This document shows positions 1-34,305 of a stretch of 34,305 nt of DNA, piece by piece. Position numbers and translations under genes: made by a program. The stretch covers positions 1 through 34,305 of the forward strand of contig NZ_JACCWG010000045.1 in assembly GCF_013697775.1 (NCBI RefSeq). The letters run 5' to 3'. Below the pieces are notes generated by a model. That model searched no databases. It saw only the letters and a list, made by a program, of their open reading frames with translations, and was not told where the DNA came from. The stretch comes from Ramlibacter sp. Lineage in GTDB: Bacteria > Pseudomonadota > Gammaproteobacteria > Burkholderiales > Burkholderiaceae_C. Each line of letters begins with the position of its first letter. Within the stretch, counting starts at the first letter, position 1.

Positions 1-93
1 AACCCCAAACCATTCATCTGGACAGCCAGTGCTTCGGACATCCTGGCCAAGGTCACCAGAGCCAAGGCTGCATTGGCTGCGATCTCACGATAA
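1..93 (+). mobile_element. C-terminal fragment of an IS630-family transposase (truncated by window edge)
   Basis: Frame 1 is open from the first base and reads NPKPFIWTASASDILAKVTR and then a few alanine-rich residues to a TAA at 91-93. The segment NPKPF-W-ILAKV-RA is the typical C-terminal tail of IS630-type DDE transposases, just after the last catalytic residue. Only 30 residues are visible, so it cannot be said whether the element is intact to the left. I could not find a convincing terminal inverted repeat in the bases after the stop. The identification rests on family memory of this tail motif. Confidence 0.72.
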
Positions 94-359
94 GTACAGA
101 ACAGAGGCGCGCACCACACTAGATCAGGTTGCCGGCACTGGTATCGAAGGGGTCGCCGGCCCAGGACACCCCGGCGCCGCAGCGTGGCTGGCAGTTGCAG
201 CGCCAGGCCCAGCGTGTAAATAATTGGCGTCTCACGCCTGTTATGCCGCAGATTGGCGCGCGGATGGTTACCGATCTTGCGCAACGGCGTGAAATGTAAT
301 CTGTGCCCATGCTTAGCATCGGCAGTTCTCTCTTCCAACGCCCTCAGAGGAATTATTCG
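94..359. other. Non-coding stretch between transposase tail and bactofilin
   Basis: No open frame here resembles a known protein. Short frames on both strands have arginine/proline-rich shadow composition. The right end of the inserted element and the bactofilin promoter should lie here, but I see neither a clear inverted repeat nor a well-spaced -35/-10 pair. The only useful signal is the ribosome binding site GAGG at about 347-350, before the ATG at 360. Confidence 0.5.
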
Positions 360-905
360 ATGGCACTGCAGTCCCCATTCTTCAATAACAACAAGCGCGA
401 AGGCGAAACCGGCTATCAGCCGCCGCGCACCGGAACCACCCCCAACGCTACCGGCGCCACCGCCGCTCCTTCGATGCCCACTCCCTCTGCTTCCTCCACC
501 GCGCCGCTGCCCGTGCCTGCTCCCGTCACCGGCGCCGAAAGCAAGCTCACCGTCGGCCCCAACATCAAGCTCAAGGGCGTCGAGATCACCGACTGCGACA
601 CGCTGGTTGTCGAAGGTTCGGTGGAAGCGACCATGGATTCGCGCGTGATCCAGATCTCCGAGCGCGGTGCCTTCAAGGGCTCCGCCGAAATCGACATCGC
701 CGAAATCCGCGGTGTGTTCGACGGCAACCTGACCGTGCGCCAGAAGCTCACGATCTTCTCCACCGGTAAGGTCACCGGCCACGTGCGCTACGGCAAGATC
801 GTGATCGAAGAGGGCGGTCAGCTGTCAGGCGAGATCGAAGCGGGCGCGTCCGCCATCCGCAATGCAGCCGGCGCCACGCCGCTGCAGCAAGTCAAAACGG
901 CGTAG
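360..905 (+). CDS. Bactofilin (polymer-forming cytoskeletal protein)
   Basis: The 181-residue protein has a disordered N-terminal tail rich in Pro, Ala, Thr and Ser (about residues 10-60) and then a regular beta-helical core (about 63-165). The core has the short hydrophobic/glycine repeats of bactofilins, such as the segments around VVEGSVEA, GAFKGSAEI, GVFDGNLTV and TGHVRYGKI. Bactofilins assemble without nucleotide into filaments that scaffold cell-shape or peptidoglycan enzymes at the membrane. An earlier in-frame ATG exists at 303. ATG 360 is preferred because GAGG lies nine bases upstream and the family starts with a short polar tail. The gene stands alone, between a transposase remnant and a convergent operon. 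The family call is firm; the cellular role is not visible. Confidence 0.88.
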   Translation: MALQSPFFNNNKREGETGYQPPRTGTTPNATGATAAPSMPTPSASSTAPLPVPAPVTGAESKLTVGPNIKLKGVEITDCDTLVVEGSVEATMDSRVIQISERGAFKGSAEIDIAEIRGVFDGNLTVRQKLTIFSTGKVTGHVRYGKIVIEEGGQLSGEIEAGASAIRNAAGATPLQQVKTA

Positions 906-909
906 CCTT

Positions 910-940
910 CACTCGAGAATCGCTGCGCGATTTTCGAGTG
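910..940 (+). terminator. Strong hairpin after bactofilin gene
   Basis: CACTCGA-G-AATCGC (910-923) pairs with GCGATT-T-TCGAGTG (927-940), counting one G-U pair, around a 3-base TGC loop. This makes a 14-bp stem starting five bases after the bactofilin stop. There is no U-tract behind it, so it may be a Rho-independent terminator of poor quality, an mRNA-stabilising 3' end, or a block to convergent transcription. Confidence 0.5.
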
Positions 941-990
941 CTCTGGTCAGTGCGGGCTGGCCCGGCAAAGCCGGCTCCAGTTCGCAAGAG

Positions 991-1021
991 GGACTGCGCT
1001 GCACGTTGTTGCGCGCAGTCC
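991..1021 (-). terminator. Putative terminator of the 1033-4306 operon
   Basis: GGACTGCGC (991-999) and GCGCAGTCC (1013-1021) form a perfect 9-bp stem with a 13-base loop. It lies directly downstream (minus-strand reading) of the stop codon at 1033. The following minus-strand bases CTCTTG are only weakly U-rich. Position and stem quality support termination. Confidence 0.45.
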
Positions 1022-1032
1022 GGCGATCTCAG

Positions 1033-1920
1033 TTAGACCGCCGTCCTGTGCCGCGCGATGCAGGCGTCCAGCACCTCGCCGGCATCGCGCTGCCACCAGT
1101 TGCCGGTCGAGAAGATTTCCACCTCGCTGAATCCCGCATAGCCTTGCGCTTCGACCCAGCCGCGGATGCGCGGGATGTCGATCACGCCGTCGCCCATCAT
1201 GCCGCGGTCGTTGAGCAGGTCGGCCGTCGGCGTCAGCCAGTCGCAGACGTGGAATGCCAGCAGCCTTCGCTGCCCGGCACGCGCGATCTGCGCTTGCAGC
1301 TTCGGGTCCCACCACACGTGGTACACGTCCACCGCCACGCCCAGCGCGGCGCGCGGTGACCTCGTGCCGCGGTCGAGTGCCTCGCACAGGTCAAGCGCCT
1401 GCTCCATGGTGTTCACGCAGGCCCGGTCGGCCGCGTACATCGGGTGCAGCGGCTCGATGGCCAGCGGCATGCCCGCCGGCTTCGCGTAGTCCAGCAGTTC
1501 GGCGATGCCGTCGCGCACCTGGTTGCGCGCGCCGGCGATGTCCTTGTGCGCGGCACATCCCTGCAGCGCGCCGGGCAGGCCGCCCACCACCAGCACCAGG
1601 CAGGGCGCGCCGAGCTCCAGCGCTTCATCCACCGCGCGGCGGTTGTCGTCGCGCGCCGCGCGCAGGCCCGCCGCGTCGGCCGCGGGAAACATGCCACCAC
1701 GGCAATAGCCCGAGAGCTGCAGCCCGTGCGCGCGCACCAGCCGCGCCACGTTGGCCAGGCCCGCCGCCTGCACCTGGTCGCGCCAGGGCGAGATGGCGCG
1801 GATGCCGCGCGCCACGCAGGCCTCGATGATCTGCGTCAGCGGCAGGTCGGCGCCGGCGCTTTTGCGCACAGTCGCGGTGTTGATCGACAGCCATTCATGG
1901 CCCGTGGAGAAGTCGCGCAT
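1033..1920 (-). CDS. Sugar phosphate isomerase/epimerase (xylose isomerase-like TIM barrel)
   Basis: The 295-residue protein has the AP-endonuclease-2 / xylose-isomerase-like TIM-barrel pattern. It starts with WLSINTATVRK and an ISPWRDQV strand-helix. It then shows LAIEPLHPMY with a metal-binding Glu, GVAVDVYHVWWDP with Asp and His ligands, LLAFHVCDWL, and a final FSEVEIFS with a Glu. These acidic and His residues match the divalent-metal centre of the family (hydroxypyruvate isomerase, IolE/IolI, tagatose epimerase). It is last in the minus-strand set Gfo/Idh, DUF993, isomerase, three bases after the DUF993 stop, so the genes are co-transcribed. It probably isomerises or dehydrates a keto-sugar intermediate; the substrate cannot be told from sequence. 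Confidence 0.85.
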   Translation of the reverse strand: MRDFSTGHEWLSINTATVRKSAGADLPLTQIIEACVARGIRAISPWRDQVQAAGLANVARLVRAHGLQLSGYCRGGMFPAADAAGLRAARDDNRRAVDEALELGAPCLVLVVGGLPGALQGCAAHKDIAGARNQVRDGIAELLDYAKPAGMPLAIEPLHPMYAADRACVNTMEQALDLCEALDRGTRSPRAALGVAVDVYHVWWDPKLQAQIARAGQRRLLAFHVCDWLTPTADLLNDRGMMGDGVIDIPRIRGWVEAQGYAGFSEVEIFSTGNWWQRDAGEVLDACIARHRTAV

Positions 1921-1923
1921 CGC

Positions 1924-3129
1924 TTACTCGATGCCGTGCAGCGCCAGCAAGGTGCGCATGCGCTGCGCAGCCAGCTCCGGCTGCTCCAGCAGGTCGGCCG
2001 CATCGGCCAGGCGCAGCAGCTGCGCCAGGTGCGGCAGGCTGCGCGTGCTCTGCTGGCCGCCCACCATGGTGAAATGGCTCTGGTGGCCGTTCAGCCACGC
2101 CATGAACACGATGCCGGTCTTGTAGAAGCGCGTGGGTGCCGCGAAGATGTGGCGCGACAGCGGCACGGTCGGCGCCAGGATCGCGTGGAAGCGTTCGACA
2201 TTGCCGCGCGCCAGTTCGGCCAGCGCCGCGTTGGCGGCCGGCGCGATGGGGCCGAAGATGCCGAGCAGGGCGTCGCTCTTGCCGTGCACCGCCTCCGTGC
2301 CGAAGCCGTCGCCGGCGATCAGTTCGGCATAGTTGAAGTCGTCGCCCGTGTACATGCGCACGCCGGCCGGCAGCCTGCGGCGCATGGCGATTTCCTTGTC
2401 CTTGTCCAGCAGCGAGATCTTGATGCCGTCCACCTTGTCCGCATGCGCGGCGATGATGCCCAGCGCCGTGTCCATGGCGTGGTCCACGTCGGGCGTGCCC
2501 CAGTAGCCCTTCAGGGCCGGGTCGAACATGTCGCCCAGCCAGTGCAGGATGACCGGCTGCTTCGCCTGCGACAGGATGCGGCCGTACACGCGCTCGTAGT
2601 CCTCGGGCCCGCGCGCCACGCGCGCCAGCGCGCGGCTGGCCATGACGATCAGCCGGCCGCCGAGTTTTTCGATGGCTTCCATCTGCGTTTCGTAGGCGCG
2701 GATCACGTCGTCGACGTTGCGCGCCTCTTCCGGCGGCAGGTGGTCGGTGCCGCAGCCGCAAGCGACGCGCGCCTGTCCTGAGCCTGTCGAAGGGCCGGGC
2801 ACGTCGCGCGCCGCGTCGAGCGAGCGGCCGATCAGCTCCAGCGAGGTCGGCCAGTCCAGGCCCATGCCGCGCTGCGCCGTGTCCATCGCCTCGGCAATGC
2901 CCAGGCCCAGCGACCACAAGCGCTGGCGGCAGGCGATGGTGGCGTCCCAGTCGATGGCCGACTGCAGCCACGGGTCGACCGCGGCGCGCGGGTCCGACAC
3001 CACGTGCGCGGCGGAGTAGGCGATGCGGTTGAACTTCGCGCCCGGTGCGGGCGTGGGCGGCGGCGTGCCGCGCAGCGTGTAGGTCTCGAGGGTACCCGTC
3101 GTCGTGGGCAACTGCAGGTTCAAGTTCAT
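1924..3129 (-). CDS. DUF993 family protein (dihydrodipicolinate synthase-like)
   Basis: The 401-residue protein resembles DUF993, a TIM-barrel group related to the DHDPS/N-acetylneuraminate lyase aldolases. Lys237 in the strand DGIKISLLD sits where the Schiff-base lysine of that superfamily is expected. GVRMYTGDDFNY and ILHWLGDMFDP are further barrel segments. Residues about 113-121 (PSTGSGQAR) are encoded by a dispersed repeat at 2772-2794 and look like extra sequence in an otherwise conserved stretch. The gene lies between the Gfo/Idh oxidoreductase (13-bp gap) and the isomerase. I infer a carbon-carbon lyase in the catabolic pathway, but DUF993 has no reaction that I can name. Confidence 0.82.
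   Translation of the reverse strand: MNLNLQLPTTTGTLETYTLRGTPPPTPAPGAKFNRIAYSAAHVVSDPRAAVDPWLQSAIDWDATIACRQRLWSLGLGIAEAMDTAQRGMGLDWPTSLELIGRSLDAARDVPGPSTGSGQARVACGCGTDHLPPEEARNVDDVIRAYETQMEAIEKLGGRLIVMASRALARVARGPEDYERVYGRILSQAKQPVILHWLGDMFDPALKGYWGTPDVDHAMDTALGIIAAHADKVDGIKISLLDKDKEIAMRRRLPAGVRMYTGDDFNYAELIAGDGFGTEAVHGKSDALLGIFGPIAPAANAALAELARGNVERFHAILAPTVPLSRHIFAAPTRFYKTGIVFMAWLNGHQSHFTMVGGQQSTRSLPHLAQLLRLADAADLLEQPELAAQRMRTLLALHGIE
2772..2794. repeat. Dispersed REP-like repeat inside the DUF993 gene
   Basis: The 23 bases from CCTGTCCTGAG to TCGAAGGG (complement CCCTTCGAC..CTCAGGACAGG) match a short dispersed element I know from many high-GC bacterial genomes and metagenomes. It usually sits between genes but is sometimes found in frame, where it encodes a PSTGSGQA-type peptide. 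Here it is read through in frame. Only this one copy was noticed in the window. Confidence 0.7.
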
Positions 3130-3142
3130 GGTGATGTCGGCC

Positions 3143-4306
3143 TCACATGGCGAGCGGCTGCACGTCCACCCAGCGCCGCTCTTTCCAGCTTTGCAGCGCG
3201 GCTTCCACCAGCTGCACGCCCTTGGCGCCTTCGGGCAAGGTCCACTTGTAGGGCGCGTCTTCCACCACGTGGCGGATGAAGTGCTCCCACTGCACCTTGA
3301 AGCCGTTGTCGTAGACCTCGGCGTCGGGCACCAGCTGCCACTGGTCGAAGAAATCCATTGGCTGCTTCACGTCGGGATTCCACACCGGCCGCGGCGTCGC
3401 CACGCGGCTCTGGATGCGGCAGTCGGAAAGTCCGGCCACGGCCGAGCCGTGCGTGCCGTCGACGTGGAAGGTGACCAGGTCGTCGCGCCGCACGCGCGTG
3501 GTCCACGACATGTTCATCTGCGCCACCACCGGCTCGCCATTGTGGCCCACCAGCTGCGCCATGGCGTAGGCGGCGTCGTCGGCCGTGGCGGCATAGGGCT
3601 TGCCGTTCTCGTCCCAGCGCTGCGGGATGTGCTGCGCGCCCAGGCAGGAGATGGATTTCACCTCGCCGAACAGGTTGTCCAGCACGTAGCGCCAGTGGCA
3701 CATCATGTCCAGGATGATGCCGCCGCCGTCTTGCGCGCGGTAGTTCCAGCTGGGCCGCTGGATCGGCTGCAGGTCGCCTTCGAACACCCAGTAGCCGAAC
3801 TCCAGCCGCAGCGACAGCATGCGGCCGAAGAAGCCGGCGCGGCGCAGCATGTCCAGCTTGCGCAGGCCCGGCAGGAACAGCTTGTCCTGCACCGCGCCGT
3901 GCTTCAGCCCGGACGCCTGCGCCGCCTTGGCGATTTCCACGGCTTCGCCCAGCGTGGTGGCGATCGGCTTTTCGCAGTAAACGTGCTTGCCGGCGCGCAG
4001 TGCGCGGGCCAGGAGCGTGGGACGCATCTGCGTGGTGCCGGCGTCGAAGAACACCGTGTCGTTCTTGTCGGCCAGCGCGGCGTCGAGGTCGGTGCCCCAG
4101 CGCTCGATGCGGTGGGCCTTGGCGAGCGCCTCGATCTTCTCGGCGTTGCGGCCGATGAGGATGGGGTCGGGCATCACCTTGTCGCCGTTGGACAGCGCGA
4201 CGCCGCCCTGGTTGCGGATGGCAACGATGGAGCGGATGAGGTGCTGGTTCATGCCCATGCGTCCGGTGACGCCGTGCATGATGATTCCGAGTCGTTGGAT
4301 GGCCAT
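3143..4306 (-). CDS. Gfo/Idh/MocA family oxidoreductase
   Basis: The 387-residue protein has an N-terminal Rossmann segment, IQRLGIIMHGVTGRMG, and then DTVFFDAGTTQMRP. The family signature is HVYCEKPIATTLGEAVEIA, where the EKP lysine is the usual catalytic/NAD-contact residue. The C-terminal alpha/beta domain contains GGGIILDMMCHWRYVLDNL, whose Asp and His match the family's catalytic pair. Such enzymes oxidise or reduce hydroxyl groups of sugars, inositols or glycosides with NAD(P). Upstream TTG (4327) and ATG (4315) starts are possible. ATG 4306 is chosen because GAGAAGGAG lies about ten bases before it and only one base before 4315. It is the first gene of its operon, directly after an operator-bearing promoter (4326-4370). 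Confidence 0.9.
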   Translation of the reverse strand: MAIQRLGIIMHGVTGRMGMNQHLIRSIVAIRNQGGVALSNGDKVMPDPILIGRNAEKIEALAKAHRIERWGTDLDAALADKNDTVFFDAGTTQMRPTLLARALRAGKHVYCEKPIATTLGEAVEIAKAAQASGLKHGAVQDKLFLPGLRKLDMLRRAGFFGRMLSLRLEFGYWVFEGDLQPIQRPSWNYRAQDGGGIILDMMCHWRYVLDNLFGEVKSISCLGAQHIPQRWDENGKPYAATADDAAYAMAQLVGHNGEPVVAQMNMSWTTRVRRDDLVTFHVDGTHGSAVAGLSDCRIQSRVATPRPVWNPDVKQPMDFFDQWQLVPDAEVYDNGFKVQWEHFIRHVVEDAPYKWTLPEGAKGVQLVEAALQSWKERRWVDVQPLAM

Positions 4307-4325
4307 GGAGGACATGCTCCTTCTC

Positions 4326-4345
4326 AATTAACTGATTGGTGAATT
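4326..4345. promoter_or_regulatory. Operator copy 1 (TetR-type inverted repeat) at Gfo/Idh promoter
   Basis: AATTAACTGATTGGTGAATT is an imperfect 20-bp palindrome matching AATTCACC-N4-GGTGAATT in 7 of 10 positions of the left arm and fully in the right arm. It overlaps the -10 box of the promoter at 4343-4370. Two further copies lie at 10510-10529 and 12720-12739, each before the first gene of a unit in this island. The layout resembles RutR-type TetR sites (TTGACCA-N2-TGGTCAA), so the TetR protein encoded at 4390-5076 is the likely ligand. Confidence 0.7.
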
Positions 4346-4370
4346 ATAAAAACAAAGCGCCCGCAGCCAA
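4343..4370 (-). promoter_or_regulatory. Promoter of the Gfo/Idh-DUF993-isomerase operon
   Basis: On the minus strand TTGGCT (4365-4370) is followed after 16 bases by a perfect TATAAT (4343-4348), predicting a start near 4336. The operator at 4326-4345 covers the -10 box and start site, a classical repression position. The -35 box lies in the loop of the hairpin that probably ends the preceding operon. Confidence 0.62.
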
Positions 4371-4381
4371 GGACGGCGGGC
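4351..4381 (-). terminator. Terminator of the tct-enolase-tetR operon
   Basis: Reading the minus strand after the tetR stop, GCCCGC (4376-4381) and GCGGGC (4359-4364) form a 6-bp stem with an 11-base loop, followed by GCTTTGTTTTT. The U-rich tail and the position nine bases after tetR support an intrinsic terminator. Its loop holds the -35 box of the next promoter. Confidence 0.55.
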
Positions 4382-4389
4382 GATGACCC

Positions 4390-5076
4390 TCAGCTCCTGA
4401 GGACGTAGCCGAGGATCACGTCGACCATGTGCGACAGCCGCTCCTGCCGGGCCTTGGGGCTGAGCAGGTCGTGGCCGAAGATGGCCGACAGGGTGTGGTT
4501 GTTGGACAGGTAGAAGTACGCCAGCCCGGCAATGGAGATGTACAGCTGAAGCGGATCGACGCCGCCGCGGAAGCTGCCGTCCTTGCGTCCGCGCTCCAGG
4601 ATGGCGGCCAGCATCTCGATCAGCGGCGAGTTCAGCTCGCGCGCGCGCTGCGACTGGTGCAGGTGGCGGGCCTTGTGCAGGTTGGCGCTGTTGAGCAGCG
4701 TGAGGAACTCCGGGTGCTCCAGGTAGTACTCCCAGGTGAACTGCACCAGGCGCTTGATCGCGTCGGCCGGCGCCATCTCCTGCAGGTTCAGCTGCTGCTC
4801 GGCGTCGCGGATGTCGCGGTAAGCCAGCTCCAGCACGGCCTCGAACAGGCTTTCCTTCTCGTCGAAGTAGTAGTAGATCAGCCGCTTGTTGAGCCCGGCG
4901 CGCTCGGCGATGCGGTCCATGCGCGCGCCGGCCAGGCCGTATTCGGCGAACTCGTCGCGCGCGGCGGTGAGGATCAGCATCTGCGAGCGCTCGGCGTCGC
5001 GCGAGCGCTGCTCGGCCACGACAGGCACGGACGCGGGCGCGGGGTCGCGCCGGGGCGTGCGTGGCGTGGTGCTCAT
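4390..5076 (-). CDS. TetR/AcrR family transcriptional regulator
   Basis: The 228-residue protein has a typical TetR N-terminal helix-turn-helix domain at about residues 34-80. It runs ILTAARDEFAEYGLAGARMD, then RIAERAGLNKRLIYYYF with the recognition helix, and then DEKESLFEAVLE. The helical C-terminal ligand domain (about 85-225), with YYLEHPEFLTLLN and FGHDLLSP, resembles the RutR-like branch. Its ATG overlaps the stop of the enolase gene as ATGA, so it is translationally coupled and is the last gene of the tct operon. It would therefore be made together with the genes it controls, giving autoregulation if it binds operator 2. The inducer is probably a pathway substrate or intermediate; that is inferred from position only. 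Confidence 0.9.
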   Translation of the reverse strand: MSTTPRTPRRDPAPASVPVVAEQRSRDAERSQMLILTAARDEFAEYGLAGARMDRIAERAGLNKRLIYYYFDEKESLFEAVLELAYRDIRDAEQQLNLQEMAPADAIKRLVQFTWEYYLEHPEFLTLLNSANLHKARHLHQSQRARELNSPLIEMLAAILERGRKDGSFRGGVDPLQLYISIAGLAYFYLSNNHTLSAIFGHDLLSPKARQERLSHMVDVILGYVLRS

Positions 5077-6494
5077 GCGGGCCTCCGCAGCTCGCGCATC
5101 GCCGCGAAGTCGGGCATGGCGCCGCTGGCGTAGCCCGGCCGGTCCAGCGAGGCCAGGGCGATGCGGCCTTCGCGGATCTTCAGCCGCACGGCGCCGTGGC
5201 TGTCCTCGTACAGGTCCGGGTGGGCCTGCAGGAACTGCTGCTGCTCGGTGCGCGGCAGCGCCGCCATGCCGTCCACGTAATGGTGGCCGTTGCGCTCCAC
5301 GTGCGTGATGCCCAGCAGGTTCACCAGCGCCAGGTCCTGCTGCACGGCAAGGCCGGCCTGCGTGGTGAGGTCCTCGCCCGACAGGAAGTAGCGCGTTGCC
5401 GTGCCCTGCGCGTTCCAGGCGTGGCAGCGCGCGCCGTTGAGCAGCGAACGGTAGATGCCCTTGCAGGTCTTGGACGAGACGCCCGCGTAGCCACGGTCGC
5501 GCGCCCGCACGAAGGCGTCGAGCTCGCCATCGGACTCGTCGATGATCACCGGCTTGCCCAGGTCGGCCCCGCGCAGGTCGGCGTCGAGCGCGAGCTTGCG
5601 TGCGATCGGCTGCTCGATGAAAGCGATGGCGTGCCACAGGCGCTGCAGCTGCGGCGCGGCGCGGATCGCTGCCACCAGCGCTGCCACGCCGTCGGCGCTT
5701 TCGTACTGCTCGTTGCCGTCCAGTGATGCGAAGTAGGGGTGCGGCAGTTGGTCCAGCACGCCGGCGATGGCCGACAGCCGTGCGACGTCGACGTCCACCT
5801 GTCCGCTCACCTTCAGCTTGAACCAGCGGTGGCCGTAGGCGGCGATGACTTCCTCCAGCGTCTCGGGCAGGCCGTCGCCGACACGCTCTTGCAGGTCCGC
5901 GGCGGTGATCGCATCCACCAGGCCTACCGTGTGGCGCGCCTCGATGGACGCCGCCGGGCGCAGTGCATGCAGCCACGACGGCATGTCCAGGCCGTTGAAT
6001 TCCGGCCGCCCCACACCGATGCCGGGCAGGTTGGCGCGCACCGCGTCGTAGAAGGACACGCCGAGCAGCCGGCACAGCGCGTCCAGCACCGCGCGGTCGA
6101 CCAATGCGGGGCCATAGCTGGCAAGCAGCGGGTTGAAGCGGCGCTGTCCACATGCGGCCTGGTGGGCGTCGTGGTGGCGCGCGAAATGGCCGAAGGCCGT
6201 GGCCGGCGAGGCGTCGGCGAGGTAGGCATCGCGCGCCAGGTGCAGCACGGCACGCAGTTGGTCGAAGTTGTCGGCGTTGGACAGCTGCAGGTTCTTGTCG
6301 AACCACTTGGGCGCCATCAATTCGGCCGCCGCGCCCCAGGCGCTGCGGCCGTCGGCGGTTTCCACGCGCGCACGCACGAAAGCTTGCGGCGCCTCGGTGA
6401 GTGTCACCACGCCGAAGCGGAACGGCAGCCGCAGCGTCACCGGCCGCTCGTACAGCGCGATCTCGCGGATGCGCATCGCGGGTGCGTCAGCCAT
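5073..6494 (-). CDS. Enolase-superfamily (mandelate racemase/muconate-lactonizing type) sugar-acid dehydratase-like enzyme
   Basis: The 473-residue protein is longer than the usual 370-400 of the group. A capping domain (about 7-170) precedes a barrel with the superfamily's catalytic pattern. WFKLKVSG carries the KxK pair Lys226/Lys228. SLDGNEQY carries metal ligand Asp259, FIEQP Glu294 and IIDESD Asp319-Glu320. SSKTCKGIY carries Lys342/Lys345. Members abstract a proton alpha to a carboxylate; many dehydrate aldonic or uronic acids to 2-keto-3-deoxy acids. The start ATG 6494 overlaps the upstream stop by eight bases, and the gene's end overlaps tetR by four. Neighbouring DHDPS-type aldolases would fit cleavage of a keto-deoxy product. 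Substrate unknown. Confidence 0.85.
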   Translation of the reverse strand: MADAPAMRIREIALYERPVTLRLPFRFGVVTLTEAPQAFVRARVETADGRSAWGAAAELMAPKWFDKNLQLSNADNFDQLRAVLHLARDAYLADASPATAFGHFARHHDAHQAACGQRRFNPLLASYGPALVDRAVLDALCRLLGVSFYDAVRANLPGIGVGRPEFNGLDMPSWLHALRPAASIEARHTVGLVDAITAADLQERVGDGLPETLEEVIAAYGHRWFKLKVSGQVDVDVARLSAIAGVLDQLPHPYFASLDGNEQYESADGVAALVAAIRAAPQLQRLWHAIAFIEQPIARKLALDADLRGADLGKPVIIDESDGELDAFVRARDRGYAGVSSKTCKGIYRSLLNGARCHAWNAQGTATRYFLSGEDLTTQAGLAVQQDLALVNLLGITHVERNGHHYVDGMAALPRTEQQQFLQAHPDLYEDSHGAVRLKIREGRIALASLDRPGYASGAMPDFAAMRELRRPA

Positions 6495-7335
6495 GCTCCA
6501 CCTCTTCCAGCACGCCGCGCAGGTAGCCGATGGCGCGCGCGGCCGATCCCGGCCCGTCGGGCACGTAGTCGAACGGCTCCACCGCCACGATGCCGTGGTA
6601 ATGCCCTTCGCGCTGCATGCGCGCGATGGTGCGCAGGATGGGCCCGAAGCGCATGGCACCCTGGCCCGGGCCGCGCCGGTTCGGGTCGTTCACCTGCACG
6701 TGGGCGATGTGGCCGGTGGGCATCCAGCGGGCCATCAATGCTTCCACCGGTTCGGCTTCCGCCTGGCCGGCGGCGCTGCAGTCGATCATGGTCTTGAAGG
6801 CGGGAATGCCGATCTCCTCCACCATGCGCACCGCTTCGGCCACGGTGTTGAGCATGTCGGTCTCGCGCGGCGACAGCGGCTCGATGCAGTAGGTCACGCC
6901 GCAGCCGCGCGCGCGCTCGCCAGCGCGCCGCAAACATCCGCGTGCGCGCTCCCAGGCCTGCTCGCGCGTGGCGCCGGCGGGTACCGAACGCTGCTTGGGC
7001 GAGCCGTGCACCAGGTAGCTGCCGCCCAGCGCGGCGCACAGCTCCACCAGCCGTTCCATCACGCCGGCGGTGCGCGCGCGCAGCGCGGCGTCGCCGGCCA
7101 CCATCGACAGGCCGGCCGGCGCGACCAGCAGCCAGTGCAGGCCGTCGATGCGCAGGCCATGGTCCTCCGCCACGCGGCGCAGCTGCGCCGCCTGCGCGTC
7201 GCCGATTTGCATCGGGTCCTCCGCGAGCGTGAACGGCGCCACCTCCAGGCCGTCGTAGCCCAGGGCGGCCGCGACCTTGCATTGCTGCTCGAACGGCAGC
7301 GGCTGCAGCACTTCATTGCACAGGGCGATGCGCAT
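6487..7335 (-). CDS. Sugar phosphate isomerase/epimerase (AP endonuclease 2-type TIM barrel)
   Basis: This 282-residue protein is a second xylose-isomerase-like TIM barrel in the same island. It starts MRIALCNEVLQPLPF, continues with GYDGLEVAPFTL and LHWLLVAP, and has VTYCIEPLSP with a metal-binding Glu, FKTMIDCSAAG with an Asp, GHIAHVQVNDPN with His and Asp, and IVAVEPFDYVPDG with the final Glu. These acidic and His residues form the expected metal site. The ATG at 7335 has GAGG eight bases upstream and follows tctA by ten bases. It is clearly divergent from the barrel at 1033-1920, so the two probably act on different intermediates. Confidence 0.86.
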   Translation of the reverse strand: MRIALCNEVLQPLPFEQQCKVAAALGYDGLEVAPFTLAEDPMQIGDAQAAQLRRVAEDHGLRIDGLHWLLVAPAGLSMVAGDAALRARTAGVMERLVELCAALGGSYLVHGSPKQRSVPAGATREQAWERARGCLRRAGERARGCGVTYCIEPLSPRETDMLNTVAEAVRMVEEIGIPAFKTMIDCSAAGQAEAEPVEALMARWMPTGHIAHVQVNDPNRRGPGQGAMRFGPILRTIARMQREGHYHGIVAVEPFDYVPDGPGSAARAIGYLRGVLEEVEHG

Positions 7336-7345
7336 CGCGGTGTCC

Positions 7346-8881
7346 TCAGGTCCCGCGGGCGAACAGCCCGCGCACCGCGCCGCCGACGGCGGTGCGCACG
7401 TGCCGCACGCCGGCCTTGACCGGCGGCACGTACATCAGGATGGTGATGATGGTCACGGCGGCGAATGCCATTGCGATGGGCCGGGTGAAGAACGGCACGA
7501 TGCTGCCGTCCGACAGCACCAGCCCGCGGCGCAGGCTCTTGTCCAGCAGCGGCCCCAGCACCAGGCCCAGCACCAGCGGCGCCATCTCGTAGCCGCGGCG
7601 GCGCAGGAAGTACGCGCCGATGCCGATGGCCAGCATCATCCAGATGTCGAACAGGCGCGAGGCGGCGGCGAACGCGCCCACGGTGCACAGCAGGAACACG
7701 ATGGGCATCAGGATGCCGCGGCGCACCTTCAGCACCTGCAGCAGCGGGCGCACGCCGAACAGGCCGAACAGCAGGATGGCGATCGACGCCAGCGTGGTCA
7801 TCGCGACCACCTCGTAGATGAACTGCGGATGCTGGATCATCAGCATCGGGCCGGGCTGCACGCCGTGGATGATCATCGCGGCCATCAGCACTGCCGACGG
7901 CGCCGAGCCCGGAATGCCGAGCGCGAGCGAGGGGATGATGTGGCCGGGGATGGAGGCCATGTCGCCGGTTTCGGCGGCCATGAGCCCGTCGATGGAGCCC
8001 TTGCCGAACTTCTCTTTCTCCTTGCTCAGCGCTTTGGCGGCCGCATAGGACATCCAGGCCCCGGCGTCCTCGCCCACGCCGGGCAGGAGGCCGGTGAGCA
8101 CGCCGATGACGCCGGAGCGCAGGACCGTCCATTTGTAGACGACGATCTCCCGCCAGCGCGGCAGCACCGAGTCCTTCAGGTCGGCGATGCGCCGCTCGAC
8201 CGGGTCGGCCAGCGTGGTCAGCACTTCGGCGAGGCCGAAGGCGCCCACCAGCGCCGGGATCAGCGCGATGCCGCCGGACAGCTCGTCCCAGCCGAAGGTG
8301 AAACGGTTGTACGCGTACAGGCTTTCCTGGCCGACCTGCGCGAGGAACAGGCCCAGCAGCCCCATCAGCCAGCCCTTGAGCGGATCGCCGCCGACGATGC
8401 TGCCGGACATGGTGACCCCGAACAGCGCCAGCCAGAAGAATTCGAAAGCGCCGAACTGCAGCGCCACTTCGGCTAGCAGCGGCGTGAACAGCGCCAGGCA
8501 CACCACGCCCAGCAGCGTGCTCACGAACGCGCCCGAGGTGGCGATGCCGATGGCGCGGCCGGCCTGGCCCTGCAGCGCCAGCGCGTAGCCGTCGGCGCAG
8601 GACGCGGCATTGGCCGCGGTGCCCGGGATGTTCAGCAGGATGGCGGTGCGCGAGCCGCCGTACAGCGCACCCACGTACGAGCAGATCAGCACCAGGATGG
8701 CGTCATTGGCCTGCAGCTTGATGGTGAGGGTGGTGAGCAACGCGATGGCCAGCGTGGCCGACAGCCCGGGCAGGATGCCCATGACGATGCCCACGAACGC
8801 GCCGCCCAGCCCATAGAGCAGGGTCATCGGGTTCATGAAGCTCAGCCAGGCGGCGCCGAGGTCGTGCAGTCCTTGCAGCAT
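7346..8881 (-). CDS. tctA: Tripartite tricarboxylate transporter large permease TctA
   Basis: The 511-residue, very hydrophobic protein contains the TctA signatures. These include LLYGLGGAFVGIVMGILPGL near the N-terminus and SCADGYALALQGQAGRAIGIATSGAF. Others are GSIVGGDPLKGWLMG, GLLPGVGEDAGAWMSYAAAK and IPGHIIPSLALGIPGSAPSA. About ten to twelve transmembrane segments can be placed by eye. TctA is the sodium- or proton-coupled channel subunit; it works with TctB and the periplasmic TctC to import carboxylates. The gene lies 23 bases after tctB in the same operon, so uptake and catabolism are co-expressed. Confidence 0.95.
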   Translation of the reverse strand: MLQGLHDLGAAWLSFMNPMTLLYGLGGAFVGIVMGILPGLSATLAIALLTTLTIKLQANDAILVLICSYVGALYGGSRTAILLNIPGTAANAASCADGYALALQGQAGRAIGIATSGAFVSTLLGVVCLALFTPLLAEVALQFGAFEFFWLALFGVTMSGSIVGGDPLKGWLMGLLGLFLAQVGQESLYAYNRFTFGWDELSGGIALIPALVGAFGLAEVLTTLADPVERRIADLKDSVLPRWREIVVYKWTVLRSGVIGVLTGLLPGVGEDAGAWMSYAAAKALSKEKEKFGKGSIDGLMAAETGDMASIPGHIIPSLALGIPGSAPSAVLMAAMIIHGVQPGPMLMIQHPQFIYEVVAMTTLASIAILLFGLFGVRPLLQVLKVRRGILMPIVFLLCTVGAFAAASRLFDIWMMLAIGIGAYFLRRRGYEMAPLVLGLVLGPLLDKSLRRGLVLSDGSIVPFFTRPIAMAFAAVTIITILMYVPPVKAGVRHVRTAVGGAVRGLFARGT

Positions 8882-8904
8882 GGGTCAGGTCTCGGGAGAG
8901 GGGC

Positions 8905-9471
8905 TCAGGGCAGCCGCACCAGGAACAGTTTTTCGAAGGCGGCCCAGGTCGCCACCGAGGCCAGCACCGCGATCACCAGCGCCTTGGCCCACGACTTCGC
9001 GTCCAGGCGGCGTTCGGCGGGGTCGGGGCTGATGCGCTGGAACACCAGGATGGCCACGGTCAGGTAGAAGCTCGAAGCCAGCCAGAACGGGATGCCGTGG
9101 CCGACCAGCACCACGCCGTAGCCGATGCACAGCGCGACGGCGACCCACACGCGCCGGCGCTCCTCGCGCTGGCGCGCAGTCGGCGCGGGCACCGCCTGCA
9201 CCAGCGCGCCGCGGCCCATGCTGCGCAGCAGCAGCACCGCGCCCAGCAGCAAAATCGCCAGGCCCAGCAGGCCGGGCAGCAGGCCGGGCACGGTGACCGG
9301 GTTGATGTTCTGTGCTTCCAGCCGGTCCATGGCGATGGAGCCGCCCAGCACCAGCACGCCGAACACGATCCAGCCGATCGCGTCCTTGAAGTCGGAACGC
9401 GGCGGCGCGGCTTCGTCCTCGTCGTCGCCGACGGGCACGGAGTGCTCGGGAACCAGGGCCGGATCGGTCAT
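8905..9471 (-). CDS. tctB: Tripartite tricarboxylate transporter small permease TctB
   Basis: The 188-residue protein has a hydrophilic, acidic N-terminus (about 1-30) followed by four hydrophobic segments: AIGWIVFGVLVLGGSIAM, VPGLLPGLLGLAILLLGAVL, WVAVALCIGYGVVLVGHGIP plus the adjoining ASSFYLTVAILVF, and ALVIAVLASVATWAAF. This topology and size are those of TctB, the poorly conserved small membrane subunit of TTT systems. It lies between tctC (13-bp gap) and tctA. The 30-residue acidic leader is slightly longer than in many relatives. Confidence 0.92.
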   Translation of the reverse strand: MTDPALVPEHSVPVGDDEDEAAPPRSDFKDAIGWIVFGVLVLGGSIAMDRLEAQNINPVTVPGLLPGLLGLAILLLGAVLLLRSMGRGALVQAVPAPTARQREERRRVWVAVALCIGYGVVLVGHGIPFWLASSFYLTVAILVFQRISPDPAERRLDAKSWAKALVIAVLASVATWAAFEKLFLVRLP

Positions 9472-9484
9472 GTGACGTGCTCGC

Positions 9485-10492
9485 TCAGGGCTTGGGAATG
9501 CCGACCGTGTCGGGCGAGACCTTGGTCTTGCCGCCGGCGTGCAGGTTCCAGGCGTTGCTCTGCACCGCCGGGAACACCGCCTTCTGCGCCGCGTCGCCGT
9601 ACAGTGGGTTGAAGAGGGCGCCGCGGCTGGTCGCGTATTTCTTCAGCGTCTCGCTCTTGGGCATCTGCTCGGCCCAGATGCGCTCCACCGTCTTCACCAC
9701 CTCGTCGGGCACGCCCTTGGGAATGAAGATGCCGAAGTAGTTGGCCGGCGCGGTGAAGCCCTTGAGGGTGTCCGACAGCGGCGGGATGACACCGTAGCCT
9801 TCCAGCTCCAGCGGCTTGTCGCTCACCGTGGCCAGCGCGCGCAGCCGCTTGCCGCGCAGCATGTCGGCCTGCTCCACCGCCAGCTGCGTGGTGAGGTCGG
9901 CCTCGCCGGCCACGGTGGCCACCACCGCGGGGTTGCCGCCGTCGTAGGAGACTTCCTTGTACTTCACGCCGGTGGCCTTGACGATCTGGTCCATGGCGTT
10001 GTGCGCCGCGGAGGTCACGCCGGCGGTGGCCACGCTGATCTGGCCGGGGCGCTTTTGCATGTCGTCCAGCAGCTCCCTGGCGTTCTTCCAGGGCCGCGCC
10101 GGGTTGACGCCGATCACCTGGATGTTGGCCACGTTCAGGAACAGGTGCCAGTCCTTGATGCTGGTGTTGACTGCGCCCAGCGACTGGTAGGCACCCAGGT
10201 CCTGCGCGGCGCCCGCCGTCCAGGTGTAGCCGTCCTTGGGCGCGTCCATCGCGCTCTTGGTGCCGATCGCGCCCGAGGCGCCCGGCTGGTTGACGATCAC
10301 GATGGTCTGGCCCAGCGCCTTCTCCAGCTCCGCCGCGGCCACGCGCGTGACCTGGTCGGTGGAGCCGCCGGCCGCCCACGGCACGATCAGGTTGATCGGG
10401 CGGGTGGGCTTCCAGTTCTGCGCGGCGGCGGGACCTGCCGCGGCGACGAGGGCGGCAACGGCCGCGGCCTGCAGGAAAAAGCGCTTTTGCAT
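9485..10492 (-). CDS. tctC: Tct/Bug-family periplasmic solute-binding receptor
   Basis: The 335-residue precursor has a signal peptide (residues 1-25, Lys-Arg then an alanine-rich core, cleavage expected at AAA-QN). The Bug-family fold follows: RPINLIVPWAAGGSTDQVTR, GQTIVIVNQPGASGAIGTKS and DGYTWTAGAAQDL. The VPWAAGGSTD and QPGASG loops contact the two carboxylate groups of the ligand in characterised Bug proteins. It is the first gene of the operon tctC-tctB-tctA-isomerase-enolase-tetR, with AGGAGA just before the ATG. Operator copy 2 lies between its promoter and start codon. The ligand is probably an organic or sugar acid. Confidence 0.94.
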   Translation of the reverse strand: MQKRFFLQAAAVAALVAAAGPAAAQNWKPTRPINLIVPWAAGGSTDQVTRVAAAELEKALGQTIVIVNQPGASGAIGTKSAMDAPKDGYTWTAGAAQDLGAYQSLGAVNTSIKDWHLFLNVANIQVIGVNPARPWKNARELLDDMQKRPGQISVATAGVTSAAHNAMDQIVKATGVKYKEVSYDGGNPAVVATVAGEADLTTQLAVEQADMLRGKRLRALATVSDKPLELEGYGVIPPLSDTLKGFTAPANYFGIFIPKGVPDEVVKTVERIWAEQMPKSETLKKYATSRGALFNPLYGDAAQKAVFPAVQSNAWNLHAGGKTKVSPDTVGIPKP

Positions 10493-10509
10493 GGATGTCT
10501 CCTGGGTTT

Positions 10510-10529
10510 AATTCTCTAACTGGTGAATT
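10510..10529. promoter_or_regulatory. Operator copy 2 upstream of tctC
   Basis: AATTCTCTAACTGGTGAATT is an imperfect palindrome of the same 20-bp design as the sites at 4326 and 12720; the AACTGGTGAATT half is nearly shared with copy 1. It lies 18 bases upstream of the tctC ATG, where a bound repressor would cover the predicted transcription start. Confidence 0.68.
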
Positions 10530-10533
10530 AAGG

Positions 10534-10563
10534 ACTCTAGATCAAGCCGGCGCGGGCTGTCAA
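10534..10563 (-). promoter_or_regulatory. Possible promoter of the tctC operon
   Basis: On the minus strand a perfect TTGACA (10558-10563) is followed after 18 bases by TAGAGT (10534-10539), which matches four of six -10 positions. The predicted start falls within or next to operator copy 2. The -10 is weak, so the exact placement is uncertain. Confidence 0.42.
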
Positions 10564-10595
10564 CGCGGCTTGCCCCAAGGAAGCCCTGAAGCTTC

Positions 10596-11678
10596 TCAGC
10601 CGAGCCAGCGCGCGCGGTGCCGCGCCACGAAAGCGTCGTCGGTCAGGTGCGGGTAGTCGCGCGCCACGCGGCTGAGCGCCTCGGCCTGGCCCGGGCTCAG
10701 GCCCTCGGCCGGGTCCAGGCACCAGGTGCCTTCCAGCAGGCCCTGGCGGCGCAGCACCTCGTGGCAGCCGGCGATGCAGCCGTGGAAGTCGTGCGCCACG
10801 TCGAACAGCGCCGCATTGCAGTCGGTGACCTGCGCATCCAGCGCCAGCAGCTCGGGCGCGACGCTGCCCGCTTCGATGGCCGCGTGGATGCGCGCGAGCA
10901 GCTCCACGGCGCGCTGCGTCCACACGCTCCAGTGGCCCAGCAGCCCGCCGCGGATGCGCACCGTCACCGGCTGGCCGTCGCGTACCAGGGTGAACGGCGC
11001 CAGCAGGTCCAGCACGATGTGGTCGTCGTTGCCGGTGTAGAGCGTCACGCGCTCCTCCGCGCGCGCGGCGACCACGCCGCGGATCACGTCCAGCGTGCGG
11101 TAGCGGTGGAACGGTGCCATCTTGATCGCCACCACGTTGTCGATGGAAGCGAAGCGCTGCCAGAACGACGCCGGCAGGTGGATGCCGCCCACCGCCGGCT
11201 GCAGGTAGAAGCCCACCAGCGGCATCGCTTCGGCCACGGCCTCGCAATGCGCGATGAGTTCGTCTTCGCTCGCGCCCTGCATCGCGCCCAGGCTCAGCAA
11301 AACAGCGTGGTAGCCCAGGCCGCGCGCGATGCCGGCTTCGCGCACCGCCTGCTCGGTGCGACCGGCCAGGCCGGCCACCATGAACAGCGGCCGGCGCCCG
11401 CCCAGCGGCTCCCAGCTGCGCGCCGTGTCCATCGCCAGTTGCAGCACCGGCTCGTACAGGCCGACGTCGCGGATGGCGAACTGGGTGGAGTGCACGCCCA
11501 CGGCCACGCCGCCGGCGCCGGCGTCGAGGTAGTAGCGCGTCATCGCCCGCTGGCGGCGCTCGTCCAGGCGGCGGTCGGCGTCGAGCGCGAGCAGGTGTGC
11601 GGGGATGGCGGTGCCCTGGCGCAGCAGGGCGAGCGATTCGGCTGGGATGGAGGAACGGTGCATCTCAATACTTTCCAT
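10596..11678 (-). CDS. Dihydrodipicolinate synthase family protein (class I aldolase)
   Basis: The 360-residue protein is a DHDPS/NAL-type TIM barrel. AGAGGVAVGVHSTQF is the N-terminal substrate loop, and GFYLQPAVGG carries Tyr158, in the position of the proton-relay tyrosine. NVVAIKMAPF holds Lys186, the expected Schiff-base lysine. It is longer than the usual 290-300 because of a C-terminal helical extension. Start ATG 11678 has GAGG six bases upstream and overlaps the epimerase gene by 14 bases; ATG 11663 is a possible alternative. The enzyme probably cleaves a 2-keto-3-deoxy acid or a similar keto acid made by the neighbouring dehydratase. That substrate is inferred from context. Confidence 0.86.
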   Translation of the reverse strand: MESIEMHRSSIPAESLALLRQGTAIPAHLLALDADRRLDERRQRAMTRYYLDAGAGGVAVGVHSTQFAIRDVGLYEPVLQLAMDTARSWEPLGGRRPLFMVAGLAGRTEQAVREAGIARGLGYHAVLLSLGAMQGASEDELIAHCEAVAEAMPLVGFYLQPAVGGIHLPASFWQRFASIDNVVAIKMAPFHRYRTLDVIRGVVAARAEERVTLYTGNDDHIVLDLLAPFTLVRDGQPVTVRIRGGLLGHWSVWTQRAVELLARIHAAIEAGSVAPELLALDAQVTDCNAALFDVAHDFHGCIAGCHEVLRRQGLLEGTWCLDPAEGLSPGQAEALSRVARDYPHLTDDAFVARHRARWLG

Positions 11679-12687
11679 CGCGGGCCTCGTAGTGCGTGGG
11701 CTTGTCCAGGCTGGCGCCGCCGCGTGCCACCCAGTCGGCTGTCCAGTCCAGCATCGTCTCCAGACCCACGCGCGGCGCACCGAACAGACGGAACGCCTCG
11801 GCGCAGTCCACCAGCCAGGCGGTCGGTGCCTCCTGGCCCTGCAGCACCGGGGCGATGCCCAGGCGCTGGCCCAGCCCCGCGGCGACGTCGCGGATCGCGA
11901 TCTTGGGGCCGCTGATGTTGAGCGCGCTGGTCGGCGAGTCGCAATGCGCCAGGGCGCGCAGCGACCAATCGTTCGCCTCGCCCTGCCAGATAACGTTGGC
12001 ATGGCCCATCGACAGGTCGATCGGCGCGCGCTGCACGATCTTGCGCGCCACGTCGTGCAGCACGCCGTAGCGCATGTCGATCGCGTAGGACAGCCGCAGC
12101 AGCCGCCCCGGCGTGCCGCACTGGTGCGAGAAGTGCTCGAACATGCGTTCGCGCGCCACGCAGGAGTTGGCGTACTCGCCCGACGGCGCGGTGGGCGGCA
12201 CCGACTCGGCCGCGCCGGGTCCGGCCGTGCCGACGAACGGGTACACGCAGGCGGTGGAGAAGGCCACGATGCGGGATCGCGCATAGCGTTCGGCCACCAG
12301 CGCCGGCACGTGCGCGTTCATGGCCCAGGTCAGCCATTCGCTGCCGGTCGAGCCGAACTTGCGGCCGGCCATGAAGACGATGTTGGGCGCATCGGGCAGC
12401 TGCTGCAGCGCCTGGCGCGAGAGCAGGTCCGCCTCGATGCATTCGATGCCGTCGCGCTCCAGCTCCTCGCGCAACCCAGGCTGCGAGAAGCGGGCCACGC
12501 CGATCACGCCCCGCGCGGGGTCGGCGCGCCTGGCCATGCGCGCGAGCGTCGGCCCCATCTTGCCGCCCACGCCCAGCACCATCAGGTCGCCGGGGACGGT
12601 GCGCAGGTCGGCGATGAGCTCGGCGGAGGGTTCGGACAGCGCGGCTTCCAGTTGCGCGACGTCGTCAAAGCGGGCGGGAAGAGTCAT
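11665..12687 (-). CDS. NAD-dependent epimerase/dehydratase family protein lacking the usual YxxxK lysine
   Basis: The 340-residue protein belongs to the extended short-chain dehydrogenase group. LMVLGVGGKMGPTLARMAR is the dinucleotide-binding glycine motif. ARFSQPGLREELERDGIECI and ADLLSRQAL follow as in epimerases. IVAFSTACVYPFV carries the catalytic Ser/Thr. The segment GEYANSCVARERMFEHF has the tyrosine of the YxxxK motif, but the lysine position is Cys. The start ATG 12687 has CGAGG seven bases upstream and lies just after operator copy 3; ATG 12705 is possible. It is first in a two-gene unit with the DHDPS-family gene. It may oxidise or epimerise a sugar acid, but the missing lysine leaves the chemistry open. 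Confidence 0.82.
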   Translation of the reverse strand: MTLPARFDDVAQLEAALSEPSAELIADLRTVPGDLMVLGVGGKMGPTLARMARRADPARGVIGVARFSQPGLREELERDGIECIEADLLSRQALQQLPDAPNIVFMAGRKFGSTGSEWLTWAMNAHVPALVAERYARSRIVAFSTACVYPFVGTAGPGAAESVPPTAPSGEYANSCVARERMFEHFSHQCGTPGRLLRLSYAIDMRYGVLHDVARKIVQRAPIDLSMGHANVIWQGEANDWSLRALAHCDSPTSALNISGPKIAIRDVAAGLGQRLGIAPVLQGQEAPTAWLVDCAEAFRLFGAPRVGLETMLDWTADWVARGGASLDKPTHYEARDGKY

Positions 12688-12719
12688 GGGCAACCTCGGG
12701 GACATCGAAGCGCCCGATC

Positions 12720-12739
12720 TTTTCACCAATAGGTGAATT
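12720..12739. promoter_or_regulatory. Operator copy 3 between epimerase and TPP-enzyme genes
   Basis: TTTTCACCAATAGGTGAATT contains the best arms of the set, TTCACC-AATA-GGTGAA, identical on both sides. It lies between the start of the minus-strand epimerase gene (12687) and the plus-strand TPP enzyme gene (12812), so it could control both directions. No well-spaced promoter is obvious on either side. Confidence 0.72.
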
Positions 12740-12811
12740 AGGGCCACCCGGGAGAACACCTAAGACCAAAGGCAGCCGGCTAAGATCGCGCCAGTCAACC
12801 CAACCAAGCCC

Positions 12812-14530
12812 ATGGCGTCCACCAACTCTTCCTCCGCCCCGCAGATCGCGGGCCACCTGCTGGTCGAATGCCTGGCGGCCCAGGGCGTGACGCATGCCTT
12901 CGGCGTGCCGGGCGAAAGCTTCCTGGCGGTGCTCGACGGTTTCCACGCGTACCGCGACCGCATCCAGTTCGTCACCAACCGGCAGGAGGGCGGCGCCGCC
13001 TTCATGGCCGATGCGCACGGCAAGATGACCGGCCGCCCCGGCGTGTGCTTCGTCACGCGCGGGCCGGGCGCCACCAATGCCTCGATCGGCGTGCACACCG
13101 CGTTCCAGGACTCCACGCCGATGGTGCTGTTCGTTGGCGACGTGGCCGCCGACCAGCGCGACCGCGAGGCCTTCCAGGAGCTGGACTACGGCACCTTCTT
13201 CGGCCCCAGCACGCGCGGCATGGCCAAGCGCGTGGAGCGCATCGACGACCCGGCCCGCATTCCCGAATACGTGGCGCGCGCCTTCGCCACCGCCATGAAC
13301 GGCCGCCCCGGCCCGGTGGTGCTGGCGCTGCCCGAGGACATGCTGGTGAAGGCGACCGGTGCGCGGCCCCTGCCGCGCGTGGAGCCGGTGGCGGCCTGGC
13401 CCGATCCGCACGCGATGCAGCAGCTGCGCGAATTGCTGCTGGCCGCGAAGAAGCCGTTCGTGATCGCCGGCGGCACCGGCTGGACGCAGGCATCGGCGCA
13501 GGCGCTGCAGCAGTTCGCCGAGAACTGGAAGCTGCCGGTGGGCAACGCGTTCCGCTTCCAGGACACCTTCGACAACCACCACCCGCTGTACGCCGGCGAC
13601 GTCGGCATCGGCATCAACCCGAAGCTGGCGGCACGCGTCAAGGACGCCGACCTGATCCTGGCGCTGGGCCCGCGCCTGGGCGAGATGACGACCAGCGGCT
13701 ACACGCTGCTCACGCCGCCCAAGGCAGCGCAAACGCTGGTGCACGTGCACTCCGGCGCCGAGGAGCTCAACCGCGTCTACCACGCCGACATCGCCATCCA
13801 AGCCTCGATGGCCGTTGCCGCGCTCGCGCTGCTGCGCGACGTGCCCGCGCCGGCCGAAGTGCCCTGGGCCGCGTGGGCCGAGGCGGCGCATGCCGACTAC
13901 GAAGCCAACATGGTGCCGCAGCCGCTGCCGGGCGCGATCGACATGCCGGCCATCGTCGCCCTGCTGCAAAAGCACCTGCCCGCCGACGCGGTGCTGACCA
14001 ACGGCGCCGGCAACTTCGCCAGCTGGGTGCACCGCTTCTTCCGCTTCCACGGCCTGGCCAAGGGCCACAAGACGCAGCTGGCGCCCACGGTGGGTGCCAT
14101 GGGCTACGGCGTGCCGGGCGGCATCGCCGCCAGCATCGTGAGCGGGCGCACGGCGTTCACCATCGCGGGCGACGGCGACTTCCTGATGAACGGGCAGGAG
14201 CTGGCCACGGCGGTGCAGCACGGCGGCAAGAGCATCGTGCTGCTGCTCAACAACGGCATGTTCGGCACCATCCGCATGCACCAGGAGCGCGAGTACCCGG
14301 GCAACGTCAGCGGCACGCAGCTGGCCAACCCCGACTTCGCCGCGCTGGCGCGCGCCTACGGCTATGCCGGCGTTCGCATCACCCGCACCGAGGAGTTCGA
14401 GCCGCAACTGCTCGCCGCGCTGGAACGCGGGCAGGGCACGCTGATCGAGGTGACCTTGGATCCCGAGGTGATCTCCACGCGCGGCACCCTGAGCGCGATC
14501 CGCCAGGCCGCGCTCAAGGACGGCAAGTAG
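12812..14530 (+). CDS. Thiamine-diphosphate-binding enzyme (acetolactate synthase-like)
   Basis: The 572-residue protein has the three-domain layout of the acetolactate synthase/benzoylformate decarboxylase family. The N-terminal Pyr domain contains QGVTHAFGVPGESFLAVLD and FVTNRQEGGAAFMADAHGK with the cofactor-activating Glu. PGVCFVTRGPGATNASIG follows. The central domain (about 190-330) includes KPFVIAGGTGWTQ. The C-terminal PP domain has the metal/TPP motif GDGDFLMNGQELATAVQHGG ending at LLNN. Such enzymes make or break bonds next to the carbonyl of 2-keto acids. It diverges from the catabolic island and shares operator copy 3, which suggests a role with the pathway's keto-acid product. Housekeeping IlvB is unlikely, as no ilvN lies nearby. 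Substrate unknown. Confidence 0.88.
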   Translation: MASTNSSSAPQIAGHLLVECLAAQGVTHAFGVPGESFLAVLDGFHAYRDRIQFVTNRQEGGAAFMADAHGKMTGRPGVCFVTRGPGATNASIGVHTAFQDSTPMVLFVGDVAADQRDREAFQELDYGTFFGPSTRGMAKRVERIDDPARIPEYVARAFATAMNGRPGPVVLALPEDMLVKATGARPLPRVEPVAAWPDPHAMQQLRELLLAAKKPFVIAGGTGWTQASAQALQQFAENWKLPVGNAFRFQDTFDNHHPLYAGDVGIGINPKLAARVKDADLILALGPRLGEMTTSGYTLLTPPKAAQTLVHVHSGAEELNRVYHADIAIQASMAVAALALLRDVPAPAEVPWAAWAEAAHADYEANMVPQPLPGAIDMPAIVALLQKHLPADAVLTNGAGNFASWVHRFFRFHGLAKGHKTQLAPTVGAMGYGVPGGIAASIVSGRTAFTIAGDGDFLMNGQELATAVQHGGKSIVLLLNNGMFGTIRMHQEREYPGNVSGTQLANPDFAALARAYGYAGVRITRTEEFEPQLLAALERGQGTLIEVTLDPEVISTRGTLSAIRQAALKDGK

Positions 14531-14558
14531 GCGGCCTCAACGCAGCCGCCGACGCACC

Positions 14559-15818
14559 CTAGCGCGCCGCGACCGGGCGCTGCATGCGGCAGGTGGTGGG
14601 CAGCATCACCGTCTGCGGCGCCAGGCTGCGGTCGGGCTTCCAGCCGTAGCCGGTGTCCTCCTCGTCGAAGCGCACGTCGCGGCCGTTGGCCTTGGCCCAG
14701 GTGGACAGGAACAGGGTGCCCTGCACCTGGTGGTCCTCGGCGCGCATGGTCACGTCGCCGCCCGCGAAGCCGCGGATGCTGAGGTTCTCCAGCGCCAGCG
14801 CCACCTTCAGCGGCTCGGTGGAGCCCGCTTTGGCGATGGCTTTGGTCAGCATCGCGACGATGGTGTAGGTGGGCGTGGCGTAGAAGTTTTCCTTGTACTT
14901 GCGCCGGAACGCCTCCTGCACGTCCTTGCCCGGGAAGTTCTCGATGTTGGCGTGCCAGTTGCCGATCTGCTTGACCCTGCCCACCTCGTCCGCGCCCATG
15001 GTGTTCATAACCCCGCTCGACATGCCTGCGTAGTAGGTATAGAAGGTCGCCTTCAGGTCCGCCTCGCGCGCCGCCTTGATCAGCAGCGCCAGGTCGGAGC
15101 CCCAGTCGCCGGTGAGCACGGTGTCGGCGCCCGACGCCTTGATGCGCGCCACGTAGGGCGAGAAGTCCCGCACGCGGCCGATCGGGTGGAGTTCGTCGCC
15201 GACGATCTCGACGTCGGGGCGCTTGCGCTGCAGGAACTCGTGCGCGGCGCGCGACACCTGGCGGCCGAAGCTGTAGTCCTGGCCCACCAGGTAGACCTTC
15301 TTCACGTTCGGGTCGGCCGCCATCAGGCTGGTCAGGCCCTCCATCTTCATGTCGACGTGCGCGTCGAAGCGGAAATGCCAGAAGCTGCACTTCTGGTTGG
15401 TGAGGTCGGGGTCGACCGCCGCATGGTTGATGAACAGCACCTCGCGGCCGGGGTTGCGCGCGTTGTGGTCGTTCAGCGCCTCGATCAGCACGGCGGCGAT
15501 CTCCGAGCTGGTGCCCTGCGCGACGTAGCGGTAGCCCTGGTCGATGGCGGTCTTCAGCAGCGCCAGCGACTCCTGCGGGCTGCCCTTGTTGTCGAAGCCG
15601 GTGAACTCGAGCGTGTGGCCGGCGCCAGTCCAGTTCTCCCGCGCGGCGGTCTCCGCGAAGGTCTGGTAGCTGCGCAGCAGGTTGTGGCCGGTGGCCCCCA
15701 GCGGGCCCGACATCATCTCGATCATGGCGATGCGCACGGTCTCCGCATGGGTGGCGGGCGCGGCGAGCGCCAGCAGGAGTGCGAGCGCGCCGAACAGGCG
15801 CCTGGGCGGCAGTGTCAT
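14559..15818 (-). CDS. Branched-chain amino acid-type ABC transporter substrate-binding protein
   Basis: The 419-residue precursor has a signal peptide (residues about 1-25, Arg-Arg then a leucine/alanine core, cleavage near THA-ET) and a periplasmic-binding-protein-like I fold of the LivJ/Leu-Ile-Val type. Recognisable segments are VRIAMIEMMSGPLGATG, FDNKGSPQESLALLKTAIDQ, VKKVYLVGQDYSFGR, FSPYVARIKASGADTVLTG and YTYYAGMSSG. It would deliver an amino acid, amide or aromatic acid to an inner-membrane ABC permease. No permease or ATPase gene lies next to it here. It converges with the TPP-enzyme gene, 28 bases apart. There is no operator copy at its start, so it is probably not part of the island's regulon. 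Confidence 0.87.
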   Translation of the reverse strand: MTLPPRRLFGALALLLALAAPATHAETVRIAMIEMMSGPLGATGHNLLRSYQTFAETAARENWTGAGHTLEFTGFDNKGSPQESLALLKTAIDQGYRYVAQGTSSEIAAVLIEALNDHNARNPGREVLFINHAAVDPDLTNQKCSFWHFRFDAHVDMKMEGLTSLMAADPNVKKVYLVGQDYSFGRQVSRAAHEFLQRKRPDVEIVGDELHPIGRVRDFSPYVARIKASGADTVLTGDWGSDLALLIKAAREADLKATFYTYYAGMSSGVMNTMGADEVGRVKQIGNWHANIENFPGKDVQEAFRRKYKENFYATPTYTIVAMLTKAIAKAGSTEPLKVALALENLSIRGFAGGDVTMRAEDHQVQGTLFLSTWAKANGRDVRFDEEDTGYGWKPDRSLAPQTVMLPTTCRMQRPVAAR

Positions 15819-15918
15819 GGGTTCCCCTGGTGTGTAGTGGACATGCGTCCGCTGCGGACCCATGCGCCGGGGATCATAGGCCAGGGCGCTTGCCGCGCGT
15901 TTGCGCGCCGCAACAGAA

Positions 15919-15940
15919 AAGGGCCGCTTGCGCGGCCCTT
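15919..15940 (-). terminator. Terminator of the SWIB/histone H1-like gene
   Basis: AAGGGCCGC (15919-15927) and GCGGCCCTT (15932-15940) form a perfect 9-bp stem with a 4-base loop. Read on the minus strand, it is followed by TTCTGTT after the closing arm. It lies 21 bases downstream of the stop codon at 15962. Confidence 0.75.
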
Positions 15941-15961
15941 CGGATGCCCGGGGGACCCGGT

Positions 15962-16432
15962 TTACTTCACGTGCTTGCCGATCAGGCCGGCCATCTCGAA
16001 CATGGACACCTGCGGCTTGCCGAAGAGTTCCTTCAGCTTCGCGTCGGCGTTCACCATGCGCTTGTTGGCGGCGTCCTGCAGCTTGTTCTTCTTGATGTAG
16101 GCCCACAGCTTGCTCACGATTTCCGTGCGCGGCAGCGGAGCGCTGCCGACCACTGCGGACAGCGCTGCGTCGGGCGTCAGCGGCTTCATGAACGCGGCGT
16201 TCGGGGTGCGCTTCTTGGCGGGGGCCTTGGCAGCGGCCTTCTTGGCCGGAGCTGCCTTCTTCGCTGCCGGAGCCTTCTTCGCGGGAGCGGCCTTCTTGGC
16301 CGGAGCCGCCTTCTTCGCCGCCGGAGCCTTCTTCGCGGGAGCGGCCTTCTTTGCCGGAGCCGCCGCCTTCTTCGCGGGAGCAGCCTTCTTTGCGGGCGCT
16401 TTTTTCGCCGCAGCTTTTTTCGCAGTTGCCAT
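15962..16432 (-). CDS. Histone H1-like tail fused to a SWIB/MDM2 domain
   Basis: The 156-residue protein has two parts. Residues about 2-75 are almost only Lys, Ala and Pro, in repeated AAPAKKA and APAKKAA units, like the tail of eukaryotic H1 and bacterial H1-like DNA-binding proteins. Residues about 80-156 form a SWIB domain: FMKPLTPDAALSAVVGS, PRTEIVSKLWAYIKKN, MVNADAKLKELFGK and MFEMAGLIGKHV. The tail should bind DNA by charge. The SWIB domain, known from eukaryotic SWI/SNF complexes and chlamydial topoisomerase, probably mediates protein contacts. It is a small basic nucleoid-type protein in its own unit, with AGAAGGA before the ATG and a terminator after it. Its in vivo role in bacteria is poorly known. 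Confidence 0.9.
   Translation of the reverse strand: MATAKKAAAKKAPAKKAAPAKKAAAPAKKAAPAKKAPAAKKAAPAKKAAPAKKAPAAKKAAPAKKAAAKAPAKKRTPNAAFMKPLTPDAALSAVVGSAPLPRTEIVSKLWAYIKKNKLQDAANKRMVNADAKLKELFGKPQVSMFEMAGLIGKHVK
16214..16429 (-). repeat. In-frame Lys-Ala-Pro codon repeats of the H1-like tail
   Basis: The coding bases repeat units of about 18-24 bases encoding AKKAAPAKKA-type peptides, seen on the plus strand as recurring GCCTTCTT(C/T)GCGGGAG and GGCCGGAGC blocks. Such repeats expand and shrink by recombination, so length should vary between strains. Confidence 0.75.
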
Positions 16433-16509
16433 TTTGATTTTTCCTTCTAGAAGTTGATGTCAACCAGTGGAAAACATCGCTCGCACTGGCACTGCGGATG
16501 CTAATGGAG

Positions 16510-16544
16510 AAAAACCCCGTTTCCAAGGGAAAAACGGGGTTTTT
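16510..16544 (-). terminator. Terminator of the yedA-like gene
   Basis: AAAAACCCCGTTT (16510-16522) and AAACGGGGTTTTT (16532-16544) form a perfect 13-bp stem with a 9-base loop, with A and T runs at both ends. It lies 21 bases after the stop at 16566 and could also work on the other strand. Confidence 0.82.
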
Positions 16545-16565
16545 CGCTGGAGCCTGTTGTTTTTT

Positions 16566-17495
16566 TTAGTGGGCGCGCGGGGTCGTTTTCCCTCTGAAGA
16601 TGAGGAACACGCCCAGCAGGATCACGCCGCAGGCGATCCACTCGCCGCGCGTGACCGCTTCATTGGCGGCGGCGATGCCCAGGAGCAGCGCGATCAGCGG
16701 ATTCACGAAGGCATAGCTGGTGGCCATCGCGGGGCTCGCATGGCCCAGCAGGTACATGTAGGCGCTGAACGCGATGAGCGAGCCGAACACCACCAGGTAC
16801 GCCCACGCGAGTGCCGCCTGCGGCTGCGGCGGCCACGCGAACTGTTCACCCAGCACGAGAGAAATCACCATCAAGATCGCGCCGCCGCACAACATTTCGC
16901 TGGCGAACCCGCTCGGCCCGGCGGCCAGCGGCAGCCGCGTGGAAGACAGCACCGAGCCGAGCGACCAGGCCAGGGTGGCGCCGCTGATGAAGGCCAGCCC
17001 CGCCGGCGAGGCGGAGAAGCTGGCGCCGCGCACCAGCAGCAGCACGCCTGCGATGCCGACCACCATGCCGGCGAATTCCAGCCGGCTGGGCCGCTGCCCG
17101 AACAGCAGGCCCCAGCCGCAGACCATCATCGGCACCACGGCGATGAAGGAGGCGATGAGGCCCGAGCCGATGTGCTGCTCGGCGCTGGCCACCATGCCCA
17201 TGCCGGCGCCGAGCATCAGGCCGCCGACGACGGCGGCATTGCGCCATTCGCGCCGGGTCGGCCAGGGTGTCGGCGCGGCGCTGGCGCGGCCCGAGCACCA
17301 GCGCACCCAGGCCATGAGCAGGACGCCGGCGGCGAGGAAGCGCGTGCCCATCTGGAAGAACGGCGGAAAGCTGTCCAGGGCGACGCGGATGGCGAAATAG
17401 GTGGAGCCCCAGACCAGGTAGCAGGCGAGCAGGGCGGCGATGAGCAGGCGGGGCGGGGAGCCGGCGGCTGCGCGGCGGAGGACGGCGGTGTTCAT
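16566..17495 (-). CDS. yedA: EamA-family exporter, YedA type
   Basis: The 309-residue protein has ten predicted membrane helices in two EamA repeats. It resembles Escherichia coli YedA closely by eye: LVWGSTYFAIRVALDSFPPF at the N-terminus, RFLAAGVLLM, VASAEQHIGSGLIASFIAVV, ATLAWSLGSVLSS and ATSYAFVNPLIALLLG are shared landmarks. YedA-type proteins are drug/metabolite exporters of unclear natural substrate. ATG 17495 is chosen over in-frame starts further upstream, because the extra N-terminal residues would be non-hydrophobic and would run into the divergent regulator's promoter. It diverges from the Lrp/AsnC gene (85-bp gap), a usual arrangement for Lrp-controlled amino-acid exporters. Confidence 0.88.
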   Translation of the reverse strand: MNTAVLRRAAAGSPPRLLIAALLACYLVWGSTYFAIRVALDSFPPFFQMGTRFLAAGVLLMAWVRWCSGRASAAPTPWPTRREWRNAAVVGGLMLGAGMGMVASAEQHIGSGLIASFIAVVPMMVCGWGLLFGQRPSRLEFAGMVVGIAGVLLLVRGASFSASPAGLAFISGATLAWSLGSVLSSTRLPLAAGPSGFASEMLCGGAILMVISLVLGEQFAWPPQPQAALAWAYLVVFGSLIAFSAYMYLLGHASPAMATSYAFVNPLIALLLGIAAANEAVTRGEWIACGVILLGVFLIFRGKTTPRAH

Positions 17496-17580
17496 GGGCG
17501 CAAATCGTAGGTTGTGCTGCCGTTTTGCTCCATGCAGAATCCAAGGTCCGAAGCCCTGCGCTCCTTTATTTTCAAGGCCA

Positions 17581-18081
17581 ATGCCCGCTTTCACCGAAAC
17601 TCCCGAACTCGATGCCTACGACGGCCGCATTCTTGCCGAACTGCAGCGCGACGCGCGCATCACCATGGCGGAGCTGGGCCGCCGCGTGCACCTCAGCCAG
17701 CCGGCGGTGACCGAGCGCGTGCGCAAGCTGGAGGTGGGCGGCTTCATCAAGGGCTACCGCGCGGTGGTCGACTACACGCGGCTGGGCTACGGCATCCGCG
17801 CTCTGGCGCGCGTGGGCCGCGTGGAATACGCGCGGGTGGTCAAGCTGATCGAGCAGACGCCCGAGGTGGTGAATGCCTTCAACGTGACCGGCGAGGACAG
17901 CTGGATCCTGGAGATCGCCGTCATCGACGTCGAGCACCTCGACGCGGTGGTCACCAAGTTCTGTATCCTCACGGAAACCTCCACCTCCATCGTGCTGAAC
18001 ATGCCGCGCGAAAACGCGGTGGTGCTGCCGGCACGGCGCGAGAACATCAAACCCGCCATCCGAAAGGTCACCGGCCGATGA
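17581..18081 (+). CDS. Lrp/AsnC family transcriptional regulator
   Basis: The 166-residue protein has an N-terminal winged helix-turn-helix (about 8-60: YDGRILAELQRDARITMAEL, then GRRVHLSQPAVTERVRKLEV and GGFIKGYRAVV). A C-terminal RAM ligand-sensing domain follows (about 70-145), with EQTPEVVNAFNVTGEDSWIL at the effector-binding turn. Length and order are those of typical Lrp/AsnC proteins, which form octamers and respond to amino acids. Its stop overlaps the RraA start (ATGA), so the two are translated together. It diverges from the YedA-type exporter gene, which is its most likely target along with itself. Confidence 0.92.
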   Translation: MPAFTETPELDAYDGRILAELQRDARITMAELGRRVHLSQPAVTERVRKLEVGGFIKGYRAVVDYTRLGYGIRALARVGRVEYARVVKLIEQTPEVVNAFNVTGEDSWILEIAVIDVEHLDAVVTKFCILTETSTSIVLNMPRENAVVLPARRENIKPAIRKVTGR

Positions 18082-18590
18082 ACCAGCCCACCACCCCCGC
18101 CGACTTCAACACCTGCGACCTGTGCGACGCGCACGAGAAGGACGATCCGCCCGGCTTCGCGGCGCTGCCGCCGGTGTTCCGCGACTACGGACCCACGCCG
18201 CGCTTCGCGGGCCAGGTCAGCACGGTGCGCTGCTTCGAGGACAACACCAAGGTCAAGGAAGCGGTGGAGTCGCCCGGCAACGGCCGGGTGCTGGTGGTGG
18301 ACGGCGGCGCCTCGGTGCGGCGCGCGCTGGTGGGCGGCATCCTCGCCACGGCGGCGCGCAGGAACGGCTGGGCCGGCATCGTGATCGACGGCGCGGTGCG
18401 CGACGCGGCGGAACTGCGCGCGGCGGGCATCGGCGTGAAGGCGCTGGCGCTCATGCCGCACCGCTCCACAAAGCGCGACGAGGGCGCGCGCGACGTACCG
18501 GTGACGGTGCAGGGCGTGGCCGTGCGCCCCGGCGACTGGCTCTATGCCGACGAGGACGGCATCGTGGTCAGCCCGCGGCCCTTGACCTGA
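18078..18590 (+). CDS. RraA family protein (HMG aldolase/oxaloacetate decarboxylase-like)
   Basis: The 170-residue protein has the full RraA signature: VLVVDGGASVRRALVGGILA, then about twenty residues to VIDGAVRDAAELRA. The RD pair and upstream glycines form the metal/oxyanion site in 4-hydroxy-4-methyl-2-oxoglutarate aldolases. FNTCDLCDAH near the N-terminus is also characteristic. Some homologues inhibit RNase E, but the intact catalytic motif favours a keto-acid lyase or oxaloacetate decarboxylase. The ATG overlaps the Lrp stop by four bases. Its 3' end overlaps the convergent EamA gene by 23 bases. Confidence 0.9.
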   Translation: MNQPTTPADFNTCDLCDAHEKDDPPGFAALPPVFRDYGPTPRFAGQVSTVRCFEDNTKVKEAVESPGNGRVLVVDGGASVRRALVGGILATAARRNGWAGIVIDGAVRDAAELRAAGIGVKALALMPHRSTKRDEGARDVPVTVQGVAVRPGDWLYADEDGIVVSPRPLT

Positions 18591-19494
18591 CGGGCAAGGT
18601 CGCCAGCAGCACGCCGGCCAGCGCGACGACGAAGGCGACCAGCTGCAGCGTGCTCAGGTTCTCGCCGAGCGCGAACAGCCCGACCAGCGCGGCGGACACC
18701 GGCAGCATGACGGTGAACACGCCGCCTTGCGACGCCGGCACGGCCTTCAATCCGGTCATCCACAGCCACACGGTCCACACGCTGGCCGCCAGCGAGTAGA
18801 AAGCCAGCAGCAGCCAGATGCCGGGCCGCACGCCGGCGAAGTCGAAGTCCAGCGCCGCATACAGGCCGAACGGCGTGACCAGCACGAAGCCCCACAGGTT
18901 GATCAACGACGAGATGCGCTTGGGGCCCAGCGCGCCGGTCAGCGTCTTGCCGATCACCGCGTACGAGGCCTCGCACAGCACGGCGCCGAACACCAGCAGG
19001 TGCCCGAGCATGGAGCGGGAGTCGTCGGCCGCGCTGGCAACGGCGCCGTGCGCGTCCGGCTTGGCCAATGCCAGCAGCGCGATGCCGGTCATGGCGCATG
19101 CAATCGCGGCCCAAGTGCGCGGCATGATGCGCTCGCGCAGGAAGATCCAGCTGAGCAGCGCGACCGCGGCCGGAATGGCCGCCATGATCACGCCGGCCGA
19201 GACCGCGCTGATCATGCTCACGCCGTACAGCATGCAGATGGAGAACAGGAAGTTGCCGAGGAAGGACTCCAGGAACAGCAGCCAGCGCATGCGGGGCGTC
19301 AGCGGCGCCTCGCTCGCCGGGCGGCGCAGCCAGGGCAGCATGGCCAGCCCGCCGATGCCGAAGCGCATCCAGGCCAGCAGGAAGATGGGAATCGCTGCGG
19401 CAAGCGGCTTGGACAAAGCCACGTAGCTGCCCACCAGCGACATGCTCAGGGCCAGGCAGCCGTAGGCGACCGGGCGGCTGGGAGTCAGGCTCAT
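18568..19494 (-). CDS. EamA-family (DMT superfamily) transporter
   Basis: The 308-residue protein has ten hydrophobic segments in two EamA halves, for example ALSMSLVGSYVALSKPL, ISAVSAGVIMAAIPAAVALL, LVFGAVLCEASYAVIGKTL and FVVALAGVLLATLPV. It is only distantly similar to the YedA-type gene at 16566, so the two are not a recent duplication. Such proteins are usually inner-membrane exporters of amino acids or metabolites. The start ATG 19494 gives a normal first helix after a short polar leader. The end overlaps the RraA gene tail-to-tail. Confidence 0.88.
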   Translation of the reverse strand: MSLTPSRPVAYGCLALSMSLVGSYVALSKPLAAAIPIFLLAWMRFGIGGLAMLPWLRRPASEAPLTPRMRWLLFLESFLGNFLFSICMLYGVSMISAVSAGVIMAAIPAAVALLSWIFLRERIMPRTWAAIACAMTGIALLALAKPDAHGAVASAADDSRSMLGHLLVFGAVLCEASYAVIGKTLTGALGPKRISSLINLWGFVLVTPFGLYAALDFDFAGVRPGIWLLLAFYSLAASVWTVWLWMTGLKAVPASQGGVFTVMLPVSAALVGLFALGENLSTLQLVAFVVALAGVLLATLPVRSRAAG

Positions 19495-19522
19495 CGACAA
19501 TCCGGGGTTGCGAAAGACGCGG

Positions 19523-19978
19523 ATGATGCCCCAAGACGATCCCACACACCCACACACCACGATCGCGGCCGTGCCCGGCGCGTCCGTGCCGCGCCGCGTG
19601 TTCGTCTACGGCACCCTGCGCCGCGGCGGCGCCAACGACATCAACCTGCTGCGCCCGGCGCCGCGCCACGTGGGCATGGGAGAAGTGCGCGGCGTGCTCT
19701 ACCACTTCGGCTGGTATCCCGGCCTGGCGCTGGGCGGCGAGGAAGCCGTGACGGTGGTGGGCGAGGTCTACGAAATCGCACCGGACCTGGAGACGGTGCT
19801 GGACGGCATCGAGGAGATCGTGCCGGGCAGTGCGGACAGCGAATACATCAAGCGCGAGATCGACGTGGACATGCTGGGCACCGCGGTGCACTGCCTGGTG
19901 TACGAGATCAACCCCGAACGGGTGCGCGGCCGCCAGCCGATCGGGCACGGCGACTGGATCCTGTTTCACAGCGGGTGA
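19523..19978 (+). CDS. Gamma-glutamylcyclotransferase-like (YtfP/GGCT fold) protein
   Basis: The 151-residue protein contains the GGCT-fold signature RRVFVYGTLRRGGAND near residue 25, where the YGTLRRG loop binds the substrate carboxylate. LYHFGWYPGLALGGEEAV, VVGEVYEI and LDGIEEIVPG follow; the Glu in the last segment is in the usual catalytic region. Members act on gamma-glutamyl amines or are AIG2-like proteins of unknown role. Two adjacent ATG codons (19523, 19526) and a TTG at 19508 are possible starts; none has a strong ribosome binding site. It diverges from the EamA gene with a 28-bp gap. Confidence 0.8.
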   Translation: MMPQDDPTHPHTTIAAVPGASVPRRVFVYGTLRRGGANDINLLRPAPRHVGMGEVRGVLYHFGWYPGLALGGEEAVTVVGEVYEIAPDLETVLDGIEEIVPGSADSEYIKREIDVDMLGTAVHCLVYEINPERVRGRQPIGHGDWILFHSG

Positions 19979-19987
19979 TGTGTCTTC

Positions 19988-20063
19988 CGCATTGTGAAAT
20001 ACTCAAATGCTGCAGCGCGCCAAAATTTCTCAATACAAGAAACGATTTTTCGCATTGAGAAAT
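19988..20063. promoter_or_regulatory. Three copies of an ATTGAGAAAT motif upstream of aceA
   Basis: CGCATTGTGAAAT (19988-20000) and CGCATTGAGAAAT (20051-20063) share 12 of 13 bases in the same orientation. ATTTCTCAAT (20025-20034) is an exact reverse complement of the second copy's core. Start-to-start spacings of the 10-base cores are 34 and 29 bases, close to three DNA turns. The region is much more AT-rich than its surroundings. This looks like a binding array for a regulator of the glyoxylate shunt; the regulator is not identified here. Confidence 0.6.
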
Positions 20064-20083
20064 GAAGTCCGCAAGCCGTTGAT

Positions 20084-20146
20084 TTGAAACGAATGAAAAT
20101 ATCTCTTGTATAAGACACAAGAGCTGCACGGAGTCTTGTAGAAGAC
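20084..20146 (+). promoter_or_regulatory. aceA promoter region with tandem TCTTGTA(T/G)AAGAC sites
   Basis: TCTTGTATAAGAC (20104-20116) and TCTTGTAGAAGAC (20134-20146) are near-palindromic and begin 30 bases apart. The first is also part of the inverted repeat CTCTTGT-N7-ACAAGAG (20103-20123). TATAAG within it could be a -10 box, with TTGAAA (20084-20089) 19 bases before. The pair suggests a second regulator besides the ATTGAGAAAT array. Confidence 0.5.
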
Positions 20147-20214
20147 TTAAAGTTCACCCATCGGCACTGCTTTTGCGTGCCCCCGGTTTTACCGACATCA
20201 AATGGAGTGAACGC

Positions 20215-21540
<1,326 letters not shown>

Positions 21541-21566
21541 GCGGCGGCGCCTGGCCGCGCGCCACG

Positions 21567-21596
21567 AAGCCCCGGGCGGTCCCCGGGGCTTTTTTT
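21567..21596 (+). terminator. Intrinsic terminator of aceA
   Basis: AAGCCCCGGG (21567-21576) pairs with CCCGGGGCTT (21582-21591) around a 5-base loop and runs into a T-tract up to 21596. It is 27 bases after the aceA stop. Confidence 0.9.
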
Positions 21597-21598
21597 CG

Positions 21599-22138
21599 TC
21601 ACATCGCCTTGTAGAAGATGTAGTCGGCCTGGTACTTCACCACCTGCTTGCCGCCGGCGTTCGCCGCGCCGCAGGCCGCTGCCGGGGCCACGCCGCCGAC
21701 GGTGGACACACGCTGGATGTGGCTCACGCCGCTCATCGCACCGCTGCCCATGGCGGGATTGGCCTTGACCAGCTGCATCGGGATGTTGCCGGCTGCGGCC
21801 GGCGCGACGGCCAGTTGCGTGCCCGTCAGCTTGGAGCCGTCCATGGATTCCCAGGTGGCGGGCGGGCCGTAATACTTGCCGAGCATCTTGCCGCCGCGGT
21901 CCATCAGCTTCGCGTCGGGGCCGACGAACACCCACTCGAATTCACCGGCCGCGGCCGCCTTGGCGCGGCATTCGTAGGTGATGTCGCCGGCGCCGACGGT
22001 TTCCATCGCCACCCTGTGGCCGGCAGGCACTTGCACGGCGGCGGGCAAGGCCGACTGGTCGTAGGGCTTCATCATCGGTTGGGAGGCGCAGGCGGCAAGG
22101 GCGGCAACGGCCGCGGCGGCGAGGGAAATGCGAAGCAT
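21599..22138 (-). CDS. DUF3455 domain lipoprotein
   Basis: The 179-residue protein starts with a lipoprotein signal: LAAAAVAALAAC, with the lipobox cysteine at residue 17. It is therefore probably anchored in the outer membrane. The body matches DUF3455 as I know it: VQVPAGHRVAMETVGAGDIT, then YECRAKAAAAGEFEWVFVGP, KYYGPPATWESMDGSK and a C-terminal KYQADYIFYKA. The function of this family is not known. The gene converges with aceA and diverges from the thrS leader. A GGGGGACTCC stretch with GGAG-like complement precedes the ATG. Confidence 0.82.
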   Translation of the reverse strand: MLRISLAAAAVAALAACASQPMMKPYDQSALPAAVQVPAGHRVAMETVGAGDITYECRAKAAAAGEFEWVFVGPDAKLMDRGGKMLGKYYGPPATWESMDGSKLTGTQLAVAPAAAGNIPMQLVKANPAMGSGAMSGVSHIQRVSTVGGVAPAAACGAANAGGKQVVKYQADYIFYKAM

Positions 22139-22257
22139 CGGGGGACTCCTTCTTGGATAGGTTGTCGAGGCGCCTTCGGAAACCGCGGCGGCCGCGCTGT
22201 GTACGCGGCTGAGGACGAGGTGGATTCAAGCGCCGGGCAATCGCGGTCGCGCCGGGT

Positions 22258-22263
22258 TAAAAT
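22258..22263 (+). promoter_or_regulatory. Likely -10 box of the thrS leader transcript
   Basis: TAAAAT (22258-22263, five of six consensus bases) is followed by a GC-rich discriminator, typical of growth-rate-controlled promoters of translation genes. No good -35 box is seen 16-18 bases upstream. A start near 22270 would give a leader of about 200 bases that includes the leader peptide and the attenuator. Confidence 0.4.
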
Positions 22264-22326
22264 CCGCGCTTCCCCGCGAAACGACGTCCATCCGCGGGAC
22301 ACAAGAGCGAGAAAGGCATGCTGGTT

Positions 22327-22368
22327 ATGACACCGCGAACTACTTCCGAAGGGTTCACGACTCCTTGA
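22327..22368 (+). CDS. Threonine-rich leader peptide of thrS
   Basis: ATG at 22327 opens a 13-codon frame, [13 protein letters not shown], ending at TGA 22366-22368. Five codons are threonine, including a tandem ACT ACT (22339-22344) and a tandem ACG ACT (22357-22362). AAGG lies about ten bases before the ATG; an in-frame ATG at 22318 would add MLV. It precedes a terminator hairpin and thrS, so ribosome stalling when charged tRNA-Thr is scarce would sense the substrate of the encoded enzyme. The Thr density and position are seen directly; the function is inferred from other attenuation leaders such as pheM. Confidence 0.72.
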
Positions 22369-22375
22369 GGGTCGG

Positions 22376-22442
22376 CGGTCGCGCGTGCACTGAATCGTTT
22401 CGGGTTCGTCCAACAAAAGCGCGGCTGCAGACCGCGCTTTTT
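22376..22442 (+). promoter_or_regulatory. Putative thrS transcription attenuator (antiterminator and terminator)
   Basis: AAAAGCGCGG (22415-22424) and CCGCGCTTTT (22432-22441) form a 10-bp terminator stem ending in a T-run. Upstream CGGTCGCGC (22376-22384) can instead pair with GCGCGGCTG (22419-22427): nine pairs, two of them G-U, consuming the left terminator arm. GCGGT (22375-22379) can also pair with ACCGC (22332-22336) inside the leader peptide gene. A ribosome stalled at the Thr codons 22339-22344 would cover ACCGC and free the antiterminator. A ribosome at the stop codon would cover 22376-22384 and favour termination. The pairing was worked out by hand. Confidence 0.62.
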
Positions 22443-22466
22443 GCTTTCGACGAAATGCTTTTCACC

Positions 22467-24374
22467 ATGATCAAAGTCACGCTTCCCGACGGTTCCCAGC
22501 GCGAATATCCCGGCCCTGTCACGGTGGGCGAGGTTGCCGCCTCCATCGGCCCCGGCCTGGCCAAGGCAGCCCTTGCCGGCAAGGTCGACGGCAAGGTAGT
22601 CGATACCAGCTTCACCATCGCCCACGACGCCCAGGTTGCCATCATCACTCTCAAGGACCCCGAGGGCCTGGACGTGATCCGCCACTCCGCGGCCCACCTG
22701 CTGGCCTATGCCGTCAAGGAGCTGTACCCCGAGGCGCAGGTGACCATCGGTCCCGTCATCGAGCACGGCTTCTTCTACGACTTCGCCTACAAGCGGCCTT
22801 TCACGCCCGAGGACTTGGTGGCCATCGAAAAGCGCATGGCTGAACTCGCCGCCAAGGACGAACCCGTGACCCGCCGCGTGCTGCCGCGCGACGAGGCGGT
22901 GGCGCACTTCAAGAGCATCGGCGAGAACTACAAGGCCGAGATCATCGCCAGCATCCCGCAGGGCGAGGACGTGTCGCTCTACCGCGAAGGCGGCTTCGAG
23001 GACCTGTGCCGCGGCCCGCACGTGCCCAGCACCGGCAAGCTGAAGTTCTTCAAGCTCATGAAGGTGGCCGGCGCCTACTGGCGCGGCGACCACCGCAACG
23101 AGATGCTGCAGCGCGTCTACGGCACGGCGTGGGCCACCAAGGAGGAACTGCAGCAGTACCTGACGATGCTCGAGGAGGCCGAGAAGCGCGACCACCGCAA
23201 GCTCGGCCGCGAGCTGGACCTGTTCCACATCGACGACGTGGCGCCCGGCGTGGTGTTCTGGCATCCCAAGGGCTGGGCCATCTGGCAGGCGGTGGAGCAG
23301 TACATGCGCGGCGTCTACCGCGCCACCGGCTACCACGAGGTCAAGGGTCCGCAGATCCTGGACCGCAGCCTGTGGGAGAAGACGGGCCACTGGCAGAACT
23401 ACCGCGAGAATATGTTCACCACGGAGAGCGAGAAGCGCGACTACGCACTCAAGCCGATGAACTGCCCGGGCCACGTGCTGATCTTCAAGCAGGGCATCAA
23501 GAGCTACCGCGACCTGCCGCTGCGCTATGGCGAGTTCGGGCAGTGCCACCGCAACGAGCCCTCCGGCGCGCTGCACGGCATCATGCGGGTGCGCGGCTTC
23601 ACCCAGGACGACGGCCACGTGTTCTGCACGGAAGACCAGATCCTGGAAGAGTGCGTTGCCTACACGGCCCAGTTGCAGAAGGTCTACAAGGACTTCGGCT
23701 TCACCGATATCCTCTACAAGGTGGCCACGCGGCCGGACAACCGCGTCGGTGCGGACGAGCTGTGGGACAAGGCCGAGCATGCCGTCATGGAAGCGCTGCG
23801 CCGCTCCGGCGTGGACTTCGTCATTTCCCCGGGCGACGGCGCCTTCTACGGCCCGAAGATCGAATACACGCTGAAGGACGCGCTGGGCCGCCAGTGGCAG
23901 TGCGGCACCATGCAGGTGGACTTCAACACGGCCGAGCGCCTGGGGGCGGAGTACGTCACCGAAACCAGCGAGCGCGCCCACCCGGTGATGCTGCACCGCG
24001 CTGTGGTGGGCAGCCTGGAACGTTTCATCGGCATGCTGCTCGAACACCACGCCGGCGCTTTGCCCGCATGGCTGGCGCCGGTGCACGCGGTTGTGCTCAA
24101 TATCACGGACCAGCAGGCCGATTACGCCCGGGAAGTCGCCAAAACTCTGCTGGATCAAGGGCTTAGAGTGGAGCTCGACCTTCGCAACGAGAAAATCACG
24201 TATAAAATACGAGAGCATTCGCTGCAAAAGCCGCCTTACCTCCTGGTCGTTGGTGACAAGGAGCGGGCGGCTGGTGCCGTCGCAGTGCGCGCCAGGGGCA
24301 ACCAGGACCTGGGTGTCATGTCCGTGGAAGACTTCTCGAAGAGGCTTCTGGCGGACATCGCAAGCAAGAGCTGA
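22467..24374 (+). CDS. thrS: Threonyl-tRNA synthetase
   Basis: The 635-residue protein charges tRNA-Thr. Its domains in order are: TGS (about 1-62), the editing domain with the HxxxH pair in [10 protein letters not shown] (His73, His77), and the class II catalytic core. The core holds MNCPGH with zinc-ligand Cys333, [19 protein letters not shown] and [17 protein letters not shown]-terminal anticodon-binding domain ends with LLVVGDKE. Length is normal. ATG 22467 ([10 protein letters not shown]) matches the family start; ATG 22455 is possible and neither has a strong ribosome binding site. It is the first structural gene of the thrS-infC-rpmI-rplT-pheST cluster and is probably controlled by the leader described upstream. 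Confidence 0.98.
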
Positions 24375-24421
24375 CTCTTCACTCGGTGAAGGCTGCAGCC
24401 CGCGCGCACGAAAGCGGTTTC

Positions 24422-24438
24422 GCTACAGTTATTGTAGC
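24422..24438 (+). other. Small hairpin in the thrS-infC gap
   Basis: GCTACA (24422-24427) and TGTAGC (24433-24438) form a 6-bp stem with a GTTAT loop. There is no T-tract, so it is not a typical terminator. It lies 23 bases before the infC start codon and may be part of the infC translation-control region. Confidence 0.35.
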
Positions 24439-24461
24439 TAATTGATTTAGGAACAAAGACC

Positions 24462-25067
24462 ATCGCTACTGAATTTCGCGACCGCCGCCAGCGCGAGGAA
24501 CGCAAGCACCGACTGAACCGGGAAATCATGGCCCCGGAAGTCCGCTTGTCCGGGCCCAACAACGAGCCCCTGGGCATCGTGAGCCTGCAGGAAGCCCTGC
24601 GCCTGGCTGGCGAAGCCGACGTCGACCTGGTTGAAATTGCCGCGACTGCCGTTCCGCCGGTATGCCGGCTGATGGACTACGGCAAGTTCAAATACCAGGA
24701 ACAGAAGAAGGCCGCCGAAGCGAAGTCGAAGCAGACGGTCATCGAAATCAAGGAAATCAAGTTCCGCCCGGGCACGGACGATGGCGACTACAACATCAAG
24801 TTGCGCAACATCCGACGTTTCCTGGCCGAAGGCGATAAATGCAAGATCACGCTGCGCTTTCGCGGCCGCGAGATCACGCACCAGGAAATCGGCATGGCGC
24901 TGCTGCAGCGCCTGCGCGACGACCTGGCGGACACGATCATCGTGGAGCAGTTCCCGAAGCTGGAAGGCCGGCAGATGATCATGATGATCGCCCCGGGCAA
25001 GCGCAAGCTGCCCCCAGCCAAGCCGGCCGAAGCGGCGGCCAGCCCGTCGCCCGCGACGACGGCCTGA
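24462..25067 (+). CDS. infC: Translation initiation factor IF-3 with AUC start codon
   Basis: The protein is 201 residues when started at ATC 24462, reading (M)[20 protein letters not shown], then [20 protein letters not shown]. The frame has a stop at 24435-24437 and no ATG, GTG or TTG before ATG 24528, which would remove 22 family-conserved residues. AGGA lies about nine bases before the ATC. IF-3 proofreads start codons on the 30S subunit. infC genes of proteobacteria use rare AUU/AUC starts so that excess IF-3 represses its own synthesis. The N domain (about 20-90), lysine-rich linker ([15 protein letters not shown]) and C domain are complete. A Pro/Ala-rich tail of about 15 residues ends the protein. 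Confidence 0.95.
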
Positions 25068-25123
25068 AGCGAAAAAGAAAACGGTTCAGTGATCCAGCGG
25101 TTGGTCGCCGCTGGTGAACGGAT

Positions 25124-25168
25124 GGCGAGTGCAAACTCGCCGCAAAAGTGGCGAATTCAAAACTCGCC
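25124..25168 (+). promoter_or_regulatory. Twin hairpins in the rpmI leader (probable L20 autoregulation)
   Basis: GGCGAGT (25124-25130) pairs with ACTCGCC (25135-25141) around a GCAA tetraloop. A near-copy, GGCGA-A-TT...AA-C-TCGCC (25150-25168), follows nine bases later. They lie in the 178-bp gap between infC and rpmI. In E. coli, L20 binds structured RNA here to repress rpmI-rplT translation, so the pair may be the local equivalent. That assignment is inferred from position. Confidence 0.5.
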
Positions 25169-25245
25169 GCGACAAGTGGCTCGGGGCCATCAAGACGCGA
25201 AGGATTCGCGGCGCCTCACGAGCACAAAGTAGAAGGAGCATTCAC

Positions 25246-25449
25246 ATGCCCAAAATGAAGACCAAGAGCGGCGCGAAGAAGCGCTTTCGCGTGCGTCCCG
25301 GCGGGACGGTCAAGCGTGGTCAAGCCTTCAAGCGCCACATCCTGACCAAGAAGTCCACCAAGAACAAGCGCCACCTGCGCGGTGCCGTCAGCGTGCATGA
25401 GACCAATATGGGTCACATGGCGCAGATGCTGCCGTTCGCAGGCCTGTAA
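25246..25449 (+). CDS. rpmI: 50S ribosomal protein L35
   Basis: The 67-residue basic protein starts [20 protein letters not shown] and includes [17 protein letters not shown] and a C-terminal [12 protein letters not shown], the standard L35 sequence. AGAAGGAG lies before the ATG. It is followed after 27 bases by rplT and is normally co-translated with it under L20 feedback. L35 binds 23S rRNA domain II near the exit tunnel. Confidence 0.98.
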
Positions 25450-25476
25450 CCCACCAGACGAAGAAGGAGAACACAC

Positions 25477-25836
25477 ATGCCTCGCGTCAAACGTGGTGTC
25501 ACGGCTCGCGCCCGCCACAAGAAGGTCCTCGCCCTAGCCAAGGGTTTCCGCGGTCGCCGCGGTAATGTCTTCCGCATCGCCAAAGAAGCGGTGATGAAGG
25601 CGGGGCAATATGCCTACCGCGACCGCCGTGCCAAAAAGCGCGTCTTCCGCCAGCTCTGGATCGCCCGTATCAACGCGGCGGCCCGTTTGAATGGCCTGAC
25701 GTACAGCCAGTTCGCCAACGGCATCCGCAAGGCCGGTATCGAGATCGACCGCAAGGTCCTCGCCGATATCGCCGTGCATGACCCGGTGGCATTTACCGGC
25801 ATCGTGGAGCAAGTCAAGGCCAGTCTGGCTGCTTGA
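25477..25836 (+). CDS. rplT: 50S ribosomal protein L20
   Basis: The 119-residue protein starts [20 protein letters not shown] and contains [40 protein letters not shown] and the C-terminal domain with GITEID-type sequence ([19 protein letters not shown]). L20 is an early assembly protein that binds 23S rRNA through its long basic N-terminus. It is also the translational repressor of its own operon in enterobacteria. AAGGAG precedes the ATG. Confidence 0.98.
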
Positions 25837-25884
25837 GTTCACGGCGGGTGCCGCCCGAGCGGCGCCCGGTGCACACAAAAAGAC

Positions 25885-25918
25885 AGGGGCTAGGGCTTGC
25901 CAGCGCTAGCCCCTTTTT
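25885..25918 (+). terminator. Terminator-like hairpin between rplT and pheS
   Basis: AGGGGCTAG (25885-25893) pairs with CTAGCCCCT (25906-25914) and runs into a T-tract to 25918. The loop is 12 bases. It lies 48 bases after rplT and 18 bases before pheS, so it may end the ribosomal-protein transcript partly or act as an attenuator for pheST. No Phe-rich leader frame is seen before it. Confidence 0.72.
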
Positions 25919-25936
25919 CATTTGCGCGAAAGATCC

Positions 25937-27001
25937 ATGACTGAGCTCGATTCCATCGTCGACGCCGCGCGCGCCGCGCGCGCCGCGTTCGCCCAGGCGT
26001 CCACGCCCGCGGAACTGGAGAACGCCAAGGCGCAGTTCACCGGCAAGTCCGGCCGCATCACCGAGCTGATGAAGGGCATGGGCGCCCTCTCGGTGGAAGA
26101 GAAGAAGACCCGCGGCGCGGCCATCAACCAGGCCAAGCAGGCGATCGAGGCGGCGCTGAACGCGCGCCGCCAGGCGCTTGCCGAAGCCGAACTGGAACTG
26201 CAGCTGAAGGCCGAGGCGCTGGACGTGTCCTTGCCCGGGCGCATGCGCGAGCCCGGCGGGCTGCATCCGGTCACGCTGACCCTGGAGCGCATCGAGCGCA
26301 TCTTCGCCAGCATGGGCTTCGACGTGGCCGACGGCCCCGAGGTCGAGAGCGACTGGCACAGCTTCACCTCGCTGAACAACCCGCCCAACCATCCGGCGCG
26401 CTCGATGCAGGACACGTTCTACGTGGACATCAAGGGCGACGACGGCATTCCCTACAACCTGCGCCCGCACACCAGCCCGATGCAGGTGCGCTACGCCCAC
26501 CAGCACATCAAGAAGCACGCGGAGCTGGTGAAGTCCGGCCAGGCCATGCCCGAGATCCGCGTGATCGCGCCGGGCCGCACCTACCGCGTGGACAACGACG
26601 CGACGCACTCGCCGATGTTCCACCAGTGCGAAGGCCTGTGGCTGGGCGAGAACGTGAGCTTCAAGGACCTGAAGGTCGTGTTCACCGAGTTCTGCCGCCG
26701 CTTCTTCGAGACCGACGACCTGGCGCTGCGCTTTCGGCCCAGCTTCTTCCCGTTCACCGAACCCAGCGCGGAGATCGACATCCAGTTCGCCGGCGGCCCG
26801 CTGGCCGGGCGCTGGCTGGAAGTCGCGGGCTCCGGCCAGGTGCACCCGAACGTGGTGCGCAACATGGGCCTGGACCCGGAGAAGTCGATCGGCTTCGCCT
26901 TCGGCATGGGCCCCGACCGCCTCACCATGCTCCGCTACGGCGTGAACGACCTGCGCCTGTTCTTCGACGGCGACATCCGTTTCCTGCGCCAATTCCGCTA
27001 A
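25937..27001 (+). CDS. pheS: Phenylalanyl-tRNA synthetase alpha subunit
   Basis: The 354-residue alpha subunit carries the class II catalytic core of the (alpha-beta)2 enzyme. An N-terminal coiled-coil tRNA-binding arm (about 1-95, rich in Ala, Arg, Glu and Lys) precedes the core. The core contains [20 protein letters not shown], then [26 protein letters not shown] (motif 2), and a glycine-rich motif 3 region [14 protein letters not shown]. An upstream in-frame TTG at 25922 exists, but ATG 25937 gives the normal MTELDSIV start. It follows the rplT hairpin and precedes pheT by 20 bases. Confidence 0.97.
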
Positions 27002-27021
27002 CCGACCGCGACGACAAGAAC

Positions 27022-29439
27022 ATGCAATTCCCCGAGTCCTGGCTGCGCGAGTTCTGCAACCCGCCGCTCGACGCGAAGCAGATCGCCGACGTGCTCACCA
27101 TGGGTGGGCTGGAGGTCGAAGACCTGCGCCCGGTCGCGCCGCCGTTTTCCAAGGTGGTGGTCGGCGAGATCAAGGAAGCGGTGCAGCACCCCAACGCCGA
27201 CCGCCTGCGCGTGTGCCAGGTAGACGTCGGCACGGGCACTTTGCTGAACATCGTGTGCGGCGCGCCGAACGCGCGCGTGGGCATCCGCGTGCCGACCGCC
27301 CTGGTCGGCGCCGAGTTGCCGCCCGGCGACGACGGCAAGCCGTTCCAGATCAAGACCGGCAAGCTGCGCGGCGTGGAGAGCCAGGGCATGCTGTGCTCGG
27401 CGCGCGAACTCAAGCTGAATGAAGACCACTCCGGCCTGATGGAACTCGCGCGCGACGTGCCGCTGGGTGCCGACGTGCGCGAGCTGCTGCAACTGGACGA
27501 CCACGTCTTCACGCTCAAACTCACGCCCAACCTCGCGCACGCGCTCAGCGTCTACGGCGTGGCGCGCGAGCTGGCGGCTTTGACCGGCGCGCCGCTCGCG
27601 CAGCCGGCGTTCCCCGCCGTGCAGCCCGCGCACGACCAGCGCATGAAGGTGAAGGTCGAGGCACCCGACCTGTGCGGCCGCTTCTCCGGCCGTGTGGTGC
27701 GCAACGTCGACACCAAGGCGCAGACGCCGCGGTGGATGGTGGACCGACTCGCGCGCTGCGGCCAGCGCAGCGTCACGGCACTGGTGGACATTTCCAACTA
27801 CGTGATGTTCGAGTTCGGCCGGCCTTCGCACATCTTCGACTTCGACAAGATCCACGGCGGCCTCACGGTGCGCTGGGGCCGCAAGGGCGAGCAGCTCAAG
27901 CTGCTGAACGGCAACACCATCGAGGCCGACGAGACCGTCGGCGTGATCGCCGACGATGTGCAGGTCGAGTCGCTGGCCGGCATCATGGGCGGCGACGCCA
28001 CGGCCGTGTCCGACGACACGCGCAACGTCTACGTCGAGGCCGCCTTCTGGTGGCCCGAGTCGGTGCAGGGGCGCTCGCGCCGCTACAACTTCTCCACCGA
28101 TGCGGGGCACCGCTTCGAGCGCGGGGTCGACCCGAGCACCACGGTCGAACACATCGAGCGCATCACCCAGCTGGTGCTGGACGTCTGCGGCGGCGAAGCC
28201 GGCCCGATGGACGACCAAGTGCTGCGCGTGTCCGAGCGCAAGCCGGTGCAGCTGCGCGTGGCGCGCGCCGGCAAGGTGATCGGCATGCCGGTGAGCGTGC
28301 AGCAATGCCTGGACGTGTTCCAGCGCCTGGGCGTGCCGGCCGTGCATGACGTCGGCGTGATCACCGTGTCGCCGCCGCCGTACCGCTTCGACCTGTCAAT
28401 CGAGGAAGACCTGATCGAGGAGGTCGCGCGTGTCGTTGGTTTCGCCAGCCTGCCGGAGACGCCGCCGCTTGCGCCCATCACCGCCAAGCCTGCCACCGAG
28501 GCGCGGCGCAGCCCGTTCGCGGTACGGCGCCTGCTGGCCGCGCTGGGCTACCAGGAGACGATCAACTTCAGTTTCGTCGAGGAGCGCTGGGAGCACGAGC
28601 TCGCCGGCAACGCCGACCCGATCCGCCTGCTCAATCCGATCGCCAGCACCATGGGCGTGATGCGCTCGTCGCTGGTCGGCTCGCTGCTGCAGGTGCTGAA
28701 GTTCAATCTGGACCGCAAGGCCGCGCGCGTGCGCGTGTTCGAACTGGGCCGCGTGTTCCTGCGCGACGGCGCGGTGCAGACCACCGACACCACGGTGCGC
28801 GGCGTGCACCAGCCGATGCGCGTGGCGGGCCTGGCGTACGGCGAGCCCGATGGCCTGCAGTGGGGCCGCAAGAGCGGCGGCGCCGATTTCTACGACGCCA
28901 AGGGCGACGTCGAGGCGCTGCTGGCGCCGCGGCGCGCCGAGTTCGTGCCGGGCACGCATCCGGCCATGCACCCGGGCCGCTGCGCCATCGTGCGCGTGGA
29001 CGGCCGCGACATCGGCGTCGTGGGCGAGTTGCATCCGCGCTGGCGCCAGCAGTGGGAGTTCGCGCAGGCGCCGGTGCTGTTCGAACTGGACCTCGACGCC
29101 GTGCTCGCGCGCGTGCTGCCGGTGTCGGTGCCGGTGCCGAAATTCCAGCCGGTGGAGCGCGACATCGCCGTGACCGTGAGCGATGGCGTGACGCATGCGG
29201 CGCTGATGGAGGCGGTGCATTCGGCCGAGACCGGTGGACTTCTGCGCGACGCGATGCTGTTCGACGTGTACAAGCCGAAGCAGCAGGTGGCGGGCCTCGC
29301 CGCCAATGAAAAAAGCCTGGCGGTGCGCTTGACGCTCGCCAGCGACGCGGCCACACTGACCGACGAGCAGATCGATGCGGCCGTCCAGTCGGTGGTGGAG
29401 CGCATTGCCAGTCGCCTGGGTGGTCGATTGAGGGGGTGA
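27022..29439 (+). CDS. pheT: Phenylalanyl-tRNA synthetase beta subunit
   Basis: The 805-residue beta subunit starts MQFPESWLREFCNPPLDAKQ. It contains an EMAP-like tRNA-binding domain (about 39-150, with HPNADRLRVCQVDVGTG and GIRVPTALVGAELPPG). The B3/B4 editing domain follows (about 210-390, SVTALVDISNYVMFEFGRPS and IMGGDATAVSDDTRNVYVEA), then the B5 domain and the catalytic-like domain (FSFVEERW). A C-terminal anticodon-binding FDX-ACB domain contains FQPVERDIAVTVSDGVTH. Length is normal. One base separates its stop from the ihfA ATG, so they are coupled. Confidence 0.97.
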   Translation: MQFPESWLREFCNPPLDAKQIADVLTMGGLEVEDLRPVAPPFSKVVVGEIKEAVQHPNADRLRVCQVDVGTGTLLNIVCGAPNARVGIRVPTALVGAELPPGDDGKPFQIKTGKLRGVESQGMLCSARELKLNEDHSGLMELARDVPLGADVRELLQLDDHVFTLKLTPNLAHALSVYGVARELAALTGAPLAQPAFPAVQPAHDQRMKVKVEAPDLCGRFSGRVVRNVDTKAQTPRWMVDRLARCGQRSVTALVDISNYVMFEFGRPSHIFDFDKIHGGLTVRWGRKGEQLKLLNGNTIEADETVGVIADDVQVESLAGIMGGDATAVSDDTRNVYVEAAFWWPESVQGRSRRYNFSTDAGHRFERGVDPSTTVEHIERITQLVLDVCGGEAGPMDDQVLRVSERKPVQLRVARAGKVIGMPVSVQQCLDVFQRLGVPAVHDVGVITVSPPPYRFDLSIEEDLIEEVARVVGFASLPETPPLAPITAKPATEARRSPFAVRRLLAALGYQETINFSFVEERWEHELAGNADPIRLLNPIASTMGVMRSSLVGSLLQVLKFNLDRKAARVRVFELGRVFLRDGAVQTTDTTVRGVHQPMRVAGLAYGEPDGLQWGRKSGGADFYDAKGDVEALLAPRRAEFVPGTHPAMHPGRCAIVRVDGRDIGVVGELHPRWRQQWEFAQAPVLFELDLDAVLARVLPVSVPVPKFQPVERDIAVTVSDGVTHAALMEAVHSAETGGLLRDAMLFDVYKPKQQVAGLAANEKSLAVRLTLASDAATLTDEQIDAAVQSVVERIASRLGGRLRG

Positions 29440-29440
29440 G

Positions 29441-29821
29441 ATGACCGATCTGACAACAACGACCCAGCGGGACAACAGCATGGAACTGGCGGTGGAGAGC
29501 CTGGAGACGCCGGCGCTCACGAAGGCGCAGCTTGCCGAACTGCTGTTCGAGCAGATCGGCCTCAACAAGCGCGAGTCCAAGGACATGATCGACGCGTTCT
29601 TCGACCTGGTGTCCACCAGCCTGGTGGAAGGCAAGGACGTGAAGATCTCCGGCTTCGGCAACTTCCAGATCCGCACCAAAGCGCCGCGTCCCGGGCGCAA
29701 TCCGCGCACCGGCGAAGCCATTCCCATCGAAGCGCGCCGCGTCGTCACCTTCCACGCCAGCCACAAGCTCAAGGAACAGATCCAGGGCTTGCCGGGCGGC
29801 GCCGACGGCACGCTGCCGTAA
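29441..29821 (+). CDS. ihfA: Integration host factor alpha subunit
   Basis: The 126-residue protein has the HU/IHF fold: LTKAQLAELLFEQIGLNKRE, KDMIDAFFDLVSTSLVEGKD, VKISGFGNFQIR and RPGRNPRTGEAIPIEARRVV. The beta-arm tip RNPRTGE carries the proline that wedges into bent DNA. It is longer than enteric IhfA (about 99) because of a roughly 26-residue polar N-terminal extension. The extension is real if ATG 29441 is used; ATG 29480 would shorten it. IhfA pairs with IhfB to bend DNA. The position after pheT is conserved in proteobacteria. Confidence 0.95.
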   Translation: MTDLTTTTQRDNSMELAVESLETPALTKAQLAELLFEQIGLNKRESKDMIDAFFDLVSTSLVEGKDVKISGFGNFQIRTKAPRPGRNPRTGEAIPIEARRVVTFHASHKLKEQIQGLPGGADGTLP

Positions 29822-29883
29822 CACGTCCTCACAAAAGCAACGATTCGCGCACACTGCGCGTCCCGGCCTTTGTTTTCGCGGCG

Positions 29884-29896
29884 GGTTAGAGTAACC
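29884..29896. promoter_or_regulatory. GGTTA-N3-TAACC palindrome upstream of the MerR-type gene
   Basis: GGTTAGAGTAACC is a perfect inverted repeat 33 bases before the ATG. TTGTTT (29870-29875) lies upstream and TAACCT could serve as a weak -10 with a 16-base spacer. MerR proteins bind palindromes inside their promoters, so it may be an autoregulatory site. Confidence 0.35.
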
Positions 29897-29928
29897 TAGC
29901 AACTCCCCCGCCTACGACATTGATTTCA

Positions 29929-30378
29929 ATGGAGAAATCGCTCCCTTCCATTCCAGCCAAGCGCTACTTCACCATCGGTGAAGTCAGCGAACTATGCGGC
30001 GTCAAGCCGCACGTGTTGCGGTATTGGGAGCAGGAATTCACGCAGCTGCGGCCGATGAAGCGGCGCGGCAACCGCCGCTATTACCAGCACCACGAAGTGC
30101 TGATGATCCGCCGCATCCGTGACCTGCTGTACGACCAGGGCTTCACCATCAGCGGCGCGCGCAATAAGCTGCAGGAGATCGTGCAGGTCGAGCGCGACAA
30201 GCGTCGCGCCGGCGAAGTCATGCTCGAGGGGGTCGAGGTGATCGAGCTCGACGACTCGCGCTTTCCCGATTTCGAAGAGAGCGAACTGACGCCCGAGGCC
30301 GACCTGGTCCAGCAGAAGCTGCAGTACGTCAAGCGCGAGCTGTTCGAAATCCGCGACCTGCTGGGGCCCCTGCATTGA
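29929..30378 (+). CDS. MerR family transcriptional regulator
   Basis: The 149-residue protein has an N-terminal MerR winged helix: YFTIGEVSELCGVKPHVLRY, then WEQEFTQLRPMKRRGNRRYY and the wing helix HHEVLMIRRIRDLLYDQGFTISGA. A coiled-coil dimerisation helix follows (about 80-145). No Cys cluster for metal sensing is present at the C-terminus. The gene directly after ihfA is conserved in many proteobacteria as an unnamed MerR-type regulator with no known effector. ATG 29929 is preferred over the TTG at 29920. Its stop overlaps the -35 box of the tRNA-Pro promoter. Confidence 0.9.
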   Translation: MEKSLPSIPAKRYFTIGEVSELCGVKPHVLRYWEQEFTQLRPMKRRGNRRYYQHHEVLMIRRIRDLLYDQGFTISGARNKLQEIVQVERDKRRAGEVMLEGVEVIELDDSRFPDFEESELTPEADLVQQKLQYVKRELFEIRDLLGPLH

Positions 30379-30402
30379 GAGCTCCGCGGCACACGCTATA
30401 AT
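30375..30402 (+). promoter_or_regulatory. Promoter of tRNA-Pro
   Basis: TTGAGA (30375-30380) is followed after 16 bases by a perfect TATAAT (30397-30402) and a GC-rich discriminator (CGCGGGC) before the tRNA. This is typical of stringently controlled stable-RNA promoters. The -35 box overlaps the stop codon of the MerR-type gene. Confidence 0.75.
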
Positions 30403-30411
30403 CGCGGGCTT

Positions 30412-30488
30412 CGGCGTGTAGCGCAGCCTGGTAGCGCACTTGCATGGGGTGCAAGGGGTCGCGAGTTCGAATCCCGCCACGCCGACCA
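30412..30488 (+). tRNA. tRNA-Pro (anticodon GGG)
   Basis: The 77-base gene folds with acceptor stem CGGCGTG/CACGCCG, discriminator A and encoded CCA. The anticodon stem is CTTGC/GCAAG, with loop ATGGGGT and GGG at positions 34-36. The T arm contains GTTCGAATC. The C1 start and overall shape match bacterial tRNA-Pro. It reads CCC (and CCU) codons. Confidence 0.96.
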
Positions 30489-30497
30489 AGTACAGGA

Positions 30498-30537
30498 AAG
30501 CCGGTCGACCCGAAAGGGTCCGACCGGCTTCTTCTTT
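30498..30537 (+). terminator. Terminator after tRNA-Pro
   Basis: AAGCCGGTCG (30498-30507) pairs with CGACCGGCTT (30521-30530); inside it ACCC-GAAA-GGGT forms a second stem with one bulged C. The tail CTTCTTT follows. It separates the tRNA from the signalling operon. Confidence 0.85.
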
Positions 30538-30566
30538 GGTGATCTCCACACATACAATCCGCTGCA

Positions 30567-31463
30567 ATGGCCACTGTCGTCTTCGCCGATCTGGTCGGCA
30601 GCACCGGGATCTTCGAGCGGCTTGGTGACGAAACCGCCGGACGGTTCGTCACGCAGCTGACCACCGCGTTGTCCAAGACCTTCGAGCAACACAGCGGCCG
30701 CGTGGTCAAGCTGCTGGGCGACGGTTTGTTCGTGGTGTTCCCCCGTGAAACCGATGCGCTGGCGGCCTGCGTGGTCATCCAGCAGCGCCTGCAGGACAAG
30801 CCGGTCTATGCCGACGGCGGCGGCCGCGGCGCCCCGGTGCAGATGCAGATGGGCCTGGAGGCCGGCGAGGTGGTCGAGATCGACGGCGACTGCTACGGCG
30901 ATGCGGTCAACAGCGCGGCGCGCCTGGCCGACTTGGCCGGCGCCGACCAGATCCTCACGACGCAGCGCGTGCGCGAAGCCTTGCCCACCGAGCAGCAGCG
31001 CCAGCTGCGCAGCCTGGGCCCGATATACCTGCGCGGCAAGAACGAGGGCACCGAGGTGTTCCGCGTCGACTGGCAGCCCGAGCGCGACACCGATGCCACC
31101 GTGATGGGCGTGTCGCTGTTCAAGCCCGCGAAGGACGGCGTGCTGGAAATCTCCGCCGCCGGCCAGACGCTGCGGCTGAATCCGCGCGGCGAGCGCCTGA
31201 CGCTCGGCCGCTCGACCACGGCCTCGCTGGCCATCAACGATTCGCGCGTCTCGCGCATTCACGCCACCGTGGAATGGCGCGGCGGCCACTTCGTTCTGAG
31301 CGACGCCTCCAGCTTCGGCACCTGGGTCTACATGGGCAACCAGAGCGAGGCGGTGGTGCTGCGCCGCACCGAGTGCTACCTGGTCGGCCAGGGCCAGATC
31401 GCGCTGGGCTGCGACCGCAACGCCGAGGAAGCGCCGGTGGCGCTGTTCTCGGTCAAGGGCTGA
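30567..31463 (+). CDS. Class III adenylate/guanylate cyclase domain fused to FHA domain
   Basis: The 298-residue protein has a cyclase homology domain (about 1-165) with the expected catalytic set. FADLVGST carries metal ligand Asp8. VVKLLGDGLFVVF carries Lys48 and metal ligand Asp52. YGDAVNSAARL carries Asp112, Asn115 and Arg119, the transition-state pair. The Lys48/Asp112 combination favours ATP over GTP. Residues about 185-298 are an FHA domain: LTLGRSTTASLAI, SRVSRIHATVEW and SSFGTWVYMG supply the Arg, Ser and Asn/Thr-type phosphothreonine contacts. No membrane segment is present. It starts an operon with a TagH-type FHA protein (8-bp gap) and a Ser/Thr kinase, so kinase phosphorylation may be read by the FHA domain to tune cAMP production. 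That link is inferred. Confidence 0.88.
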   Translation: MATVVFADLVGSTGIFERLGDETAGRFVTQLTTALSKTFEQHSGRVVKLLGDGLFVVFPRETDALAACVVIQQRLQDKPVYADGGGRGAPVQMQMGLEAGEVVEIDGDCYGDAVNSAARLADLAGADQILTTQRVREALPTEQQRQLRSLGPIYLRGKNEGTEVFRVDWQPERDTDATVMGVSLFKPAKDGVLEISAAGQTLRLNPRGERLTLGRSTTASLAINDSRVSRIHATVEWRGGHFVLSDASSFGTWVYMGNQSEAVVLRRTECYLVGQGQIALGCDRNAEEAPVALFSVKG

Positions 31464-31471
31464 CGGCACCC

Positions 31472-32563
31472 GTGGCCACGCTGGACGTCCGCATCGCCGG
31501 CCCCGGCTTCGACACGGTGCGGCGCCTGCAGCCGGAGACGCCGCCGCTGGTGATCGGGCGCGACAGCGAGTGCACCGTCTGCCTGCCCGACCCCGAGCGC
31601 AACGTGTCGCGCCGCCATCTGAGCGTGTGGAACCAGGACGGCGTGCTGCATTTCCACGTGCTGTCGGTCGTCAACGGCGTGGAGATGCCGTTCGGCGAAG
31701 CGCCGCCCGGCGCGCGCGGCGTGCTGCCGGCCGGGCAGGTGCTGAAGCTGGCCGTCTACAGCCTCACCGCGGAGCCGGCCGCCATGGATGCGCAGGAGGA
31801 TCCATGGTCGGTGTTCGACCACGACAATTCGGGTACCAGCACCACGGTGCCAGGCACCCCGCCGCAGGCGGAGGCCGATCCGTTCGGCGAGTGGGGTTTC
31901 GAAAGCACCTTCGGCGGTACGACGGCGGGCCGCGCGCTGGAGGCGGACAAGCTCGCCGTCGCCGGCGACCTCACGCCGTTCTTCCGCGGCATGGGCCTGG
32001 ACCCCGCAAGCATCGGCGCGCTCAGTGAAGGCGAGATGGAAACCATCGGCCGGCTGGCGCGCGACGCCATGCTGGGCCTGCGCGCCATGCATGCACTGGC
32101 CGAGCACGACAAGCAGGAACTGTCTTCCGAAGACCGCACCATGATGGCCGCGCCGCAGTCCAACAACCCGCTGCAGGGTAGTTGGCCGGAAGAGGCGCTG
32201 ATGCAGTACCTGTTCGGCGGCCGCGCGGCCGGCGTCGGTTTCATGCCGCCGGAGCGCGCGGTGCGCGACGCCATCGGCTCGCTGCGCCTGCACGAAGCGG
32301 CGACCAAGGCCGCCATCCGCGCGCTGGCCGAAGGGCTGCTGCGTGAATTCGAACCCGACGCGTTGAAGAAGCGGCTGCTCGGTTCCGGCGCCAGGCTGTT
32401 CGAGTCGGCGCGTGCCTGGGACGCCTACACCCGGTATTACGAAGAGCAGAAGCATGATTTGCCGGCCTGGGTCGAGCGCATGCTCGGGAAATATTTCACT
32501 GAGGCGTATGTGCGCGAGAGTGTGCGTGCCAAAAGGGGCACGCGGCCCGGCATTCATGGCTGA
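31472..32563 (+). CDS. tagH: FHA-domain protein with TagH-type (type VI secretion) C-terminal domain
   Basis: The 363-residue protein starts at GTG 31472 (MATLDVRIAG); no ATG suits the domain start, and the frame further upstream is a shadow of the cyclase gene. FHA domain residues about 5-100 include LVIGRDSECTVCLP, NVSRRHLSVW and Asn68. An acidic, Thr/Ser/Pro-rich linker (about 105-165) holds possible kinase targets such as GTSTTVPGTPP. The C-terminal helical domain (about 166-355: FFRGMGLDPASIGALSEGEM, RTMMAAPQSNNPLQGSWPEE, then MPPERAVRDAIGSLRLHEAA) matches the TagH/Fha1 domain of type VI secretion, where it is activated after PpkA phosphorylation. No other T6SS gene is visible, so it may be an orphan adaptor. 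Confidence 0.85.
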   Translation: MATLDVRIAGPGFDTVRRLQPETPPLVIGRDSECTVCLPDPERNVSRRHLSVWNQDGVLHFHVLSVVNGVEMPFGEAPPGARGVLPAGQVLKLAVYSLTAEPAAMDAQEDPWSVFDHDNSGTSTTVPGTPPQAEADPFGEWGFESTFGGTTAGRALEADKLAVAGDLTPFFRGMGLDPASIGALSEGEMETIGRLARDAMLGLRAMHALAEHDKQELSSEDRTMMAAPQSNNPLQGSWPEEALMQYLFGGRAAGVGFMPPERAVRDAIGSLRLHEAATKAAIRALAEGLLREFEPDALKKRLLGSGARLFESARAWDAYTRYYEEQKHDLPAWVERMLGKYFTEAYVRESVRAKRGTRPGIHG

Positions 32564-32608
32564 GGTGCAGGCTAGAATCGGCTTTCCTCCTCCCACGCCG
32601 TTGCTGAA

Positions 32609-34305
<1,697 letters not shown>

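Follow-up and report, generated by a model that had tools for sequence, protein, structure and literature searches.

The window, which denotes the whole stretch of 34,305 nucleotides analysed here, derives from a contig of Ramlibacter sp. and contains the thrS gene for threonine–tRNA ligase. The assignment rests on a match to TIGR00418 of 711.4 bits against a cut-off of 383.65, and the gene is the single full-length match within its own genome. It is followed downstream by infC, rplT, pheS, pheT and ihfA, each matching its own family, and the gene order from infC to ihfA is that of E. coli. The start codon of infC is probably an ATC at positions 24462–24464, which lies in frame 22 codons upstream of the ATG at 24528 and recalls the non-AUG start used by E. 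coli infC. The gap between rplT and pheS contains a strong terminator-like hairpin at positions 25886–25918 (GGGGCTAG...CTAGCCCC) followed by TTTTT, and inspection of this gap by eye revealed no Phe-rich leader frame in the window.

Upstream of thrS, a reading of the DNA from the sequence alone (the sequence-only reading) had placed a frame of 13 codons, five of them for Thr, between a −10 box and a canonical terminator just before the synthetase gene, and all of these parts were confirmed (Table 1). An additional in-frame ATG at 22318 would lengthen the leader peptide by MLV. The stem of the terminator ends 25 nt before thrS.

Table 1. Coordinates of thrS and of the elements preceding it in the window
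Feature	Position	Strand	Remarks
−10 box TAAAAT	22258..22263	+	−10-like hexamer in 69 of 117 loci
AAAGG, probable leader Shine-Dalgarno sequence	22312..22316	+	10 nt 5' of ATG; role inferred
18-nt core GGTTATGACACCGCGAAC	22323..22340	+	leader codons 1–4 and first two bases of codon 5
leader peptide frame with stop, begins MTPRTT	22327..22369	+	13 codons
segment 1, CGCGAACU	22334..22341	+	A22339 bulged; pairs with segment 2
segment 2	22376..22384	+	common to hairpin 1:2 and antiterminator 2:3
segment 3	22419..22427	+	forms the antiterminator with segment 2, the terminator with segment 4
intrinsic terminator, T-rich tail	22415..22446	+	stem 22415–22424/22432–22441, loop 22425–22431
thrS, threonine–tRNA ligase, presumed regulated gene	22467..24374	+	TIGR00418

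Promoter-like box, core and leader peptide among relatives

The comparison was based on a first set of 110 thrS upstream regions, consisting of the window, 80 regions of named-species genomes, which are the best 80 of 584 stretches, and 29 regions of near genomes, of which 61 were searched and the loci taken from the best 30. In addition, the 18-mer core was searched for in 399 genomes of the order. In total, 121 leaders with a terminator were assembled, 70 from the first set (with its best 80 of 584) and 51 from the order-wide search, which represent 120 distinct DNAs and 108 distinct peptides; these leaders were selected by the 18-mer, so the conservation of the core among them is partly by construction. 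The loci L006 (Rhodoferax antarcticus), which has no perfect terminator, and L008 (Polaromonas sp.), whose start codon is replaced by ATA, were left out and look decayed; also left out were L096, for which another hairpin was picked, and L045 and L049, whose peptides start with MIQAPRTTT. The upstream sequence of L035 comprises just 2 nt. An alignment (A1) was made of 37 leaders of the first set, picked because they could be aligned. Leaders of the Oxalobacteraceae, Burkholderia and Cupriavidus types, which have other spacers, stand outside A1 and its covariation tests and enter only the duplex analysis, the folding with ribosome positions and the codon counts. The rows are kin, so their independence is overstated by the shuffle counts given below.

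A −10-like hexamer located 18–120 nt upstream of the leader ATG was detected in 69 of 117 loci, compared to 5.2 (s.d. 2.2) in shuffled sequences, and in each of the 29 loci tested from the own genus; its presence there argues against a transcription start inside the leader, and transcription in the window would be expected to start near 22271. The pattern used found no such box in 48 of the 117 loci, and there is no match to a −35 element at the predicted promoter of the window, where this region is poor. A simple scan of positions 21800–22800 returned neither a sigma-70 promoter nor a terminator; it probably missed the latter by counting the A-T extension as part of the stem. The AAAGG motif in front of the leader does not vary across the 37 rows of A1, and among the 121 leaders (drawn in part from the best 80 of 584 stretches) position −12 is a G in 99 and position −14 an A in 108 cases.

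The core is present in the 110 upstream regions, which include the best 80 of 584, as an exact copy in 65, with up to three mismatches in 73 and with up to five in 75 cases. Among the 399 genomes of the order, it was found exactly in 31, with at most one mismatch in 46 and with at most two in 87 genomes. All 46 matches with at most one mismatch stand upstream of thrS, as established from 44 fetched loci, from the window and in one case by coordinates, and the leader ATG precedes thrS by 113–280 nt in the 44 fetched loci. Of 16 fetched matches with two mismatches, seven are located upstream of thrS, and the nine located elsewhere have the appearance of chance hits. In its own genome the core occupies one place at up to three mismatches. 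Because a trans-acting RNA might need such sites, the core and its complement were searched for throughout this genome, and no further site turned up at up to three mismatches, a limit that short seeds could escape. No match was obtained in viral contigs.

The encoded peptides are biased towards threonine. Codon 5 specifies Thr in all 121 leaders, codon 2 in 117 and codon 6 in 78 (drawn in part from the best 80 of 584), so that the conservation of Thr codons proposed as a check of the sequence-only reading is complete at codon 5 and not universal after it. From codon 6 onward, Thr is the commonest of the 20 residues in the 108 distinct peptides (185 of 902), followed by Arg (109). Only two Thr codons are present in 24 of the 121 leaders, at codons 2 and 5 in 22 of these 24, which counts against a simple Thr-sensor picture. 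A motif-free test of short ATG frames yielded Thr doublets in 66 of 109 regions (best 80 of 584 included) compared to 3.4 in shuffles, and the corresponding values were 22 vs. 8.1 for Ser, 20 vs. 12.5 for Arg and 12 vs. 2.5 for Phe. A short frame rich in cognate codons, a feature of ribosome-mediated attenuation, is present at these loci. Divergent leaders without the 18-mer are represented by MIQAPRTTTASERQ (L045 and L049), MARRTLTETTSERR (L062), MSPNYARTTTSSPR (L046), MFFPPARTTTRNFRPMSR (L073), MLDRTTSGNIAG (L041) and MFKRTTTTRISR (L080), and all seven retain the Arg-Thr codon pair CGA-ACN. By eye, the leader frame is absent from L015, L016, L017 (Limnohabitans), L019 and L033; leaderless loci such as L017 carry a promoter-like AAAAT a few dozen bases upstream of a terminator abutting thrS. 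The leader is also absent from L078 and L079, where a long hairpin (GGGCGCAC...GTGCGCCC) was seen by eye ahead of thrS.

Searching 56 genomes of other orders of the class provided 29 loci besides the window, in which Thr doublets were hardly enriched (4 vs. 1.4, one of the four being L188) and CGA-ACN leaders did not occur (0 of 29, control codon pairs 0–5). A strict filter for a Thr doublet and at least three Thr codons retained three candidates from these 29 loci, and L188 led to a second order (centre G446; L188 and L202–L255). Loci of this order were obtained for 28 (28 of 30 genomes positive) and 30 listed genomes (41 of 41 positive); one locus had no thrS start, and 54 regions were kept. 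Thr doublets are found in 37 of these 54 loci compared to 0.35 in shuffles, doublets of any other residue in at most four, and a terminator was called in 44. The Thr leaders of the second order are very short, with about 6–10 codons, and have forms such as MSTTTAHR or, with CGA-ACN, MTRTGTPD, MSTRTFFRY, MARNTRTTTA and MNVSFRTTT. The pair CGA-ACN occurs in 11 of the 54 loci, one of them with a frame apparently derived from a tRNA; the control pairs of codons occur in 0–6 loci except for ACN-CGA with 11, which probably reflects the same Thr-Arg-Thr leaders. The Thr leaders of the two orders may go back to either shared ancestry or convergence.

Terminator, alternative pairings and RNA folding

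An intrinsic terminator between the leader frame and the gene, as found in attenuators, was recognised in 72 of 73 leaders with at most three core mismatches, which come from the set with the best 80 of 584 (the exception being L096 with its other hairpin), and in all 51 thrS-linked loci of the order-wide search. Its cells in A1 are paired to 98.2% and hardly vary.

The antiterminator of nine base pairs between segments 2 and 3, which the sequence-only reading had found by hand, is indeed complementary, with two G-U pairs, and the comparison supports it as an antiterminator shared by the relatives. In the 37 leaders of A1, 91.6% of its cells are paired, and 20 cells are changed on both sides compared to 8.4 (s.d. 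2.4) in shuffles, a value reached in none of 500 shuffles; slid registers reach up to 13. Likewise, the covariation score of 0.247 was not reached in 500 shuffles (0.166, s.d. 0.016), and slid registers scored at most 0.099. Two stricter count measures showed no excess over shuffles in A1, namely the number of pairs with changes on both sides (4 vs. 3.2, reached in 184 of 500 shuffles) and the number of further pair types (13 vs. 12.2, 208 of 500). Over the 121 loci, the duplex has a mean z of −1.51, with z below 0 in 112 and p ≤ 0.05 in 49 loci. The letters of segments 2 and 3 differ among families, e.g., GGUCGCG/CGCGGCU, CUAGUCG/CGGCUAG or UCGAGG/CCUCGA, and often include the terminator loop.

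For the protecting hairpin in front of it, a pairing of 22332–22336 with 22375–22379 had been proposed. These five base pairs are complementary, but the register common to the relatives is shifted to 22334–22338 and 22340–22341 with 22377–22383, leaving A22339 bulged. This helix 1:2 (A1 columns 42–51/101–111) is paired in 89.8% of its cells, and its duplex is weakly better than shuffles (mean z −0.94, p ≤ 0.05 in 14 of 72 loci); with so little variation in its 5' strand, the sequence evidence for it is weak. Around the leader stop codon, an inner hairpin is paired to 82.6% in A1, and two of its pairs show changes on both sides. Taken jointly, terminator, inner hairpin and helix 1:2 contain nine cells changed on both sides compared to 2.6 in shuffles (none of 500), and slid registers reach 12. 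Another candidate, a GGU-ACC hairpin at the leader ATG, was dropped, as position −4 is a C in 15 of 121 leaders.

Folding, another check proposed by the sequence-only reading, returned the antiterminator as the best structure for 22271–22432 and as the lowest-energy one for 22345–22432, and the terminator forms once segment 4 is included. The folding energy of the whole leader is no better than that of shuffles (z −0.75) and was discarded as uninformative. With a ribosome placed at codon 5 and the RNA cut before segment 4, segment 3 pairs upstream with an average value of 0.815, compared to 0.679 with the ribosome at the stop codon, 0.536 without a ribosome and 0.702 with shuffled spacers. Applying a margin of 0.1, pairing is higher for the stalled than for the finished ribosome in 49 of the 121 loci and lower in six; in the own genus, it is higher in only 3 of 29 loci, and folding does not separate the two states. 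In the window, the value is 0.86 for both ribosome positions; without a ribosome it falls to 0.02 for 22295–22427, yet the best fold of the longer piece is the antiterminator, and this value varies with the cut chosen. As far as equilibrium models go, folding supports the alternatives 2:3 and 3:4 and not the protector step.

Proposed attenuation of thrS and alternative explanations

By sequence comparison, the locus combines a small frame with a Thr bias, a terminator, an alternative pairing with changes on both sides, linkage to thrS and a −10 box, and we infer that these parts work together as follows. Transcription would start near 22271, and the leader MTPRTT... would be translated. With Thr-tRNA in short supply, the ribosome would stall at Thr codons 2, 5 or 6 and cover segment 1, leaving segment 2 free to pair with segment 3, and RNA polymerase would read into thrS. 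With ample Thr-tRNA, the ribosome would reach the stop codon, segment 2 would be covered or back in its pairing with segment 1, and segments 3 and 4 would form the terminator that ends transcription before thrS. Leader translation, ribosome stalling, the 1:2 step and the response to threonine are the predicted components of this scheme. We assign a probability of about 85% to a ribosome-mediated transcription attenuator that ties thrS expression to charged tRNA-Thr, in which case the enzyme would probably be produced chiefly under a shortage of charged threonine. Ribosome-mediated attenuation had already been suggested by the sequence-only reading, and the conservation of Thr codons, terminator and antiterminator in the relatives supports it; the loss of Thr codons and stem in relatives, which would have spoken against it, was not seen.

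The start of the leader is more constant than the encoded peptide would require. In the thrS genes of 70 loci, 101 invariant columns with four- or six-fold degenerate codons served as control, and the share of the majority codon there is 0.70 on average and 0.96 at most. In the leaders of the same 70 loci, taken from the set with the best 80 of 584, codon 2 is ACA in 67, codon 3 is CCG in 69 and codon 4 is CGA in 68 cases; these loci were chosen by the 18-mer, which makes the constancy partly one of construction, and the exact core is present in 65 of the 110 regions, which were not selected by it. Two of the codons are rare: across five genes of the operon, ACA makes up 1 of the 94 Thr codons and CGA 4 of the 168 Arg codons. 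Fixation of the leader start thus extends to its synonymous positions, for which the identity of the peptide does not account, and the 1:2 pairing could explain CGCGAAC at most. No anticodon mimicry was found in the core by eye. A tentative and rather unlikely reading is that the core GGUUAUGACACCGCGAAC does more than encode MTPRT and is itself read as RNA, which would make the element a double sensor, for charged tRNA and for a second signal, maintained throughout the order. The reader would be ThrRS, the ribosome (through its encounter with ACA and CGA, both rare) or a target of the short RNA that termination releases. The occurrence of CGA-ACN in the short leaders of the second order (10 of 54 loci) hints that such an element may be older still.

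That the core is constant at synonymous sites to a degree not needed for the peptide would also suit a mechanism in which termination is set by ThrRS, some other protein or uncharged tRNA bound to the invariant core of the leader RNA, with the small frame being secondary, and E. coli ThrRS does bind its own mRNA leader. We consider this improbable, since Thr is enriched outside the core too, L041, L046, L062, L073 and L080 keep their Thr codons with most of the core gone, and Rfam matches to a T-box or Thr_leader are absent. It is even harder to credit that the terminator is a constitutive partial stop, which sets the thrS level or makes a short RNA while the frame does not sense Thr: neither the Thr bias nor the conserved alternative pairing is expected of a fixed terminator, although a promoter-like box and a terminator without a frame are seen by eye in L015, L016, L017, L019 and L033. 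Least probable of all is control of thrS translation or mRNA decay rather than termination by the leader frame; its stop codon is only 97 nt away from thrS, but the conserved alternative pairing acts on an arm of the terminator, whose stem ends before the gene.

Relation to known systems and significance

Attenuation governed by tRNA-Thr charging would differ from the known modes of thrS control. The textbook case is E. coli thrS, which is subject to translational self-repression by ThrRS; feedback on thrS via the 5' leader is common to both, but in E. coli ThrRS blocks ribosome binding to the operator, whereas an upstream leader frame and a terminator are found here. In Firmicutes, thrS is under T-box control, which likewise responds to the charging of tRNA-Thr and works through a terminator, while the sensing proposed here would go through translation. 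Neither the T-box (RF00230) nor Thr_leader (RF00506) has a match in the window at the gathering score or in 22150–22500 at E ≤ 5, and Rfam gave nothing above chance on the leader region, with one match of E 1.1 on the opposite strand. E. coli pheST is attenuated through pheM and resembles the system described here as a synthetase operon controlled via codons of its own amino acid, with another gene and another amino acid. Control by leader peptides is also known from the enteric attenuators thrL, hisL, trpL and ilvL, for which Rfam holds Thr_leader and others. These share with our locus a short frame rich in one amino acid and mutually exclusive antiterminator and terminator structures (partly described in PMC3766115, in which the attenuators then in Rfam are limited to His, Leu, Thr and Trp); the differences are that a tRNA synthetase gene is concerned here instead of biosynthesis, that Thr codons alone stand out, and that an 18-nt start without an Rfam match is conserved across an order.

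A thrS leader peptide as such is already known from Streptomyces lividans TK24, where transcriptome data revealed thrL with the peptide MKRVRPFLETTPGFVPAR before thrS, as reported in PMC8079986. This leader also contains Thr (two residues), but it belongs to an actinobacterium, has a leaderless start, and no uridine-rich terminator was found for it in that study, whereas the locus here has a Shine-Dalgarno-like sequence, a peptide unrelated to that of thrL and a terminator of canonical form. PMC1262725 reports attenuators for trpS and leuS in Actinobacteria and none for threonine operons, and self-regulation is all that PMC2965389 mentions for E. coli ThrRS. Our literature search, whose coverage mostly leaves out subscription papers, retrieved no report of a thrS leader peptide in proteobacteria.

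The leader element has no counterpart among the Rfam families and lends itself to simple tests, and the synonymous-site conservation of its start presents a testable puzzle. In many betaproteobacteria and in the second order, expression of thrS appears to be set by tRNA-Thr charging via transcription attenuation, and the rule established for E. coli would therefore not be general.
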